This document shows, piece by piece, positions 1 to 64,000 of a stretch of DNA of 64,000 nucleotides. Both the position numbers and the translations under genes were made by a program. This stretch comes from Pseudoxanthomonas sp. YR558. Lineage in GTDB: Bacteria; Pseudomonadota; Gammaproteobacteria; Xanthomonadales; Xanthomonadaceae. Each line of letters opens with the position of its first letter. The stretch's first letter is position 1. The notes under the pieces were generated by a model. It saw only the letters and a program-made list of their open reading frames with translations, was not told where the DNA came from and made no database searches. The DNA lies in contig NZ_FPCI01000001.1 of the NCBI RefSeq assembly GCF_900116385.1, forward strand, positions 868,001 through 932,000, given 5' to 3'.

Positions 1-51
1 CATCTGCGCGCCTGACACATACTTCTTACCGAAACCGCATCAGGAACTGCC

Positions 52-459
52 GTGACCGACCCGTACAACTCGTCGTCCGCCTACGCCCCTTCGCCTACCG
101 CGCCGCATACCACCACCTTGTCGCTCAACGATGCGATGGTGACTACCGCGCTGGAACTTCCCGGCTATCGCATCCGCCGCAACCTGGGCATGGTGCGCGG
201 CATCACCGTGCGATCGCGGTCGATCGTGGGCAATTTCCTCGGTGGCCTGCAGTCGTTGTTCGGCGGCAACATCACCATCTACACCGAACTCTGCGAACAA
301 GCCCGCGACGAGACGTACCGCGACATGCTGCAGCACGCTCGGCAACTGGGCGCCAACGCGATCGTCGCCGTGCGCTACGACGCCACCGACGTGATGGCCG
401 GCCTTACCGAGGTGCTGTGTTACGGCACCGCGGTGGTGGTCGAACCCACCGATTATTGA
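52..459 (+). CDS. YbjQ/UPF0145 family protein
   Basis: This 135-residue protein matches the YbjQ (UPF0145) family, small proteins often described as heavy-metal-binding-like; their role is not established. Seen here: an extra low-complexity Ser/Pro/Thr-rich N-terminus of about 30 residues, then the family core with [10 protein letters not shown], a GGLQSLFGG loop near residue 65, and [12 protein letters not shown] near residue 105. The start is a GTG preceded by AGGAA about six bases upstream. The stop lies 12 bases before the next start, so the two may be co-transcribed. No signal peptide or membrane helix is evident. Family assignment is fairly firm; function is unknown. Confidence 0.85.
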
Positions 460-470
460 TCACGGTCCCG

Positions 471-902
471 ATGACGCCATCGAAACGCAAGCGCCCGCGG
501 TGGCGCAGGTTCGTGCTGGTCGCGCTGGTCCTGGCGGCCTACCCCGCCTTCGTCCTGATCTACACCTGGTCCCACGTCCTGCAGAGCCCGCTGCCGGGCG
601 GCCGCCATGGCCCACTGGATGCGTACCGGCACACCCTCGCCAGCGCGGTCGTGGCCTACACGCTCGACCCGCGCGCCATCGACCTGGTGAACGGCGTGAT
701 GGAACGGCGCGGCAAACGATCCAACCAGATGGACATCCACAACAACCAGATCGGCGCCGGCATCGGCACGCGCGCGGCCCGTTTCTCGGACATCGAACCG
801 ACGGTGGCCCGCAGCGTGGCGGCCGGCCAGATCGATGCCGCAACGCCCAACCAGACCACGTGGCTGCCCCGAAGCGACTGGAAGGAAGGGTTTGCGTGGT
901 AA
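471..902 (+). CDS. hypothetical membrane-anchored protein
   Basis: A 143-residue protein of unrecognised family. It opens with a basic stretch (KRKRPRWRR) followed by one hydrophobic segment at about residues 14-32, typical of a single N-terminal membrane anchor. The rest is a soluble domain of about 100 residues containing DIHNNQIGAGIGTRAARFSDIEP, which probably faces the periplasm. I chose the ATG 12 bases after the upstream ybjQ-like stop; an upstream ATG in the same frame would overlap that gene. No catalytic motif is visible. It is probably co-transcribed with the preceding gene, but no function can be assigned. Confidence 0.7.
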   Translation: MTPSKRKRPRWRRFVLVALVLAAYPAFVLIYTWSHVLQSPLPGGRHGPLDAYRHTLASAVVAYTLDPRAIDLVNGVMERRGKRSNQMDIHNNQIGAGIGTRAARFSDIEPTVARSVAAGQIDAATPNQTTWLPRSDWKEGFAW

Positions 903-947
903 GGACCCCATCGAAAACCTCAGGAGGCGCCTGAACCAGAGCTCCGC

Positions 948-953
948 TATAGT
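948..953 (+). promoter_or_regulatory. candidate -10 element for the membrane protein at 1018
   Basis: TATAGT lies 65 bases before the ATG at 1018 in the 115-base spacer after the previous gene. No good -35 hexamer is visible at the usual distance, so this is only a tentative promoter. Confidence 0.3.
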
Positions 954-1017
954 CGCTCGCAGTCACGGCCGGCCCCACGCCGACGGGCAGTCCCTCGCAT
1001 CCTTGCCGGAGGTTGTC

Positions 1018-1440
1018 ATGAAGCGTGTGTTCCGTTTGATCCTGGCCGTCATCGCCGGGCTGTTCGTCGGCAGCATCGTCAACATGGCGCTGGTCATGCT
1101 CAGCGGCCACGTGATCCCGCCGCCGGCCGGCGTCGACACCACCACGACCGAAGGCCTGAAGGCGGCGATGCCGCTGTTCGAGCCGAAGCACTTCCTGTTC
1201 CCGTTCCTGGCCCACGCCGTGGGCACGCTGGTCGGCGCGTTCGTCGCGACACTGGCCACGCCCGGGCGGACCTGCGGCCCCGCATGGGTCGTCGGCGCGC
1301 TCTTCCTGATCGGCGGCATCGCCGCCGTCGCCATGCTGCCCTCGCCGCTCTGGTTCACCGTCGTGGACCTGGTGTTCGCCTACCTGCCGATGGCATGGCT
1401 GGGGCATCGGCTGGCGTCGCAGAAACCGCGGGCGGCTTGA
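1018..1440 (+). CDS. small integral membrane protein
   Basis: A 140-residue protein with about four predicted hydrophobic helices (residues 5-30, 58-80, 87-108 and 112-130) and a short basic tail, hence an inner-membrane protein. The segment between helices one and two (PPPAGVDTTTTEGLKAAMPLF) is probably exposed. GGAGG lies seven bases before the ATG at 1018 and decides the start over longer in-frame options. I recognise no transporter or enzyme signature. The next gene (YjbR-like) begins 26 bases after the stop in the same direction and may share a transcript. Confidence 0.75.
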   Translation: MKRVFRLILAVIAGLFVGSIVNMALVMLSGHVIPPPAGVDTTTTEGLKAAMPLFEPKHFLFPFLAHAVGTLVGAFVATLATPGRTCGPAWVVGALFLIGGIAAVAMLPSPLWFTVVDLVFAYLPMAWLGHRLASQKPRAA

Positions 1441-1466
1441 CGCGCCGACGGGCCAGGCATCGATCC

Positions 1467-1808
1467 GTGAAGCTGGCGGACATCCGCGCGCATGCGCTGT
1501 CGCTCGAGGCGGTGACCGAGGAGCCGCACCACACCTATTCGTCGTTCCGCGTGCGCGGCAAGATCTTCGTGACGATTCCGCCGGAGGAGACGCATCTGCA
1601 CGTGTTCGTCGGCGAAGAGGATCGCGAACAAGCCTTGGCGATGCACCCCGCGTTCGTCGAGAAGCTGTTCTGGGGCAGCAAGGTGCTGGGACTGCGCGTG
1701 GACCTGGCCCGTGCCACACCCGCGGTCGTCAAGGCGTTGGTCGTGAAGGCCTATGAGACCCGCGTGCGCAAGGATGCGGGGCCTCCGCGCAAGCGCTCGG
1801 CACGCTGA
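1467..1808 (+). CDS. MmcQ/YjbR family protein
   Basis: A 113-residue MmcQ/YjbR-like protein (a CyaY-like fold, sometimes listed as DNA-binding; function not established). The family pattern is visible: LEAVTEEPHHTYSSFRVRGKIFVTIPP in the first half and a C-terminal helix pair covering about LRVDLARATPAVVKALVVKAYE. The start chosen is a GTG at 1467; it has no strong Shine-Dalgarno, and an upstream start would overlap the preceding membrane protein. The C-terminus is basic (RKDAGPPRKRSAR). Single-domain and cytoplasmic. Confidence 0.8.
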   Translation: MKLADIRAHALSLEAVTEEPHHTYSSFRVRGKIFVTIPPEETHLHVFVGEEDREQALAMHPAFVEKLFWGSKVLGLRVDLARATPAVVKALVVKAYETRVRKDAGPPRKRSAR

Positions 1809-1958
1809 GCGCACCGAGACAGTGACGAGATCAGCGACGGAGGCGCCCTGACCGCATCGGGTGAACGTGCCGCCGCGCACACCGTCATCCCACGGTCACC
1901 GAACCGAAACACCCGCGACACCTGCCGGCCCCAGCATGCGCAAAACGTGGAGCTGCGC

Positions 1959-3104
1959 ATGCGCTTTGCCATCGTCACCGAAACGTACCCGCCCGAAGTC
2001 AACGGCGTGGCCCTCACCGTGCAAGGGCTGGAAACCGGCCTGCGCCAGCGTGGGCATGCCGTCTCGCTGGTGCGGCCGCGGCAGGCGACCGACACGACGC
2101 CGGCGGACGACACGCTGCTGGTGCGCGGCGCCAGCCTGCCCCGCTACCCGGGCCTGAAGTTCGGCCTGCCGGCCACCCGGCGCCTGATGGCGCTGTGGAA
2201 GGATTCCCCGCCGGATGCGATCTACGTGGCCACGGAAGGCCCTCTGGGCTGGTCCGCCGTGCGCGCCGCGCGCCGTCTGGGCATTCCGGTGGCCACCGGG
2301 TTCCACACCCGCTTCGACGAATACATGCGCGACTACGGCGCGCGCTTCCTGGAACATACCGCGCTGCGCTGGATGCGCCGCTTCCACAATGGCGCGCAGG
2401 CGACCTTGGTGCCGACGCGCGAACTGGCCGACTTCCTGCAGTCGCAGGGTTTCCACCAGGTGAGGCGGCTGGCGCGGGCCGTGGATGCGCAGCATTTCAG
2501 TCCGGCGCGACGGGACGACGCATTGCGCGCCCAATGGGGCCTGAAGCCGGATGACCTGGCGGTGATCTACGTGGGGCGCATCGCCGCGGAGAAAAACCTC
2601 GATCTGTCGATCCGCGCGTTCGATGCGATCCAGCGGCAACACCCGACGGCGAAGTTCGTCTGGGTGGGTGACGGACCGGTGCGCGAGCGGCTGGCGCAGG
2701 AGCACCCGGATTTCATCTTCTGTGGCGTGCAGCGCGGTGAAACGCTGGCACGGCACTTCGCCAGTGGCGACCTGTTCCTGTTTTCCAGCCACAGCGAAAC
2801 CTTCGGCAACGTCACCCTGGAAGCGATGGCGAGCGGCGTGCCGACGATTGCATTCAACTACGGCGCCGCGCGCGAGCATCTGGTCGATGGCGCCCACGGG
2901 GCCGCCGTCGATGACGACGAGGCGTTCCTGGCCGCGGCGCAGCGGCTGGCCGCCGACCCCGCACTGCGTTGCACGATGGGCGAAGCCGCCGCGGTCGCGA
3001 TGCGCGCGCTCCGCCCCGAGCAGGTCGCGGCCGACTTCGATGCCCTGCTGACCGATCTCGCCCACACCCGGAGAAGCCACCATGCGTCCGCTGCTGCCGC
3101 GTAA
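1959..3104 (+). CDS. glycosyltransferase family 4 (GT-B) protein
   Basis: A 381-residue retaining GT-B glycosyltransferase of family GT4, probably transferring a sugar from a nucleotide-sugar donor to a lipid or envelope glycan at the membrane surface. Seen: N-terminal acceptor domain beginning FAIVTETYPPEVNGVALTV, a linker at about 190, and a donor domain with VIYVGRIAAEKNLDLSIRAF and the E-x7-E motif in HSETFGNVTLEAMASG near residue 280. I prefer the ATG at 1959 because GGAG sits seven bases upstream; a GTG at 1947 is the alternative. The 3' end overlaps the PAP2 gene by 23 bases, so the two are translationally linked and may act on the same lipid intermediate. The acceptor is unknown. Confidence 0.88.
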   Translation: MRFAIVTETYPPEVNGVALTVQGLETGLRQRGHAVSLVRPRQATDTTPADDTLLVRGASLPRYPGLKFGLPATRRLMALWKDSPPDAIYVATEGPLGWSAVRAARRLGIPVATGFHTRFDEYMRDYGARFLEHTALRWMRRFHNGAQATLVPTRELADFLQSQGFHQVRRLARAVDAQHFSPARRDDALRAQWGLKPDDLAVIYVGRIAAEKNLDLSIRAFDAIQRQHPTAKFVWVGDGPVRERLAQEHPDFIFCGVQRGETLARHFASGDLFLFSSHSETFGNVTLEAMASGVPTIAFNYGAAREHLVDGAHGAAVDDDEAFLAAAQRLAADPALRCTMGEAAAVAMRALRPEQVAADFDALLTDLAHTRRSHHASAAAA

Positions 3105-3633
3105 TGCCTTCATGGGCCGGGATACCGGCTGGTGCCTGCGTGCGAACCGCTGGGGCGAATGGAGTGGCGTGCGCCGCTTCTTCGCCATCATCAGCCGACT
3201 CGGCGATGGGGTGTTCTGGTACGTGCTGATGGCCGCGCTGATCGTGGCCGACGGCCTCGACGGCCTGACCGCCTCCGCGCACCTGGCCGCCACCGGGGTG
3301 ATCGCGCTGACGCTGTACAAGCTGCTCAAGCGCTGGACGCGGCGGCCGCGCCCGTTCGCCTCCGATGTGCGCATCCGCGCCTGGATCGCGCCGCTGGACG
3401 AATTCAGCTTCCCGTCCGGGCACACTCTGCACGCGGTGGCCTTCACGCTCGTCGCGCTTGCCCACTATCCGGCGCTGGCGCCGCTGCTGATCCCCTTCGC
3501 CGGCTGCGTGGCAGCCTCGCGCGTGGTCCTCGGCCTGCACTATCCCAGCGACGTGCTCGCCGCGACCGTGATCGGTACAGCCCTGGCGGGGCTGTCGATC
3601 TGGCTGGTGCCCGGGGTCAGTTTGTTGGGGTGA
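3082..3633 (+). CDS. PAP2-family membrane phosphatase
   Basis: A 183-residue PAP2-superfamily lipid phosphatase. All three signature motifs are visible: KRWTRRPRP (K-x6-RP, near residue 87), the PSGH of FPSGHTLH (near 113) and SRVVLGLHYPSDV (near 150), with several hydrophobic helices around them. Members dephosphorylate phosphatidate, undecaprenyl diphosphate or lipid A intermediates at the periplasmic face. The ATG lies inside the end of the glycosyltransferase gene with GGAGAAG upstream, so the two are probably coupled. Substrate cannot be read from the sequence; undecaprenyl or glycolipid phosphate is an inference from the neighbour. Confidence 0.88.
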   Translation: MRPLLPRNAFMGRDTGWCLRANRWGEWSGVRRFFAIISRLGDGVFWYVLMAALIVADGLDGLTASAHLAATGVIALTLYKLLKRWTRRPRPFASDVRIRAWIAPLDEFSFPSGHTLHAVAFTLVALAHYPALAPLLIPFAGCVAASRVVLGLHYPSDVLAATVIGTALAGLSIWLVPGVSLLG

Positions 3634-3636
3634 TGC

Positions 3637-3653
3637 AAAGCCGTCAGGGCTTT
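3637..3653. terminator. bidirectional terminator-like hairpin
   Basis: AAAGCC, a five-base loop, GGCTTT, with T and A runs on both sides, sits between the convergent PAP2 and nitrilase-fold genes and overlaps the stop of the latter. The shape fits a short rho-independent terminator usable in both directions. Confidence 0.55.
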
Positions 3654-4525
3654 TCCATCCGGGCGCGCGTGATCGCGGGTTGCAGTTGGCCCGCCCAGTC
3701 GCGGTCGTTCGCCACCTGCGCGTCGCCGCGACTGCGCTCGAGCGCGTCGAAATCGAGCTCGGCGAGCGTCCATACCTCATCGCCCGAGGTCTGCGCGACG
3801 ACGCCATCGGCAGGCAATCCACGATCCATCGGCGCGAAGATCGCGGCCTCGCCGGTGTTGATGTCGAGCGCCGGACTCCACGCCGCCTCGCACGCCGTCA
3901 CCGACTGCGCCACGAACACGCGGTTCTCCAGCGCCCGCGCCAGGCATCCCACGCGCACGCGGGTCGCGCCGGCCTCGGTATCGGTGCAGCTGGGGACGAG
4001 CAACAGGCGCGCACCGGCTTCGGCCTGCGCACGCACCGGCAGCGGGAACTCGCTGTCGTAGCAGACCGCCACGCCGGTGCGCACGCCATCCAGGTCGAAC
4101 ACCTTCAACGCATCGCCGCCGTCGATGACGGCAAGGCCTTTCTCGAACCCGGTGAGCTGCAGCTTGTCCTGCCACAGGTGGGCGCCCTGCGGCGTGAACA
4201 CATCGCAGCGATTGCGGTAGCGGCCATCGCCCTGCGCCAGCAGGAAGGTGCCGGCCACGATATACATGTCCAGTGACGTCGCCAGCCGCGCGTACAACGC
4301 CAGCCAGTCGTCACGGTAGCGCTGGATCGCGGCCAGCGAGGCATGCAGGTCGGCCTGCGTATCGGCCTCGAAGGTGGCGGCCAGTTCCAGCGACAGATAC
4401 TCAGGCAACACGGCGACGCGTGCGCCCTGCGCGGCGGCCTCGCCCAGCACGGCCGCCTGGCGCTCGGCGAACGCGGCGAAATCGCCAGGCGCCTGGATCG
4501 GATACTTCGCTACCGCGACTTTCAT
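3644..4525 (-). CDS. carbon-nitrogen hydrolase (nitrilase superfamily)
   Basis: A 293-residue nitrilase-superfamily amidohydrolase. The catalytic triad is visible: Glu in LPEYLSLEL (near residue 42), Lys in WQDKLQLTGFEKG (near 140), Cys in AVCYDSEFPLP (near 175). Such enzymes hydrolyse amides or nitriles through a thioester. The gene overlaps the GNAT acetyltransferase upstream by four bases (ATGA), so they are translationally coupled; pairs of this kind suggest a matched acyltransferase/amidase acting on one amide. Substrate unknown. No signal peptide, so cytoplasmic. Confidence 0.88.
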   Translation of the reverse strand: MKVAVAKYPIQAPGDFAAFAERQAAVLGEAAAQGARVAVLPEYLSLELAATFEADTQADLHASLAAIQRYRDDWLALYARLATSLDMYIVAGTFLLAQGDGRYRNRCDVFTPQGAHLWQDKLQLTGFEKGLAVIDGGDALKVFDLDGVRTGVAVCYDSEFPLPVRAQAEAGARLLLVPSCTDTEAGATRVRVGCLARALENRVFVAQSVTACEAAWSPALDINTGEAAIFAPMDRGLPADGVVAQTSGDEVWTLAELDFDALERSRGDAQVANDRDWAGQLQPAITRARMEKP

Positions 4526-5127
4526 CGTGCCGTCTCCAGCGGGCGCAGCCAGAACGTCAGCGCATGGTCGATCTCGCCGTGGCCGATCTCATGCCACGGC
4601 AGTCGCATCGTCATGCCGGGGCGCCGCGCGTATCCACGCTTGGTCCAGAACACATCATTGCCGCGATGCCCTGCCGGCTTGCGCGCATCGCCGTCGTCGC
4701 GATCGACGGCGCAGAACGCGGTCCACGCGAAGCGGCCCAGCGCACGCGCATGTGCTTCGCGATGATCGAAGAAGGCGTGACCGATCCCACGCCCGCGATA
4801 CGCCGGCAACAGGACGGATTCGCCAAAGTAGAAGACGTCTTCCGGATCGATGGCGCTGTCCAGGAACGGCTGGCGGAAGGCCTCCGTGTCATCCATCAGC
4901 GGGAGCCCGGTGGACGCACCGACCACCTGCCCCGCCTCCATCGCCAGCACGAACAGGCTGTCGGGCGACCGGACATAGGCAGCGAGGTAGTCGCGTTCGA
5001 AATCGAAATCGCCTTCGTACAGATAGGGCCAATCGCGGAACACCGCCACGCGCAGGCGCGCGACATCGTCCAGCCAGGGCGTGATCGCCGCCCCGCGAAA
5101 GAGGCCGATGGTGTGCGCAGAATCCAT
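4522..5127 (-). CDS. GNAT family N-acetyltransferase
   Basis: A 201-residue GNAT-fold acyltransferase. The acetyl-CoA-binding motif A is recognisable as LLPAYRGRGIGHAFFDHREAHA (R-G-x-G-x-G/A near residue 115), preceded by the beta-bulge strand VFYFGES. It is the first gene of a two-gene minus-strand unit and its TGA overlaps the ATG of the nitrilase-fold gene. The Trp/Tyr-rich N-terminal half (FRDWPYLYEGDFDFERDY) probably binds the acceptor. The acceptor is unknown; a small amine is likely, and the downstream amidase may act on the same class of compound. Confidence 0.85.
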   Translation of the reverse strand: MDSAHTIGLFRGAAITPWLDDVARLRVAVFRDWPYLYEGDFDFERDYLAAYVRSPDSLFVLAMEAGQVVGASTGLPLMDDTEAFRQPFLDSAIDPEDVFYFGESVLLPAYRGRGIGHAFFDHREAHARALGRFAWTAFCAVDRDDGDARKPAGHRGNDVFWTKRGYARRPGMTMRLPWHEIGHGEIDHALTFWLRPLETAR

Positions 5128-5179
5128 CCTTGAACTCTAACGCACGCCACCGGCCGGGGCGAAATGATGACGGGGTCGT

Positions 5180-5743
5180 TCAGTCCCACCAGCTGTAGAC
5201 GATGAGGCGTTCGGTAGGCAGCACTACCAGCCACGCGCCGCCGCGGGTGTCGCGGGTGTAGTACGCACCCTCCTGCCACGCGGCGCGCAGCCTGCCGCGC
5301 ATGCCGTTGCCGATGTCCGCATGGGCGACGCCGGGCCACAGGCCCGAGCTGTCGTCCCATTTGCTCCACGTGTCCGGCAGCGGAGAAGGCTGCCAGGCCT
5401 CGTAGTGCGCCGGCCCGCGCGAGGACAACACGCCCCGCGAGGTGGTGGCGCCCTCGAAGTACGCCAGCCCCTCGCGCCGGATGGCCGCCGCCGCGGAGTC
5501 GGACAGTTCCAGCACCACCGCACCGTGCGATTCGCAACGCAGCAGCAGACCTAACAGCACGCATTGCAGCTGGCCGGGCGTCATCGCGAAGCGTTGCAGG
5601 CCGGAGGTTTCGACCACCGACGGCAAGACTTGCTGCGCGCGGTGGTAGAGGCGAACGCGATTCATGGTCCAGCCTGCGGCGAGCACGAGGAGGAAGGCCG
5701 CAAGCGCGACCTTCCCCCGTGAGCGGCGTGCGCCCTGCGCCAT
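5180..5743 (-). CDS. hypothetical exported or anchored protein downstream of creD
   Basis: A 187-residue protein of unrecognised family with a basic start and one hydrophobic segment at about residues 10-26, a probable membrane anchor, then a soluble region rich in Trp, Arg and Gly (AYYTRDTRGGAWLVVLPTERLIVYSWWD at the end). It begins three bases after the creD stop and is therefore the last gene of the creB-creC-creD transcript, so it may belong to the CreB-controlled envelope response. No enzymatic motif can be named. Confidence 0.7.
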   Translation of the reverse strand: MAQGARRSRGKVALAAFLLVLAAGWTMNRVRLYHRAQQVLPSVVETSGLQRFAMTPGQLQCVLLGLLLRCESHGAVVLELSDSAAAAIRREGLAYFEGATTSRGVLSSRGPAHYEAWQPSPLPDTWSKWDDSSGLWPGVAHADIGNGMRGRLRAAWQEGAYYTRDTRGGAWLVVLPTERLIVYSWWD

Positions 5744-5746
5744 GGG

Positions 5747-7117
5747 TCAGCGCAGTTCCGTGCCAAGCGCATACCAGTCCACCTTGCGGGTCACCCACAT
5801 GATCACGGCGAGGATGCCGAACAGCAGCAGCGAACCCATCAGCAATGCGTTGTCTTCGGAAACCAGCAGCCCATAGAGCACGCCGTACAGCAGCGTGAGC
5901 ATGGTGGCGAACCCCGCCGCGCGCAGCCAACTCTGGAGCACGCCCGACAGATAGACGAACTGCAAGCCGATGCACGCCGCCGCCGACACCAGGTAGGCCT
6001 GCCAGAAGGCGATGTGCTCGGACAGGCTCAGCAGCAGCAGGAAGAAGATCGCCAGCGCCAGGCCGACCAGCAGGTACTGCAGCGGATGGATCGGCAGCCG
6101 CTTGATCAGTTCGAACAGGGCGAAGCCGACGAAGGTCAGCACGACGAACAGGATGCCGTACTTGCTGGCGCGGTCGGCCTGCGTGTAGACGTCGATCGGA
6201 TCGACCAGGCTGACGTGCAGCGCATCGACACTGCTGCTGAGCGGGGCCGCCAGCACGCGCCCATCGACGACGCGATCGGCACGCGCATCCTGGCCATCCT
6301 CGCCACGCAGTTGTTTCTGCGCATTGCTGGCCAGCGAGGAGATCTTCCAGGTGGCGTTGAAGCCGGACCCGCTGACTTCACTGCTGGGCGAGTAGCCTTC
6401 GAACTTCGGATGCGGCCAGCTGGATTTGATGCGGATATCGTTGTTGTCGCCCAGCGGCACGACCGACAGCGATTCGGTGCCCTTGAGCAGCAGCTTCATG
6501 GCGACCTGCTGGCCTGCCACCCGGCCCGCCGCGACTGCCGGCAATTCGGCATGGATGCCATCCAGCCGCGCACCCAGGTAACCCGTACCGGACTTCAGCG
6601 GCAGCGCCGCGCCATCCACCTTCAGCTCAGGCGTACCGGCGACGCCGCGCACGTCGGAGATGCCGAACACGAGATACGGCGTGCCGTACTGGCGCTCCGC
6701 GCCGGTCGCCGCAGGTCCCGGCAGTGCAGGCTCGAAGGTGGCTTCAAGATCGGCGTGCCATTCGTACACCCGCACCTTGTACAAGCCCACGGCGCGCTCC
6801 GAAGGCGCGAGGCGGCCGGTGACGCCCAGCGTCTTCGGCATCTGCAGCAGATGCCCAGTGGTCTTGTCTTCCCGCAGGCGCTTGATGCCCTTGTCGTCCA
6901 GCCATTCGGTACGACGGACCTCCGTCCACGGCACGACCCGGATCGGCCCGGTCACGCGCTGCTTGCCGGCCGTGCCTTCGATGACGCGCTCGACGGCCTG
7001 GTGACGGTACGCCTCGCGCTCCTGGATGGTGCCCCGGATCATCATCAGGGGAATGAGCAGCAGCAGGACCAGCCCGCCGATGGTGAGGAAACGCAACAGC
7101 AATTTCAGTGACTTCAT
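5747..7117 (-). CDS. creD: CreD inner-membrane protein
   Basis: A 456-residue CreD-family protein. It has an N-terminal membrane helix (residues 8-27, KLLLRFLTIGGLVLLLLIPLMMI), a large periplasmic beta-rich domain (about 30-300), and a C-terminal block of five or six helices (about 320-450) beginning DRASKYGILFVVLTFVGFALFELIKRL. In Enterobacterales CreD is the most strongly CreB-activated gene and affects envelope integrity and beta-lactam or colicin response; the biochemical role is unresolved. I start at 7117 rather than 30 bases upstream because GGGG precedes that ATG. A near-perfect cre-tag lies about 70 bases upstream, which suggests its own CreB-dependent promoter. Confidence 0.92.
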   Translation of the reverse strand: MKSLKLLLRFLTIGGLVLLLLIPLMMIRGTIQEREAYRHQAVERVIEGTAGKQRVTGPIRVVPWTEVRRTEWLDDKGIKRLREDKTTGHLLQMPKTLGVTGRLAPSERAVGLYKVRVYEWHADLEATFEPALPGPAATGAERQYGTPYLVFGISDVRGVAGTPELKVDGAALPLKSGTGYLGARLDGIHAELPAVAAGRVAGQQVAMKLLLKGTESLSVVPLGDNNDIRIKSSWPHPKFEGYSPSSEVSGSGFNATWKISSLASNAQKQLRGEDGQDARADRVVDGRVLAAPLSSSVDALHVSLVDPIDVYTQADRASKYGILFVVLTFVGFALFELIKRLPIHPLQYLLVGLALAIFFLLLLSLSEHIAFWQAYLVSAAACIGLQFVYLSGVLQSWLRAAGFATMLTLLYGVLYGLLVSEDNALLMGSLLLFGILAVIMWVTRKVDWYALGTELR

Positions 7118-7183
7118 GTCGATGCCCCGGTTGGATACGCGGTGCATCGTCCAGTGCCCGTGTGCAACGGGCCGGAAGCCTGT

Positions 7184-7199
7184 TTGAAGGCTGTGTGAA
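7184..7199 (-). promoter_or_regulatory. cre-tag (CreB-binding site) upstream of creD
   Basis: Read on the minus strand, TTCAC, six bases, TTCAA. The published cre/blr-tag recognised by CreB/BlrA regulators is TTCAC-N6-TTCAC, so nine of ten specified bases match. It sits in the 90-base gap between creC and creD, 67 bases before the creD ATG, where a CreB-activated promoter would be expected. Confidence 0.8.
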
Positions 7200-7207
7200 G
7201 TGCGGCG

Positions 7208-8647
7208 TCAGACCGCCGGCAGCGAGAGGACCGCTTCGGCGCCGCCGTCGGGCCGGTTGTGCAGCGTGGCTTCGCCGCCGTGCAGGCGCATCACTTCGCG
7301 CACGAACGGAAGGCCCAGGCCGGAACTGCGCTGGCCGTTATCAGGGCGTGGCAACGAATAGAAACGCTCGAACACACGCTCGTGCGCGTAGTCCGGCACG
7401 CCGGGACCGCGATCGCGCACGATGAAACGCACCTGGTCCGCGTCGGACTCGACGGCGAGTTCGACGACAGCACCCGCCGGCGAGAAGGCGATGGCGTTGT
7501 CCAGCAGGTTGCCCAACGCACGACGCAACAGGAAGCCGTCGCCCTCCACCGCCCAGGCTCCCTGTACCGGAGCTTTGACGACCTGCACGCCGCGTGGCGT
7601 CAAGCGATCGTCCACCGCCTGTACGACCTCGTTCGCCAATGTGGCGGCATCCACGCGTTCGCGGCGCTGCAGCCAGCCATGCTGCTCGACTTCCGCGAGT
7701 GCCAGCAGCTTGTCGATGGTTTCGGTCAGCCGCTGCTCCTGCGCCTGAATGTTGCGGGCGAAGCGCTCGCGGTCCGCTTCCGGCAAGGGCTCCTGCAGCA
7801 GCTCGGCGGCGCCGCGGATGGCGGCCAGCGGGCTCTTCATCTCGTGCGTCAGCGACTGCACGTACTGCTCCACGTAGGCCTTGCCGGCCAGCTTGCGCCG
7901 CATCGTCTCCAGCGCGCGCCCGAGGTCACCGATCTCGTCGGCGCGCGGACGCGGTGGCGGCACCGGTTCGCCCGCGCTGACCGCTTGCGCATAGCGGTTG
8001 AGCCCGCCGATGCCGCGCACCAGCCACCACGTCATCAGCACGCCGATCAGCGCGGAGATCCCGATGAGCCAAGCGCCGCGCAGCAGGATGCTGCGCTGAC
8101 TGGCGACGATGAAGGGTTCGATGCTGCGGTTGGGCTGCGACAGCGTCAGCACGCCCAGCAGCGTGCTGCGATCACCCGGGTCGTAGATCGGCGCGGCCAC
8201 ATGCATCACGGTGTGCGCGGTATCCCCGGGGGTCTCCGCGCTGGAACGCGCACCGTACTCGCCACGCAGCGTGCGATAGACATCGTTCCAGCGCGAATTG
8301 TCGCGCCCGAGGTCGCGTCCCTGCGAATCGAACACCACGGTGCCGCGGGCGTCGGTGACCGTGACCCGGTAGTCCACGGTGCGCTTCTGGAAGCGCCACA
8401 CCCAGGCTTTCGGGTCGCGCTTCTGCGCCAGCGCCACGTGGCGCGCGAACGCACCGTCGGCGATGCGTCCGGCCTTGAGATCGTCGGCGGCCACTTCGGC
8501 CAGCAGGTTCGCGGCATCGACCAGGGTGGATTCCATCGCCTGACGCACGCCGGGCTTCACCTCGTTGACGAACACGCGCATCACGAAGAACGCGGCGATG
8601 CCGACGATAAGGAAAAAGCCGAGGACGAGCTTGAGCCCGAGCCGCAC
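7208..8647 (-). CDS. creC: CreC sensor histidine kinase
   Basis: A 479-residue inner-membrane sensor kinase. Seen in order: helix 1 at 7-25; periplasmic sensor of about 160 residues (single-Cache-like, with VTVTDARGTVVFDS); helix 2 near 190-212; HAMP with RADEIGDLGRALETM; dimerisation/phosphoacceptor helix with SLTHEMKSPLAAIRGA (His near residue 267); ATP domain with N-box LGNLLDNAIAF, G1 DRGPGVPD and G2 SSGLGLPFV. It starts three bases after the creB stop, so the two are co-translated. CreC phosphorylates CreB in response to growth-medium or cell-wall signals; some relatives (Blr) induce beta-lactamases. Confidence 0.92.
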   Translation of the reverse strand: MRLGLKLVLGFFLIVGIAAFFVMRVFVNEVKPGVRQAMESTLVDAANLLAEVAADDLKAGRIADGAFARHVALAQKRDPKAWVWRFQKRTVDYRVTVTDARGTVVFDSQGRDLGRDNSRWNDVYRTLRGEYGARSSAETPGDTAHTVMHVAAPIYDPGDRSTLLGVLTLSQPNRSIEPFIVASQRSILLRGAWLIGISALIGVLMTWWLVRGIGGLNRYAQAVSAGEPVPPPRPRADEIGDLGRALETMRRKLAGKAYVEQYVQSLTHEMKSPLAAIRGAAELLQEPLPEADRERFARNIQAQEQRLTETIDKLLALAEVEQHGWLQRRERVDAATLANEVVQAVDDRLTPRGVQVVKAPVQGAWAVEGDGFLLRRALGNLLDNAIAFSPAGAVVELAVESDADQVRFIVRDRGPGVPDYAHERVFERFYSLPRPDNGQRSSGLGLPFVREVMRLHGGEATLHNRPDGGAEAVLSLPAV

Positions 8648-8650
8648 CGG

Positions 8651-9334
8651 TCAGGCCTCGACGGCGTAACCCAGGCCGCGGTGGGTGCGGATCGGGTCGG
8701 GGTCGGCGCCGGCCGCGCGCAGTTTCGCGCGCAGCGTCTTCACGTGCGTATCGACGGTGCGGTCGGCACTGTCGGCATCGCTGTCCCAACCGCGGTCCAT
8801 CAGCTGCGCGCGCGTCAGGATGGCGCCGGGACGCTGCAACAGCGCATCCAGCACGGCGTACTCATAGCGGGTCAGGTCGAGCAACTGCTGGCGGAAGCGG
8901 ATGCGGTGGCCTTCGCGGTCGATGGCAAAGACCCCCCGCGTGACCCACTCGCCCGCCGCCTGCGGCGCACTGGCCCCTGCACGGCGCAGGCGCGCCCGCA
9001 CGCGGGCGACCAGCTCGCGCGGCGAGAACGGCTTGGTGACGTAGTCGTCGGCGCCCAGCTCCAGGCCGAGCACACGGTCGATCTCGTCATTGCGGGCGGT
9101 GAGGAAGATCACCGGCACGTCGCTGAAGCCGCGCAGTTCGCGGCAGACATCGAAGCCGCTGACGTCGGGCAGGCCCACGTCGAGCACCACCACGTCCACG
9201 CCGCCGGCGCGCACGCGCGGGGCGACCTCGCGGCCGAGCAGGCAGTGGTCGGCCTCCAGGCCTTCGCTGCGCAGCGCATACAGCACGGCATCGGCGATGG
9301 CGGTTTCGTCTTCGGCAATCAATACGCGCGGCAT
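8651..9334 (-). CDS. creB: CreB response regulator (OmpR/PhoB type)
   Basis: A 227-residue response regulator. Receiver domain at 1-120 with acidic pair EDE, phospho-acceptor Asp in VVLDVGLPD (near 52), Thr/Ser switch in IFLTARN and Lys in YVTKPFSP (near 102). Winged-helix domain at 135-227 with LTRYEYAVLDALLQRPGAILTRAQL and VDTHVKTLRAKL. Start chosen at MPRVLIAEDE; an in-frame ATG nine codons upstream would translate through the promoter palindrome and overlap rlmJ. CreB binds cre-tags, one of which lies before creD here. Confidence 0.92.
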   Translation of the reverse strand: MPRVLIAEDETAIADAVLYALRSEGLEADHCLLGREVAPRVRAGGVDVVVLDVGLPDVSGFDVCRELRGFSDVPVIFLTARNDEIDRVLGLELGADDYVTKPFSPRELVARVRARLRRAGASAPQAAGEWVTRGVFAIDREGHRIRFRQQLLDLTRYEYAVLDALLQRPGAILTRAQLMDRGWDSDADSADRTVDTHVKTLRAKLRAAGADPDPIRTHRGLGYAVEA

Positions 9335-9340
9335 GGCGCA

Positions 9341-9352
9341 AGCATATATGCT
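9341..9352. promoter_or_regulatory. palindrome AGCATATATGCT in the creB/rlmJ divergent promoter
   Basis: A perfect 12-base palindrome occupies the centre of the 25-base gap between the divergent creB and rlmJ starts. It supplies a TATGCT -10-like hexamer on each strand, about seven bases from each start codon, so both genes could be transcribed without a leader. Confidence 0.5.
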
Positions 9353-9359
9353 GCGCGCC

Positions 9360-10217
9360 ATGAATTACCGCCATGCCTTCCACGCCGGCAACCACGCCGA
9401 CGTCCTCAAGCACCTCGTCCTGCTGGCGATGGTGGATGCGCTGAAGCGCAAGGACGCGCCGTTCTTCGTGCTGGACACGCATGCCGGCCGTGGCCACTAT
9501 CTGCTGGGCGGGGCGGAAAGCCGCAAGACCTCCGAAGCGGATGAGGGCGTGTTCAAGCTGGCCGGCGTGCCGCGCCTGCCTGAGCTGGCCGAACGCTACC
9601 TGCGCGCGGTGCAAGCCAACAACCCGGTCGGCGCGCTGGTCGCCTACCCCGGTTCGCCGCTGCTGGTCGCCCAGGCGATGCGCGCGCAGGACCGCTTGGC
9701 CGCCTGCGAACTGCAGCCGGAGGAAGCCGCGGCGCTGAAGGCGGTGTTCGACCATGACGACCGCGTCGCCGTGCATGCGCGCGATGGCTATGCGGCGATG
9801 AAGGCGCTGCTGCCTCCGCGTGCCGGCAACCAGCGGATCGCGCGCGGCCTGGTACTGATCGATCCACCCTACGAAGCGCAGGATGCCGAGTACCCTGCCA
9901 TCACCGCGGCCCTGCGCGATGCGCTGGAGCGATGGCCCGCGGCGACGTACGCGGTGTGGTATCCGATCAAGCAGCGACGCAGCCTGCTGCCGTTCTTCCG
10001 CAAGATGGCCGCGCTGCCCTCCAAGGGCGCCTTCGTGGCCGAATTGCAGGTGCGCCCCGACGACTCGCCGCTGCGCCTCAATGGCAGCGGCATGCTGGTC
10101 ATCAATCCCCCATGGCAGTTGGCCGAAGCATTGGCGCCGGTCCTGCCGGTGCTGGCCGCGAGCCTGGGCGAGACCGGGGCCAGCCATCGATTGGAGTGGC
10201 TGCGCGCGGCGAGCTGA
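9360..10217 (+). CDS. rlmJ: 23S rRNA (adenine(2030)-N6)-methyltransferase
   Basis: A 285-residue RlmJ, which methylates N6 of A2030 in 23S rRNA using SAM. The family start MNYRHAFHAGNHADVLKH is intact, followed by DTHAGRGHY (SAM-binding) near residue 43 and the catalytic IDPPYE motif near 165, matching the D/N-PP-Y signature of N6-adenine methyltransferases. The ATG at 9360 is fixed by the conserved N-terminus. No Shine-Dalgarno is visible; a TATGCT -10 candidate ends seven bases upstream, so a leaderless mRNA is likely. It diverges from creB. Confidence 0.93.
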   Translation: MNYRHAFHAGNHADVLKHLVLLAMVDALKRKDAPFFVLDTHAGRGHYLLGGAESRKTSEADEGVFKLAGVPRLPELAERYLRAVQANNPVGALVAYPGSPLLVAQAMRAQDRLAACELQPEEAAALKAVFDHDDRVAVHARDGYAAMKALLPPRAGNQRIARGLVLIDPPYEAQDAEYPAITAALRDALERWPAATYAVWYPIKQRRSLLPFFRKMAALPSKGAFVAELQVRPDDSPLRLNGSGMLVINPPWQLAEALAPVLPVLAASLGETGASHRLEWLRAAS

Positions 10218-10284
10218 CGCGCACGGCATCGCCACGGGCCTGTGCGAGAATCGGCCCCCTCCCACGACGACACAGACCTTCTCC

Positions 10285-11235
<951 letters not shown>

Positions 11236-11290
11236 ACCGCGTGCCCGACGGCCCTCGCCGCCCCTCCGGATTTCATGCGAGCATCCGCCC

Positions 11291-11839
11291 ATGACCGCGC
11301 CGAAACGCCTGCCGCCCTGGCATGAACACTTCCGCCTGCCCAGCGGGCGCGAACTGCTGATCCGCCCGATCCGCCCCGAGGACGCCGGCCCCATCCAGGG
11401 CGCCTTCGGCCTGCTCGGGCCGGAAGAGATCCGCCAGCGCTTTCTGTACGCGCTGAAGGAACTGACCCCGGACATGGCCCAGCGCCTGACCCACCCCGAC
11501 CCGAACACCGAGTTCGCGCTCGTCGCCGCCGAACCGCTGCCGCCGGGCGAGGCGCTGGTGGGTGCGGTGGCACGCGCCTCGCTGGTGGCGCGCACGCGCG
11601 ATGCCGAATTCGCGATCCTGGTCAGCCACTTCATCGCCGGCCAGGGCCTGGGCCGCCACCTGATGCGCAAGCTGGCCAAGTGGGCGCGCTCGAAGAAGCT
11701 CGACCGGCTCTACGGCGACGTGCTCGACAGCAACGAGCCGATGCTGCAGCTCGCCCAGTCGCTGGGCTTCAAACGCGTGCGCGAGGCCGACAACGCGGGC
11801 CTGGTGCGCGTGGTGCTGGACCTCAACGAAGAGCCCTGA
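11291..11839 (+). CDS. GNAT family N-acetyltransferase (Pat-like C-domain)
   Basis: A 182-residue GNAT acyltransferase. It resembles the stand-alone acetyltransferase domain of Pat/PatZ-type protein acetyltransferases: GRELLIRPIRPEDAGPIQGAFGLLGPEEIRQRFLY at the start, EFAILV and a CoA-binding motif GQGLGRHLMRKLAKWARSKKLDRLYGDVLDSN near 115-140, and LAQSLGFKRVR near 155. The NDP-forming acyl-CoA synthetase domain of full-length Pat is absent. Targets could be lysines on proteins or a small amine; the sequence does not decide. Confidence 0.83.
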   Translation: MTAPKRLPPWHEHFRLPSGRELLIRPIRPEDAGPIQGAFGLLGPEEIRQRFLYALKELTPDMAQRLTHPDPNTEFALVAAEPLPPGEALVGAVARASLVARTRDAEFAILVSHFIAGQGLGRHLMRKLAKWARSKKLDRLYGDVLDSNEPMLQLAQSLGFKRVREADNAGLVRVVLDLNEEP

Positions 11840-11954
11840 GGCCGCGACGCGGCCTGCTGTTCCGATCAACGGCCATTTCGCTCCAAGCCACCGGCGTAAC
11901 CTGCGCGTCGGGGAGCTGGCGGCAGGCCTTGCCGTGTCCGGCAAGGTGCCTCCC

Positions 11955-13003
11955 ATGGACAGCCCCGAAGACCGACTCAACGCCTTCCTCGGCCACGCCG
12001 TGGGCGACCTGGGCGCTGCGATCAGCGCCACCCTGATGCTGGTCGGCGACCGCCTCGGCCTGTATCGCGCGCTCGCCGACTCCCCGGCCACTCCCGCCGA
12101 ACTCGCCGAGCGAACCCGCACCCACGAGCGCTACATCCGCGAATGGCTGGCCAACCAGGCCGCCGGCGGCTACGTCACCTACGACGCCACGACCGGGCGC
12201 TACGCCCTGGATGATGCGCAGCGGTTGTGCCTGGCCAGCCCGGATAGCCCGGTCGACCTGGCCGGCGCGTACTACATCGTCGAAGCTGCCTTCCACGCAC
12301 TGGAACGCACGACCGACAACTTCCGGACCGGCCAGGGCATGGAATGGGGCGAGCACCACGCCTGCCTGTTCCATGGCACGGAGCGCTTCTTCCCGCGGGC
12401 TACCACGCGCATCTGCTGACCGAATGGCTGCCCGCGCTCGACGGCGCCGTGGACAAGCTCTCACAGGGCGCCCGCGTCGCCGACGTGGGCTGCGGGCATG
12501 GAGCAAGCACGCTACTGATGGCGAAGGCCTTCCCGCACTCGCAGTTCATCGGCTACGACTACCACGCGGACTCCATCCGCACGGCCAACGAGCGCGCGCG
12601 GGCCGCCGGCGTCAGCAATGCGCACTTCGCCGTGTCCGATGCGGTCGGCTACGAAGACAAGGATCTCGACCTGGTTGCGTTCTTCGATTGCCTGCACGAC
12701 ATGGGCGACCCGGTGGGTGCCGCCCGGCACGCCCGCCAGGCGCTCCGTCCCGACGGCCATTGCCTGCTGGTGGAGCCCTTTGCCGGCGACGCGGTGCAGG
12801 ACAATCTCAATCCGGTGGGGCGCGTGTACTACGGCGCGTCGTCGCAGATCTGCGTACCGGTCTCGTTGGCGCGCCATGGGCCGGCGCTCGGCGCCCAGGC
12901 CGGCCAGGCACGCCTGCAGGCGATCATGAGCGAAGGGGGCTTCGGACGTTTCCGGCGCGCGACGCAAACGCCGTTCAACCTGGTACTGGAAGCCCGCCCC
13001 TGA
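11955..13003 (+). pseudogene. class I SAM-dependent methyltransferase, split by a -1 frameshift
   Basis: Two overlapping reading frames together make one methyltransferase. The first (from the ATG at 11955 to a stop at 12419) carries a winged-helix/dimerisation domain (LGDLGAAISATLMLVGDRLGLYRAL, ELAERTRTHERYIREWLANQAAGGYV). The second continues from about 12395 to 13003 with VADVGCGHGASTLL, the Rossmann SAM-binding motif I, and DLVAFFDCLHDMGDP. Continuity breaks after ERFF: five bases (12393-12397) stand where six are needed before GYHAHLLTEW, so one base has been lost. Either a recent inactivating mutation or a sequence error; codon use on both sides is healthy. Methyl acceptor unknown. DUF4242 follows after 19 bases. 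Confidence 0.85.
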
Positions 13004-13022
13004 TCCCACCGAGGAGATCCCC

Positions 13023-13295
13023 ATGCCCCGCTACCTCATCGAACGCGACATCGAGGGGGCCGGCCTGATGACGCCGGCCGAGCTGAAAGCCGTTTCGCAG
13101 AAGTCCTGCGGGGTGCTGGCCGAACTCGGTCCGCAGGTGCAGTGGGAACACAGCTATGTCACCGACGACAAGGTCTACTGCGTGTACCGCGCACCCAGCG
13201 AGGCGCTCGTGCGCGAACACGCGATGCGCGGTGGCTTCCCCGCCAATCGCATTTCGCCCGTGGTGGCGATCATCGATCCGCTGACCGCCGAATGA
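13023..13295 (+). CDS. DUF4242 (SCO4226-like) small protein
   Basis: A 90-residue protein of the DUF4242 family; the one characterised relative I recall, SCO4226, binds nickel in a ferredoxin-like fold. Seen: MPRYLIERDIEGAGLMTPAELKAVSQKS at the start, QWEHSYVTDDKVYCVYRAPSEALVREHA in the middle and PANRISPVVAIIDPLTAE at the end. GAGGAG lies six bases before the ATG, 19 bases after the frameshifted methyltransferase, suggesting one operon. His in WEHSY and the REHA segment are plausible metal ligands. Cytoplasmic, single-domain. Confidence 0.82.
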   Translation: MPRYLIERDIEGAGLMTPAELKAVSQKSCGVLAELGPQVQWEHSYVTDDKVYCVYRAPSEALVREHAMRGGFPANRISPVVAIIDPLTAE

Positions 13296-13402
13296 GGCAT
13301 CCCGCGCGGCGGTGAAGGCCACCGCGCGGCCTGTTGGTACACTGCGCACCCCTTTGCGCTGGGCACACACGGTGTCCGGCGCTGCCGCTGTTTTGTGTAC
13401 CC

Positions 13403-16400
13403 ATGACCGACGCCAAGAACACCGCCCTTCCCGCTCCCCCCTTGCCGCGTGGCGGCCAGTCGCGTGCCTGGTGGCGCGCGCCCGCCTCGCCGACTGCGCT
13501 GGCCTGGTCGATCGCCGCCGCCGCACGTGCGCATGAGGGCCCCGTGCTGGTGGTCGCGCGCGACAACCATGAAGCGCACCAGGTGGAAGCCGACCTGCAC
13601 ACGCTGCTGGGCAGCGCCAGCGACTTGCCGGTGGTGCCGTTCCCGGACTGGGAGACCCTGCCCTACGACCAGTTCAGTCCGCATCCGGACATCGTCTCGC
13701 AGCGACTGTCAGCCCTGCATTGCCTGCCGACGCTGAAGCAAGGCATCGTCGTAGTGCCGGTGCAGACGCTGATGCAGCGCTTGTCGCCGCTGCGCCACAT
13801 CGCCGGCGGCAGCTTCGACTACCGCGTGGGCCAGCGGCTGGACTTCGATGCCGAGAAGCGCCGTCTCGAGGCCGCCAGCTACCGGCACGTGCCGCAGGTG
13901 CTGGACCCGGGCGACTTCGCCGTGCGCGGTGGCCTGCTCGACGTCTACCCGATGGGCGCCGATGCGCCGCTGCGCATCGAACTGCTGGACGACACGGTCG
14001 ACTCGCTCCGCCACTTCGATCCGGAAAGCCAGCGCTCGCTCGATCGGGTCGAATCGGTGCAGTTGCTGCCCGGCCGCGAAGTGCCGCTGGACGAGCGCTC
14101 GGTGGAACGCGCGATGACGCTGCTGCGCGACCGCTTCGACGTGGACACGCGTCGCAGCGCGCTGTACCAGGACTTGAAATCGGGTCTGGCGCCGGCGGGC
14201 GTGGAGTACTACCTGCCGCTGTTCTTCGATGCGACCTCGACGCTCTTCGATTACCTGCACACCGAAACGCTGCCGGTGCTGACCGGCGGCTTCGGCGAAG
14301 CGGCGGAAGCGTTCTGGGCGCAGACGCGCAATCGCTACGAGCAACGCCGCCACGACATCGAGCGTCCGCTGCTCCCACCCGACGAGCTCTACCTGTCGCC
14401 CGACGGCCTGCGCGAGCGGCTCAACCAGCAATCGCGCATCGACGTGTGCGGACCGCAGCACAGCCGCCACGCCGACGCCCTGCCGTTGGGCGACCAGCCG
14501 TTGCCGCCGCTGCCCGTGGCAGCGAAGGATGCGCCTGCCGGCGAAGCGCTGACGTCATTCCTCGGCCATTACCCCGGTCGCGTCCTGATCGCCTCCGATT
14601 CGCCGGGCCGGCGCGAGGCGCTGCTGGAAGTGCTGCAGGCCGCTGCGCTCGTCCCCGAGGTGCTGGCGGACTTCACCGCATTCCGCACCGGGCGCGACCG
14701 CTTCGCGATCACCGTGGCACCGCTCGAGGACGGCTTCGCCCTCGATGATCCGCGCATCGCGGTGCTCACCGAGCGGCAACTGTTCCCCGAGCGCGCCACC
14801 CAGGCGCATCGCCGCAAGCGCACCGGCCGCGAACCCGAAGCCATCATCCGCGACCTTGGCGAACTGACCGAAGGCGCGCCCATCGTCCACGAGGACCATG
14901 GCGTGGGTCGCTATCGCGGCCTGATCGCGATGGACGTGGGCGGGATGCCGGGCGAGTTCCTGGAAATCGAATACGCCAAGGGCGATCGTCTGTACGTGCC
15001 GGTCGCGCAGCTGCACCTGATCAGCCGCTACTCGGGCGCCTCGCCGGAGACCGCGCCGCTGCATTCGCTGGGCGGCGAAGCCTGGGCCAAGGCGAAGAAG
15101 AAGGCGGCCGAGAAAGTCCGCGACGTCGCGGCGGAACTGCTGGAAATCCAGGCGCGCCGCCAAGCCCGCGCCGGCTTGGCGCTGCACGTGGACCGGCCGA
15201 TGTACGAACCGTTCGCGGCCGGTTTCCCGTTCGAGGAGACGCCCGACCAGCGCGCGGCCATCGAAGCGGTATTGCGTGACCTGCAGTCCAGCCAGCCGAT
15301 GGACCGCGTGGTCTGCGGCGACGTCGGTTTCGGCAAGACCGAGGTCGCCGTCCGCGCGGCTTTCGCCGCCGCCAGTGCCGGCAAGCAAGTCGCGGTGCTC
15401 GTACCGACCACGCTGCTGGCCGAACAGCATTACCGCAACTTCCGCGACCGCTTCGCCGACTGGCCGTTGAAGGTCGAGGTGCTGTCGCGCTTCAAGACCG
15501 CCAAGGAAATCAAGGCGGAACTCGACAAGCTGGCCGAGGGCAAGCTGGACGTCATCGTCGGGACGCACCGCCTGCTCCAGCCGGACGTGAAGTTCAAGGA
15601 CCTCGGCCTGGTGATCGTGGACGAGGAGCAACGTTTCGGCGTGCGTCAGAAAGAAGCGTTGAAGGCGCTGCGCGCCAACGTCCATTTGCTGACGCTGACC
15701 GCCACGCCGATCCCGCGCACGCTCAACATGGCGATGGCCGGCTTGCGCGACCTGTCCATCATCGCCACGCCGCCGGCCAACCGCATGGCGGTGCAGACCT
15801 TCGTGACGCCCTGGGACGACGCGCTGCTGAAGGAGGCCTTCCAGCGCGAGCTGTCGCGCGGCGGCCAGGTGTACTTCCTGCACAACGACGTGGAGAGCAT
15901 CGGCCGCATGCAGCGCGAGCTGCAGGAGCTGGTGCCCGAGGCCCGTATCGGCATCGCCCACGGGCAGATGCCGGAACGCGAGCTGGAGCAGGTGATGCTG
16001 GATTTCCAGAAACAGCGCTTCAACGTGTTGCTGTGCACGACGATCATCGAATCCGGCATCGACATCCCGAACGCCAACACCATCATCATGAACCGTGCCG
16101 ACAAGTTCGGCCTGGCGCAGCTGCACCAGCTGCGCGGTCGCGTCGGCCGTTCGCACCACCGCAGCTACGCCTACCTGGTGGTGCCGGACAAGCGCAGCAT
16201 CACCGCCGATGCGCAGCGCCGGCTGGAAGCGATCGCCTCGATGGACGAACTGGGCGCGGGCTTCACCCTTGCCACGCACGATCTCGAGATCCGCGGCGCC
16301 GGTGAACTGCTGGGCGAAGACCAGAGTGGCCAGATGGCCGAAGTCGGTTTCAGCCTCTACACCGAGCTGCTGGAGCGCGCCGTGCGTTCGATCCGGGCCG

Positions 16401-16876
16401 GCCACCTGCCCGACGTCGACCTGGGCCAGGAGCGCCGCGGCGCCGAAGTCGAATTGAACGTGCCCGCACTCATCCCCGAGGACTACCTGCCCGACGTGCA
16501 CACGCGCCTGACGCTCTACAAGCGCATCAGCAGCGCGCCGGAGAAGGACGACCTGCGCGACCTGCAGGTGGAGATGATCGACCGCTTCGGCCTGCTGCCC
16601 GATCCCGCGAAGTACCTGTTCGCCACGGCCGAACTGAAACTGGCCGCGAACGACCTGGGCATCCGCAAGCTGGAGCTCGGTGAGCACGGCGGACGCATCG
16701 TGTTCGAGAGCAAGCCGAACATCGACCCGATGGCAGTGATCCAGCTGATCCAGAAGCAGCCGAAGCTCTACACGATGGATGGCCCGGACAAGCTGCGGAT
16801 CAAGGTGCCATTGCCCGATGCGCCGGATCGCTTCAATGCGGCCAAGGCCCTGTTGGCCACACTGTCGCCTTCCTGA
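13403..16876 (+). CDS. mfd: transcription-repair coupling factor Mfd
   Basis: A 1157-residue Mfd, full length. It removes RNA polymerase stalled at DNA lesions and recruits UvrA. Domains in order: UvrB-like module (about 25-350, with FPDWETLPYDQFSPHPDIVSQRL); an acidic linker; RNA-polymerase-interacting CarD-like domain (about 485-570, VHEDHGVGRYRGL); SF2 helicase lobe 1 with Walker A GDVGFGKTEV near 640, DEEQ of VDEEQRFG and LTATPIPRTL; lobe 2 with QLRGRVGRSHHRSYAYL; TRCF C-terminal domain. The ATG at 13403 is chosen because it precedes the conserved start region; no clear Shine-Dalgarno. Confidence 0.96.
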   Translation: MTDAKNTALPAPPLPRGGQSRAWWRAPASPTALAWSIAAAARAHEGPVLVVARDNHEAHQVEADLHTLLGSASDLPVVPFPDWETLPYDQFSPHPDIVSQRLSALHCLPTLKQGIVVVPVQTLMQRLSPLRHIAGGSFDYRVGQRLDFDAEKRRLEAASYRHVPQVLDPGDFAVRGGLLDVYPMGADAPLRIELLDDTVDSLRHFDPESQRSLDRVESVQLLPGREVPLDERSVERAMTLLRDRFDVDTRRSALYQDLKSGLAPAGVEYYLPLFFDATSTLFDYLHTETLPVLTGGFGEAAEAFWAQTRNRYEQRRHDIERPLLPPDELYLSPDGLRERLNQQSRIDVCGPQHSRHADALPLGDQPLPPLPVAAKDAPAGEALTSFLGHYPGRVLIASDSPGRREALLEVLQAAALVPEVLADFTAFRTGRDRFAITVAPLEDGFALDDPRIAVLTERQLFPERATQAHRRKRTGREPEAIIRDLGELTEGAPIVHEDHGVGRYRGLIAMDVGGMPGEFLEIEYAKGDRLYVPVAQLHLISRYSGASPETAPLHSLGGEAWAKAKKKAAEKVRDVAAELLEIQARRQARAGLALHVDRPMYEPFAAGFPFEETPDQRAAIEAVLRDLQSSQPMDRVVCGDVGFGKTEVAVRAAFAAASAGKQVAVLVPTTLLAEQHYRNFRDRFADWPLKVEVLSRFKTAKEIKAELDKLAEGKLDVIVGTHRLLQPDVKFKDLGLVIVDEEQRFGVRQKEALKALRANVHLLTLTATPIPRTLNMAMAGLRDLSIIATPPANRMAVQTFVTPWDDALLKEAFQRELSRGGQVYFLHNDVESIGRMQRELQELVPEARIGIAHGQMPERELEQVMLDFQKQRFNVLLCTTIIESGIDIPNANTIIMNRADKFGLAQLHQLRGRVGRSHHRSYAYLVVPDKRSITADAQRRLEAIASMDELGAGFTLATHDLEIRGAGELLGEDQSGQMAEVGFSLYTELLERAVRSIRAGHLPDVDLGQERRGAEVELNVPALIPEDYLPDVHTRLTLYKRISSAPEKDDLRDLQVEMIDRFGLLPDPAKYLFATAELKLAANDLGIRKLELGEHGGRIVFESKPNIDPMAVIQLIQKQPKLYTMDGPDKLRIKVPLPDAPDRFNAAKALLATLSPS

Positions 16877-16895
16877 CGCAGATGTCGCAGCGCAA

Positions 16896-16921
16896 CGCCA
16901 TGGCGCGGCGAAGCCATGGCG
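16896..16921. terminator. hairpin between convergent mfd and phospholipase D genes
   Basis: CGCCATGGC and GCCATGGCG form a perfect nine-base stem with an eight-base loop in the gap between two convergent genes. No T-run follows, so intrinsic termination would be weak; a transcript-end-protecting role is as likely. Confidence 0.4.
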
Positions 16922-16928
16922 ACGGACG

Positions 16929-18479
16929 CTAAAGCTGCGATTCCACCGGCAGCCAACCCACCGCGCGGGCGACGCCGCGACGCCATGCGCTCGCTTCCGG
17001 ATCGCGCTCCCAGACGCGTGGGGGCTTCTGCGACGCATCGTCCCAGCGCAGGGCGCCGTCCTGCAGGCGCACGCGATAGCTCTTGTCCGGCGCGATCTTG
17101 GCTTCGTAGCTGCGCAGCAGCGCGGCGGTAGCGGCGCGGTCGCGGAACAGGATGCCCATTTCGGTATTGAGGTTGACGGAGCGCGGGTCGAGGTTGAACG
17201 ACCCGATGAAACCGCGCTCGGCATCCACTGCGAATGCCTTGGTGTGCAGGCTGGCGCCACTGGAACCGAACAGGCTGCTGTCCGGCCGCCCGTGCGGCAT
17301 CAGTTCGTACAGCGTCACGCCCCCTTCCAGCAGCGGCACGCGGTACGGCGCGTAGCCGCCGTGCACCGCCATCACGTCGTTGGCCGCCAGCGAGTTGGTC
17401 AGCACGCTGACGTCGACGCCCTCCGCGCGTTTGCCGACCAGCCAGCGCGTGCCCTCGTCGCCCGGCACGAAGTACGGCGAGATCACCCGCAGCTCACGCT
17501 TCGCCAGGCCCATCGCCTTGCCCAGCCGATGGATCAACCACTGCGCCTGGCCTTCGCCCTGCCCCTTGGCGGCCGGATCCGAGTAAACCCCCACCTCGTC
17601 CAACCAATACAGCGCGTTTCCGCCGACCAGTGTCCGCAGTCCCGGGCTGCTGCGCAGGCGCGCGACGTAGTCGGCGGCGCGCGCCGAACGGTAGCCGGCG
17701 TCGCCATGCGTACGCAGCTGCTCCAGCGCGCCCTCCTTCGCCTGCGACAGCGCGACGAGCGGGATGACCGACGCACTGTTCCAGAAATCATCGAAGATCG
17801 CCGAGGTCTGCTGTACCGCCGGACCCACCAGCACCGCGTCCATGTCGAGGAAGTTGGTCTGCGCGGCGGCATCGAAGTACTCGTCGCCGACGTTGCGCCC
17901 GCCGACCACCGCGACGCGTCCATCGGCGATCCACGCCTTGTTGTGCATGCGGCGATTCATTGCGACCGGTCGCAGCAGCATTTCACTCGCGCGACCGAGC
18001 ACGCCGACGCGGCTTCGCGAGGGATTGAACAGCCGCACCTCGATGTTGGGGTGCGCGTCCAACGCGGCCAGGTGCGAATCCTTGCCGTGCGCGGTCATGT
18101 CGTCCAGCAGCAGGCGCACGCGGACACCTCGGTCGGCGGCACGCAGCGCTTCATAACCCAACAGGTTTCCGGTGAAGTCGTGGTTCCAGATGTAGTACTG
18201 CAGGTCGAGGCTGCGGCCCGCCGCACGCGCGGTGGCGGCGCGGACGGTGAAGGCGTCCAGGTTGTCGGACAGCAAGGCCATGCCACTCTGGCGCGGATGC
18301 TCGCGCAGCATCGGCGCGACCGCGCGGTCCAGCGCGGTGGCATCCGCCGCCGTGGCCAGCGCCTGCGAAGGCGCGCCGCGCGCGGTTTCTGAGAACCGGC
18401 CATAGCTGTACAGCGCCACGGCCGATGCCACCACCAGTACCAGCAATCCCAGGCCGAGCCGTCGCAGCCACTTGCGCAT
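16929..18479 (-). CDS. phospholipase D family protein (cardiolipin-synthase-like)
   Basis: A 516-residue PLD-superfamily protein with both catalytic HKD motifs: HNKAWIADGRVAVVGGRN near residue 180 and HTKAFAVDAERGFIGSFN near 405. One N-terminal helix (residues 7-25) anchors it to the inner membrane, with the catalytic domains probably periplasmic. QYYIWNHDFTGNL is typical of the cardiolipin synthase/YmdC subgroup, which joins or cleaves phospholipid phosphodiesters. Length matches ClsC/YmdC-type proteins. GGAGGGGACAGG just upstream of the ATG is a good ribosome-binding site. Confidence 0.88.
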   Translation of the reverse strand: MRKWLRRLGLGLLVLVVASAVALYSYGRFSETARGAPSQALATAADATALDRAVAPMLREHPRQSGMALLSDNLDAFTVRAATARAAGRSLDLQYYIWNHDFTGNLLGYEALRAADRGVRVRLLLDDMTAHGKDSHLAALDAHPNIEVRLFNPSRSRVGVLGRASEMLLRPVAMNRRMHNKAWIADGRVAVVGGRNVGDEYFDAAAQTNFLDMDAVLVGPAVQQTSAIFDDFWNSASVIPLVALSQAKEGALEQLRTHGDAGYRSARAADYVARLRSSPGLRTLVGGNALYWLDEVGVYSDPAAKGQGEGQAQWLIHRLGKAMGLAKRELRVISPYFVPGDEGTRWLVGKRAEGVDVSVLTNSLAANDVMAVHGGYAPYRVPLLEGGVTLYELMPHGRPDSSLFGSSGASLHTKAFAVDAERGFIGSFNLDPRSVNLNTEMGILFRDRAATAALLRSYEAKIAPDKSYRVRLQDGALRWDDASQKPPRVWERDPEASAWRRGVARAVGWLPVESQL

Positions 18480-18594
18480 CCTGTCCCCTCCCTCACGCGT
18501 CTGCGCCTATCGTAGTGCCTGACCCGTGAGGGCCGCGCTTGCACACCCCGGAGCGCCGTTGCACGCTCGCACCCTGTCATCGCCGAGGTTCGCC

Positions 18595-19140
18595 ATGCGC
18601 TCCCTGACCCTGATCCGCCCCCTGGTCCTGCTGGCCCTGGCATCGCTGACCGTCGCCTGCAGCACCTCGCCACGGCAGGAAGTCGCGCAGGCGCCGCTGA
18701 CCTTCATCGTCGTGCGGCATGCCGAGAAGGCGACCGACGACCCGCAGGATCCGAACCTGTCCGCCGCAGGCCTCGCGCGCGCCGACGCCCTGGCCCGGCG
18801 CCTGCGCGACGCGCCGCTCGTGGCGGCCTATGCCACCGAGTTCCGGCGCACGCAGCAAACCGCGCGTCCGGCCGCCGAGGCACATGGCCTTCCGGTCACT
18901 GCGTACTTCGCACGCGGTCCGGCGGCGGAGAGTGCGGCACAGTGGAAGCAGGCGCACCACGGCGGGACTGTGCTCATCGTCGGCCACAGCAACACCGTGC
19001 CCGACCTGGTCGCAGCGCTGTGCGGCTGCACCACGCAGCCGATGGACGACACCGAGTACGACCGCCTGTCCATCGTCCGCGTGGATGCGGCCGGTCGCGC
19101 GACGCTGGAGATCGAACGCTACGGCGCGACCGTGCCCTGA
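18595..19140 (+). CDS. histidine phosphatase family lipoprotein
   Basis: A 181-residue histidine-phosphatase (phosphoglycerate-mutase-like) protein. An N-terminal signal ending in the lipobox LTVAC (Cys at residue 20) predicts a lipoprotein in the periplasm. The RHG-type motif is VVRHAEK near 40, and the second catalytic His is in IVGHSNTVPDLVAALCG near 138. Such enzymes hydrolyse phosphomonoesters through phosphohistidine; substrate unknown. Start supported by GAGG seven bases upstream. It diverges from the phospholipase D gene and may share its upstream region. Confidence 0.87.
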   Translation: MRSLTLIRPLVLLALASLTVACSTSPRQEVAQAPLTFIVVRHAEKATDDPQDPNLSAAGLARADALARRLRDAPLVAAYATEFRRTQQTARPAAEAHGLPVTAYFARGPAAESAAQWKQAHHGGTVLIVGHSNTVPDLVAALCGCTTQPMDDTEYDRLSIVRVDAAGRATLEIERYGATVP

Positions 19141-19248
19141 CCGCGCGCCTGCCCGGATGGGGGATACGCGCAACGGACCGTTTCCGTATCGTCAGCCGGG
19201 TCGGCGCCAGCTCATGCGATGCTGCGCGCCTCCCACCGAGGACATGCC

Positions 19249-20112
19249 ATGACCACGATCATCGCGCCACGCGTGCACGACTTGGGCGGCGGCTTCAACG
19301 TGCGCCGCGCCGTCCCCAGCCTGCAGGCCCGCAGCGTGGGCCCGTTCGTGTTCGTCGACCACATGGGGCCCGCCGTGTTCGAGCCCGGCCGCGGCATCGA
19401 CGTGCGCCCGCATCCGCACATCGGCCTGGCGACGGTCACCTTCCTCTGGGCGGGCGCGATCAACCACAAGGACACGCTGGGTTCGGAACAGGTGATCTCG
19501 CCCGGCGACGTCAACTGGATGACGGCGGGCCGCGGCATCGCGCATTCCGAACGCACGCCCATCGACGTGCGCACCGGTCGCCACGACGTGCATGGCATGC
19601 AGACCTGGGTCGCACTGCCGAAGTCGTACGAAGAAGTCGCACCCGAGTTCCACCACCATGCGGCCGCGACGTTGCCGGTCGTGGACCGCGCCGGCGCGCG
19701 CCTGCGCGTGATCGCCGGCCGCGCCTACGGCGAGGAGTCGCCGGTGAAAGTCTTCAGCGGCACCTTCAACGTGGCCGTGGACTTGCAGCCGGATGCGGAA
19801 CTCGAGATCGATGCAGGCCACGTCGAGCGCGCGCTCTATGTGCTGGAAGGCGACGCCCAGGTGGACGGCGCCGACATCCCGGAGAAGCATCTGGTGGTGT
19901 TCGACCGCGGCAGCCGCCCCGTGCTGCGGGCCAAGACGCCGATCAAGGGTCTGCTGATGGGGGGCGAACCGCTCGATGCGCCGCGCCACATGTGGTGGAA
20001 CTTCGTGTCCAGCTCGCAGGAGCGGATCGACCAGGCCAAGCAGGACTGGCTGGACGGCCGCTTCGGCCACGTTCCGGGCGAAACCGAGTTCATTCCCTTG
20101 CCCGAGCGCTGA
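19249..20112 (+). CDS. pirin family protein
   Basis: A 287-residue pirin-like bicupin. The N-terminal cupin shows VGPFVFVDHMGPAVFEPGRGIDVRPHPHIGLATVTFLW, whose His pair and Glu-containing loop bind a metal in characterised pirins, followed by DVNWMTAGRGIAHSER. The C-terminal cupin lacks most ligands, as usual. Some pirins have quercetin dioxygenase activity; others act with transcription factors or respond to oxidative stress, so the role here is open. CGAGGA lies six bases before the chosen ATG. A second pirin lies at 21726-22586. Confidence 0.88.
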   Translation: MTTIIAPRVHDLGGGFNVRRAVPSLQARSVGPFVFVDHMGPAVFEPGRGIDVRPHPHIGLATVTFLWAGAINHKDTLGSEQVISPGDVNWMTAGRGIAHSERTPIDVRTGRHDVHGMQTWVALPKSYEEVAPEFHHHAAATLPVVDRAGARLRVIAGRAYGEESPVKVFSGTFNVAVDLQPDAELEIDAGHVERALYVLEGDAQVDGADIPEKHLVVFDRGSRPVLRAKTPIKGLLMGGEPLDAPRHMWWNFVSSSQERIDQAKQDWLDGRFGHVPGETEFIPLPER

Positions 20113-20221
20113 GCCGGGCGGAACAAGCGAAATGTGAGTTCTACAACACTCGCGTTTGAAGCGGGCGCGGCTAACGCAAAGCAAACACTTGCGCCGTTCC
20201 CGTTCCGCTATCGTGCGGCCA

Positions 20222-20235
20222 CCGTCATGTGACGG
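20222..20235 (+). repeat. short dyad upstream of aqpZ
   Basis: CCGTCA, two bases, TGACGG, 25 bases before the aqpZ ATG in a 147-base gap. It could be an operator or a leader hairpin; no named regulator site matches. Confidence 0.3.
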
Positions 20236-20259
20236 GGCACGCACGCATTGGGGGCTGGC

Positions 20260-20982
20260 ATGAGTCTGGCAAAGAAACTCGCGGCGGAATTCCTGGGGAC
20301 GTTCTGGCTGGTACTGGGCGGTTGCGGCAGCGCCGTACTCGCGGCCCACTTCGGTGGCGATGGCAACCCGCTGGGCATCGGCCTGCTGGGAGTCTCGCTG
20401 GCGTTCGGCCTGACGGTGCTGACCGGGGCCTACGCCTTCGGCCACATTTCCGGCGGACACTTCAACCCCGCGGTCAGCGTAGGCCTATGGGCCGGCGGGC
20501 GCTTTCCGGCCCGGGAACTGCTGCCCTACATCGTGGCGCAGGTGGTGGGCGGCCTGGCCGCCGGCTTCATCCTGTTGCAGATCGCGCAAGGCCAACCGGG
20601 CTTCGCGATTGATCCGAACGCAGCGGGCGCGTTCGCCAGCAACGGCTACGGCGCCATGTCGCCGGGCGGGTACACCGTTGCGGCGGCCTTCCTCACCGAA
20701 GTGGTGCTCACCGCCTTCTTCCTGATCGTCATTATGGGCTCGACGCACGGACGGGCCCCGGCGGGCTTCGCGCCCATCGCGATCGGTCTGGCACTGACCC
20801 TGATCCACCTGATCAGCATCCCGGTGACGAATACGTCGGTGAACCCGGCGCGCTCCACCGCCGTCGCACTGTTCGCGGGCCCCACGGCGGTCGGACAACT
20901 CTGGCTGTTCTGGCTGGCGCCGCTGCTGGGTGGGCTGATCGGCGGCATGCTGTATGGCTGGCTGGGCCGCGACCGCGCCTGA
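20260..20982 (+). CDS. aqpZ: aquaporin Z
   Basis: A 240-residue aquaporin, the inner-membrane water channel. Six hydrophobic helices and both half-helices are present, with the two NPA motifs in [11 protein letters not shown] (near 65) and TSVNPARS (near 190). The selectivity-filter residues of AqpZ (Phe, His, Thr, Arg) can be placed, including His in [20 protein letters not shown], so this is a water-selective rather than a glycerol channel. A G-run before the ATG at 20260 serves as ribosome-binding site. Monocistronic, with a hairpin after the stop. Confidence 0.94.
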
Positions 20983-20990
20983 ACCCTTGC

Positions 20991-21020
20991 GCGCGCGCCC
21001 GGCCAAGACCGGGCACGCGC
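20991..21020 (+). terminator. terminator-like hairpin after aqpZ
   Basis: GCGCGCGCCCGG and CCGGGCACGCGC pair at 11 of 12 positions around a six-base loop, eight bases after the aqpZ stop. There is no T-run. Confidence 0.5.
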
Positions 21021-21065
21021 GTGACAGGGGGTGTGACTGGGGTCGCCGTTCACGCGTTTAGCGCG

Positions 21066-21094
21066 TTGTTTTGCGGCGCAGCATGGGCTATGGT
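21066..21094 (+). promoter_or_regulatory. promoter of the exported protein at 21225
   Basis: TTGTTT (21066-21071), a 17-base spacer and TATGGT (21089-21094) form a plausible sigma70 promoter. Transcription would start near 21100, giving a leader of about 125 bases. Confidence 0.5.
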
Positions 21095-21101
21095 CGGGCC
21101 A

Positions 21102-21219
21102 TTGCCGGGGGAAAACGGCAACCGACACCGGGGATGACCAAGGGATGGCGCGGGGCCGCAAGGCCTGTCGCGGTGCGCGGACAACGCGGAACCGCCCGAG
21201 AGGGCGACCATCCAGGGGA
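21102..21219 (+). promoter_or_regulatory. structured 5' leader with a cloverleaf-like fold
   Basis: By eye the leader contains a 5' hairpin (TTGCCG 21102-21107 with CGGCAA 21116-21121). A closing stem GGATGG (21143-21148) with CCATCC (21208-21213) then encloses three hairpins. Hairpin A is CGCG 21149-21152/21169-21172 with an inner GGCC-GCAA-GGCC. Hairpin B is CGCG 21176-21179/21185-21188. Hairpin C is CGCCC-GAGA-GGGCG at 21193-21206. Two loops are GNRA tetraloops. The ribosome-binding AGGGGA starts at 21214, directly after the closing stem. GC-rich DNA folds easily, so this is a candidate only; it matches no riboswitch class I can name. Confidence 0.4.
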
Positions 21220-21224
21220 ATGCC

Positions 21225-21686
21225 ATGAAGATCGTCATCGCCGCCAGCCTCTTCCTTGCCTCCGCCGCCGCATGGGCGCAGCAAGCACCGCCGTGCCCTT
21301 CCCTACCGGCCAGCGCCGGATTGCAGTGGGAACAGCGCGTGGATGCCAACTTCATCGCCTGTAAAGCCGTCGCCACCGATGGACGCCAGGTCCTGAACGT
21401 GATGCTGACCTCGCGCGATCCGAAGATCCGCCTGGAGCGTCGTCTGCGCGAAGAGGAGAGCACGTTCTCCGGCGAGGAAATCTTCTGGTATCGGCCTGAC
21501 CTGGCTGGTCAGGAAATCTCGCCCGCGATGGCATCGCGCCGCATCACCGTCGTCGAGTTCGACGACGACCGGTACGCGCAGGTGTGGATCAACGCGAATT
21601 CGCCCGAGGAGCTCGGCACGCTGATCTCGCTGGCCCAGCAACTCGACGTACGCGCCACCAGCGCGCAGTTGTCCGTCGGCAACTGA
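21225..21686 (+). CDS. hypothetical exported protein
   Basis: A 153-residue protein with a clear signal peptide (MKIVIAASLFLASAAAWAQQ, cleavage after Ala near 18) and therefore periplasmic or secreted. The mature part has two Cys residues (PPCPSL and FIACKA), perhaps forming a disulfide, and no recognised domain. AGGGGAATGCC precedes the ATG. It is monocistronic, with its own promoter and a roughly 125-base structured leader, and a strong hairpin follows the stop, so the gene appears to be individually regulated. Function unknown. Confidence 0.75.
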   Translation: MKIVIAASLFLASAAAWAQQAPPCPSLPASAGLQWEQRVDANFIACKAVATDGRQVLNVMLTSRDPKIRLERRLREEESTFSGEEIFWYRPDLAGQEISPAMASRRITVVEFDDDRYAQVWINANSPEELGTLISLAQQLDVRATSAQLSVGN

Positions 21687-21695
21687 TGACCGCCA

Positions 21696-21714
21696 GGCGG
21701 GACAGCGTCCCGCC
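21696..21714. terminator. bidirectional hairpin between convergent genes
   Basis: GGCGGGAC, AGC, GTCCCGCC: a perfect eight-base stem with a three-base loop in the 39-base gap between the exported protein and the minus-strand pirin. No T-run. Confidence 0.55.
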
Positions 21715-21725
21715 CTGCGCGTCGC

Positions 21726-22586
21726 TCAGAAACGGCCTTCCTGGAAATCCACGAAGGCCTGCATCAGTTCCTGTCGGGTGTTCATGACGAACGGGCCGTG
21801 GCGCATCACCGGTTCGCGCAACGGACGGCCTGCCACCGCGATCACACGCGCAGGACGACTGCCTGCATGCACCTGCAGCACTTCGCCGCCACCGAGCACG
21901 CCCATTTCGTGGGTATCCAGCGGCCGCGCTTCGTCGCCCTCACCCACGGTGAGCGCGCCTTCGAACACGTAGGCGAACGCGTTGTGCCCGGCCGGCAATG
22001 CGTACTCCCACGCCTTGCCCGCGTCGAGCGCGATGTCGAGGTACACCGGATCGGTGGCAGGCTGCGAAATCGGTCCCTGCACGTCGCCGACACGGCCTGC
22101 GATCACCTTCACCTCAACACCTGCCGCCGGCTTGGCGATCGGAATACGATCGGGAGCGAACTCCTGGTACTTCGGCGCCGTCATCTTCTCGCGTGCCGGC
22201 AAGTTCACCCAGAGCTGGAAGCCGCGCATGCGGCCGGATTCCTGCTCCGGCATTTCCGAATGCACCAGGCCACGCCCGGCCGTCATCCACTGCACCGCGC
22301 CCGGCGTCAGCAGACCTTCGTTGCCATGGTTGTCGCGATGGCGCATGCGGCCATCGAGCATGTAGGTGACCGTTTCGAAGCCACGGTGCGGATGCTCCGG
22401 GAAACCCGCGAGATAGTCCTCCGCCTTGTCCGTGCCGAATTCGTCGAGCAGCAAGAACGGATCGAGATCAGGCAACTCGGGGCCGCCGATCACGCGCGTC
22501 AGCTTGACGCCCGCGCCGTCGGACGTGGGTCGGCCGCGGACGGTGCGGATCACGCGGGCGGGAGTGGTGTCGGTCAGGGTGGCCAT
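21726..22586 (-). CDS. pirin family protein (YhhW-like)
   Basis: A 286-residue bicupin pirin. The N-terminal cupin has LPDLDPFLLLDEFGTDKAEDYLAGFPEHPHRGFETVTYML, in which the His pair and following Glu match the metal site of quercetinase-active pirins, then AVQWMTAGRGLVHSEMPEQ. It differs clearly from the pirin at 19249, which belongs to a different subgroup. Redox or dioxygenase activity is possible; the role is not established. Start at 22586 is preceded on the minus strand by GGAGGCACC, a good ribosome-binding site. Confidence 0.88.
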   Translation of the reverse strand: MATLTDTTPARVIRTVRGRPTSDGAGVKLTRVIGGPELPDLDPFLLLDEFGTDKAEDYLAGFPEHPHRGFETVTYMLDGRMRHRDNHGNEGLLTPGAVQWMTAGRGLVHSEMPEQESGRMRGFQLWVNLPAREKMTAPKYQEFAPDRIPIAKPAAGVEVKVIAGRVGDVQGPISQPATDPVYLDIALDAGKAWEYALPAGHNAFAYVFEGALTVGEGDEARPLDTHEMGVLGGGEVLQVHAGSRPARVIAVAGRPLREPVMRHGPFVMNTRQELMQAFVDFQEGRF

Positions 22587-22702
22587 GGTGCCTCCGGTTC
22601 AATTACGGACAAGATGGCACCGCGCCGCCCGCTTCGGAACGGCAACCACCGTAACCATCCGTTCCACCGATGGATCGTCGCCCGGCGATGTGGGCGCCCG
22701 CC

Positions 22703-24064
22703 TCAGGCCACGTAGACCGACTTGATGTTCATGAATTCGTGGATGCCGTGCTCGGCGAGTTCGCGACCGAAACCGGAGCGCTTGGTGCCGCCGAATGGCA
22801 GGCGCACGTCGCTACGGACGATGGCGTTGACGAACGCCGCGCCGACCTGCAGCTGACGAGCGATCCGGTCGCCGCGATCCACATTGCGCGTCCATACACT
22901 GCCGCCCAGGCCGAAGGTGGTGTCGTTCGCGACCCGCACGGCGTCGGCGTCGTCCTTCACCCGCAGGATGCTGGCGACAGGGCCGAACAGCTCCTCCTCG
23001 TACGCCGGCATACCCGGCGCGACGGCATCCAGGATGGACGCCGGATAGCCTGCGTGCGACGCATCGGGTTCGCCACCGAGCAACACCTGTGCGCCCTTGG
23101 ACACGCTCGCCTGCACCTGCTTGTGCAGTTCGTCGCGCAAGTCCTGCCGGGCCATCGGCGCGAGCGTGGTGGCATCGTCCTGCGGATCGCCCAGCTGCAG
23201 TTTCGCCGCCGCCTCGACGAAACGCTTCACGAATTCATCGGCGATACCTTCCTGCACGATGAAGCGCTTGGCCGCGATGCAGGTCTGCCCGGCATTGCCG
23301 AAGCGCGATGCCACGGCGCCGGCGACGGTCTTATCGAGGTCGGCATCGTCGAGCACGATGAAGGCGTCGCTGCCGCCGAGTTCCATCACGCTCTTCTTCA
23401 GCTGGCTGCCCGCATTGGCGGCGACGGCACGGCCGGCACGCTCGCTGCCGGTCAATGTCACTGCCGCGACGCGCGCATCGCGGATCACTTCGGCGGCCTG
23501 GTCGTTGTCGATGTGCAGCACACCGAACACGCCCGCCGGCACTCCGGCCGCGGACAGCGCCTCGGCGATGACGTCGGCGCAGCGGGGCACGTTGCTCGCG
23601 TGTTTCAACACCGCCACGTTTCCCGCCATGAAGGCCGGTGCGAGGAAGCGGAACACCTGCCAGATCGGGAAGTTCCACGGCATCACCGCCAACACGCAGC
23701 CGATCGGCTCATAGCGGACGTAGCTGCGCTGGCCGTCGGTGGACACCGGTTGGTCCAGCAGATAATCGGCCGCGTGGTCGGCGTAGTAGTCGCAGGCCCC
23801 GGCGCACTTGTCGACTTCGGCCAGGGCTTCCTTGCGCAACTTGCCCATCTCGGCGGTCATGATCCGCTGGATGTCGTCGCGACGGCGGCGCAACTCGGCC
23901 CCGATGGCACGCAACACCTTGCCGCGCTCGGCCAGCGACAGCGCCGCCCACGCGGGGAATGCCTGCTGCGCCGCCGCCAGCGTGGCATCGACCTGTGCCG
24001 ACGTCATCAGCTCATGGCGGTACTCGACCTGCCCGGTCGCGGGATTGATGGTTTCGACAGTCAT
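22703..24064 (-). CDS. succinate-semialdehyde dehydrogenase (GabD-like)
   Basis: A 453-residue aldehyde dehydrogenase of the NAD(P)-dependent succinate-semialdehyde type. Catalytic Glu lies in VMELGGSDAFIVL near 232 and the Cys in GNAGQTCIAAKRF near 266; the cofactor-binding PWNFPIWQVFRFLAPAFMAGN is near 130. It would oxidise succinate semialdehyde from GABA to succinate, the last step of putrescine catabolism. It follows potI on the same strand after 76 bases, at the end of the polyamine cluster, which supports that substrate. Short E. coli Sad/YneI-type length (about 460) fits better than GabD (482). Confidence 0.87.
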   Translation of the reverse strand: MTVETINPATGQVEYRHELMTSAQVDATLAAAQQAFPAWAALSLAERGKVLRAIGAELRRRRDDIQRIMTAEMGKLRKEALAEVDKCAGACDYYADHAADYLLDQPVSTDGQRSYVRYEPIGCVLAVMPWNFPIWQVFRFLAPAFMAGNVAVLKHASNVPRCADVIAEALSAAGVPAGVFGVLHIDNDQAAEVIRDARVAAVTLTGSERAGRAVAANAGSQLKKSVMELGGSDAFIVLDDADLDKTVAGAVASRFGNAGQTCIAAKRFIVQEGIADEFVKRFVEAAAKLQLGDPQDDATTLAPMARQDLRDELHKQVQASVSKGAQVLLGGEPDASHAGYPASILDAVAPGMPAYEEELFGPVASILRVKDDADAVRVANDTTFGLGGSVWTRNVDRGDRIARQLQVGAAFVNAIVRSDVRLPFGGTKRSGFGRELAEHGIHEFMNIKSVYVA

Positions 24065-24140
24065 GGCATCACAGGGTGCATGTAGGTGCCGATCATTGTC
24101 GGCGTTGCGGCGTTAGCGGATCGTGGGCAACGGCGCGCCG

Positions 24141-24989
24141 TCACCCGTTCTCCTGCAGTGCCAGTTGCATGTCGCGCTGGCGGCGCTTCTCCTCGCGGTA
24201 CATGAACCACCAGCCGAGGAAGGCGGCCACGCTCACCACCAGGATCATCAACGTGGCGAGCGCGTTGATCTTCGGGCTCAACCCGAGGCGCACCGACGAG
24301 AACACCTTCATCGGCAGCGTGGTCGAGCTCGGCCCGGCGACGAAGCTGGCGATGACCACGTCGTCCAGCGAGAGGGTGAACGCCAGCAACCAGCCCGAGA
24401 CCAGCGCAGGCGCGATGATCGGCAACGTGATCAGGAAGAACACCTTGATCCTGTTCGCGCCCAGGTCCATCGCGGCCTCTTCCAGCGACTTGTCCAGTTC
24501 GGACAAGCGCGAGGACACGACCACGGTGACGAAGGCCAGGGTGAAGGTCACGTGCGCGATCCAGATCGCGACGATGCCCTTCGGCGCGAAGTAGCCATCG
24601 GTCAGCCCCTGCAACGAAACGAACATCAGCAGGATCGACAAACCGATGATCACCTCGGGCATCACCAGCGGCGCGGTAATCAGCGCCCCGAACAGGGTCT
24701 TGCCGGAGAAGCGGCGCATGCGCGTCATCACCAGCGACGCCATCGTGCCCAGCACGACAGCCGCCGTGGCCGTCCAGAACGCCACCTTGATGCTGACCCA
24801 GGCGGCGTCGAGCATCTGCTTGTCGCGGAACAGCTCGCCATACCACTTGAACGAGAAACCCGACCACACCGTGGCCAGGCGCGACTCGTTGAAGGAGTAC
24901 ACCATCAAGATGAGCACCGGCACGTACAGGAACGCGAACCCCAGGCCGAGCACCGTCCAGTTGACGGCGCGTTGTCCGATCCAGCTCAT
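24141..24989 (-). CDS. potI: putrescine ABC transporter permease PotI
   Basis: A 282-residue inner-membrane permease with six hydrophobic helices and the EAA loop EEAAMDLGANRIKVFFLITLPIIAPAL near residue 175, which contacts the ATPase. It forms the channel with PotH. The ATG overlaps the potH stop by four bases (ATGA), and I use it although the frame stays open far upstream inside potH. RQRDMQLALQENG ends the protein. Clearly homologous to PotI of the E. coli PotFGHI putrescine system. Confidence 0.92.
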   Translation of the reverse strand: MSWIGQRAVNWTVLGLGFAFLYVPVLILMVYSFNESRLATVWSGFSFKWYGELFRDKQMLDAAWVSIKVAFWTATAAVVLGTMASLVMTRMRRFSGKTLFGALITAPLVMPEVIIGLSILLMFVSLQGLTDGYFAPKGIVAIWIAHVTFTLAFVTVVVSSRLSELDKSLEEAAMDLGANRIKVFFLITLPIIAPALVSGWLLAFTLSLDDVVIASFVAGPSSTTLPMKVFSSVRLGLSPKINALATLMILVVSVAAFLGWWFMYREEKRRQRDMQLALQENG

Positions 24990-25900
24990 GTCAGCCTCCC
25001 TTCCATCTCGCGCTGCTGCACCCGGTTGAAGATCAGGATCGGGATCAGCAGCAGGATCAGCATGACGATGGCCACCGCCGACGCCGCAGGCCAGTCGCGG
25101 TTGTTGAAGAACTCGCCCCACAGCACGCGGCCGATCATCAGCGTATCCGGGCCACCAAGAAGTTCGGGGATGACGAACTCGCCCACCGCCGGGATCATCA
25201 CCAGCATGCAGCCGGCGATGATGCCGGCCTTGGACAACGGCAGGGTGATGGTGAAGAACGCCTTCCACGGCTTGGCACCGAGGTCGTAGGCGGCCTCCAG
25301 TAGGCGATGGTCGTGCTTCACCAGGTTGGTGTACAGCGGCAGCACCATGAACGGCAGGTAGCAGTAGACGATACCGATGTACGCCGCCATCGGCGTGTAA
25401 AGGATCTGCAGCGGTTCGTCGATCAGGCCGACCTTCATCAGCAGGTTGTTGAGCAGGCCGTTGTTCTTGAGGATGCCGATCCACGCGTAGACCCGGATCA
25501 GGAACGAGGTCCACGACGGCAACACCACCAGCATCATCGCGATGTTGCGCGTGGACGGCGGCAGGCGCGCGATCACGTACGCGATCGGATAGGCCACCAG
25601 CAACGCGAGGAAGGTGGAGATCGCGGCGATCTTGATCGAACTCAGGTATGCCGCGACGTACTGGGAATCGGTGAACAGCGCGGCGTAGTTGCCCAGGTTG
25701 AGCTTGAGCGTCAGCGCCTCGTCGATGTACTCCAGGATCGGCGTATACGGCGGCATCGCGATCGCCAGCTTGGCGAACGAGATCTTCAGCACGATCAAGA
25801 ACGGGATCGCGAAGAACAGCAGCAACCACAGGTAAGGCACCGAGATCACGCCCCAGCGCGGCCCCGGCAGGCGTTTCTGGAGGGAGCGCAGGATGTTCAT
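24986..25900 (-). CDS. potH: putrescine ABC transporter permease PotH
   Basis: A 304-residue permease with an N-terminal helix (VISVPYLWLLLFFAIPFLIVLKISFA), five more helices, and the EAA loop EAAYDLGAKPWKAFFTITLPLSKAGI near residue 205. Partner of PotI in the membrane complex. Start at 25900 overlaps the potG stop by four bases; GGAG lies six to seven bases upstream. The order potF-potG-potH-potI is that of the enterobacterial putrescine importer. Confidence 0.92.
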   Translation of the reverse strand: MNILRSLQKRLPGPRWGVISVPYLWLLLFFAIPFLIVLKISFAKLAIAMPPYTPILEYIDEALTLKLNLGNYAALFTDSQYVAAYLSSIKIAAISTFLALLVAYPIAYVIARLPPSTRNIAMMLVVLPSWTSFLIRVYAWIGILKNNGLLNNLLMKVGLIDEPLQILYTPMAAYIGIVYCYLPFMVLPLYTNLVKHDHRLLEAAYDLGAKPWKAFFTITLPLSKAGIIAGCMLVMIPAVGEFVIPELLGGPDTLMIGRVLWGEFFNNRDWPAASAVAIVMLILLLIPILIFNRVQQREMEGRLT

Positions 25901-27033
25901 GAGGTCAGCACCACGCCATCGTTGTCGCCCCACCACACCCACACTTCGTCGTTCCAGGTGAGCGCTTCGCTCGCCCAGCGCTGGACATTGGCGAAATTGG
26001 CCATGAACTTGTAACCGCTGGGCAGGCGCACGTGGTAGACCGAGTGGCTGCCGAAGTAGGCGATGTCCTCGATCACGCCCTTGGCCTTGTTGTGCGGCTG
26101 CCGCGGCTCCTGCTTGCCGATGCCCAGCTTCTCGGGCCGCACCGCGAAGGCGACTTCCTGGCCTTCGAAACCCGAAATGCCGTGACCGATGTAGATGGGA
26201 TCCGGCAGCTGCGGCGAGCGGATGGTGACGTAGTTCGCTTCGTCCTCTTCCACCGCGCCCTCGATCAGGTTGACCGAGCCGATGAACTCGGCGGCGAAGC
26301 GGCTGGTCGGCTGCTCGTAGATTTCATCCGGCGTGCCGACCTGGCGGATCCAGCCCTGGTCCATCAGCGCGATGCGGGTGGCCATCGTCATCGCTTCTTC
26401 CTGGTCGTGCGTGACCATCACGCAGGTCACGCCCGACTTCTCGATGATGCTCACCAGCTCCAGTTGCATCTGCGACCGCAGCTTCTTGTCCAGCGCGCCC
26501 ATCGGTTCGTCGAGCAACAGCAGCTTCGGCCCCTTGGCCAACGACCGCGCCAGCGCCACGCGCTGCTGCTGGCCGCCGGAAAGCTGGTGCGGCTTGCGCT
26601 TGGCCAGCTTGCCCAACTGCACCAGCGCCAGCATCTCCTCGACGCGCTTCTTGATCGCGTCCTTGGCGAGTCCGTCCTGCTTCAGGCCGAACGCGATGTT
26701 CTGCTCCACCGTCATGTGCGGGAACAACGCATACGACTGGAACATCATGTTGAGCGGCCGCTCGTACGGCGGCAGGTCGTTGAGCAGTTGGCCGTCGAGG
26801 AAGATCTTGCCGGACGTCGGCTTCTCGAAACCCGCCAGGCAGCGCAGCAGCGTCGACTTACCGCTGCCCGACCCTCCCAGCAACGCGAAGATCTCGCCCT
26901 TGCGGATGGTCAGGTTGGTGTCGTCGACCGCGACGAAGCCGTCGAATTCCTTGCGCACGTCGACGATGCGCAAGTATTCCTGCGCGTTCGCCTTGCCATT
27001 CGGTGCCGCGCCGTTGCCCTGTTCTGCCGCCAT
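25897..27033 (-). CDS. potG: putrescine ABC transporter ATPase PotG
   Basis: A 378-residue ABC ATPase that drives putrescine import. Walker A is GGSGSGKSTLL near 54, the Q-loop is MMFQSYALFPHMTV, the signature LSGGQQQRVALARSL near 150, Walker B LLLLDEPMGALDKK near 172 and the H-loop VTHDQEEAM near 208. A TOBE domain at about 290-370 is regulatory. Start supported by AGGGGAA upstream on the minus strand. A 10-base perfect hairpin stands between potF1 and this gene and probably lowers downstream expression relative to the binding proteins. Confidence 0.94.
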   Translation of the reverse strand: MAAEQGNGAAPNGKANAQEYLRIVDVRKEFDGFVAVDDTNLTIRKGEIFALLGGSGSGKSTLLRCLAGFEKPTSGKIFLDGQLLNDLPPYERPLNMMFQSYALFPHMTVEQNIAFGLKQDGLAKDAIKKRVEEMLALVQLGKLAKRKPHQLSGGQQQRVALARSLAKGPKLLLLDEPMGALDKKLRSQMQLELVSIIEKSGVTCVMVTHDQEEAMTMATRIALMDQGWIRQVGTPDEIYEQPTSRFAAEFIGSVNLIEGAVEEDEANYVTIRSPQLPDPIYIGHGISGFEGQEVAFAVRPEKLGIGKQEPRQPHNKAKGVIEDIAYFGSHSVYHVRLPSGYKFMANFANVQRWASEALTWNDEVWVWWGDNDGVVLTS

Positions 27034-27099
27034 GGAGTTCCCCTGGTCACCGGCGCTGCGTCGGCGCCGGCCGTGGTATGTCGCGTGGATCCGTCGGAT

Positions 27100-27124
27100 C
27101 CGGGGCGGAGGTCGTCCGCCCCGG
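27100..27124 (-). terminator. attenuator-like hairpin between potF1 and potG
   Basis: CCGGGGCGGA, five bases, TCCGCCCCGG: a perfect ten-base stem immediately after the potF1 stop, flanked by another small inverted repeat (GGATCC-GTC-GGATCC at 27087-27101). With no T-run it is more likely an mRNA-stabilising or partial-attenuation element than a full terminator. Confidence 0.5.
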
Positions 27125-27133
27125 CGGCGGCAC

Positions 27134-28258
27134 TTACTTGCCGGTCTTCAATTCCGTCCAGATGCGCGTGTACTGGCGATCCACGTCAGGCGGAATGATG
27201 GCGAAGGTGAAGAGCTTGGCTTCGACTTCGGGCGTGGGATAGATGGTCGGGTCTTCGGTGATCGCCTTGTCCATCAGTTCCTTGGCCTTCGGAATGGCGT
27301 TCGGATAGCTGATGAAGTTGGAGTTGTTGGCCATCACCTGCGGGTCGAGCAGGTAGTTGATGAACGCGTAGGCCGCGTCGACGTGCTTGGCGTCCTTCGG
27401 GATGGATAGCATGTCGAACCACTGCGGCGCACCTTCCTTCGGGATGGCGTAGGCGATGTTCACGCCGTTCTTGGCCTCGGCAGCGCGGTCGCGCGCCTGG
27501 ATGATGTCGCCCGACCAGCCCACCACCAGGCAGGTGTCGCCATTGGCCATCGCATCGATGTACTGCGAGGAATGGAAGTTGGTGATGTACGGACGGATCG
27601 TCTTCAGCAGCGCCGCCGCCTTGTCGATCACCGCCGGATCCTGGCTGTTCGGGTCCTCGCCCAGGTAGTTCAGGGCGATCGGGATGATTTCCGACGGCGT
27701 GTCGAGGAAGGTCACGCCACAATCCTTCAGCTTGCTGATGTTCTCCGGCTTGAAGACGATGTCCAGGCTGCTGGCGATGTCGGTGTTGCCGAACGCGGCC
27801 TTCACCTTGTCGACGTTGTAGCCGATGCCGGTGGTGCCCCACATGTAGGGAATGGCGTACTGGTTGCCCGGATCCTGGTTCTCCAGGCGCTTCATGAGGG
27901 CCGGGTCCAGGTTGGCGTAGTTGGGGATCTTGCTCTTGTCCAGCGGCAGGAACACGCCGGCCTGGATCTGGCGGCCCAGGAAGTTCATCGTCGGCACGAC
28001 CACGTCGTAACCGCTGCTGCCGGCCAGCAGCTTGGTCTCCAGGACCTCGTTGCTGTCGAACACGTCGTAGGTGACCTTGATGCCCGACTGCTTCTCGAAG
28101 TTCGGGATGGTGTCCTCGGCGATGTAGTCGGACCAGTTGTAGACGTTGACCTGTTTGTCGCCGCCATCGGCCGGTTTGGCGGCATCGCCTTCGCCGGATT
28201 TCCCGCAGGCCGCGAGGGTACAGAGGGCCAGGGTGGTTGCCAGTACGCGCAGTTTCAT
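27134..28258 (-). CDS. potF: putrescine-binding periplasmic protein PotF, copy 1
   Basis: A 374-residue polyamine-binding lipoprotein: signal peptide with lipobox CTLAAC (Cys near 19), then a periplasmic type II binding fold. Pocket residues of E. coli PotF are recognisable in NVYNWSDYIAED, DTPSEIIP, GWSGDIIQARDR and WFDML. Downstream of copy 2 and closest to potGHI. It differs from copy 2 in the loop VPTMNF (VPSLSF in copy 2), in a part of PotF that lines the ligand pocket, so specificity or affinity may differ. Ribosome-binding site GGAGAGAG precedes the ATG. Confidence 0.92.
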   Translation of the reverse strand: MKLRVLATTLALCTLAACGKSGEGDAAKPADGGDKQVNVYNWSDYIAEDTIPNFEKQSGIKVTYDVFDSNEVLETKLLAGSSGYDVVVPTMNFLGRQIQAGVFLPLDKSKIPNYANLDPALMKRLENQDPGNQYAIPYMWGTTGIGYNVDKVKAAFGNTDIASSLDIVFKPENISKLKDCGVTFLDTPSEIIPIALNYLGEDPNSQDPAVIDKAAALLKTIRPYITNFHSSQYIDAMANGDTCLVVGWSGDIIQARDRAAEAKNGVNIAYAIPKEGAPQWFDMLSIPKDAKHVDAAYAFINYLLDPQVMANNSNFISYPNAIPKAKELMDKAITEDPTIYPTPEVEAKLFTFAIIPPDVDRQYTRIWTELKTGK

Positions 28259-28444
28259 CAATCTCTCTCCATTCGGCCCGCGAGGGCGGCTTGATGTGGT
28301 CCCCGCGTTGGCTCGTGGTCGCCGCGGGCGTGCTGTCATTGCTGTGGCCGGTTCCGTGCCGTGATTGCTTCCCCTTCTTTCCCCTTCCCCTTTGCCGCCT
28401 CCCCGTGACGCCGTCCGCTCACGCGTCCATCGCCACCATGACAA

Positions 28445-28472
28445 AGGGCGCGTCCATCATGGCCCGCGCCCT
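28445..28472 (-). terminator. terminator-like hairpin after potF copy 2
   Basis: On the minus strand AGGGCGCG, twelve bases, CGCGCCCT, followed by TTGTC. It sits nine bases beyond the stop of the upstream potF and could separate its transcript from potF copy 1 and potGHI. Confidence 0.5.
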
Positions 28473-28480
28473 CGTGTGCT

Positions 28481-29596
28481 TCATCGTCCGGTCTTCAGTT
28501 CCGTCCAGATGCGCGTGTACTGCCGATCCACTTCCGGCGGCAGCACCGCGAAGGTGAAGAGCTTCGCGTCCACCTCGGCCGGTGGGTAGATCGTCGGATC
28601 GTCCGCGATCGTCTTGTCCACCATCGGCTTCGACGACGGCACCGGGTTGGGATACGTCACGAAGTTGGTGTTCGCCGCCGCGACCTTCGGCTCAAGCAAG
28701 TAATTGATGAAGGCATAGGCGTTGTCGACGTTCTTGGCATCCTTCGGAATCGCCAGCATGTCGAACCACTGCGGCGCGCCTTCCTTCGGAATGGAGTATG
28801 CGATGTTGACGCCGTTGCCGGCCTCGGCGGCGCGGTCGCGCGCCTGGATCACGTCACCCGACCAACCGACCACCAGGCAGACGTCGCCGTTGGCCAGGTC
28901 GTTGATGTACGAGGACGAATGGAAATTGCGGATGTACGGGCGGATGGTCTTCAGCAACGCGGCCGCCTTGTCGATCACCGCCGGGTCGAAGCTGTGCGGG
29001 TCCTCGCCCAGGTAGTTCAGCGCGATCGGGATCAGTTCCGACGGCGTGTCCAGCACGGTGATACCGCAGTCCTTCAGCTTCGCCGCATTCTCGGGCTTGA
29101 ACACCACGTCCCAGCTGCCGGTGACGGCGGTGTCGCCGAAGATGGCCTTGATCTTGTCCACGTTGTAGCCGATGCCGCTGGTGCCCCACAGGTACGGCAC
29201 CGCGTACTGGTTGCCCGGATCCTGTTGTTCGATGCGCTTGAGCATCGCCGGGTCGAGGTTCTTCAGGTTCGGGATCTTGCTCTTGTCCAGCGGGAGGAAC
29301 ACGCCGGCCTGGATCTGACGGCCCAGGAAGCTCAGCGACGGCACCACGACGTCGTAGCCGCTGCTGCCGGCCAACAACTTGGTCTCGACCATCTCGTCGC
29401 TGTCGAACACATCGTAGGTGACCTTGACGCCCGACCGCTTCTCGAAGTTCGGGAGGGTGTCCTCGGCGATGTAGTCGGACCAGTTGTAGACGTTGAGCGC
29501 CTTGGACGGCGCGCCGTCGGCGGCCTTCTCGTCCTTGCCGCCACAGGCGGCCAGAACGGCGGCGGCCAGCATGACGGTGAGGGTCTTGAGCTTCAT
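28481..29596 (-). CDS. potF: putrescine-binding periplasmic protein PotF, copy 2
   Basis: A 371-residue paralogue of the adjacent PotF, very similar over its whole length (for example LAGSSGYDVVVP, LNYLGEDP, DRQYTRIWTELKTG are shared). Lipoprotein signal ends LAAAVLAAC. Putrescine-contacting motifs WSDYI, DTPSELIP, GWSGDVIQARDR and WFDML are intact. GGAG six bases upstream selects the ATG at 29596 over one four codons earlier. It has its own likely promoter at 29633-29661 and a hairpin after its stop, so it may be made in excess or under different conditions from copy 1. Confidence 0.92.
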   Translation of the reverse strand: MKLKTLTVMLAAAVLAACGGKDEKAADGAPSKALNVYNWSDYIAEDTLPNFEKRSGVKVTYDVFDSDEMVETKLLAGSSGYDVVVPSLSFLGRQIQAGVFLPLDKSKIPNLKNLDPAMLKRIEQQDPGNQYAVPYLWGTSGIGYNVDKIKAIFGDTAVTGSWDVVFKPENAAKLKDCGITVLDTPSELIPIALNYLGEDPHSFDPAVIDKAAALLKTIRPYIRNFHSSSYINDLANGDVCLVVGWSGDVIQARDRAAEAGNGVNIAYSIPKEGAPQWFDMLAIPKDAKNVDNAYAFINYLLEPKVAAANTNFVTYPNPVPSSKPMVDKTIADDPTIYPPAEVDAKLFTFAVLPPEVDRQYTRIWTELKTGR

Positions 29597-29632
29597 CGGG
29601 GTCTCCATGGAACAGGATCGGGGGATGGAAAC

Positions 29633-29661
29633 ATCATACGCCCGGGCTGCGGCGCTGTGAC
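29633..29661 (-). promoter_or_regulatory. candidate promoter of potF copy 2
   Basis: On the minus strand GTCACA (29661-29656), a 17-base spacer and TATGAT (29638-29633). It lies between the spuC-like stop and the potF ATG, 37 bases upstream of the latter. Confidence 0.5.
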
Positions 29662-29684
29662 GCAGCGCACGCTTGCCGGCGCGC

Positions 29685-31049
29685 CTACATCCCCAGATCC
29701 GCCGCGGTGTCGTTGAGCGCTTTCCACGTCTTGTCGAACAGTTCGTCCACCTGCGCGCGGGTGATGATCAGCGGCGGCGAGAGCAGCATGGCGTCCCAGG
29801 TCGCGCGCAGGATCAGCCCATGCTTGAGCGCGTGGTCGCGACAGCGTGGCCCCACGGTTCCTCGTTCGGGGAAGAACGCCCGCTTGCCCTTGTCCGGCAC
29901 CAGTTCCAGCGCGCCGACCATGCCGGCGATGCGCGCCTGCCCGACCAGCCGGTGTTCGCCCAGTTCCGCCCAGCGCTGGGCCAGGTAAGGCGCGACCTCG
30001 GTCTTCGCGCGCTCGACGATCTTCTCGTCCTGCAGGATGCGGATGTTCTCCAGCGCGACCGCCGCGCAGACCGGATGGCCGGAATACGTGGCGCCATGCG
30101 CCAGCTCGCCGCCCTGCTCCTTCAGCACCTTGGCCACACGATCGTTGAACATCGCCGCGCCCAGCGGGATGTAGCCGGACGTGATGCCCTTGGCCACCGG
30201 CATGATGTCGGGCTGGAAGCCGAAGTACTGCGAGCCGAACCACTCGCCGGTGCGCCCGAAACCACAGATCACCTCGTCGGCCACCAGCAGTACGTCGTAC
30301 TGGCGGCAGATGCGTTCGATCTCGGGCCAATAGGTCTTCGGCGGGATGTAGACGCCGATGGCGCCCATGATCGGCTCGCCGATGAACGCGGCCACGCGCT
30401 CCGGCCCCAATTCCAGGATCTTCTGCTCCAGCCGACGCGCCGCAACCAGACCGTACTCGTCCTCGGACAAGTCGCCGCCGTCGGCGAACCAGAACGGCGG
30501 ATCGATGTGGTGGATGTCGGGGATCGGCAGGCCACCCTGCTTGTGCATGCCCTTCATGCCGCCGAGGCTGGCGCCGGCCATCGTGGTGCCGTGGTAACCG
30601 TCGTGGCGGCCGATGAAGATGTTCTTCTTCGGCTTGTCCTGCACCGCCCAGAAGTGGCGGACCATGCGCAGGATGGTGTCGTTCGCCTCGGAACCCGAAT
30701 TGACGAAGAAGGAGTGATTGAGGTCGCCCGGTGCCAGTTCCGCCAGTTTCGCGGCAAGTGCGATGGTCGGCTCGGTCGTGCACTGGAAGAAGCTGTTGTA
30801 GTAGGCCAGCTGCGTCATCTGCTTCGACGCCACCTCACCCAGTTCCTTGCGACCGTAGCCGATGTTGACGCACCACAGGCCGGCGAAGGCGTCGAGGAGC
30901 TGGTTGCCGTCGGCATCCCAGACGTAGCAACCCTCGCCCTTGGTCAGGATGCGCGTGCCCTTCTTCGCCAGTGCGGCATTGTCGTTGAACGGATGCAGGT
31001 GGTGCTCGGCGTCGAGCTTCTGCAGGGTGCGGGTGTCGAGTTGGTTCAT
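29685..31049 (-). CDS. spuC: putrescine/polyamine--pyruvate aminotransferase (SpuC-like)
   Basis: A 454-residue class III PLP aminotransferase closely resembling SpuC of Pseudomonas, which transaminates putrescine (and related diamines) with pyruvate to give 4-aminobutyraldehyde and alanine. Seen: cofactor-phosphate loop NSGSEAND near 115, YHGTTMAGASLGG near 150, Asp in VADEVICGFGRTGEW near 255, and the Schiff-base Lys in PVAKGITSGYIPLG near 287. GGAG six bases upstream chooses the ATG at 31049. Located between puuA1 and potF, it offers a bypass of the gamma-glutamylated pathway. Confidence 0.9.
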   Translation of the reverse strand: MNQLDTRTLQKLDAEHHLHPFNDNAALAKKGTRILTKGEGCYVWDADGNQLLDAFAGLWCVNIGYGRKELGEVASKQMTQLAYYNSFFQCTTEPTIALAAKLAELAPGDLNHSFFVNSGSEANDTILRMVRHFWAVQDKPKKNIFIGRHDGYHGTTMAGASLGGMKGMHKQGGLPIPDIHHIDPPFWFADGGDLSEDEYGLVAARRLEQKILELGPERVAAFIGEPIMGAIGVYIPPKTYWPEIERICRQYDVLLVADEVICGFGRTGEWFGSQYFGFQPDIMPVAKGITSGYIPLGAAMFNDRVAKVLKEQGGELAHGATYSGHPVCAAVALENIRILQDEKIVERAKTEVAPYLAQRWAELGEHRLVGQARIAGMVGALELVPDKGKRAFFPERGTVGPRCRDHALKHGLILRATWDAMLLSPPLIITRAQVDELFDKTWKALNDTAADLGM

Positions 31050-31073
31050 GTGAAACTCCACATCAAGATCAGT

Positions 31074-31140
31074 TGTGGGAGCGACGTAAGTCGCGATGGA
31101 CTACCGGTAGAGCTTCATCGCGACTTACGTCGCTCCCACA
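31074..31140. repeat. REPIN-like inverted pair of REP sequences
   Basis: Two perfectly complementary 25-base arms (31074-31098 and 31116-31140) flank a 17-base spacer. Each arm has a GTGGGA head and its own small hairpin, GCGAC-GTAA-GTCGC, so this is two REP units in inverted orientation, the architecture of a REPIN mobilised by a RAYT transposase. It lies in the puuA1-spuC spacer; RNA from it would fold strongly and could affect relative expression. Confidence 0.75.
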
Positions 31141-31165
31141 GGAGAGAATGGGAACAGGCTTTCGA

Positions 31166-32557
31166 TCAGACGTTCAACAACAGGAATTCCCGCTCCCACG
31201 AACTGATCACGCGGAAGAAGGTCTCGTATTCCTTGCGCTTGACCGAGACGTAGGCCCGCACGAAGCGCGCGCCCATCAGGTCCTGCAGCGCCTTGCAGCC
31301 TTCGAGTTCGTCCAGCGCTTCGCCCAGCGAGCGCGGCAGCTCGAAACCGATGTCCTGGGCGCTGCTCGCCAGTGGTTCGGTCGGCTTGAGCTGCTCGCGG
31401 ATGCCCAGCAGGCCGCAAGCCAGCGTGCCGGCCATCGCGAGGTAGGGATTGGCGTCAGAGCCGGCGAAGCGGCTCTCCACGCGCATGTTCTCGGGGGTAT
31501 CCATCGGCACGCGCAGGCCGCAGGTGCGGTTGTCGTACCCCCACTGCACATTGATCGGCGCCACCTGCCCCAGCGCGAGCCGGCGATAGGAATTGACGTT
31601 GGGCCCGAAGAACGCCATCGCCATCGGGACGTATTTCTGCAGACCGGCCAGGTAGTGCCCGAACAGCTTGCTGGACTTGCCCTCGGACTTACCCGCGAAC
31701 ACGTTCCGACCGGACTTCATGTCCACCAGGCTCTGGTGGATATGCATCGCGCTGCCCGGCTCGTTCTCCATCGGCTTGGCCAGGAACGTGGCGTACACAC
31801 CGTGGCGCAGCGCGGCTTCGCGCATGGTGCGTTTGAACAGGAACACCTGATCCGCGCGCGACAACGCATCGTCGTGGGTGAAATTGACCTCCAGCTGCGC
31901 AGCACCGGATTCGTGGATCAACGTGTCCACGTCCAGCTCCATCGCCTCGCAGTAGTCGTACATCAGGTCGAGGATGGGGTCGAATTCGTTGACCGCGTCG
32001 ATCGAGTACGACTGACGTGCGGTCTCTGGCCGTCCGGAACGTCCAGCCGGCGGCAACAGCGGGAAATCCGGGTCGGTGTTCTTCTGCACCAGGAAGAATT
32101 CCAGCTCCGGCGCCACCACCGGGCGCAGGCCTTCCTTCTCGTAGGCCGCCAGCACGCGGCGCAGTACGTTGCGCGGCGCCAGTTCGTGCGGCTTGCCGTC
32201 CTTGGTGTAGCAGTCGTGGATGACCTGCGCGGTCGGGTCCGCCGCCCACGGCACCATGCGTACCGTGTCCGGATCGGGACGCAGGAACATGTCCGAATCC
32301 GACGGCGAGGTCAGTTCGTAATAGTCGTCTGGATAGTCGCCGGTCACCGTGGTGGCGAAGATGCCTTCGGGCAGGCGCGTGCCGTAGTCATGACTGAACT
32401 TGTCGGCCGGAATGATCTTGCCGCGCGCATTGCCGGTGATGTCCGGCACCAGGCACTCGACCTCGGTGATGCTGCGTTCCTTCAACCAGCGGCGCAGCGA
32501 ACTCTCGGAGGGCTCGGGGGTTTCGGTCTTCTTGCGTTGGGATTGTTTCTGGCTCAT
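31166..32557 (-). CDS. puuA: gamma-glutamylputrescine synthetase, copy 1 (glutamine-synthetase family)
   Basis: A 463-residue protein of the glutamine-synthetase fold, PuuA/SpuI type, which ATP-dependently joins glutamate to putrescine. The N-terminal beta-grasp has VECLVPDITGNARGKIIPADKF, the metal/ATP site shows APELEFFLV and GSAMHIHQSL (near 260), and NRTCGLRVPM follows near 335. Typical GlnA adenylylation loop is absent. Start at MSQKQS was chosen over an upstream in-frame ATG. A second paralogue lies at 33625 on the other strand; the two are clearly different sequences, not a recent duplication. Confidence 0.9.
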   Translation of the reverse strand: MSQKQSQRKKTETPEPSESSLRRWLKERSITEVECLVPDITGNARGKIIPADKFSHDYGTRLPEGIFATTVTGDYPDDYYELTSPSDSDMFLRPDPDTVRMVPWAADPTAQVIHDCYTKDGKPHELAPRNVLRRVLAAYEKEGLRPVVAPELEFFLVQKNTDPDFPLLPPAGRSGRPETARQSYSIDAVNEFDPILDLMYDYCEAMELDVDTLIHESGAAQLEVNFTHDDALSRADQVFLFKRTMREAALRHGVYATFLAKPMENEPGSAMHIHQSLVDMKSGRNVFAGKSEGKSSKLFGHYLAGLQKYVPMAMAFFGPNVNSYRRLALGQVAPINVQWGYDNRTCGLRVPMDTPENMRVESRFAGSDANPYLAMAGTLACGLLGIREQLKPTEPLASSAQDIGFELPRSLGEALDELEGCKALQDLMGARFVRAYVSVKRKEYETFFRVISSWEREFLLLNV

Positions 32558-32659
32558 GGCAACTAAGTCGGTCGGGAGGGAATGCCGGCGCATCGCACCG
32601 GAAACGAATCGCACGGGCGCGTCAGCGCCCGCCCTCCCATGGCGGCGGGTGGCGCCGCT

Positions 32660-33415
32660 TCACGATGTCCTCCGCGCCGCGCGGGCCCGGCAGGCTTCGC
32701 CGAACGCACGGAAGATGGCCAGGTAGAACGGGTTCTCCCGCACCTTCCATTCCGGATGCCACTGCACCGCCAACATGAAAGCGGGACCATCGTGGCGATA
32801 CGCCTCGATCAATCCGTCCGGCGCCTGGGCTTCCACCACCAAGCCCTCGCCCAGGCGACGCACGCCCTGGCCGTGCAAGGAATTGACGGCCGCCCGGGTG
32901 TCTCCGGCGAGGGTGGCCAACAGTCCGCCCGCCACGAGCGAAACGTCATGCGCAGGGCCGTACTGCACCTCCAGCGGATCGTCCTTGTTCTCGCGGTGGT
33001 CCATGAAACCGGGCTGCTCGTGCACCTTCTGGTACAGGCTGCCGCCGAAGGCCACGTTCACTTCCTGGAAGCCGCGGCAAATCGCGAGCATGGGCACGCC
33101 CATCTCGATGGCGAGCGGGATCAGCGGCAGGTTGGTCGCATCGCGGCGCGGATCCAGCAGGTTGCCTTCGTAGCTGGACTCGTCGCTGTAGTGGTGCGGC
33201 TCGATGTTGCTGACGGCGCCGGTCAGCAGCAGGCCGTCCAGGCCGGCGAGCACCTCGCGCAGCGGCAGCACCGGGTCGAGGGTGGGCACCAATAGTGGCA
33301 GGCAACCCGCCCCATCGACCACGGCGCGCACGTACTTCTCGCCGACGGCAAGGAAGGGATGCGCACCGATTTGCTTGTGGTCGGTCGGCAGACCGACCCG
33401 CGGCAGCGGGGTCAT
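32660..33415 (-). CDS. puuD: gamma-glutamyl-GABA hydrolase (PuuD-like, class I amidotransferase fold)
   Basis: A 251-residue peptidase C26 family enzyme. Nucleophile Cys in MLAICRGFQEVNVAFGG near 113, with His and Glu in AVQWHPEWKV near 221, forming the catalytic triad. It hydrolyses gamma-glutamyl-gamma-aminobutyrate to glutamate and GABA, closing the PuuA-B-C-D route. First gene of the minus-strand polyamine run. Its leader contains a seven-base perfect dyad (33419-33438) at the probable transcription start, which may be an operator or occlude translation. Confidence 0.9.
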   Translation of the reverse strand: MTPLPRVGLPTDHKQIGAHPFLAVGEKYVRAVVDGAGCLPLLVPTLDPVLPLREVLAGLDGLLLTGAVSNIEPHHYSDESSYEGNLLDPRRDATNLPLIPLAIEMGVPMLAICRGFQEVNVAFGGSLYQKVHEQPGFMDHRENKDDPLEVQYGPAHDVSLVAGGLLATLAGDTRAAVNSLHGQGVRRLGEGLVVEAQAPDGLIEAYRHDGPAFMLAVQWHPEWKVRENPFYLAIFRAFGEACRARAARRTS

Positions 33416-33418
33416 GCA

Positions 33419-33438
33419 GGAAGCCCGGGATGGCTTCC
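33419..33438 (-). promoter_or_regulatory. dyad at the puuD transcription start
   Basis: GGAAGCC, six bases, GGCTTCC lies directly before the puuD ATG and spans the position where transcription should begin. It could be an operator or a translation-inhibiting hairpin. Confidence 0.4.
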
Positions 33439-33442
33439 GGGC

Positions 33443-33471
33443 AACTTAACCCGGCCGTTTTATTTTTACAA
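33443..33471 (-). promoter_or_regulatory. candidate promoter of the puuD-puuA1-spuC run
   Basis: Minus strand TTGTAA (33471-33466), a 17-base spacer, TAAGTT (33448-33443). The -35 lies in an AT-rich patch that stands out in this GC-rich region. Confidence 0.55.
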
Positions 33472-33571
33472 CACAAGCGCCCGCCACGACGTTTTCGGCG
33501 CCGATATGGTGCAGCGCGGCACCCATTTAGGGCATTTCCGGGGCTCGCGCGAATTCTTCCGTTGAGTATTC

Positions 33572-33598
33572 TTGACGCGCCCGCTGCTCTGCTAAGCT
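33572..33598 (+). promoter_or_regulatory. candidate promoter of puuA2-puuB
   Basis: TTGACG (33572-33577), a short 15-base spacer, TAAGCT (33593-33598), 27 bases upstream of the puuA2 ATG. The short spacer suggests activator dependence or an imprecise -35. Confidence 0.5.
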
Positions 33599-33624
33599 GC
33601 GCCGCAGCCTCCAGGAACGCCCTC

Positions 33625-35004
33625 ATGCGCCCCGATTCCGCCGCGTCTTCCCTGCCCGCCGACGACGCCGCCACGATGGCGTCCATCCCCGATTGTGAGC
33701 AGATCGACCTGCTGCTGCCCGACATGAACGGGCTGCTGCGCGGCAAGCGGATCACCCGGGATGCGCTGGAGAAGGTGTACCGCGACGGTGTCTGCCTGCC
33801 GATGTCGCTGATCGCCACCGACATCACCGGCAACACGGTCGAGGAAACCGGGCTGGGTTACGACATCGGCGACGAGGACCGTATCTGCCGTCCCGTACCG
33901 GGCTCGCTGCGGCCCGTGCCGTGGTCGCCGCGCCCGGCCGCGCAGCTGCTGCTGAGCATGGAGGACGCGAAGGGCGGCATGTTCGAGGCCAACCCGCGCG
34001 AAGTGCTCAAGCGCGTGCTTGCACGCTACGCCGCGCGCGGCCTGAAGCCGGTAGTCGCGGTGGAACTGGAGTTCTACCTGTTCGACCAGCGCATGGACGA
34101 CGCGGGACGCCCGCGTACGTCGATCAATCCGGCGACCGGGCAACGCAATACCAGCACGCAGGTCTACTACATGGAAGACCTGAACGACTACCGCGGCTTC
34201 ACCGATGCGGTGGCCGCCGCGTGCCGTGCGCAGCGCATTCCCGCCGACACCGCTGTGGCCGAGTACGCGCCGGGCCAGTTCGAAATCAACCTCAAGCATC
34301 GCGACGACGCCCTGCTCGCCTGCGACGATGCGATCTACCTCAAGCGCGCGATCAAGGCCGCTGCGCAGCAACAAGGCCTGATGGCCAGCTTCATGGCCAA
34401 GCCGTTCGCCGATCAGGCGGGCAGCGGCATGCATATCCACGCCAGCGTGCTGGATGCCGACGGCCGCAACGTCTTCGCCTCGCCGCAGACGGCCCCGGCC
34501 GCAGCACTGAAGCACGCCATCGGCGGCCTGCAGCGCAGCGACCAGGATTGCCTGCTGCTGTTCGCGCCGCACGCCAACAGCTATCGGCGCTTCGTCTTGA
34601 ACGCATTCGTGCCGCTCAACGACGTATGGGGCTACAACAATCGTACCGTCGCCATGCGCATCCCGCACAGCGACGAAGCCAACACCCGGATCGAGCACCG
34701 CATCGCCGGCGCCGATGCCAACATCTACCTGGTCACCGCCGCCGTGTTGGCCGGCATGCTGCACGGCATCGAGCAGGGCTTCGATCCCGGCCCGCCGATC
34801 ACCGGCAACGCCTACGACCAGACCGAGATCCGTACGCCGTTCTGGCGCGAGGCCATCGGCGCGTTCATGGGCAGCGAATTCATCCGCGAGCAGTTCGGCA
34901 CATCCTTCCAGCACATCTACGGCCAGCAGAAGCTCAAGGAGATGCACAGCTTCTACACCGAAGTGACCGACCTGGAGTACGCGTGGTACCTGCGATCGGT
35001 GTGA
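33625..35004 (+). CDS. puuA: gamma-glutamylputrescine synthetase, copy 2
   Basis: A 459-residue glutamine-synthetase-family ligase, PuuA type. N-terminal CEQIDLLLPDMNGLLRGKRI, active-site AVELEFYLFDQR near 150, GQFEINLKHRDDAL near 212, GSGMHIHASVLD near 270, NRTVAMRIP near 345, and a C-terminal HSFYTEVTDLEYAWYLRSV. AGGAA supports the ATG at 33625. It is divergently transcribed from puuD and followed after 16 bases by puuB, so it is probably the copy dedicated to the gamma-glutamylated route; copy 1 may serve another amine. Specificities cannot be separated from the sequence. Confidence 0.9.
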   Translation: MRPDSAASSLPADDAATMASIPDCEQIDLLLPDMNGLLRGKRITRDALEKVYRDGVCLPMSLIATDITGNTVEETGLGYDIGDEDRICRPVPGSLRPVPWSPRPAAQLLLSMEDAKGGMFEANPREVLKRVLARYAARGLKPVVAVELEFYLFDQRMDDAGRPRTSINPATGQRNTSTQVYYMEDLNDYRGFTDAVAAACRAQRIPADTAVAEYAPGQFEINLKHRDDALLACDDAIYLKRAIKAAAQQQGLMASFMAKPFADQAGSGMHIHASVLDADGRNVFASPQTAPAAALKHAIGGLQRSDQDCLLLFAPHANSYRRFVLNAFVPLNDVWGYNNRTVAMRIPHSDEANTRIEHRIAGADANIYLVTAAVLAGMLHGIEQGFDPGPPITGNAYDQTEIRTPFWREAIGAFMGSEFIREQFGTSFQHIYGQQKLKEMHSFYTEVTDLEYAWYLRSV

Positions 35005-35020
35005 GCCAGGCGCTGCCCGC

Positions 35021-36304
35021 ATGACGTCCGCTCATCCCTACCCCGACAGCTGGTACGCCGCCAGCACCACGCCGCTGCCTGCGCAGCCGGCGCTGGAAGG
35101 CCGCATCGAGGCCGATGTCTGCATCCTCGGCGCCGGCTACACCGGCCTGTCGGCGGCGCTGGAACTGGCCGAAGCCGGCTACAAGGTGGTCGTGCTGGAA
35201 GCCGAGCGCATCGGCTGGGGCGCCTCGGGCCGCAACGGCGGCCAGGCCATCGCCGGTTTCGGTTGCGGCGAGGCCAAGCTGGAAGCCCTCGTCGGCTTCG
35301 ACGATGCGAAGAAGATGTTCGATCTCTCCGTGGACGGCCTGCGCTGGCTGCGCGGGCGGATCGACCGGCACGGCATCGACTGCGACTGGCGCGACGGCCA
35401 TGCGACCGTGCCGATCAAGCCGCGCCAGCAGCGTGAGGTCGAACACGCGGTCGAGGACTTCAATACCCGCTACGGCCACCCCGTGCAGTGGTGGAGCCGC
35501 GAGCGGCTGCGCAGCGAACTGGCCAGCGACCGTTACCTCGGCGCGATGTACGACCCGGTCAGCGGCCACCTGCATCCGCTCGCCTACGCCCTGGGCCTCG
35601 GCCGCGCGGCGCTCGCCGCGGGCGCGACGATCTTCGAGGGCTCGCGCGTCACCCAACTGGTGCGCGGTGCGCGCCCGGTGCTGAAGACGGCGCATGGCGA
35701 AGTGGTCTGCGGCCAGGTCATCCTCGCCGGGAATGCGCTATTGCGTGGCATCGCGCCGGAACTCGAATCGCGGATGATGCCGGTGGGCACTTACATTGCC
35801 GCCACGCCGCCGCTGGGCGAGGAGCGCGCGCGCGCCCTGATCCGCAACAACATGGCGGTGGCCGACACCAACTGGGCGCTGGATTACTTCCGCCTGGGCC
35901 GCGACCACCGTGTGCTGTTCGGCGGTCGCGCGAGCTATTCCACCCTGCCCCCGCCCAACCTGCGCGGGGTGATGATCCGGCGCATGCACCGTGTGTTCCC
36001 GCAACTGCGCGATGTCGGCATCGAGTACCTATGGGGCGGGATGATCGACATCTCGCTCAACCGCGCGCCGCACTGGGGCCGGCTGGCGCCCAACCTGTAT
36101 TTCGCACAAGGCTTCTCGGGCCACGGACTGATCGCCGCGGGCCTGGCCGGCACCACCCTCGCCCAGGCCATTCGTGGCCAGTCCGAACGGCTGGACCTGT
36201 TCGCGAAGATCGACCATCTGCCGTTCCCCGGCGGGCGCGCCCTGCGCACGCCCCTGCTGGTGGCCGCCATGGCCTGGTACAAGCTGCGCGACGCGCTCTG
36301 GTAG
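35021..36304 (+). CDS. puuB: gamma-glutamylputrescine oxidase (PuuB-like FAD oxidase)
   Basis: A 427-residue DAO-family flavoprotein. The dinucleotide-binding motif VCILGAGYTGLSAALELAEAGYKVVVLE is at 30-57, followed by RIGWGASGRNGGQ, a PuuB hallmark, and the C-terminal FAD-binding GFSGHGLIAAGLAGTTLAQAI near 365. It oxidises gamma-glutamylputrescine to the aldehyde, releasing ammonia and peroxide. It starts 16 bases after puuA2, forming an operon with it, and the aldehyde would be taken by PuuC encoded at 39624. Confidence 0.9.
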   Translation: MTSAHPYPDSWYAASTTPLPAQPALEGRIEADVCILGAGYTGLSAALELAEAGYKVVVLEAERIGWGASGRNGGQAIAGFGCGEAKLEALVGFDDAKKMFDLSVDGLRWLRGRIDRHGIDCDWRDGHATVPIKPRQQREVEHAVEDFNTRYGHPVQWWSRERLRSELASDRYLGAMYDPVSGHLHPLAYALGLGRAALAAGATIFEGSRVTQLVRGARPVLKTAHGEVVCGQVILAGNALLRGIAPELESRMMPVGTYIAATPPLGEERARALIRNNMAVADTNWALDYFRLGRDHRVLFGGRASYSTLPPPNLRGVMIRRMHRVFPQLRDVGIEYLWGGMIDISLNRAPHWGRLAPNLYFAQGFSGHGLIAAGLAGTTLAQAIRGQSERLDLFAKIDHLPFPGGRALRTPLLVAAMAWYKLRDALW

Positions 36305-36394
36305 GCCAGCGGCGACGCGCTTCATTTTCGTGACGGTGCTCTCAAGTCCGGGCGAGTCGGGCCGATAGGGAGGCATGGAACCTCCGTAACGCCC

Positions 36395-37705
36395 ATGACG
36401 ATGCCGACACCCCTGCGCGCTTCGCCCGCCCCCGCCAGTCCGACTCCGCTACCCCAACGCATCCTGGTGGTGGAGAACTCGCGCACGCATGCACGCCTGA
36501 TCGGCGAAGCGATCGAACAGAAGCTCAACCTGCCGGTCGTCTACGCCGCCACGCTCGCGGAAGCCCGCGCTGCGCTGGAACGGCATCCGGACTGGTTCAT
36601 GGCCGTCACCAGCCTGGTGCTGGCCGATGGCAGCCACGACGAGGTGGTCGAGTTCTTCCTGTCGCGCCAGCTGCCCACGGTTGTGGTCAGCGGCGTCTAC
36701 GACGATGCCATGCGCGAACAGGTGCTGCGTCGGCAGGTCGTGGACTACGTGCTGAAGAACACACCCGGCAGCATCGATTACCTGGTGTGGCTGGTGCAGC
36801 GGCTGGAGCGCAACCGACGGATCGCCGCGCTGGTCGTCGACGATTCGCGCTCCGCACGCCAGCACGCGGCGGCCTTGCTTTCGATGTACGGCTTCCGCGT
36901 GGTCGAAGCCGCCGACGGCGAAGCCGGTCTGGCGATGCTGGATGCCAATCCCGATATCCGCCTGGCCATCGTGGACCAGGAAATGCCCGGCATGAAGGGG
37001 CACGAATTCACCCGTCGCCTGCGCGCGCGCCATGCACGCGACCACCTGGCCATCATCGGCATTTCGGGCACCAGCGACGGCAGCCTGGTCCCGCGCTTCC
37101 TGAAAAGCGGCGCCAACGATTTCCTGCACAAGCCCTTCTCGCGCGAAGAGTTCTTCTGCCGGGTGTCGCAGAACATCGACCAGTTGGAACTGATCGGCAC
37201 GTTGCAGGACCTGGCCACGCGCGATTTCCTGACCGGCCTGCCGAACCGCCGCCACTTCCTGGCCGAATGCCACGCACTGCTGCCGAACACGCTGGGCCGC
37301 CAGCAGGCGGTGACGGCGGCAATCGTCGACATCGACCATTTCAAGCACATCAACGATACCTACGGCCATGAAGCCGGCGACGTGGCGTTGAAGGCCGTCG
37401 CCCAGGCCATCGCACGCCATGCGGGCACGCAGGACCTGGTGGCGCGTTTCGGCGGGGAGGAATTCTGCGCGCTCGTTCCCTATCTGGGCGAGAGCGAGGC
37501 GGTGGAGTACTTCGAGTCGCTGCGCGGCGACATCGAAGCACTCGAGGTCGACATCGGCACCCAGAAGATCCGCATGACGGTCAGCATCGGCGTGTTCCGT
37601 ACGCGCTTCCCGGGCCAGACGCTCAACCATCTGTTGAGCGAAGCCGACCGGCGCCTGTACCTGGCCAAGGCCGGCGGGCGCAATCGCGTGGTCTCGAGCG
37701 GCTGA
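36395..37705 (+). CDS. two-receiver diguanylate cyclase response regulator
   Basis: A 436-residue cytoplasmic protein with two receiver domains and a GGDEF domain, predicted to make cyclic di-GMP. Receiver 1 (about 22-135) has Ser at the usual phospho-Asp position (TSLVLADG), so it is probably non-phosphorylated. Receiver 2 (about 147-265) keeps VVDDSRSAR, Asp in IVDQEMPGMKG and Lys in LHKPFSREE. The GGDEF domain (about 280-432) has an intact GGEEF near 365 and FKHINDTYGHEAGD, but the inhibitory RxxD site upstream reads GTQD, so product feedback is probably lost. No cognate kinase is adjacent. Confidence 0.92.
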   Translation: MTMPTPLRASPAPASPTPLPQRILVVENSRTHARLIGEAIEQKLNLPVVYAATLAEARAALERHPDWFMAVTSLVLADGSHDEVVEFFLSRQLPTVVVSGVYDDAMREQVLRRQVVDYVLKNTPGSIDYLVWLVQRLERNRRIAALVVDDSRSARQHAAALLSMYGFRVVEAADGEAGLAMLDANPDIRLAIVDQEMPGMKGHEFTRRLRARHARDHLAIIGISGTSDGSLVPRFLKSGANDFLHKPFSREEFFCRVSQNIDQLELIGTLQDLATRDFLTGLPNRRHFLAECHALLPNTLGRQQAVTAAIVDIDHFKHINDTYGHEAGDVALKAVAQAIARHAGTQDLVARFGGEEFCALVPYLGESEAVEYFESLRGDIEALEVDIGTQKIRMTVSIGVFRTRFPGQTLNHLLSEADRRLYLAKAGGRNRVVSSG

Positions 37706-37729
37706 CCCCTGCGTCACCCGGTCGCGGCA

Positions 37730-37743
37730 TTGATCCCGATCAA
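37730..37743 (+). promoter_or_regulatory. FNR/Anr-type box upstream of bacteriohemerythrin
   Basis: TTGATCCCGATCAA is a perfect match to the FNR consensus TTGAT-N4-ATCAA. A TAGATT -10 candidate lies at 37766-37771; with a start near 37778 the box is centred at about -41.5, the class II activator position. This predicts low-oxygen induction of the downstream gene. Confidence 0.75.
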
Positions 37744-37810
37744 TGCCCCACCAAAGACGCACACCTAGATTTTCCCTGCATTCCGGCATCCGCCGGCAGG
37801 GGACACGCAC

Positions 37811-38272
37811 ATGACACTGCTGATCTGGCAGGACGACATGGACACCGGCATCGACATCATCGATGGCCAGCACCGCCGCATCGTGGAGATGATCAACCAC
37901 CTCCACGTCACCCAGAAATCGATGGAGCGCTTCGCCGTGGGCGAAGTGATCGACGAACTGGTCGACTACACCCTCTCGCACTTCGCCTTCGAGGAAGAGC
38001 TGATGGAGGAAGCCGGCTACCCCTTCAGCGCGGCGCACAGGCGCGTCCACGAGGTCTTCACCAAGCGCGTCTCCGAGTACCGGCTACGCTTTCGGGCCGG
38101 CGAGGATATCGTCGACGACCTGCGCAGCATGCTGTCGCGCTGGCTGTTCAACCACATCCGCAACGACGACAAGGCGTACGCGGATTCGGTCAAGCGGCAC
38201 CTCAACCGGTTCGTTCGCGAGCACCAGCAGGGCGGCTGGCTCAGTCGCACCGTGAAGCGTCTGTTCGGCTAG
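37811..38272 (+). CDS. bacteriohemerythrin
   Basis: A 153-residue single-domain hemerythrin that binds O2 at a di-iron centre. The iron ligands are all visible: His in [15 protein letters not shown], His and Glu in [13 protein letters not shown] near 57-62, His pair in [11 protein letters not shown], and His/Asp in LFNHIRNDD near 118. The C-terminal tail ([16 protein letters not shown]) is basic. In other proteobacteria such proteins supply O2 to membrane oxidases or buffer it. A consensus FNR box upstream suggests expression when O2 is scarce. Its stop shares the bases CTAG with the convergent MFS gene. Confidence 0.93.
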
Positions 38273-39558
38273 TCGGTCGTGCGCGGGCGCGGCATGGCCC
38301 ACAACGCCAGCAGCGTCAGCGTGGCCATGCCGGCCAGGTACCAGCCCACGGACGCAAGGCCGTAGCGCTCGCCCAGCCGCGTGGCGATATACGGCGCCGG
38401 CGATGCGCCGAGGATGCCCGCCATGTTGAAGGCCAGCGATGCGCCGGTATAGCGCACGGCCGTGGGGAACATCTCCGCGAGGATCGTGCCGCAGGGCCCG
38501 TAGGTCAGGCCCATCGCGCCCAGCCCCAGCGCCAGGAAGGCGAGCACGCCGAGGTCGCTGCCCGATTCCAGCAGCGGCGCGAAGACGAACCCGAAGCCGA
38601 TGATCAGCAGCGTCGCCACGATCATCGCGTTGCGGCGGCCGTAGCGGTCCGCATACAGCGCCGACAGCGGAATGGTCAGCGCGAAGAACAACACGCCGCC
38701 CATCTGCAGCATAAGGAAATGCTCGCGCGAATAACCGAGTTTCGACGTACCCCAGCTCAGCGCGAACACCGTCAACAGGTAGAACAGCACGAAGGTCGCC
38801 ACCAGCGCGAACGTACCCGCCACCAGCGCGAACGGGTGATCGCGCACCGCGGTCAGCATCGGCACCTTGACCCGTTCGTCCTTGTCCAGCGCCTTCTGGA
38901 AGTCCGGCGTCTCGGTGATCCTCAGCCGCACCCACAGGCCCACGAATACCAGCGCCGCGCTGGCCAGGAAGGGGATGCGCCAGCCCCACGCCAGGAACTG
39001 CGCGTCGGTCATCGCTTCGGTCAGCAACAGGAAGATGCCGGTCGAGCACAGGAAGCCGATCGGCGCGCCCAGCTGCGGGAACATGCCGTACCACGCGCGC
39101 TTGCCGGGCGGCGCGTTCTCGGTCGCCAGCAGCACCGCGCCTCCCCATTCGCCGCCCAGTCCGATGCCCTGCCCCAGCCGGCACACTGCGAGCAGCGCCG
39201 GCGCGAGCACGCCGACCTGCGCGTACGTCGGCAGCAGGCCGATGACCACCGTGGAGATGCCCATCGTCAGCAGCGCGGCCACCAGCGTCGCCTTGCGGCC
39301 GATGCGGTCGCCGAAGTGGCCGAACAGCGCCGAGCCCACCGGCCGCGCGATGAACGCCAGCGCGAAGGTGGCGAACGACTGCAGGGTGGCGCTGGCCGGA
39401 TCGCTCTGCGGGAAGAACAGCTTCGGAAAGACGATCACCGCCGCCGTGGCGTAGATGTAGAAATCGAAGAACTCGATCGTGGTGCCGATCAGGCTGGCGA
39501 ACAGCACGCGGCGCGGCGAATTGGCCGGCGCGGGGGCAGCAGTGGCGGTGGCGGTCAT
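38269..39558 (-). CDS. MFS transporter, metabolite:H+ symporter family
   Basis: A 429-residue major facilitator with 12 hydrophobic helices. The MHS-family pattern is clear: [29 protein letters not shown] at helix 1, the loop 2-3 motif [10 protein letters not shown] near 90, [26 protein letters not shown] near 135. Relatives carry shikimate, alpha-ketoglutarate, proline/betaine or other carboxylates with protons. It follows puuC on the same strand after 65 bases with an intervening hairpin, so it may import an amine-derived acid or belong to a separate unit. Substrate unassigned. Confidence 0.88.
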
Positions 39559-39620
39559 GGACGGGCCGGTCGGTGGGACGTGGGCGATTCTGGCAGAACC
39601 GCCCGCCCGCTGTGGAGGCC

Positions 39621-39643
39621 GGATCAACTGCCCAGGTTGATCC
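39621..39643 (-). terminator. hairpin overlapping the puuC stop
   Basis: GGATCAAC, seven bases, GTTGATCC: an eight-base perfect stem spanning the end of puuC. It has no T-run and may only attenuate transcription into the MFS gene. Confidence 0.35.
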
Positions 39644-41126
39644 AGGTCGCCTTGATCTCGGTGTACTTGTCGAAGGCGTGCAGCGACTTGTCGCGGCCGT
39701 TACCGGACTGCTTGTAGCCGCCAAAGGGCGCGGTCATGTCGCCGCCATCCCAGTAGTTCACCCAGACGCTGCCCGCACGCAGCTTGCGCGCCACGCGGTG
39801 GGCACGGCTGATGTCGCGCGTCCACACGCCGGCTGCCAGTCCGTACTCGCTGTCGTTGGCCATCCGCAGCGCTTCTTCCTCGCTGTCGAACGCGATCACC
39901 GACAGCACCGGCCCGAAGATCTCTTCGCGGCTGATCGTGTGGTCGTGCGCGACGTCGTCGAACACGGTCGGCTCGATATAGCAGCCGCCGTTCACCACGT
40001 CGGCGCGCAGGCCGCCCAGCGCCAGACGGGCACCCTCGGCCTTGCCCTTCTCGATGTAGTCGAGCACGCGCTGCGTTTGGCCTTCATCGACCATCGCACC
40101 CATCGGCGCACCGGGGTCGAGCGGATGGCGCGGGCGCATGGCCTTGCCGGCTTCGACCACGCGGGCAACGAACTCATCCTTGATCGAGCGCTCCACCAGC
40201 AGGCGAGAGGCCGCGGTGCAGACTTCGCCCTGGTTGTAGAAGATGCCGCCGGCCGCGGCCTTCGCCGCCACCTCGAGGTCGTGCGCATCGGCGAACACGA
40301 TGTTCGGGCTCTTGCCGCCGCACTCCATGTACGCACGCTTCATGTTCGACAGGCCCGCGCATTGCAGCAGGCGCTTGCCGACCGCGGTGGAACCGGTGAA
40401 CACGAGCCCGTCCACGTCCATGTGCAGCGCCAGCGGTTCGCCGGCGGTCTTGCCGAAGCCCGGCACCACGTTGAGCACGCCGGCGGGGATGCCCGCTTCG
40501 ATCGCCAGCTCGGCCAGGCGGATCGCCGTGAGCGGCGACTTCTCCGAGGGCTTCAGCACGATGGAGTTGCCCATCGCCAGCGCCGGGGCCAGTTTCCACG
40601 TGGCCATCAGCAGCGGGAAATTCCACGGCACGATCGCGCCGATCACGCCCAGTGGTTCGCGCGTCACCAGGCCCAGCTCGTCCTGGCCGGTCGCGGCGAC
40701 TTCGCCGTAGACCTTGTCCAGCGCCTCGGCGGTCCAGCCCATGCAGCGGATGGTCGCGGCGACGTCGACGCTGCGTGCGTCGCCGACCGGCTTGCCCATG
40801 TCGAGCGATTCCAGCAAGGCCAGTTCGTCGGCATGCTGTTCGATCAGTTGGGTGAGCTTGAGCAGCACCTTCTTGCGATGCGTCGGACGCGCGTTGGACC
40901 ACGCACCCGCATCGAAACTGCGGCGCGCAGCGGCGACGGCGCGATTGATGTCCTCTTCCTGCCCATCGGCCACCCGGCCCAGCACGCGGCCATCGATCGG
41001 GCTGACGCAGTCGAAGGTCTTGCCCGAGGCGGCATCGACGTACGTCCCGTCGATGAAGGCCTGCGTGCGGATCGACAGCGCGCCGGCCATGGCCTGCCAG
41101 TCCTGTTGCGTGCGGGGGTTGCTCAT
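39624..41126 (-). CDS. puuC: gamma-glutamyl-gamma-aminobutyraldehyde dehydrogenase (PuuC-like)
   Basis: A 500-residue NAD-dependent aldehyde dehydrogenase. Catalytic Glu in MECGGKSPNIVF near 270, Cys in YNQGEVCTAASRLLVE near 305, and cofactor motif VPWNFPLLMATWKLAPALAMGN near 170. Best fit is PuuC/KauB-type enzymes oxidising gamma-glutamyl-gamma-aminobutyraldehyde and other aminoaldehydes. It follows puuR by 28 bases in one operon, which supports the assignment. Broad aldehyde range is usual in this family. Confidence 0.9.
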   Translation of the reverse strand: MSNPRTQQDWQAMAGALSIRTQAFIDGTYVDAASGKTFDCVSPIDGRVLGRVADGQEEDINRAVAAARRSFDAGAWSNARPTHRKKVLLKLTQLIEQHADELALLESLDMGKPVGDARSVDVAATIRCMGWTAEALDKVYGEVAATGQDELGLVTREPLGVIGAIVPWNFPLLMATWKLAPALAMGNSIVLKPSEKSPLTAIRLAELAIEAGIPAGVLNVVPGFGKTAGEPLALHMDVDGLVFTGSTAVGKRLLQCAGLSNMKRAYMECGGKSPNIVFADAHDLEVAAKAAAGGIFYNQGEVCTAASRLLVERSIKDEFVARVVEAGKAMRPRHPLDPGAPMGAMVDEGQTQRVLDYIEKGKAEGARLALGGLRADVVNGGCYIEPTVFDDVAHDHTISREEIFGPVLSVIAFDSEEEALRMANDSEYGLAAGVWTRDISRAHRVARKLRAGSVWVNYWDGGDMTAPFGGYKQSGNGRDKSLHAFDKYTEIKATWINLGS

Positions 41127-41154
41127 GGGGGCTCCGGCGGTAAGAAGGAAAAGC

Positions 41155-41703
41155 TCAGAACGTGGCGGGTGTGTTCGCGCTGACGATCACCGCATCGACA
41201 TCGCCGACATTGCGGAAGCGATGCGGCGTACGGCTTTCGAAGTAGTAGCCCTCGCCGGCCTTCAGCACGCGGATCTGCTCGCCGACGGTGACTTCCACTT
41301 CGCCGGCGATCACCACGCCACCCTCTTCGCCGTCGTGCAACAGCATGCTGTCCCCGGTATCGCTGCCGGGCGGCATCACTTCGCGCAGGATGCACATCTG
41401 GCGCTGCGGGCGATGCTGGCCCACCAGGAAGTAGTGGATGCCGTTGCTGCCCACGTCCGGCAGCTCGTCGGCGACATAGAACGGGCTGTCGGGCAGCCCT
41501 TTCTCCAGGTCCAGGGTGAAGAAATCGGCCAGCGAGATCGGGATGCCGTCCAGCACCTTCTTCAGCGAACTGACCGAGGGGCTGACCTTGTTCTGTTCGA
41601 TCAGCGAGATGGTGCTGTTGGTGACGCCCACGCGCTTGGCCAGCTCGCGCTGGCTGAGGCCTTTGGATTTGCGAACCAGTTGCAGGCGCGCGCCGATGTC
41701 CAT
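41155..41703 (-). CDS. puuR: PuuR-like XRE-cupin transcriptional regulator
   Basis: A 182-residue regulator with an N-terminal XRE helix-turn-helix (IGARLQLVRKSKGLSQREL, residues about 3-60) and a C-terminal cupin (about 105-180, EEGGVVIAGEVEVTVGEQIRVL) likely to bind putrescine or a derivative. PuuR represses polyamine catabolic genes in E. coli and releases DNA when putrescine binds; PauR plays the same part in Pseudomonas. Start at MDIGAR. Its promoter (41741-41768) diverges from that of the omega-aminotransferase operon, where a palindrome may be its operator. Confidence 0.9.
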   Translation of the reverse strand: MDIGARLQLVRKSKGLSQRELAKRVGVTNSTISLIEQNKVSPSVSSLKKVLDGIPISLADFFTLDLEKGLPDSPFYVADELPDVGSNGIHYFLVGQHRPQRQMCILREVMPPGSDTGDSMLLHDGEEGGVVIAGEVEVTVGEQIRVLKAGEGYYFESRTPHRFRNVGDVDAVIVSANTPATF

Positions 41704-41740
41704 CACCACCCTGGCAGGAAAGCGGAAAGTGTTGCGGGAT

Positions 41741-41768
41741 ACTTTACACCCCGGGACAGGCCGGTCAA
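41741..41768 (-). promoter_or_regulatory. promoter of puuR-puuC
   Basis: Minus strand TTGACC (41768-41763), a 16-base spacer, TAAAGT (41746-41741). It lies 38 bases before the puuR ATG. Confidence 0.6.
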
Positions 41769-41852
41769 TCCGGGCTCACCGCGGTATTCGGAGGCGGATG
41801 AACGAGGGCGGGCCGGGACCGGGGCAATGCGGGGAATCCGACCTTCGACACG

Positions 41853-41881
41853 GTTGTAAAGTTTTTTCAACGCGCTAAGCT
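41853..41881 (+). promoter_or_regulatory. promoter with embedded operator of the omega-aminotransferase operon
   Basis: GTTGTAAAGTTTTTTCAAC (41853-41871) is a near-perfect dyad, GTTG-n-AAA-nnn-TTT-n-CAAC. It contains the -35 TTGTAA (41854-41859) and fills most of the 16-base spacer to the -10 TAAGCT (41876-41881), so a protein bound here would block polymerase. The adjacent divergent puuR product is the natural candidate. Confidence 0.6.
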
Positions 41882-41912
41882 GCGCCCATCCGCCCCGCCC
41901 CCTGGAGCCGCG

Positions 41913-43286
41913 ATGAGCGCCGACGACACTTCTTCCCGCGCCCTGGCCGATCACTACGCCCGCCAGAACCTCGAGGCGCCCGCCTCGCTCGACCACTTCT
42001 GGATGCCGTTCACGGCCAACAAGCAGTTCAAGGCCAAGCCGCGGCTGCTCGCCAGCGCGTCGGGCATGTACTACAAGGATGTCGACGGCAACGAGGTGCT
42101 GGATGCCACGGCCGGACTGTGGTGCTGCAACGCCGGCCATTCGCGGCCGCGCATTGTCGAGGCCGTGAAGCAGCAGATCGGCACGCTCGACTTCGCGCCC
42201 AACTTCTCGATGAGCTCGCCGCTGCCCTTCAAGCTGGCCGAGCGGCTGGCCGCGCTGGCGCCGGGCGACCTCAAGAAGGTGTTCTTCAGCAATTCCGGCT
42301 CGGAAGCGGTCGACAGTGCGCTGAAGATCGCCCTGGCCTACCACCGCGTGCGCGGCGAAGGCCAGCGCACGCGCTTCATCGGCCGCGAGAAGGGCTACCA
42401 CGGCGTCGGCTTCGGCGGCATGTCGGTGGGCGGCCTGCCGAACAACCGCAAGTGGTTCGGCCCTGGCCTGCCCGCGGTCTCGCACATCCGCCACACGCTG
42501 GACGTGTCGCGCAATGCGTTCTCGAAGGGCTTGCCGCCGCACGGCATCGAACTGGCCGAAGATCTCGAGCGCCAGATCGCGCTGTACGACGCCACCACGA
42601 TCGCGGCGGTCATCGTCGAGCCGATCTCCGGCTCGGCCGGCGTGGTCATCCCGCCGCAGGGCTACCTGCAGCGGCTACGCGAGATCTGCGACAAGCACGG
42701 CATCCTGCTGATCTTCGACGAAGTCATCACCGGCTTCGGCCGCGTCGGCCACGCCTTCGGCGCGCAGCGCTTCGGCGTCACCCCGGACATGATCACCGCC
42801 GCCAAGGGCATCACCAACGGCTGCGTGCCGATGGGCGCCACGTTCGTTTCCGAGCGCCTGTTCGACGCCTTCATGAGCGGGCCCGACAACGCCATCGACA
42901 TGTTCCATGGCTACACCTACTCCGGCCATCCGCTCGCCTGCGCCGCCGCGCTCGCCACGCTGGATACGTACGAAGAGGAAAACCTGTTCGACAAGGCGCT
43001 CAGCCTGGGCGACTACTGGCAGGAGGCCCTGCACTCGCTGAAGGGTCTGCCGAACGTGATCGACATTCGCAACTTCGGCCTGGTCGGCGCCATCGAACTG
43101 GCCCCGCGCGCGGGTGCCCCCGGCACCCGGGCCTACGACGTCTTCGCCCGCGCCTTCCACGAAGGCCACCTGCTGACCCGGGTGACCGGCGACGTGATCG
43201 CCCTGTCGCCCCCGTTGATCGTGGAGAAGGACCACATCGACCGGATCGTGAACATTCTGGCGGACACCATACGGGCAACCGCGTAA
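41913..43286 (+). CDS. omega-amino acid--pyruvate aminotransferase (BauA-like)
   Basis: A 457-residue class III PLP aminotransferase of the omega-amino-acid:pyruvate type, which converts beta-alanine (or GABA and diamines) plus pyruvate to semialdehyde plus alanine. Seen: LDHFWMPFTANKQFKAKPRLL, typical of this subgroup; SNSGSEAVDSALK near 125; FDEVITGFGRVG near 270; Schiff-base Lys in AAKGITNGCVPMG near 298. CTGGAG supports the start. It is followed by ald and mmsA, which would reoxidise the alanine and activate the semialdehyde, so beta-alanine is the likely main substrate; GABA is possible. Confidence 0.9.
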   Translation: MSADDTSSRALADHYARQNLEAPASLDHFWMPFTANKQFKAKPRLLASASGMYYKDVDGNEVLDATAGLWCCNAGHSRPRIVEAVKQQIGTLDFAPNFSMSSPLPFKLAERLAALAPGDLKKVFFSNSGSEAVDSALKIALAYHRVRGEGQRTRFIGREKGYHGVGFGGMSVGGLPNNRKWFGPGLPAVSHIRHTLDVSRNAFSKGLPPHGIELAEDLERQIALYDATTIAAVIVEPISGSAGVVIPPQGYLQRLREICDKHGILLIFDEVITGFGRVGHAFGAQRFGVTPDMITAAKGITNGCVPMGATFVSERLFDAFMSGPDNAIDMFHGYTYSGHPLACAAALATLDTYEEENLFDKALSLGDYWQEALHSLKGLPNVIDIRNFGLVGAIELAPRAGAPGTRAYDVFARAFHEGHLLTRVTGDVIALSPPLIVEKDHIDRIVNILADTIRATA

Positions 43287-43352
43287 AATTACGGACCAAC
43301 GGCCCCAGCGCTCCCCCTCGCGCGAAGCCCCTTCCCGCTACTGGAGAGCAAC

Positions 43353-44468
43353 ATGCTGATTGGCGTCCCCAAGGAAATAAAGAACCACGAATACCGCATC
43401 GGCCTTACGCCGTCCGGTGCGCGCGAACTGGTCTCGAATGGCCACCAGGTCATCGTCCAGCGCGACGGCGGCAAGGCCATCGGCCTGACCGACGATCAAT
43501 ACATCAAGGCCGGCGCGGAGATCGTCGACACCGCGGCGGAGATCTTTGCCCGCGCCGACATGATCATCAAGGTGAAGGAACCCCAGCCGAACGAGTGCGC
43601 CATGCTGCGCCCCGGCCAGGTGCTCTACACCTATCTGCACCTCGCGCCCGATCCGGAGCAGACCAAGGCGCTGGTCGCCTCCGGCGCCACCTGCATCGCC
43701 TACGAAACCGTTACCGACCGCAAGGGCGGCCTGCCGCTGCTGGCGCCGATGTCGGAAGTGGCCGGCCGCATGTCGATCCAGGCCGGTGCGCACGCGCTGG
43801 AGAAGGCGCAGGGCGGTTCCGGCGTGCTGCTCGGCGGCGTGCCCGGCGTGAAGCCGGCCGAAGTGCTGGTGATCGGCGGCGGCGTGGTCGGCATCAACGC
43901 CGCACGCATGGCGATGGGTATGAACGCGCACGTCACCATCCTCGACCGTTCGCTCGACCGCCTGAAGTATCTGGACGAGTTGTACGGCCACCAGCTGACC
44001 ACGATCTACTCGACCCGCGATGCCATCGAGGAACGCCTGCCCGATACCGATCTGGTGATCGGTGCGGTGCTGATCCCCGGTGCGGCGGCGCCCAAGCTGG
44101 TTTCGCGCGACCAGCTGAAGCTGATGCGCCCGGGGTCGGTGCTGGTGGACGTGGCGATCGACCAGGGCGGCTGCTTCGAAACCTCGAAGGCCACCACCCA
44201 CCAGAACCCCACGTACGAAGTCGACGGCATCATCCATTACTGCGTGGCCAACATGCCGGGTGGCGTCGCCCGCACGTCCACCTTCGCGCTGACCAACGCC
44301 ACCCTGCCCTTCGCGGTGCAGCTGGCGAACAAGGGCGCGAAGCAGGCGCTGCTGGACGACGAGCACCTGCTCAACGGCCTGAACGTGCACGCCGGCAAGA
44401 TCACCTACAAGGCGGTCGCCGACGATCTGGGCTACGCCTACGTGCCGGCGCGCGAGGCGCTGGCCTGA
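43353..44468 (+). CDS. ald: alanine dehydrogenase
   Basis: A 371-residue NAD-dependent L-alanine dehydrogenase, which converts alanine to pyruvate and ammonia. The start [22 protein letters not shown] is diagnostic, the catalytic Lys/His region is MIIKVKEPQ...YTYLHLAPD near 70-97, and the NAD-binding motif [15 protein letters not shown] near 175. Length matches the family. Located between the aminotransferase and mmsA, it regenerates pyruvate, the amino acceptor, and releases the nitrogen as ammonia. CTGGAGAG precedes the ATG. Confidence 0.95.
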
Positions 44469-44489
44469 TCCGACCCTGAGGAGCATCGC

Positions 44490-45980
44490 ATGAGCCACCC
44501 GCTGCACCATTTCTTCAACGGACAGCGGGTGGAAGGCGGCAGCGGCCGCCACGGCGATGTGTTCGATCCCGCCACCGGCACCGTCACCGCACGCGTGCCG
44601 CTGGCCTCGGCCGATGACGTGAAGCAGGCGGTGGACGCGGCGTCCGCCGCCTTTCCCGCGTGGGCCGCCACGACACCGTTGAACCGCGCACGGGTGATGT
44701 TCCGCTTCAAGGAACTGCTCGAGGCGCACGCCGGCGAGCTGGCAAAGATCATCACGTCCGAGCACGGCAAGGTGCTTTCCGACGCACGCGGCGAAGTGAC
44801 CCGCGGGCTGGAAGTGGTGGAGTTCGCCTGCGGCATCCCGCACCTGCTCAAGGGCGAGCACTCGATGAACGTTGGACGCGACGTGGACTCGTGGAGCGAA
44901 TACGCACCGCTCGGCGTCGTCGCCGGCATCACGCCCTTCAATTTCCCCGCGATGGTGCCGCTGTGGATGTTCCCGGTGGCACTGGCCTGCGGCAACACCT
45001 TCGTGTTGAAGCCCTCGGAACGCGATCCGTCCGCCGCGCTGTTCATGGCCGACCTGCTGAAGCAGGCAGGCTTGCCGGATGGCGTGTTCAACGTCGTGCA
45101 CGGCGACAAGGCCGCGGTGGACGCGCTGCTCGACGAACCGCGCGTGCAGGCGCTGAGCTTTGTCGGCTCCACACCGATCGCCGAATACATCTATGCGCGC
45201 GGTTCCGCCAACGGCAAGCGCGTGCAGGCCTTGGGCGGCGCGAAGAACCACATGGTCGTGCTGCCCGATGCCGACCTGGATGGCGCGGTGTCAGCGTTGC
45301 TGGGCGCCGGCTATGGCTCGGCCGGCGAGCGCTGCATGGCGATCTCGGTCGCGGTCTGCGTGGGTGATGCCACGGCGGATGCGCTGGTAGCGACGCTGGC
45401 TCCGAAAGTGGCGGCGCTGAAGATCGGACCCGGCTGCCTCGACCCGGAAATGGGCCCGCTGGTCACCGGTGCGCACCGCGACAAGGTGCGCGGCTATATC
45501 GATGCCGGTGTTGCGGAAGGCGCGAGCCTGGTCATCGATGGCCGCGGCCATGTCGTCGATGGGCACGCGGAGGGCTTCTTCCTCGGTGGCTGCCTGTTCG
45601 ACCGCGTCACGCCGGAGATGACGATCTACCGCGAAGAGATCTTCGGGCCGGTGCTGTGCGTGATGCGCGTGCCCGACCTCGATGCCGCGCTGCGCCTGGT
45701 CAATGAGCACGAATACGGCAACGGCACCGCCGTGTTCACCCGCGACGGCGGCGCGGCGCGCGAATTCGCCCACCGCGTGCAGGCCGGCATGGTCGGCATC
45801 AACGTGCCGATCCCCGTGCCGATGGCATTCCACAGCTTTGGCGGCTGGAAGCGCTCGATCTTCGGCCCCCTGCATGTGCACGGTCCGGACGGCGTGCGTT
45901 TCTACACGCGATTGAAGACGATCACCGCCCGCTGGCCCGAGACGCATGCCGCCGAGTTCGTGATGCCGACGATGAAGTAA
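44490..45980 (+). CDS. mmsA: CoA-acylating (methyl)malonate-semialdehyde dehydrogenase
   Basis: A 496-residue CoA-dependent aldehyde dehydrogenase. MmsA features: catalytic Cys in [14 protein letters not shown] near 284, [23 protein letters not shown] near 150, [14 protein letters not shown] near 250 and the absence of the general-base Glu of hydrolytic ALDHs. It converts malonate or methylmalonate semialdehyde to acetyl- or propionyl-CoA with CO2 release. TGAGGAG lies just upstream and it follows ald by 21 bases, so the trio is one operon. Confidence 0.93.
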
Positions 45981-46012
45981 AGTCGGGGCCGGTTCCCTCG
46001 AGGTGCTGGCCG

Positions 46013-47230
46013 ATGTCCCTGCGTTCCCTCCGCATCCTGGTTTGCCTCGCCTGCTTGATGGCCTCCACGGTGGCGTCCGCTGCCGGACCCGTCGCGCAGG
46101 TGCGCGTCGCCTTCGACCGCAACGGCGTCGTCAGTGCCCATGCGGAAGGCATGGCGGATCTCGCCACCGGCCGCAAGATCACCGCCGATGATCCGGTGCG
46201 CGTCGCCTCCATCTCCAAGCTGGTGACCACGATCGGGGTGATGCGGCTGGTCGAGGACGGCAAGCTCGATCTCGATGCCGACGTCTCGACCTACCTGGGC
46301 TGGAGGCTGCGCCACCCGCGCTTCCCCGACATGCCGATCACGCTGCGCCTGCTGCTGTCGCACCGCTCCAGCCTGACCGATGCCGCCGGCTACTACGCCA
46401 CACCGCTGGGGCAACCGCTGAAGGGCATCCTTGACGATGCCAAGGCCTGGGACGACGCACACGCACCCGGCACGCACTTCCGCTACACCAACCTCAACTT
46501 CCCGCTGGTGGCGATGGCGATGGAGAGCGTCACTGGCGAGCGCTTCGACCGGCTGATGCGCCGCCTGGTGCTGGAACCGCTGAAGCTGGATGCCTGCTTC
46601 AACTGGGAAAGCTGCGATGCCGCCACGGCGACGCGCGCCGTGGTGCTGTATCGCGACCGCGCACCGGTGCGCGACGAGAACCGCACGGGCAAGCCCGTCT
46701 GCGCCGTGGTCGTCGAGGACGGTGCCGATTGCGACCTCGCCCGCTGGAAGGCCGGCGAGAACGGGGCGCTGTTCTCGCCGCAGGGTGGCCTGCGCATCTC
46801 GGCGAACGGACTGGCGAAGATCGGCCGCCTGTTGCTCGACGGCGGCGAAGTCGACGGCGTGCGCCTGCTGTCGTCCGCCAGCGTCAACGCGATGGTCGCT
46901 CCGCAATGGACGTTCGACGGCGGCAATGGCGTGACGCATGAAGAAGACACCGGCGGCGGGCAGAACAAGGCCTTCTTCTGCCGGTACGGCCTCGCCATGC
47001 AGACCCTGGCGACACCCGCACAAGGCTGCGGCGACGATCCGTTCGGCGATGGCATCGCGCGCGTCGGCCACTCCGGCGATGCCTACGGCCTGCGCTCGGG
47101 CCTGTGGATCGACCGCAAGGCGGGCACGGGCGTGGTCTATTTCGCCACGGACGTAGGCGGCTCGCGCGGCGGTGCGCATTCCGCGTTCAGCCTTGTCGAG
47201 GAAACCCTGGCCGCCGGCATGACGCACTGA
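46013..47230 (+). CDS. exported serine hydrolase (class C beta-lactamase/DD-peptidase fold)
   Basis: A 405-residue protein with a signal peptide (residues 1-24, ending ASAAG) and a beta-lactamase-related fold. Catalytic Ser-x-x-Lys is SISK in [11 protein letters not shown] near 64, Tyr-x-Asn is YTN in FRYTNLNFP near 160, and the third motif reads GHSGDAYG near 345 in place of KTG. It has LLSHRSSL, another family mark. These enzymes include esterases and peptidases; true beta-lactamase activity is not implied. It follows mmsA after 32 bases but is functionally distinct. Confidence 0.88.
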
Positions 47231-47331
47231 CGCTCCCGCTCAAGAACTCCCCGGACCGGCCGATACGGCCTACATGTCGAACCGCGTCGCATCCGCTGCG
47301 CGGCCAACACGATCCACAGGGGGATCTTGAA

Positions 47332-47700
47332 ATGACGTCACGTCCGACGGTTCTGCTTTGCGATGATTCGCGCGCACTGCGCATGCTGGCGGCACGCCAG
47401 CTCGACGATTGCGGCTTCCATGTGGTGGGCGAGGCCGGCAACGGTCTTGAAGCCGTCAGCCAATATCAGGCACTGAAGCCGGACGTGGTCCTGATGGACC
47501 TGGTGATGCCCGAATGCGACGGCAAGCAGGCGCTTGGCCAGATCCTCGCGCAGGACCCGGATGCGCGCGTGGTGATCCTCAGCTCGCTCGGCGCGCAGAG
47601 CGACATCGAGGAATGCCTGAAGCTGGGCGCGAAGTCCTACCTGCAGAAGCCCATCGATCCGGAAGTGATGGATCGCGTGCTGCACGAAGCGGTCGCCTGA
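47332..47700 (+). CDS. single-domain CheY-like response regulator
   Basis: A 122-residue receiver domain with no output domain. Acidic pair in LLCDDSRA near 10-11, phospho-Asp in VVLMDLVMPECDG near 55, switch Ser in VILSSLG and Lys in YLQKPIDPE near 107. AGGGGGA precedes the ATG. The next gene, 43 bases downstream, encodes an MshEN-CheX-like protein whose CheX-type domain would be expected to dephosphorylate CheY-like regulators, so the two form a likely signalling pair. Confidence 0.92.
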   Translation: MTSRPTVLLCDDSRALRMLAARQLDDCGFHVVGEAGNGLEAVSQYQALKPDVVLMDLVMPECDGKQALGQILAQDPDARVVILSSLGAQSDIEECLKLGAKSYLQKPIDPEVMDRVLHEAVA

Positions 47701-47743
47701 CCGGCACGCACGTCCTTCCACTTTACGTACGAGACGACCCATC

Positions 47744-48589
47744 ATGGCAGCGAAATTCCTGGGCCAGTTCCTGCTGGAACGCGGCACCATCACCTCGGGG
47801 CAGCTCCTTGCCGCGCTCGACGCGCAGCGCGCGTCCAATCCCCTGCTCGGCGAACTCGCCACGCAGCACGGCATGCTGGACGCGACGCAGGCGCGCCGCA
47901 TCAATGAACGGCAGCGCGCGGAAGACCGCCGCTTCGGCGACATCGCACTGGAGATGGGCTGGCTGAGCAACGTGCAGCTCGACGTACTGCTGGCCGCGCA
48001 GAAGCAGGGCCGCACCCTGTTCGGCCAGATCCTGGTCAACCAGGGCGTGCTGACGACCGAACAACTGGAAGCCGAGCTGGTCGCGCACCGTCGCGATCTG
48101 GACGAAGCCAACCACGCACTGGCGCTCGGCATCGCCGGCCACACCCTGGCCGACGTGGTCACCAGCGCGATCCGCGTCTGCAACCGCCTGTTCCCGCGTC
48201 TGGTGGGCAGCCAGTGCCAGGCCGCCGGCATCGCCGACGACGCTGCGCTGGACGCCTGCGAGTTCACCGCCCATGTGCGCATCACCGCCGCATCCCAATC
48301 GCTGCTGGTCGGCGTGGGGTGCAGCCGCGCCACCATGCATGCGATGGCCTGCGCCCTGCTCTCGCTGACACCCGAACAGTGCGACGACGAACTCGCGCTC
48401 GACGCGCTGGGCGAACTGGTCAACGTGCTGATGGGCTATGTCGTGCGCGACACGCTGCCGGACGATGCGTCCTACCGCGCGCAGCCGCCGTCCACGCGCC
48501 TATCGGCGGCCGACCTCGCCGCTACCGGCAGCACGCTGGCGCTGTCGATGGCCTCGCAGCGCGGCGACTTCGTCCTGATCGTCGGCTGA
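47744..48589 (+). CDS. MshEN-like domain fused to a CheX-like phosphatase domain
   Basis: A 281-residue protein. The first half (about 1-125) has two repeats of the MshEN (GSPII_E_N) pattern: FLGQFLLERGTI...QLLAALDAQ near residue 5 and LFGQILVNQGVLTTEQL near 88, with a related repeat RFGDIALEMGWLS between. In MshE and its relatives this pattern binds cyclic di-GMP. The second half (about 130-281) resembles CheX/CheC phosphatases; GELVNVLMGYV near 220 matches the catalytic E-x-x-N motif. It follows a CheY-like gene, its probable substrate. Cytoplasmic. Domain calls are by motif only. Confidence 0.75.
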   Translation: MAAKFLGQFLLERGTITSGQLLAALDAQRASNPLLGELATQHGMLDATQARRINERQRAEDRRFGDIALEMGWLSNVQLDVLLAAQKQGRTLFGQILVNQGVLTTEQLEAELVAHRRDLDEANHALALGIAGHTLADVVTSAIRVCNRLFPRLVGSQCQAAGIADDAALDACEFTAHVRITAASQSLLVGVGCSRATMHAMACALLSLTPEQCDDELALDALGELVNVLMGYVVRDTLPDDASYRAQPPSTRLSAADLAATGSTLALSMASQRGDFVLIVG

Positions 48590-48598
48590 CGCCCGGCG

Positions 48599-50734
48599 TT
48601 ACGCCCGCGTCAACCGCCACGCGCGGTGGATGCGGGCGTTGCGTTCGAAATCCGGCGGAATCGTACTGGCGCTGATGTCTTCACAGCGCGCGAATTCCGC
48701 CACCGCGTTCTCGTCCAGCTTGAACCGACGGAAGTTGTTGCTGAAGTACAGCACCCCGCCCGGCGCCAGCCGCGCAACCGCGGCGCGCAACAGCCGCACG
48801 TGCTCCTTCTGCACGTCGAAGTCGTCAGCGCGCGCGGAGTTGGAGAACGTCGGCGGATCGCAGAAGACCAGGTCGTACTCGGCCTGCTCGGCCTCCAGCC
48901 AGCGCACGGCGTCGGCCTGCACGAGGCGATGCTTCGCGCCGCCCAGGCCGTTCTCGGCGAGGTTGTCCGCACACCACTGCAGGTAGGTCGCCGACAGGTC
49001 CACGCTGGTGGTGCTCGACGCACCCGCGACGGCGGCCTGTACGCTGGCCACGCCGGTGTAGCAGAACAGATTCAGAAACCGCTTGCCGCGCGCCTCTTGC
49101 GCCATCCGTCGCCGCAGCGGCCGATGATCGAGGAAGAGGCCGGTGTCGAGGTAGTCGAACAGGTTGGCCCGCAGCAGCGCACCCGACTCGCGCACGACGA
49201 TGAACTCGTCGCGCTGCTGCATGCGTCCGTATTTCGACCCGCCCTTGCCGCGCTCGCGCGCCTTCACCGCGATCTGCTCTTGCGGCACACCGAAGACCTC
49301 GCGGGTGGCGGCCAGCAGCTCGCTGAAACGGCGACGCACGTCGTGCTCGGGAATGGTGGCCGGCGCGGCGTATTCCTGCACGTGCAGGAACGTGCGGGCC
49401 TGTCCGCCCTCTTCCACATAGACGTCGATGGCCGCCGCGTACTCGGGCAGGTCCGCATCGTAGGCGCGGTAGCAGGTGACGCCCTCGCGCGTGCGCCAGG
49501 CCTTGAACTTCTTGAGGTTCTTGCGCAGCCGGTTGGCGACCATCTGCGCACCGTCCGACAGCGGCTTGGCCTCGCGCGGTTCGCGGGCGGGCGTGGCGAC
49601 CGGATCGCAGACGATCAGCGCGCACTCGATGGCGCCGTTGAACAGCTGGTACTTCTTGGCCGCGCGCAAACCGGTGGCATAACCGAGATCGGCGTTGCCG
49701 CATAGCAGGCTGGCGCGCCATTGCGGCACGGCGTGCTGCAGCGCATCGCCGAGCGCGCGGTATAGGTCGGCATCGGCGGCGAGTCGTTCGTCGTAGGGCG
49801 GATTGCAGACGACAAGCCCGCGCGGTTCTTCGCGCTTAGGCAACTGGGCGACATCGCGCATCTCAAACTGCAACTGGCCCGCGAGGCCGGCGAGCACCGC
49901 GTTGTCACGCGCGGCGCGGATCGCGCCCAGGTCGACGTCGCTGCCGAAGAACACCGGCTTCAGCGCCTTGCGGCCTTCCGTTTCGCGCTGCACGGCGTCG
50001 GCGAACAGCGTGCGCCACGTATCCACATTGAAGCCGAGCCAGCGCGTAGGCAGCGCCGGACCGTGGCGCTGCAGGCCCGGCGCGACATCGGCCGCCATCA
50101 GCGCGCCTTCGATCAGCAGCGTGCCGCTGCCGCACATCGGGTCGAGCAACGCGCCGCCGTCGTGGTACAGCGCCGGCCAGCCACCGCGCATCAGCACGGC
50201 CGCTGCGAGGTTCTCCTTCAACGGCGCCTCGTTCTGCGCCTGGCGCCAGCCGCGGCGATGCATCGGGCCGCCACCCAGATCGATCGATATCGTCGCGCGA
50301 TTCTTGCGCAGCGACAGGTTGATGCGTAGGTCCGGCTGTTCGACATCCACCGACGGTCGCTCCAGGCCCTGCTGGCGCAGGCGGTCGACCACGGCATCCT
50401 TCACGCGCTGCGCGGCATAGCGCGCGTGGGTGATCGCCTCGCCGGACACGTGCGCATCCACCGCCAGGGTCAGTTCCGGCCGCGTGTGCGTTTCCCACGC
50501 CATCGCCATCACGCCGTCGTACAGCGCCTGTTCGTTCAGGCACTCGAACTCATCGATCGGCCACAGCACGCGACTGGCCAGCCTCGACCACAGCACGGCA
50601 CGCTGCGCGTCCACGGGCTCGCCGTCGGCATTCACACCGGCGATGGTGGCGGTGGCCTTGGGCACGCCGAGCGCGAGCAGCTCGTCGGCGAGCAGATATT
50701 CCAGGCCCTTGGCGCAGGAGACGAAGAACTTCAA
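48599..50734 (-). CDS. rlmKL: bifunctional 23S rRNA methyltransferase RlmKL
   Basis: A 711-residue fusion, close to the 702 of E. coli. The N-terminal half has a THUMP domain (about 45-150) and the RlmL domain with NPPYDERL near 310 (m2G2445). The C-terminal half is RlmK (m7G2069) with [16 protein letters not shown] near 545 and [11 protein letters not shown] near 615. Homologues begin [14 protein letters not shown]; here that reads [16 protein letters not shown], so I assign a TTG start at 50734, supported by GAGG upstream on the minus strand. An in-frame ATG 40 codons earlier has no conserved sequence. Confidence 0.94.
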
Positions 50735-50750
50735 AGGAAACCTCGATACG

Positions 50751-51275
50751 TCAGAGAGCGGCGAGCAATTGCCCGAATGCATCCGCCGAAGCGGCGACAT
50801 GGTCGGACAGGCGATGCCCGTCGTTGACCAGCAGCAGGCGCGCGCGGCGCGCATGCGCCCAATCGGTCACGGCCTGCGCGGGGATCAGTTCGTCGTCCCA
50901 GCCATGGATCACCGAGACCGGCACCGGCGCGGCGTCCAGCAGCGGCAGCGGCCCCATGCTGATCGGCGGCGCCATCAGGAACAGGCCCCGCACCGGCACC
51001 TCCAGCGAGATGCGGCCGGCGATGTAGGCACCCAGGCTGGAACCGGCCAGCACCACCGGCCCACGCGACGCGGCGGCGTGCGCGAGGGAGCGCAGGCGCT
51101 CCAGCCGTGCGACCACGTCGCCGAGCGAACTGACATCGCGGCGTGCGTCGAGGTCGGTGTAGTCGGGGCGTTCGTGGGTCCACCCCAGGCGTTCGGCCAC
51201 GTCGGCGAGCGCGGTGACCTTGGTGGCATCCGGTCCGCTTTCGAACCCGTGCGACAGGATGCAGTGGCCGCGCAT
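50751..51275 (-). CDS. alpha/beta-fold hydrolase (YqiA-like)
   Basis: A 174-residue small alpha/beta hydrolase. The oxyanion/start region is [16 protein letters not shown], the nucleophile elbow is GSSLGAYIA (G-x-S-x-G near 72), the acid is in [12 protein letters not shown] near 130 and the His in [10 protein letters not shown] near 154. Resembles the YqiA/UPF0227 and alpha/beta-hydrolase families of small esterases. Its ATG overlaps the upstream MOSC gene stop by one base (TGATG), so translation is coupled. Substrate unknown. Confidence 0.85.
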
Positions 51276-51766
51276 CAGAGCGCTTCCACCGGATCGCCGA
51301 TGCGGAACGTGCCGCCTTCGACGATCCGCGCGCACAGGCCGCCATGGCCACGCATCGCGTTGTAGCCGCCCGGGCCTAGCGCGTCTTCCATCCGCGAGCA
51401 CGGGTCGCATTCTTCCGTGCCCTCGAACACCGCGCTGCCGATGCGGAAACGGCGCTCCTTCAGCGCGATCAGCGGGATGCCGGACACGACCACGTTACGG
51501 CGCAACAGCGCTGGCGCCAGGTCGGGGCGCTGCGCCAGCGCGGCGATGGCGGGCAGGTGCTCGGCCTGGATCAGGGTGATCCCGCGCTTGCCGCTGCCGC
51601 CCTTGTAGCGGTCGCCGACCAGGCCAGCGCCGGTGACGGCTTCGACGGCGTCGGTGGAGACCATGACCTCATCGCGGGCCGGTCGCAGGCCGATCCATTC
51701 CACCTTGCCGGCACGCGGCAGGGTGGCCATGAGCTTGGCCAACGGGGATTCGGGGTTGAGCGGCAT
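51275..51766 (-). CDS. MOSC domain-containing protein
   Basis: A 163-residue stand-alone MOSC domain, the beta-barrel that binds molybdenum cofactor or sulfur in YiiM- and MOSC-type proteins. Conserved features: KVEWIGLRPARDEVMV, VGDRYKGGSGKRGITLIQAEHLP, the Cys in EECDPCSRMEDALGPGGYNAMRGHGGLCARI near 125-145. The CxxC-like DPCSRM segment holds the conserved Cys. Probably a Mo-cofactor or sulfur-transfer enzyme; acceptor unknown. It is coupled to the hydrolase gene downstream. Confidence 0.9.
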   Translation of the reverse strand: MPLNPESPLAKLMATLPRAGKVEWIGLRPARDEVMVSTDAVEAVTGAGLVGDRYKGGSGKRGITLIQAEHLPAIAALAQRPDLAPALLRRNVVVSGIPLIALKERRFRIGSAVFEGTEECDPCSRMEDALGPGGYNAMRGHGGLCARIVEGGTFRIGDPVEAL

Positions 51767-51854
51767 GGGAAACCCGCGCGACGGGAAAGGCCGCCAGTTT
51801 ACCGGAGCGGCCCGTGTCCAGCCCGTTCCCCGCCCTGCCTGCTAGCATCGAAGC

Positions 51855-52424
51855 ATGCGCACGGACCTGCCCTTCGCCCCCGTCATCGACCTGTTGCCCT
51901 ACGAGGCCAAGCTGGACGTCCGGCCGCTGGAACAGATCGACCTGGTCGTCATCCACTGCACCGAGCTGCCGGACATGGCGTTGGCGCGCGAGTACGGCGA
52001 GCGCATCCTGCATGCCTCCGGCACCGGCAACAGCGGCCATTACTACATCGATCGCGACGGCACCGTGCATGTCTACGTGCGCCCGCAACACGTCGCCCAC
52101 CACGTGCGTGGCTACAACCCGCGGTCGGTCGGGATCGAGCTGGTGAACACCGGTCGTTACCCCGATTGGCTCGCCGTGGGCCACCAGTCGATGGAAGAGC
52201 CTTACACCGATGCACAGATCGAGGCCCTGTCGGCGCTGCTGGCGCACCTGCGGCGCGAGCTGCCCGCACTGCGCTACATCGCCGGCCACGAGGACCTCGA
52301 CACCACGTGCGAGCCTGCCAGCGACGATCCGGACGTCCTGGTGCCGCGGAAGATGGACCCGGGCCCGCTCTTTCCGTGGGACGCGGTGCTGCGCATGACC
52401 CCGCTGGAGCGGCTGCTGCCCTGA
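51855..52424 (+). CDS. N-acetylmuramoyl-L-alanine amidase (AmpD/family 2)
   Basis: A 189-residue zinc amidase of amidase_2 fold. Zinc ligands are His in VVIHCTELP near 34, His in YIAGHEDLDT near 153 and Asp in KMDPGPLFPW near 172; substrate-loop SGHYYIDRDGTVHVYV near 58. AmpD-type enzymes cleave anhydro-muropeptides in recycling. There is no signal peptide, which supports a cytoplasmic AmpD-like role. A TAGCAT -10 candidate ends six bases before the ATG with no Shine-Dalgarno, so the mRNA is probably leaderless. Confidence 0.88.
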   Translation: MRTDLPFAPVIDLLPYEAKLDVRPLEQIDLVVIHCTELPDMALAREYGERILHASGTGNSGHYYIDRDGTVHVYVRPQHVAHHVRGYNPRSVGIELVNTGRYPDWLAVGHQSMEEPYTDAQIEALSALLAHLRRELPALRYIAGHEDLDTTCEPASDDPDVLVPRKMDPGPLFPWDAVLRMTPLERLLP

Positions 52425-52446
52425 CGGGCCGCGCACGGGCGGCCGG

Positions 52447-52452
52447 TATAAT
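52447..52452 (+). promoter_or_regulatory. -10 element of tesB
   Basis: A perfect TATAAT 29 bases before the tesB GTG. The best -35 (CTGACG at 52421) is 20 bases away, too far for a strong promoter without help. Confidence 0.45.
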
Positions 52453-52481
52453 CGCCGTTCGCCAAGACTCCAGGCCCTGCC

Positions 52482-53396
52482 GTGCCCGCACCCGAACCCG
52501 TCGTCTCCGAGCTGATCGAACTGCTGTCGCTGGAGCGGCTGGAAGACAACCTGTTCCGCGGCCAGAGCCGCGATATCGGCACCAAGTACGTGTTCGGCGG
52601 CCAGGTGCTCGGCCAGGCGCTGTCGGCTGCGCAGGCCACGGTGGGCGGGGGTGAGGAAGAGCGCCGCGCGCATTCGCTGCACGCCTACTTCCTTCGCGCC
52701 GGCAACATCGAAGCGCCGATCGTCTACGAAGTAGACCGCACGCGCGACGGCGGCAGCTTCTCGGTGCGCCGCGTCACGGCGATCCAGCACGGCCGCGTGA
52801 TCTTCTTCTGCGCGGCTTCGTTCCAGGCCGAGGAAGAAGGCGCCGAGCACCAGCTGTCGATGCCGGAAGTGCCGCAGCCGGAAGACATCCCGCCCGCGCC
52901 ACCGGTGCCCGCGGAGGTCATGGCCACGCTGCCGCCGAAGGTGCAGCGCTGGCTGTCGCGACGCGGCCCGTTCGAATTCCGCCACGTCTATCCACGCGAC
53001 GAGTTGAATCCGCCCAAGCGCCCGCCGTTCCAGCAGGTCTGGTTCCGGTTGAGCGAGCCGGTCGGCGATTCGCCCGAACTGCACCGCGCCCTGCTCGCCT
53101 ATGCATCGGATTTCCAGTTGCTCGGCACGGCCACCTACCCGCACGGCATCAGCTACTACCAGCCGAACGTGCAGATGGCGTCGCTGGACCACGCGCTGTG
53201 GTTCCACCGCCCGTTCCGTGCCGACGACTGGCTGCTCTATTCGATCGACAGCCCCAGCGCGAGCGGCTCGCGCGGACTGGCGCGCGGGCAGATCTTCGAT
53301 CGCCAGGGCCGTCTGGTCGCCAGCACCGCGCAGGAAGGCCTGATTCGCGTGGTGCCGGATGCCGAAGCGGCCTCGGCCGTCCCGGCGAAGGACTGA
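52482..53396 (+). CDS. tesB: acyl-CoA thioesterase II
   Basis: A 304-residue TesB: a double-hotdog enzyme hydrolysing medium- and long-chain acyl-CoAs. The start region ELIELLSLERLEDNLFRGQSRDIGTKYVFGGQVLGQAL and the C-terminal active-site region SLDHALWFHRPFRADDWLLY and SGSRGLARGQIFDRQGRLVASTAQEGLIRV are typical, with the Asp, Thr/Ser and Gln triad placeable. GTG start at 52482. The following small gene begins ten bases after the stop. Confidence 0.95.
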   Translation: MPAPEPVVSELIELLSLERLEDNLFRGQSRDIGTKYVFGGQVLGQALSAAQATVGGGEEERRAHSLHAYFLRAGNIEAPIVYEVDRTRDGGSFSVRRVTAIQHGRVIFFCAASFQAEEEGAEHQLSMPEVPQPEDIPPAPPVPAEVMATLPPKVQRWLSRRGPFEFRHVYPRDELNPPKRPPFQQVWFRLSEPVGDSPELHRALLAYASDFQLLGTATYPHGISYYQPNVQMASLDHALWFHRPFRADDWLLYSIDSPSASGSRGLARGQIFDRQGRLVASTAQEGLIRVVPDAEAASAVPAKD

Positions 53397-53406
53397 GGGA
53401 ATACCT

Positions 53407-53910
53407 ATGCGGCAAGTCTTTTCCAGCCAGCGCATCGAGACCGTCGAAGGCGTGGCCAAGCTGCTGAGCGATGCGGGCGTTCCCGTCTTCATCAGCAATG
53501 GCCGTTCGTACCACAGCAAGCGCGGCGGGCAGTTCAGCTACACCGAGCCGGTAAAGGCGCAGCTGCAGCCCGCCGTCTGGGTACGCCATGCCGAAGACCA
53601 GCCGCGCGCGCGCGAACTGCTGCGCGAGGCCGGCCTGATGGAGACCACGCGCCCTGGCTACGCGTCTACGCTGACGTTCCGCAGCGACCAGGAGCCCGTG
53701 GCCACGCCGCAGCGCTCCTGGGCCTGGCGCATCCGCCTGATCCTGCTGGCGCTGATCGCCCTGGCCGCCGTCGTCATGTGGATGCGGCGCCCGGTGCCGC
53801 CGCCCGCAGCGCCCGTCCCGGTGCCACGGGAACAACCCGCGACGCCCGCCCCCGCGAACGAGGCGCCCGAGGAAGACCGCATCCGCATCCAGCCCGCCAC
53901 CGGCGGCTGA
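53407..53910 (+). CDS. small membrane protein with DUF2007-like N-terminus
   Basis: A 167-residue protein. The first 85 residues (MRQVFSSQRIETVEGVAKLLSDAGVPVFISNG...) look like a DUF2007-type signal-transducing domain: an alpha/beta module that reads a linear order of small residues. A hydrophobic helix at about 105-123 (RLILLALIALAAVVMWM) and a Pro-rich tail follow. AGGGAAT precedes the ATG. It lies directly before the two membrane-tethered sigma factor genes with a 67-base gap; a regulatory link is only a suggestion. Confidence 0.72.
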   Translation: MRQVFSSQRIETVEGVAKLLSDAGVPVFISNGRSYHSKRGGQFSYTEPVKAQLQPAVWVRHAEDQPRARELLREAGLMETTRPGYASTLTFRSDQEPVATPQRSWAWRIRLILLALIALAAVVMWMRRPVPPPAAPVPVPREQPATPAPANEAPEEDRIRIQPATGG

Positions 53911-53977
53911 CCGCGCACGGTCACATCCGTCTTCCCGGCCCGTCAGGGTCATCAGCCCACCCGATGATCCTGACGCC

Positions 53978-55195
53978 ATGAATACCCTCGCCCTGGACCT
54001 GATGCTGCAGGCCGAACTGCCCGCCGCCACGCGCGGCAGCCAGGAGGCCTACGGCCGCATCGTCCACGCCTGCCAGAACACCGTCACCGCGATCGCACTG
54101 GCGATCACCCGCGACGTGCAGGCCAGCGAGGACATCGCGCAGGAAGCTTTCCTGAAGGCCTGGCAGCAGCTCGACCGGTTGAAGAACAGCGCCAGCTTCC
54201 TGCCCTGGCTGCGCCAGATCACCCGCAACCTCGCCCGCGACTGGCTGCGCGCGCAGCATGGCCGGCCGATGTCCGGTGAGGCCGCGGAGATCGCGATCGG
54301 CATGGCCGCCGATCCCGGCCCGACGCCCTCCGAACACCTGCTGCAGACGGAAGAAGAAATCGTCGCCACCGAGATCATTTCGTCGCTACCCGAGGACAGT
54401 CGAGAAACCTTGTTGCTGTACTACCGCGAAGGCCAGAGCTCGCAGCAGGTCGCCGAGTTGCTGGGCCTGAGCGACGCGGCGGTGCGCAAGCGCCTGTCGC
54501 GCGCGCGCAGCATGGTCCGCGACGAGCTGATGCAGCGCTTCGGCGAGTTCGCCCGCTCCACGGCACCGGGCGCGGCCTTCACCATGATCGTGCTGGGCGG
54601 GCTGGTCGGCGCGATGCCGGCGGCGAGCGCGGCGACGGTGATCGGCACTGGCGTCCTGGGCAGCGGCCTCGGGCTGGGCAAGCTGGGAACCGGCGGCGTG
54701 ACCACCGGCGGCATCACCGGCGGCGTGGCGGGCGGCTCGCTGGGCGTGATCTTCGAACAGATCACCCAGCATCCGTTCGCGCTCGGCGGGGCACTGGGCG
54801 GCGTGGTCGGCGGACTGATCGGTTACGCCTTCACCTGGTGGTACCTCGCGCGTTTCTGCCAGACCGCGCAGGAACGGCTGTTGGTGCGCCGGTTCATGGT
54901 GCTCAATACCGTCACCGGTTCGGCCTGGCTGTTCTGCCTGATGCTGGCGACGGTGCTCGCGCCCGGCTGGGCGGCGATCGCGACAGTGACCGTGGTCGGC
55001 ATGTGCGCGATCAACTACCAGTACCTGGTCATGCTGCCGCGGATCATGGACCCGATCCTCGCCTATCCCGCCAACGCGAAACGTCGACGCGGCTACGACT
55101 ACGTGATCGGCCGGAAAGCCGTCGTGCTGAGCAGCCTGCTGGCGATCGGCGCCATCCTGTTCGTACTGGTCAGGACGGAGCGCCTGCCCCTCTAG
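53978..55195 (+). CDS. ECF-type sigma factor fused to a membrane domain, copy A
   Basis: A 405-residue protein. Residues 1-185 form a sigma70-family factor: region 2 with SEDIAQEAFLKAWQQLDRLKNSASFLPWLRQITRNLARD (near 50-90) and region 4 with LPEDSRETLLLYYREGQSSQQVAELLGLSDAAVRKRLSRAR (near 135-175). Residues about 200-400 are an integral-membrane domain with five to six helices and a Gly-rich stretch at 230-260. So the sigma is tethered to the inner membrane and may be inhibited or released there. No separate anti-sigma gene is present. A paralogue follows after 90 bases. Confidence 0.85.
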   Translation: MNTLALDLMLQAELPAATRGSQEAYGRIVHACQNTVTAIALAITRDVQASEDIAQEAFLKAWQQLDRLKNSASFLPWLRQITRNLARDWLRAQHGRPMSGEAAEIAIGMAADPGPTPSEHLLQTEEEIVATEIISSLPEDSRETLLLYYREGQSSQQVAELLGLSDAAVRKRLSRARSMVRDELMQRFGEFARSTAPGAAFTMIVLGGLVGAMPAASAATVIGTGVLGSGLGLGKLGTGGVTTGGITGGVAGGSLGVIFEQITQHPFALGGALGGVVGGLIGYAFTWWYLARFCQTAQERLLVRRFMVLNTVTGSAWLFCLMLATVLAPGWAAIATVTVVGMCAINYQYLVMLPRIMDPILAYPANAKRRRGYDYVIGRKAVVLSSLLAIGAILFVLVRTERLPL

Positions 55196-55285
55196 TTCCG
55201 CTCCCTGTCAGGCTGGGTCACACTTCGGTCGGTCGGTCGTCGTGCCTGCATGGCCCGGAAGCACCGGGCGGAGCATGGAGACCGG

Positions 55286-56431
55286 ATGGACACCCTGGCG
55301 ATCGAACTTTCCCTGCGGGACGCCCTGCCCGCCGCCGCGCGTGGCGACCAGGCCGCGTACGGCCGCGTCGTCGCGCTCTGCCAGAACGCGGTCACGGGCA
55401 TCGCGCTGGCGATCACGCGCGACGTGCAGGCCAGCGAGGACATCGCTCAGGAGGCATTCCTGAAAGGCTGGCGGCAGCTGGCCACGTTGAAGAACCCCGA
55501 CAGCTTCCTGCCGTGGCTGCGCGAGATCACCCGCAACCTGGCCCGCGACCACCTGCGCGCCCAACGTCGCCGCCCGATGACCGGCGAAACCGCCGAGATC
55601 GCGCTGACGCTCGCCGCCGATACCGCACCCACGCCGGCAGAAACACTGCTGCAGACCGAACAGGAAGCGGCGGCGCGCGAAGTGATCGCCGCCCTGCCCG
55701 AAGACAGCCGCGAAGTGCTGCTGCTGTACTACCGCGAAGGCCAGCGTTCGCAGCAGGTCGCGTCATTGTTAGGCATCACCGATGCTGCGGTACGCAAGCG
55801 CCTGTCGCGCGCACGCCACTACGTGCGCGAGGAACTAATGGCGCGCTTCGGCGAATTCGCCCGCACCTCGGCGCCATCGGCGGCGTTCGCCAGCGGGGTG
55901 CTCGGCATGCTCGCGCTCGCGGCACCGCCCTCGGCGGGCGCGGTGGTGCTCGGCACCGGCGGCGCGGTCGCGGGCAAGGGATTGCTCAAGCTGTTGGGCG
56001 GCGCGCTGGGTGCGACCGCGTTCGGCACGCTGGTGGGCATCGGTGCGGTCTGGTTCGGCATCCGCAAATACCTGCGCGATCCGCTGGATGCGCGCGAACG
56101 CGACCAGTTGCTGCGCTACGGCACCGTCAACACGCTTGCCATCCTGCTCTTCATCGTCGGCATCAGCACGCTGGCCCGCGTGCCAGGCTGGATGCCGCAC
56201 ACGGCCCTGACCTTGGCCTACATGGCCGTCATCGGCTGGACGTCGGGGCGCTGGCTGCCGCAGATCCTGCAGCGTCGCCAAGCGCGCGACCTGGTGCTCG
56301 ATCCTGAGGGCGAGGGCCGCCGCATGCAGCGCCAGCGCACGTGGCGGGTCTGGGGCTGCGTCTTGGGATTCACGCTGGCGACCGCCGGCCTGTTCGCAGG
56401 CCTGGTGATGTCGGGCCGACTTTCTTTCTGA
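55286..56431 (+). CDS. ECF-type sigma factor fused to a membrane domain, copy B
   Basis: A 381-residue paralogue of copy A. The N-terminal sigma part is strongly conserved (DVQASEDIAQEAFLKGWRQL, PEDSREVLLLYYREGQRSQQVASLLGITDAAVRKRLSRAR), while the membrane domain (about 195-380, five helices) has diverged. GGAG supports the ATG at 55286; an upstream ATG in frame is less likely. The pattern, conserved sigma and diverged membrane half, suggests shared promoter recognition but different sensing. A strong hairpin follows the stop, ending the unit. Confidence 0.85.
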   Translation: MDTLAIELSLRDALPAAARGDQAAYGRVVALCQNAVTGIALAITRDVQASEDIAQEAFLKGWRQLATLKNPDSFLPWLREITRNLARDHLRAQRRRPMTGETAEIALTLAADTAPTPAETLLQTEQEAAAREVIAALPEDSREVLLLYYREGQRSQQVASLLGITDAAVRKRLSRARHYVREELMARFGEFARTSAPSAAFASGVLGMLALAAPPSAGAVVLGTGGAVAGKGLLKLLGGALGATAFGTLVGIGAVWFGIRKYLRDPLDARERDQLLRYGTVNTLAILLFIVGISTLARVPGWMPHTALTLAYMAVIGWTSGRWLPQILQRRQARDLVLDPEGEGRRMQRQRTWRVWGCVLGFTLATAGLFAGLVMSGRLSF

Positions 56432-56440
56432 CCCAACAGC

Positions 56441-56468
56441 ACGTGCACCCGGATCGCCGGGTGCACGT
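56441..56468. terminator. strong bidirectional hairpin
   Basis: ACGTGCACCCGG, ATCG, CCGGGTGCACGT: a perfect twelve-base stem with a four-base loop between the convergent sigma-factor and EF-hand genes. It should end or protect transcripts from both sides, although no long T-run follows. Confidence 0.65.
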
Positions 56469-56476
56469 CGTTCCCC

Positions 56477-57202
56477 TCAGCGGCGCGCGGGCCTGCCTGC
56501 GGCCAGCTCGTCCTTGGACAGGAAGCCGTCCTTGTTGGCGTCGAGTGCGTCGAAGCGCGAAGCCAGGCGGCCGTCCTTCACCTCGTCGCGCGACAGGCGA
56601 CCGTCCTTGTTCGCATCCGCACTCGCGAAGCGCTCGTCCATGCGGGCCTGCATCCGCTGATGGGCTTCTGTACGGCGCGCGGCGTCGGCCTGGTCGATCT
56701 CGGCGCGGGTCAGCTTGCCGTCCTTGTCGCTGTCGGCTTTGGCGAACCATTCATCGCGGCGCTGCTTGCCGCGCAGTTCGCGGTCGGCGCGATCGATCGC
56801 ACCGTCCTTGTTGGCGTCCAGTGTTTCGAAGCGTTCGGCGAATTTAGGATCGGCCGCGGCTTCTGCCCGGCTGACCTTGCCGTCGCCATCGGCGTCGAGC
56901 TTCTTGAAGGCGATCGCGCCGCGTTCCCCGCCGCGGTGGTGGCGGCCAGGGCCGTGCATGCCCTTGCGATGGGGACGCTCCTCGGCGCTGAGCTTGCCGT
57001 CGCCGTTCTTGTCCAGCTCGGCGAAGCGTTCGGCCAAGCGCGGGTTCGCGGCGGCCTCGGCCTTGTCGATCACGCCATCGTTGTTCTTGTCCAGGCTCGC
57101 GCGCGCCGGCTTGTGCGCGTCGCCCGCCTGGGTGGCGGCCAGCGCTGAACCGGCGCCGAGGGCGGCCAGGACGGCCACGAAAAGCAGGGTCTTGCGATTC
57201 AT
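56477..57202 (-). CDS. exported protein with seven EF-hand loops
   Basis: A 241-residue protein with a signal peptide (about residues 1-22, FVAVLAALGAGSALA) and seven EF-hand calcium-binding loops: DKNNDGVID, DKNGDGKLS, DADGDGKVS, DANKDGAID, DSDKDGKLT, DANKDGRLS, DANKDGFLS, each with Asp at positions 1, 3, 5 and a Glu or Asp near 12. A His-rich linker (RKGMHGPGRHHRGG) separates loops two and three. Probably a periplasmic or secreted calcium-binding protein. Start at the second of two adjacent ATGs, because AGGAG is six bases before it. Confidence 0.9.
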   Translation of the reverse strand: MNRKTLLFVAVLAALGAGSALAATQAGDAHKPARASLDKNNDGVIDKAEAAANPRLAERFAELDKNGDGKLSAEERPHRKGMHGPGRHHRGGERGAIAFKKLDADGDGKVSRAEAAADPKFAERFETLDANKDGAIDRADRELRGKQRRDEWFAKADSDKDGKLTRAEIDQADAARRTEAHQRMQARMDERFASADANKDGRLSRDEVKDGRLASRFDALDANKDGFLSKDELAAGRPARR

Positions 57203-57346
57203 CATGTTCTCCTGAAGACGCGGCGCGAGCTGCGCCACTGGCAGGGAAAACGCCTGCGTGCGTCCCGGGTTGACGCGCTGACGGACGCGTTCAGCCGGCG
57301 GACGGTCGCGACCCACGCGACGGAAGCGCCGCAGTATGCTGCGGAC

Positions 57347-57928
57347 ATGTCCCACGCCCTCGCCCGCGCGCTGTCCATCTCCGGCCACCCGATGCTGGTG
57401 CTGCCGCTCGCCGTGGTGGTGATCGCCCTGGTGCAGGGCGATCGCGGTGCGGCCGCCGGGGCCGCGCTGGGATTCGGCCTGTTCGCCGCCCTCGTCATGG
57501 GATTCTCGTGGTGGCAGGTGCGGCGCGGCCGCTGGGCGCACGTGGATGCCAGCGCGCGGCACGAGCGCGGCAGCCTCAATCGTTTCCTGTTGGTAGCGCT
57601 CGTGGCCGGCGCGGTGCTCGTGGCCTGGCGTGGCACGCAACCGCTGTTCGCGCTCGGCATGGCGATGTCGGCCGCGATGATTCTAGTGGCGATGGCCACG
57701 ACGCGCTGGTGCAAGCTGTCGCTGCACATGGCCTTTGCGGTGTTCGCGGCGTGGCTGCTGCGCGAGCTCGGCATCGCATGGATGCTGGCGGCGTTGTTGT
57801 TTGCCGCCGCGATCGCATGGTCGCGCCTGGCACTCCACCGGCATACACCACGCGATCTCGTCGCCGGTGCGTTGGCCGGCTCGTTGGCGGGTGCCGCCTT
57901 CTGGCCGCTGGCCGCGCGGTGGAGTTGA
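57347..57928 (+). CDS. PAP2-like membrane protein
   Basis: A 193-residue integral membrane protein with about six helices. The third PAP2 motif is recognisable as [22 protein letters not shown] near 160-180 (S-R-x-x-L-x-x-H-x-x-x-D) and KLSLHMAF near 125 resembles the second motif; the first (K-x6-RP) is not clear, so activity is uncertain. No Shine-Dalgarno; a TATGCT -10 candidate ends six bases before the ATG, so it may be leaderless. The bpt ATG is next to its stop and the two are co-expressed. Confidence 0.7.
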
Positions 57929-57930
57929 TG

Positions 57931-58650
57931 ATGGGCGAGAACGGCCACCCCATCGACGACCTGCGGCTGTTCCACACCGGCGAACATCCGTGCGGCTACT
58001 GGCCCGACCGCGTGGCGCGCGACCTAGTGCTGGACCCGCGCGACCCGCGCCTTCCACAGCTGTATCCGGATGCGTTGTCGTGGGGCTTCCGTCGTTCCGG
58101 CGACATCGTCTACCGCCCGCATTGCCGCCAGTGCCGCGCCTGCGTCGCGGTGCGCCTCCCGGTGGCAGACTTCGCGCCCGACCGCAGCCAGCGCCGCTGC
58201 GCCGCCCGCAACGCGCGCGTCGAGACGCGCATCGTCGCCGCCCTGCGCGGCGAGGAGCACCTGGCACTCTACCGGCGTTATCTGGCGGCCCGGCATCCGC
58301 TCGGCGGCATGGACAACCATGGCGCGACGGAGTTCGACCAGTTCCTCGTCGGCAGCTGGTCGCGCGGGCGCTTCGTCGAACTGCGCGAGGACGGCCAGTT
58401 GCTCGCGGTGGCGGTCACCGACGTGATCCCCGGCGCGCTCTCGGCCGTCTACACCTTCTACGAGCCGGAACTGGAAGCGCGCAGCCTCGGAACGCTCGCC
58501 ATCCTCAGGCAGATCGAGTGGGCGCAGCGCGATGGCTATTCGCATCTCTATCTCGGCTACTGGATCGACGGCCATCGGAAGATGGACTACAAGCGCCGTT
58601 TCCAACCGCTGGAGCACTTCGACGGTCGCCAGTGGCGCCGCGCCGAGTGA
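57931..58650 (+). CDS. bpt: leucyl/arginyl-tRNA--protein transferase (Bpt family)
   Basis: A 239-residue Bpt/ATE-family aminoacyl-tRNA protein transferase that attaches Leu to N-terminal Asp or Glu, creating N-degrons for ClpS/ClpAP. The family cluster [22 protein letters not shown], the Cys-rich [18 protein letters not shown] near 60-80, and [21 protein letters not shown] near 205-225 are all present. I use the ATG at 57931 (GGAG six bases upstream); the ATG three bases earlier overlaps the upstream stop. Co-transcribed with the PAP2-like gene. Confidence 0.93.
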
Positions 58651-58696
58651 GCGCCGCTGGCACGAGGGTGTCATCCGTGCGTGGCATCATGGCGGC

Positions 58697-59899
58697 ATGC
58701 GAACCCCTGCCCTCCTGCTTCCGATGATCCTCGCCCTGGCCGCCTGCAGCGCCGCGCCGCACCACGACGGCGCCACGCCGGAAACCGCTTCGTTGCGCGT
58801 GGCCACCTACAACACCTCGCTGTACTCCGATGATGCGGGTGGCGTGATCCGTCAGCTCGAGGGCGACAGTGCGCATGCGCGCAAGATCGCCTCCGTGCTG
58901 CAGAAGGTCCGGCCGGACCTGGTGCTGCTCAACGAGTTCGATTTCGACGAAGCGCACCGCGCCGCCGATCTATTCCAGCAGCGCTATCTCGAGGTCGCAC
59001 AGCCTGCGGGTGGCGAGCCCCTGCGCTATCCGTACCGCTACCTGGCACCGGTGAACACCGGCGTGCCGAGCGGGCTGGACCTGGACGGCAACGGCACCAT
59101 CGGCGGTACCGGCCGCGACCGCGGCAACGATGCGTGGGGCTACGGCCTGCATCCCGGCCAGTACGGCATGTTGGTGTTGTCGAAGTATCCGATCGATGAA
59201 GCCCAGGTGCGCACGTTCCAGTTGCTGCGCTGGAGCACGCTGCCGGGCGCGACCAATCCCGTCGATCCGGCCAAGGGCCATGGTTTCTATCCGGATGCGA
59301 CCTGGGCGCAGCTGCGCCTGTCGTCGAAATCGCACTGGGACGTACCGGTGCGCATGCCGCAGGGCACGGTGCATTTCCTGGTCTCGCATCCCACGCCGCC
59401 GGTCTTCGACGGACCGGAGGACCGCAACGGGCATCGCAACGCCGACGAGCTTCGGCTCTGGCGCGAATACCTTTCGGCCGGCGACAAGCCCTGGCTGTGC
59501 GACGACCAGGGCCGCTGCGGCGGTCTCGCCGCGGATGCGCGCTTCGTCATCGCGGGCGATCTCAACAACGACCCGGTGGATGGCGATGGCCACCACGACG
59601 CCATCCTGGAGCTGCTGGAACACCCGCGCGTGATGCGGATGGCCACGCCACGCAGCGAAGGCGGCGAGGAAACCGCATTGGCATACGCGGCGAAAGGCTT
59701 GCAGCGTCGCGGCGCGCCGGCGCATGTGACCGGCGATTTCGGTCCGCGCGCGGGCGCCATGCGCCTGGATTACGTGCTGCCCTCGACCGGCTTCGCCTTG
59801 GTCGGCAGCGGCGTGTACTGGCCGAAGAAAGCCGATCCGGACGCCGCCATCGCCGATGGCAGCGACCATCATCTCGTTTGGGTGGACCTCACGCCGTAG
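58697..59899 (+). CDS. endonuclease/exonuclease/phosphatase-fold lipoprotein
   Basis: A 400-residue lipoprotein (lipobox ILALAAC, Cys near 17) with an EEP (DNase I-like) domain. Recognisable elements: ATYNTSLYS near 37, VLLNEFDFDEAH near 75, AGDLNNDPVDGDG near 290 and SDHHLVWVDL at the end, the four catalytic strands of the fold. Exported to the outer membrane or periplasm, so it may be a nuclease or a phosphodiesterase/phosphatase acting outside the cytoplasm. Its 3' end overlaps the convergent hypothetical gene by 11 bases. Confidence 0.88.
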   Translation: MRTPALLLPMILALAACSAAPHHDGATPETASLRVATYNTSLYSDDAGGVIRQLEGDSAHARKIASVLQKVRPDLVLLNEFDFDEAHRAADLFQQRYLEVAQPAGGEPLRYPYRYLAPVNTGVPSGLDLDGNGTIGGTGRDRGNDAWGYGLHPGQYGMLVLSKYPIDEAQVRTFQLLRWSTLPGATNPVDPAKGHGFYPDATWAQLRLSSKSHWDVPVRMPQGTVHFLVSHPTPPVFDGPEDRNGHRNADELRLWREYLSAGDKPWLCDDQGRCGGLAADARFVIAGDLNNDPVDGDGHHDAILELLEHPRVMRMATPRSEGGEETALAYAAKGLQRRGAPAHVTGDFGPRAGAMRLDYVLPSTGFALVGSGVYWPKKADPDAAIADGSDHHLVWVDLTP

Positions 59900-60200
59900 G
59901 CGGTGCTGAGGTCCCGGGTGGCGTGGACACCCGCGGCCCGAAGCCGAACAGCGATTCGCTCTGCGCAGAGACGATCATCCGGATCATGCTGCCGGGCACC
60001 ATCAGTTCCACCTGCACGTCGTGGCCTTCGGCGTCCTTGCCTACCAGCGTCATCTCGGTGAAGGCGCCACCGGTATCGATCTCCTTGCAGAAGATGTGCG
60101 GCCCTTCAGGCTGGTTGGTGAGGTAGGGCTTGATCGCTTCGCCCAGTGCCTCGAGCGCCTGCGGGAAGAAGAACACCGCGTAACCACCATGGCCGTTCAT
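59889..60200 (-). CDS. small hypothetical protein downstream of purT
   Basis: A 103-residue protein I do not recognise. It starts ten bases after the purT stop on the same strand and so is probably co-transcribed with it. It contains FCKEIDTGGAFTEMTLVGKDAEGHDVQVELMVPGSMIRMIVSA, a beta-rich core, and a Pro/Thr-rich tail. No signal peptide or helix bundle is visible. Confidence 0.65.
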   Translation of the reverse strand: MNGHGGYAVFFFPQALEALGEAIKPYLTNQPEGPHIFCKEIDTGGAFTEMTLVGKDAEGHDVQVELMVPGSMIRMIVSAQSESLFGFGPRVSTPPGTSAPPTA

Positions 60201-60210
60201 CGCGTGCGCC

Positions 60211-61395
60211 TCACTTCAGTTCAATGGTGATGGCCGCGGCCGCGGCGCGGGCCTTCGAGCGCGCGACATCGACGTCCTCGCCTCGCGCCAGCGTCACGCC
60301 CACGCGGCGGTGGCCTTCGACGCGCGGCTTGCCGAACAGGCGCAGCGCGGTGTCGGGTTCTTCCAGCGCGCCTTCCACGTTGCCGAACACCGGCACGCCG
60401 TGGCCGTGCGCCAGCATCGCGCACGACGCGGACGGGCCGCTCTGGCGGATCACCGGGATCGGTAGGCCGAGGATGGCGCGTGCGTGCAGCGCGAACTCCG
60501 AAAGTTCCTGCGACGCCAACGTAACCAAGCCGGTGTCGTGCGGGCGCGGCGAGACTTCGCTGAACCACACCTCGTCGCCCTTCACGAACAGCTCCACGCC
60601 GAACAGGCCCCACCCGCCCAGGTCGTCGGTCACCGCCTTCGCGATCTGCTGCGCGCGTTCCAGCGCGCGCGGCGACATCGGTTGCGGCTGCCAGCTCTCG
60701 CGGTAGTCGCCGTCCTTCTGCCAATGCCCGATCGGCGCGCAGAACGCGGTACCGTCGGCGTGGCGCACGGTCAGCAGGGTGATCTCGTATTCGAAATCGA
60801 TAAAGCCTTCGACGATGCAGCGGCCGGCGCCGGCACGGCCACCGGTCTGCGCGTAGTCCCATGCGGGATCGATGTCGCTATCACTGCGCAACGTGCTCTG
60901 GCCCTTGCCGGACGAGGACATCACCGGCTTCACCACGCAAGGCAGGCCGATCTCGCGCACGGCCTCGCGGTACTCCTCGACCGTGTCGACGAAGCGATAC
61001 GGCGACGTGGGCAAGCCGAGCGTTTCAGCGGCGAGCCGGCGGATGCCTTCGCGGTCCATCGTCAGGCGTGCGGCGCGCGCGGTCGGGATGACCCGCGCTG
61101 CGCCTTCCGCTTCCAGCGCCACCAGCGTCTCGGTATGGATCGCCTCGATCTCCGGCACGACCAGGTGCGGCTGCTCCTGCGCGATCAGGGCGCGGATCGC
61201 CGCCGGATCGAGCATGTCCAGCACATGCGAGCGATGGGCCACCTGCATGGCCGGCGCGTCGGCGTAGCGGTCGGCGGCGATCACTTCCACGCCCAGCCGC
61301 TGTAGCTCGATCGCCACCTCCTTGCCCAACTCGCCCGACCCCAGCAGCAGGACGCGGGTCGCATGGGGGGACAGCGGGGTGCCGAGGGTGGTCAT
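60211..61395 (-). CDS. purT: formate-dependent phosphoribosylglycinamide formyltransferase
   Basis: A 394-residue PurT, the ATP-grasp enzyme that makes FGAR from GAR, formate and ATP in purine synthesis. N-terminal [24 protein letters not shown]-grasp region [17 protein letters not shown] near 155, and [33 protein letters not shown] near 285-318 are diagnostic. Start at [19 protein letters not shown]. It diverges from the SPFH operon. Confidence 0.96.
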
Positions 61396-61460
61396 GGGAT
61401 CGTTCCGGAAAAGGGGGCGCCAGTGTACCGGTCGCCCCGACGGACGGCGGGGGCGAGCCG

Positions 61461-61488
61461 TTGACATTTGATATCAAATTGATATCTT
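61461..61488 (+). promoter_or_regulatory. promoter and repeated operator of the SPFH operon
   Basis: TTGACA (61461-61466), a 16-base spacer and TATCTT (61483-61488). The spacer carries two TTGATATC repeats (61468-61475 and 61479-61486), 11 bases apart, the first inside the perfect palindrome ATTTGATATCAAAT (61466-61479). Adjacent sites one helical turn apart suit a pair of ribbon-helix-helix dimers; the operon encodes such a protein. Confidence 0.7.
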
Positions 61489-61517
61489 CTGATCCAACAA
61501 CCAGCCGGGGACCGACC

Positions 61518-61640
61518 ATGCTCCATGTGATCCATCAGATCCAGCGCCGCTGGCCCTCCCAGGCGCACAAGGTCATCCCCGCCCTGCTCATTCTCTCCGT
61601 CGCCCTGCTCGCGCTCGGTGCCGGCCTGTCGCTGCTGTGA
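61518..61640 (+). CDS. 40-residue membrane microprotein
   Basis: A 40-residue open frame: basic N-terminus (HQIQRRWPSQAHK), then one hydrophobic helix of about 21 residues from VIPALL to the C-terminus. GGGG lies eight to nine bases before the ATG, and it is the first frame after the operon promoter, 21 bases before the SPFH gene. The coding quality resembles a small membrane partner, perhaps of the SPFH protein, but its expression is unproved. Confidence 0.6.
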   Translation: MLHVIHQIQRRWPSQAHKVIPALLILSVALLALGAGLSLL

Positions 61641-61661
61641 TCCCGTCCTGAGACCAAGACC

Positions 61662-62525
61662 ATGAAAGAGAACGCCAAGTCGTCGCTGCCCGGAATCCCG
61701 ACCCTCCTCGGTCTGCTGGTGCTGGGCCTGGGGGTGATCGCCTTGTTCATCGTCGGCGCTGCGGACAAACAGCCCGCCTACATGGTCGTGGCCGCCGTGC
61801 TCGGCTTCGCGCTGATGTTCCTGATGGCCGGCCTGTACAAGCTGGAGCCCAACCAGTCCGCCGTGCTCAGCCTCTTCGGCAAGTATGTCGGCACGGTGAA
61901 GGACAACGGTCTGCGCTGGAACAATCCCTTCTTCAGCAAGCGCAAGGTGTCGCTGCGCATCCGCAATTTCGAAAGCAGCCGCCTGAAGGTCAATGAGCTG
62001 GATGGCAGCCCGATCGAGATCGCGGCGGTGATCGTGTGGCAGGTGGTGGACTCCGCCGAGGCCGTCTTCAACGTGGACGACTACGAGAGCTTCGTGCACA
62101 TCCAGTCCGAAGCCGCGCTGCGTGCGATGGCGTCCAGCTATCCCTACGACCAGCACGAGGAAGGCCAGATCGCGTTGCGCAGCCATCCGCAAGAGATCTC
62201 GCAGCACCTGCAGGACCAGATCGCCGAACGCCTGGGCAAGGCCGGCGTGGACGTGATCGAAGCGCGCATCAGCCACCTCGCCTACGCACCGGAAATCGCC
62301 CAGGCCATGCTGCAGCGGCAACAGGCCAACGCGGTGATCGCGGCCCGCACGCGGATCGTCGCCGGCGCGGTGGGCATGGTGGAGATGGCGCTCGCCGAGC
62401 TGCAAAAGAACGATGTGGTGAAGCTGGACGAAGAGCGCAAGGCGCAGATGGTCAGCAACCTGCTGGTGGTGCTGTGCGGCGAGCGCGGCACGCAGCCGAT
62501 CGTCAACACCGGCTCGATCTACTGA
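61662..62525 (+). CDS. SPFH-domain membrane protein
   Basis: A 287-residue SPFH (stomatin/prohibitin/flotillin/HflK-C) protein. Two hydrophobic helices at about 13-33 and 38-57, then [45 protein letters not shown], the SPFH core (about 60-190), and a helical oligomerisation region to the end ([22 protein letters not shown]). Such proteins form ring-like scaffolds in membrane microdomains. No NfeD partner gene is adjacent; instead come small genes and an Arc-like regulator. Confidence 0.9.
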
Positions 62526-62538
62526 CCGGCCGCTCCGC

Positions 62539-62814
62539 ATGCACGCGCTCGCACCGCTCATCGTCGCGCTCTCCGGCCTGCCTGCGCTCTTCATCGGCGC
62601 GTGGGTAAGCCGGGCACGCGACCCGCGTTCGCGCGGCATGGCCCTGCACTGGGTGCTGATCGGCCTGGCCATCCAGGCCGGCGCCGTCGGCTTGTACTGG
62701 GCGGGTGACGACGACCGCCTGGCCACGGGCGCCGTCATCGCGATGGTGGTGGTGGTCAATGCACTGATCGTCTCGATGGTGCTGCAGCTCCGCCGCAACG
62801 GGACGCCCCGGTGA
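62539..62814 (+). CDS. small three-helix membrane protein
   Basis: A 91-residue protein with hydrophobic helices at about 4-22, 35-53 and 62-83, inside the SPFH operon. No family recognised. Its stop overlaps the GTG of the next gene by four bases (GTGA), so translation is coupled with the Arc-like regulator. Confidence 0.78.
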   Translation: MHALAPLIVALSGLPALFIGAWVSRARDPRSRGMALHWVLIGLAIQAGAVGLYWAGDDDRLATGAVIAMVVVVNALIVSMVLQLRRNGTPR

Positions 62815-63011
62815 GCGAGAAGCAGGACAAGAAGGCCTACCCGCTGCGCATCAGCGCCGACGTGCTGACCGCCGCGCAACGCTGGGCCGACGACGAACTG
62901 CGTTCGCTGAATGCCCAGATCGAATACGTGCTGCGCGACGCGTTGCGCAAGGCGGGCCGGCTCCCGAAGGCCGGCTCCAATCCGGAAGACAGCAAGAAGG
63001 AATCGCCATGA
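62811..63011 (+). CDS. Arc-family ribbon-helix-helix DNA-binding protein
   Basis: A 66-residue Arc/MetJ-type RHH protein. KKAYPLRISADVL is the DNA-contacting beta strand, ADDELRSLNAQIEYVLRDALRKAG the two helices with the conserved R-S-x-N-x-x-I motif of the Arc family. GTG start in a four-base overlap with the upstream gene. It is the natural candidate to bind the repeated TTGATATC sites in the operon promoter and control its own operon. Confidence 0.88.
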   Translation: MSEKQDKKAYPLRISADVLTAAQRWADDELRSLNAQIEYVLRDALRKAGRLPKAGSNPEDSKKESP

Positions 63012-63187
63012 ACCACCGTTGGAGCCACAAGGTCGTCGAAGTCCCGTACAAGATGTTTGCGGGCAAGCTCACCGACCGCATCCAGCAGGAGATGGACAAG
63101 ATGAGCGCGCAGGGCTGGGAGCTGGTCAGCACCCTCTTCATCGAGCACGAAGTCTCGGTGCGTCTGTTCTTCAAGAAGCTCGCCTGA
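63008..63187 (+). CDS. DUF4177-like small protein
   Basis: A 59-residue protein, too short for many gene finders. The pattern YKMFAGKLTDRIQQEMDKMSAQGWELVS, then a strand ending in LFFKK, fits DUF4177, a family of small cytoplasmic proteins of unknown role. Its ATG overlaps the Arc-like stop by four bases (ATGA), so it is coupled to the same operon. Confidence 0.82.
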   Translation: MNHRWSHKVVEVPYKMFAGKLTDRIQQEMDKMSAQGWELVSTLFIEHEVSVRLFFKKLA

Positions 63188-63212
63188 CGTCCCACCCGCA
63201 CGGAGTCGCCGC

Positions 63213-63755
63213 ATGCAGCACCCGCAGGACTTTCCCGTCGCCCCGCTGTCTGGCCATACCGGTTGGTGGCTGTGGCTGCCGATGCTGCTCGCGAGTGTCG
63301 CATGCATCGCCGCGCTGACGATGGAATCGAAAACGCCGCCGCTCGCGGCCTGGCTGACGGTGCCCTTCGTCCTGCTGGTGGGCGTGGTGCTGGCATTCGC
63401 GCTGCGGCGACGCGCGATCGTGCTGGACAACCGCCAGTTGCAGGTGAAGGCGACGTTCTACACGAAGAAGCTCGCCGTCGAAGCCATCGACCTGGACAAG
63501 GCCCGTGTACTGAGCCTGGAAGAACATACCGAGCTCACGCCGATGCTGAAGACGAACGGTTTCAGCCTGCCCGGTTTCAAGGCGGGACACTTCCGCCTGC
63601 GCAACCTGGGCAAGGCGTTCTGCCTGGTGACCGATCGCACCCGTGTACTGACACTGCCGCTGCGCGATGGCGGCCTGGTGCTGCTGAGTCCGGAACGTCC
63701 CGCCGACCTCCTCGCCCGGCTACGCGAACTGGCAACGCCCGCGCCGCGTCGCTAA
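63213..63755 (+). CDS. membrane protein with PH-like C-terminal domain
   Basis: A 180-residue protein with two N-terminal hydrophobic helices (about 19-37 and 45-63) and a soluble C-terminal half (LDNRQLQVKATFYTKKLAVEAIDLDKARVLSLEE) resembling bacterial PH-type domains, in which a short strand set meets membranes. Last full gene of the SPFH operon, 25 bases after the DUF4177 gene. Function unknown. Confidence 0.75.
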   Translation: MQHPQDFPVAPLSGHTGWWLWLPMLLASVACIAALTMESKTPPLAAWLTVPFVLLVGVVLAFALRRRAIVLDNRQLQVKATFYTKKLAVEAIDLDKARVLSLEEHTELTPMLKTNGFSLPGFKAGHFRLRNLGKAFCLVTDRTRVLTLPLRDGGLVLLSPERPADLLARLRELATPAPRR

Positions 63756-63764
63756 GCTGCGGGC

Positions 63765-64000
63765 ATGCGCCGCCTGCCCTCCCAGCCACTGACGTCTACC
63801 CTGCTCAACACGTCGCAGATCGAACTGTGGCCAGCGGACCTGTTGCGCGTGCGCAGCAATGCGGACGCCCGCATCCTGGCGCTCGCGCACGCGGTATTGC
63901 GTCGCAAGCACGACGGTCGCTATCTCGCCGCAGTGTCCGTACGTGGCGTGCATCCACTTGTGCCGGGCCTGCCCCGCGAACCCGGCCTGGATGAAGCGTG
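63765..64000 (+). CDS. partial gene running off the window
   Basis: The first 78 residues of an unrecognised protein (MRRLPSQPLTSTLLNTSQIELW, then LALAHAVLRRKHDGRYLAAVSVRGVHPLVPGLPREP). No stop is reached. There is no Shine-Dalgarno; TAAGCT (63753-63758) ends six bases before the ATG, so it may be leaderless and separate from the SPFH operon ten bases upstream. Confidence 0.55.
   Translation, partial: MRRLPSQPLTSTLLNTSQIELWPADLLRVRSNADARILALAHAVLRRKHDGRYLAAVSVRGVHPLVPGLPREPGLDEA

Follow-up and report, generated by a model that had tools for sequence, protein, structure and literature searches.

Two tandem genes, S1 and S2, each encode an ECF-type sigma factor that continues in the same chain into a hydrophobic membrane domain, and the same promoter-like box precedes both. 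They lie in the window, the whole 64,000-nucleotide stretch of DNA that was analyzed. We propose, as a fairly probable reading, that S1 and S2 are autoregulated, membrane-held ECF sigma factors controlling exporters and exported peptidases. Computation established that the fusion exists and is conserved, that a box precedes each of the two genes, which genes follow the boxes, and that box and sigma gene co-occur.

S1 and S2 Are ECF-Type Sigma Factors with C-Terminal Membrane Domains

The initial annotation had made its reading depend on unbroken frames, and both read through intact: S1 spans 53978-55195 (405 aa) and S2 reaches its stop at 56431. The S2 start is probably the ATG at 55286 (381 aa), which matches the S1 N-terminus (MDTLAIEL and MNTLALDL, respectively); thus, the alternative ATG at 55250 in the ORF list is probably 12 codons too early. 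The earlier view that sigma regions 2 and 4 are complete in both genes was confirmed by Pfam matches over the curated cut-offs, namely Sigma70_r2 (PF04542) and Sigma70_r4_2 (PF08281) with E values of 5.9e-15 and 1.7e-13 in S1 and of 3.5e-14 and 6.7e-13 in S2. In addition, the two proteins exceed the TIGR02937 cut-off of 42.9 bits, with scores of 98.8 and 91.0. An ECF-type factor is defined by having sigma70 regions 2 and 4 but lacking region 3; Pfam gave no region 3 match in S1 or S2, and both are ECF-type by this domain content. The S1 sigma half (aa 1-184; 53978..54529, + strand), with Sigma70_r2 at residues 29-93 and Sigma70_r4_2 at 132-178, matched AlgU, sigma-E and SigW in a phmmer search of the PDB, and Foldseek also indicated a sigma fold. 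The S2 sigma half (aa 1-184; 55286..55837, + strand) was assigned by Pfam and by its identity to S1. Over S1 residues 1-203 the two sigma halves share 148 of 203 residues, whereas the membrane halves share only 46 of 173 aligned residues, in agreement with the earlier description of close sigma halves and diverged membrane halves.

Simple hydropathy detected four segments in S1 at a threshold of 1.5 and six at 1.2, and four in the S2 membrane half. AlphaFold2 helices together with charge counts fit a topology of five spans, N-in and C-out, for both proteins; in both models TM1 mostly has pLDDT <50, and the linker is likewise of low confidence (S1 model, mean pLDDT 73.2, residues 191-253 <50; S2 piece, pLDDT 72.8 and pTM 0.66, piece residues 1-20 and 23-54 <50). 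The fusion of hydrophobic helices C-terminal to each sigma part, as annotated initially, is therefore borne out by hydropathy and AlphaFold2, with about five predicted helices. In S1, the junction and TM1 (aa 185-219; 54530..54634, + strand) read MQRFGEFARSTAPGA followed by AFTMIVLGGLVGAMPAASAA, with a small-x-small end; R187, A192, A196, P197 and F201 are invariant in alignment A1. The remaining S1 membrane half (aa 220-405 to the stop; 54635..55195, + strand) is predicted from AlphaFold2 and charge counts to hold a Gly-rich loop and then TM2-TM5 at about 266-285, 309-327, 332-351 and 379-398. The S2 junction and membrane half (aa 185-381; 55838..56431, + strand) are of type B, with about five TMs predicted by AlphaFold2.

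The Membrane Half Compared with Known Sigma Factor Extensions

Neither membrane half matched a Pfam family up to E 0.1, and no solved relative was found. The NCBIfam matches listed (best 25 of 107 and best 25 of 103) all fall within the sigma half. Among 17 membrane-half matches, 12 carry sigma domains; of the five without them, two are labelled partial and three come from contigs 0.9-1.3 kb long, and no stand-alone membrane half, which would mark a former anti-sigma factor, was found among the 17.

The closest precedent is IutY of Pseudomonas putida (ECF243), described as a sigma/anti-sigma fusion (PMC8999054). Its anti-sigma part serves iron cell-surface signalling, and IutY is cleaved by Prc and RseP. 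As in IutY, the S1 and S2 chains begin with the sigma factor and continue into a membrane part, and no anti-sigma gene is adjacent; their C-terminal halves might thus derive from a membrane anti-sigma factor and require site-1 and site-2 proteolysis for release, a reading with the precedent of IutY itself (PMC8999054). However, S1 and S2 have five predicted spans rather than one or two, only about 15 residues separate region 4 from TM1, and the periplasmic parts are short, without a large domain. The one-chain arrangement of sigma factor and transmembrane extension that defines such fusions is present, but no anti-sigma or zinc-finger domain was recognizable in the extension by Pfam or among the NCBIfam matches listed, and no receptor gene occurs among the scanned neighbors. 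We consider an origin of the IutY kind to be quite unlikely. Similarly, ECF48, ECF52 (SCO4117) and ECF53 of Actinobacteria, for which proteolytic activation is expected, have C-terminal extensions with transmembrane parts, but these extensions, of up to 400 residues, contain a zinc-finger domain and one or two transmembrane helices (PMC8999054), whereas the S1/S2 family belongs to different phyla and shows about five predicted helices, short periplasmic parts and no zinc finger that we found.

The junction itself is strongly conserved: R, A, AP and F occupy fixed positions in all 60 Xanthomonadaceae sequences, and outside this family P is found in 13/16 and FT in 14/16, two of these 16 (L062 and L065) being wrongly anchored. 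A small-x-small motif at positions 16/18 past the conserved phenylalanine occurs in 31/60 Xanthomonadaceae sequences (shuffles: mean 12.7, maximum 25) and in 11/16 others, again with L062 and L065 wrongly anchored (mean 2.8, maximum 9); by eye, L073 has no plausible site. This pattern recalls RsiV/sigma-V (PMC6066255) and RsiP/sigma-P (PMC8844934) of Bacillus, where a signal-peptidase site just past the membrane span in RsiV, and likewise a signal-peptidase site in RsiP, provides the site-1 cut. In those systems it is a separate anti-sigma factor that is cut, whereas here the putative cleavage would affect the sigma factor itself. We treat the signal-peptidase-like junction as a lead only, since a helix that ends in many small residues would give a similar pattern. 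On a broader and rather doubtful reading, the sigma factor would itself be the substrate of regulated proteolysis, with a tandem two-sensor regulon below it. TM1, with its basic residue, APxxAF linker, short hydrophobic core, Pro and small-x-small end, would be an internal signal-peptide-like span cut by signal peptidase I; the downstream four-span domain would sense membrane damage and trigger this cut, a site-2 protease would afterwards free the sigma domain, and the tandem factors, with one promoter specificity and two membrane sensors, would feed one exporter and exported-peptidase regulon.

A Common Promoter-Like Box Precedes S1, S2 and Putative Target Genes

ECF autoregulation is expected to involve a bipartite promoter with -35 and -10 elements about 16 bp apart, and the same box, GGTCACAY-N14-CGTC, precedes both genes. 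At S1 it reads GGTCACAT-N14-CGTC (53919..53944, + strand), with 33 nt from the box end to the ATG, and at S2 GGTCACAC-N14-CGTC (55216..55241, + strand), with 44 nt. The duplicated promoter recognition suggested by the initial annotation is supported insofar as the two genes carry an identical box type. Exact boxes number five in this genome, compared with none for the reversed control; besides those at S1 and S2, one lies ahead of a MacAB-like exporter operon, one ahead of an operon for a TAP-like hydrolase and an ABC exporter, and one ahead of an S9 peptidase gene. Among Xanthomonadaceae, the strict box was found upstream of 55/65 sigma-membrane genes versus 101/11,400 random windows, and the loose box upstream of 60/65 versus 162/11,400; all but one of the 55 genes with the strict box have a gap of 24-47 nt between box and ATG. 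Of 40 box-bearing stretches fetched from relatives, 33 showed the same kinds of target, and the other seven had no clear or recurrent one.

Across genomes, the exact box occurred in 87/97 carriers of the sigma-membrane gene (189 sites, control 55), being missing in ten, and in 13/101 non-carriers (14 sites, control 43). The association gave a Fisher value of 5e-30, to be read with the relatedness of the genomes and the inclusion of the sigma gene's own box in the carrier counts. Because the reversed pattern averages 0.57 matches per carrier genome and 0.43 per non-carrier, single box sites can be chance. Within the 11 genera that include both states, the carriers' mean was higher in ten and the pattern was reversed in g25 (hand count). 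The start of the exporter gene had a relaxed box within 80 nt in 15/19 sampled carriers versus 1/21 non-carriers. The lone non-carrier with this box is a draft genome (G104), and in the others it is degraded or absent; the carriers without it are G097, G156, G179 and G192, of which G179 has one further upstream.

The box is nearly identical to the ECF41 promoter, TGTCACA-n16-CGTC (PMC3426412), and this genome contains a SigJ-type gene (L091) with a score over the cut-off of the NCBIfam SigJ model, a PDB match to SigJ over its whole length and no SnoaL match in Pfam. The box might therefore be read by a different sigma factor in the cell, in particular one of SigJ/ECF41 type, with S1 and S2 as no more than its targets. 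Against this, the box is still found in 48 of 55 carriers without a SigJ-type relative but in only 4 of 40 genomes with such a relative and no sigma-membrane gene, and genomes lacking the sigma-membrane gene mostly lack the box at the exporter promoter as well. These results indicated that box presence tracks the sigma-membrane gene and not the SigJ/ECF41-type factor, and we regard the SigJ explanation as very improbable. S1 and S2 do share with ECF41 a fused C-terminal regulator as well as nearly the same motif (PMC3426412), but the ECF41 extension is described as SnoaL-like rather than as a membrane domain (PMC8999054), and its known targets are adjoining carboxymuconolactone decarboxylase, oxidoreductase or epimerase genes (PMC3426412). 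The ECF41 hallmarks, a SnoaL-like extension or a full-length SigJ match, were not found in S1 or S2: Pfam gave no SnoaL match in either, and the SigJ model was absent among the NCBIfam matches listed for them (best 25 of 107 and of 103).

Distribution and Evolution of the Fusion

The fusion was present in 97 of 198 Xanthomonadaceae genomes, mostly as a single gene, and the unbroken, complete copies carry C-terminal hydrophobic spans. Tandem pairs were counted by hand in 12 of the 97 carriers, and among loci L001-L057 they make up 7 of 57, one with a broken second copy. The tandem pair is thus less usual, as had been suggested, but it is recurrent, and the fusion itself is widespread. Homologous fusions also occur in other gammaproteobacteria, Verrucomicrobiota and Planctomycetota, and the membrane halves are homologous across phyla, as judged from one hhalign comparison in which 32 Xanthomonadaceae rows were set against 11 long-type sequences from other orders and phyla (probability 98.3, E 1.8e-14, 162 columns). 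In three of six long-type genomes, a CIA30 gene close to the sigma gene also has the box TGTCACC-N15-GGCAC.

The membrane halves form two types, whereas the sigma halves group by lineage. AU tests rejected type B as one clade on the sigma data (p 5.6e-4) and the sigma grouping on the membrane data (p 7e-39), although the p-values of all three AU tests are optimistic because the groups were named after the trees were seen. Such a conflict would be expected if sigma specificity is shared and the membrane halves are two distinct types. Recent gene conversion was rejected as its cause because codon identity at same-residue sites was no higher within than between genomes (S1 with its own S2, 0.68; with six other S2-type copies, 0.64-0.73), which leaves old homogenization, exchange of sigma halves or unequal constraint.

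Proposed Mechanism and Significance

We propose that S1 and S2 carry their own membrane regulator within the same chain, the cytoplasmic sigma domain being joined through a short, strongly conserved linker to a predicted five-span membrane domain. This domain may hold the sigma domain at the membrane, largely inactive, until the inner membrane or envelope is disturbed, perhaps by membrane-active peptides, and the sigma domain is set free, probably through a proteolytic cut in or just past the first span. Once free, the factor would bind RNA polymerase and recognize GGTCACAY-N14-CGTC. Its own-gene box would provide positive feedback, S1 and S2 would likely read each other's promoters, perhaps in response to different signals, and the further targets would be the MacAB-like exporter operon, the TAP-like hydrolase with its ABC exporter and the S9 peptidase.

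The membrane half could instead anchor an always-competent sigma factor for transcription at the membrane without inhibiting it, control being mainly transcriptional or conformational, much as one-component regulators of the ToxR/CadC type activate transcription at the membrane. The lack of a recognizable anti-sigma domain between region 4 and TM1 agrees with this, and the short conserved linker would also fit a rigid geometric role; however, brakeless positive autoregulation would tend to stay on, and IutY and the ECF48, ECF52 and ECF53 fusions are shown or expected to be inactive until proteolysis (PMC8999054), and we hold a purely anchoring role to be unlikely.

With inhibition by the membrane half as the preferred reading, members of the sigma-membrane family look like self-contained envelope-stress switches. 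A full-text literature search yielded no publication on the fused family among the matches listed; genome comparison now links this little-studied family to putative exporter and exported-peptidase genes. A sigma factor with a homologous, predicted five-span membrane domain is an architecture found in several phyla, and a single gene in a single reporter strain is enough to test control by the fused domain. The predicted regulon would give such a factor a concrete role in Xanthomonadaceae, box loss in genomes without it serves as an evolutionary test of the link between sigma factor and box, and the tandem pair, whose membrane halves have diverged while the box is common to both genes, offers a natural experiment in how a second input could be added to one regulon.

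Gene Neighborhood

The initial annotation had noted the lack of an adjacent anti-sigma gene, and this held among the neighbors identified, which were scanned by Pfam except for one flanking gene judged by reading only. Pfam identified an amidase, an acyl-CoA thioesterase, a DUF2007 protein (E 2.4e-6) and an EF-hand protein; a PAP2 match in one neighbor was marginal (27.3 bits versus a cut-off of 27.2), and the gene at 57928-58650 is, from its sequence as read, presumably Ate/Bpt-like. The genes for the acyl-CoA thioesterase (52482..53396, + strand), DUF2007 (53407..53910, + strand) and, downstream, the EF-hand protein (56477..57202, - strand) are conserved neighbors. S1/S2-like sequence was absent from the locus in all six non-carrier genomes examined, and the DUF2007 gene was retained there in each. 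The DUF2007-like gene upstream that had been annotated initially is therefore present but not specific to the sigma-membrane system, of which it is probably not a part.

Domain Architecture and Predicted Topology of S1 and S2

The open frames of the two tandem genes, S1 (53978-55195) and S2 (55286-56431, 90 bases behind S1), are unbroken, and Pfam recognized Sigma70_r2 and Sigma70_r4_2 in both, which bears out the two intact sigma regions claimed in the initial annotation. Each protein thus contains a sigma domain, to which a membrane domain is fused as judged from sequence and predicted models; neither membrane half gave a Pfam match. In the AlphaFold2 model of S1 (mean pLDDT 73.2, 51-row alignment), helices were predicted at residues 249-264, 266-291, 297-327, 331-361, and 379-399, with block means of pLDDT from 73 to 94 from residue 261 onward and values below 50 over residues 191-253, which include the first membrane span (TM1). 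The membrane half of S2, modelled alone (pLDDT 72.8, pTM 0.66), resembles S1 in helix order. With span limits drawn by us from hydropathy and the models, the predicted cytoplasmic loops are rich in K/R (four at 286-306 and five at 352-378 in S1; five and eight in S2), the TM1-TM2 loops are poor in them (one in S1, two in S2), and the short C-terminal tails, placed outside, carry two and one, respectively. Because basic residues are concentrated in the would-be cytoplasmic loops, a layout of five predicted spans with a cytoplasmic sigma domain fits both proteins.

Distribution and Gene Order

A search of genome contigs confirmed at least 460 relatives, the best 80 of which were kept (L001-L080); the closest among the matches listed was L001 of Pseudoxanthomonas sp. 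Root630, at 95% protein identity. Where shown, the source annotation gives generic sigma-factor names. Gene order (thioesterase, DUF2007, the sigma-membrane gene, meaning any homologue of S1 or S2, EF-hand, and Ate-like) is conserved in 47 of the 57 loci L001-L057 (deviating in L032, L034, L041, L043, L047, L049, L051, L053, L055, and L056), and a tandem pair occurs in seven (L001-L004, L031, L032, and L034, the second copy of L003 being broken). Hydrophobic spans follow the sigma part in 16/16 proteins of L058-L073 (360-585 aa), labelled as other gammaproteobacteria, Verrucomicrobiota, one Planctomycetales, one Hydrogenedentes, and a Ponticaulis MAG, whose sequence is cut short. In L074-L079 the protein is a sigma factor alone, 187-203 aa long; that of L080 has 798 aa and two hydrophobic spans. 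Frames were broken in the sigma-membrane genes of L003 (second copy), L033, L040, and L052, and that of L047 ends directly after the sigma half (185 aa), which may reflect either natural decay or assembly error. L019, labelled Bacillus subtilis, holds a Stenotrophomonas-like sigma-membrane locus and is probably a contaminated or mislabelled assembly.

Matches at E <= 1e-40 made 97 of the 198 Xanthomonadaceae genomes carriers, a few with weak matches such as G095 at 1.5e-54, spread over 31 of 54 genera. By hand count, 18 of the 198 genomes have two matches, 12 adjacent and 6 apart. Six family genomes hold a second, more distant match elsewhere, covering approximately 300-335 model residues (G021:C66, G042:C11, G066:C91, G083:C1:320176, G109:C11, and G126:C154).

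Trees of the Two Halves

The membrane-half tree (60 rows) was split 44 versus 16 with support of 100/100, S1 falling among the 44 and S2 among the 16 (type B). In the sigma-half tree (65 rows), Pseudoxanthomonas S2 joined Pseudoxanthomonas, Xanthomonas, and Stenotrophomonas sequences in a group of 40 rows (95/94), and the two copies of L032, like those of L034, grouped with L030 (87/79, not starred). For groups chosen after the trees had been inspected, AU tests run on the sigma halves rejected a type B clade (p 5.6e-4); run on the membrane halves, they rejected two sigma groupings (p 7e-39 and 2e-5). Seven rows had been excluded beforehand (the second copy of L003, two L033 pieces, L040, L047, L052, and L053), and only five rows were of the long type, found in other orders and phyla. 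Codon identities showed no sign of a recent gene conversion. The membrane halves of the short, Xanthomonadaceae type and of 11 long-type sequences are homologous (alignments A2 and A3; hhalign probability 98.3 over 162 columns).

A Promoter-Like Box and Its Putative Target Genes

The box GGTCACAY-N14-CGTC was first taken from the sequences upstream of S1 and S2, which match it exactly at 53919-53944 and 55216-55241, and was afterwards looked for in other genes. In the 250 bases upstream, 55 of 65 sigma-membrane genes from Xanthomonadaceae (a set containing S1 and S2) have a strict form, GGTCAC[AG]-N15-CGTC, and 60 have a loose form, compared with 101 and 162, respectively, of 11,400 random windows from the same loci, true sites among them. 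The gap to the ATG is 24-47 bases in 54 of the 55 genes. No box precedes the second copy in L032 or in L034, each of which sits immediately behind its first copy. The window alone holds three matches at one mismatch or fewer, a number also reached by 11 of 100 shuffles; thus, the weight of the box rests on its position and conservation.

This genome has five exact sites, those of S1 and S2 and three others, and the reversed pattern has zero. The three others precede an S9 peptidase gene (L102/L217), whose N-terminal export signal was judged by eye; a lipoprotein-like TAP-family hydrolase gene with ABC_tran and ABC2_membrane_3 genes behind it (L103/L216); and an HlyD-family membrane fusion protein gene, whose ATG is 9 bases from the box and which leads into ABC_tran, FtsX, and MacB_PCD/FtsX genes (L104/L215). 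The S1 and hydrolase boxes start GGTCACATCCGTC and those of S2 and the exporter GGTCACACTT, a hint, from the starting letters, of two sub-classes. Divergent from the exporter operon, L215:7791-11716 encodes an ABC ATPase, an ABC-2 permease, a LuxR-type response regulator and, by reading only, a histidine-kinase-like protein.

Targets in 40 box-bearing stretches of relatives, selected by us from genome-wide matches, were assigned by resemblance of first residues, with one per kind Pfam-scanned. Eighteen led to the fusion protein (16 by first residues; L171 and L174 by gene coordinates), nine to the TAP-family hydrolase, two each to DUF2268 and an S41 peptidase, and one each to the S9 peptidase and an amidohydrolase; seven had no clear or recurrent target (L141, L145, L146, L160, L164, L167, and L172).

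Co-occurrence of the Box and the Sigma-Membrane Gene

The box at the gene's own promoter and at exporter and peptidase operons tracks the sigma-membrane gene. Of the 97 carriers, 87 had the exact box (189 sites, against 55 for the reversed pattern), as did 13 of the 101 non-carriers (14 sites, against 43); presence differed at Fisher p 5e-30 and the control did not (p 0.49), p-values that overstate independence because the genomes are related. In genera with both states, the carrier mean was higher in 10 of 11, g25 being reversed (hand count, the sigma gene's own site included).

The fusion protein is found in 190 of 198 family genomes; thus, its promoter can be compared between carriers and non-carriers. 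In 40 genomes picked by us, a relaxed box ([GCT]GTCACA[ACT]-N13-16-[CT]GTC, 80 bases or fewer from the fusion-protein start) was present in 15 of 19 carriers (absent in G097, G156, G179, and G192) and in 1 of 21 non-carriers, G104, a 90% complete genome with two carriers in its genus; in the remaining non-carriers the box was damaged (e.g., G174, G008, G072, and G078) or had left no trace. At 6/6 non-carrier loci examined, the thioesterase, DUF2007, and EF-hand genes persist and S1/S2-like sequence is absent, the matches that did appear spanning just 11-23 residues at E >= 0.15. Four of these loci have 0.3-0.6 kb between the DUF2007 and EF-hand genes, G160 has approximately 1.5 kb, and G072 has 3.2 kb.

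An ECF41 factor could be an alternative reader, as the ECF41 promoter given in PMC3426412, TGTCACA-n16-CGTC, is close to the box. This genome encodes a SigJ-type factor (L091; above the NCBIfam SigJ cut-off; PDB SigJ match, E 2.7e-49; no SnoaL match in Pfam), relatives of which occur at E <= 1e-50 in 82 of 198 family genomes, and PMC8999054 classes Mycobacterium tuberculosis SigJ as ECF41. The box was present in 39 of 42 genomes with both genes, 48 of 55 with the sigma-membrane gene only, 4 of 40 with the SigJ type only, and 9 of 61 with neither, indicating that it goes with the sigma-membrane gene. We infer with good confidence that the S1/S2-type sigma reads the box.

Proposed Mechanism

By analogy with the fusions described in PMC8999054, the membrane half may hold the sigma domain in restraint. 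A proteolytic cut near TM1 might conceivably free it, and the freed sigma would then read the box at its own gene and at the exporter and peptidase operons. Signal peptidase acts as the site-1 protease in the RsiV precedent, although the protein cut there is a separate anti-sigma factor (PMC6066255). The kinds of targets suggest envelope or peptide stress as the signal. The fused groups described in PMC8999054 have one or two C-terminal helices, or N-terminal helices; among the descriptions considered here, none combines five C-terminal spans with the lack of an anti-sigma domain, and several groups with extensions are listed there without description. Set against these descriptions, the S1/S2 family appears to be a distinct variant of already known sigma-membrane fusions.

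Long-Type Lineages

Because the pattern TGTCACC-N15-GGCAC was derived from sequences upstream of the long-type sigma genes themselves, finding it there in 6/6 genomes searched follows by construction. It has 17 sites in the six genomes versus 2 for the reversed control. Three lie in front of a CIA30-type gene for an exported protein, which is close to the sigma gene and points away from it, in 3/6 genomes (G199, G201, and G202; L229:1603-2193, L228:1722-2336, and L233; two of the three genes Pfam-scanned); the remaining eight gave no nameable recurrent target, except two within queA-like genes. The Xanthomonadaceae box and the long-type pattern agree in the -35 core GTCAC and in spacing and differ in the -10 core. 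The long-type proteins, approximately 540 aa, carry an extra C-terminal Gly-rich repeat region, GWIAxGDxAxGLLFAWGG...VGxxSxG, which had no Pfam match in the two proteins scanned and is seen in L060, L062-L067, and L069-L073 (e.g., L066:5929-7539).
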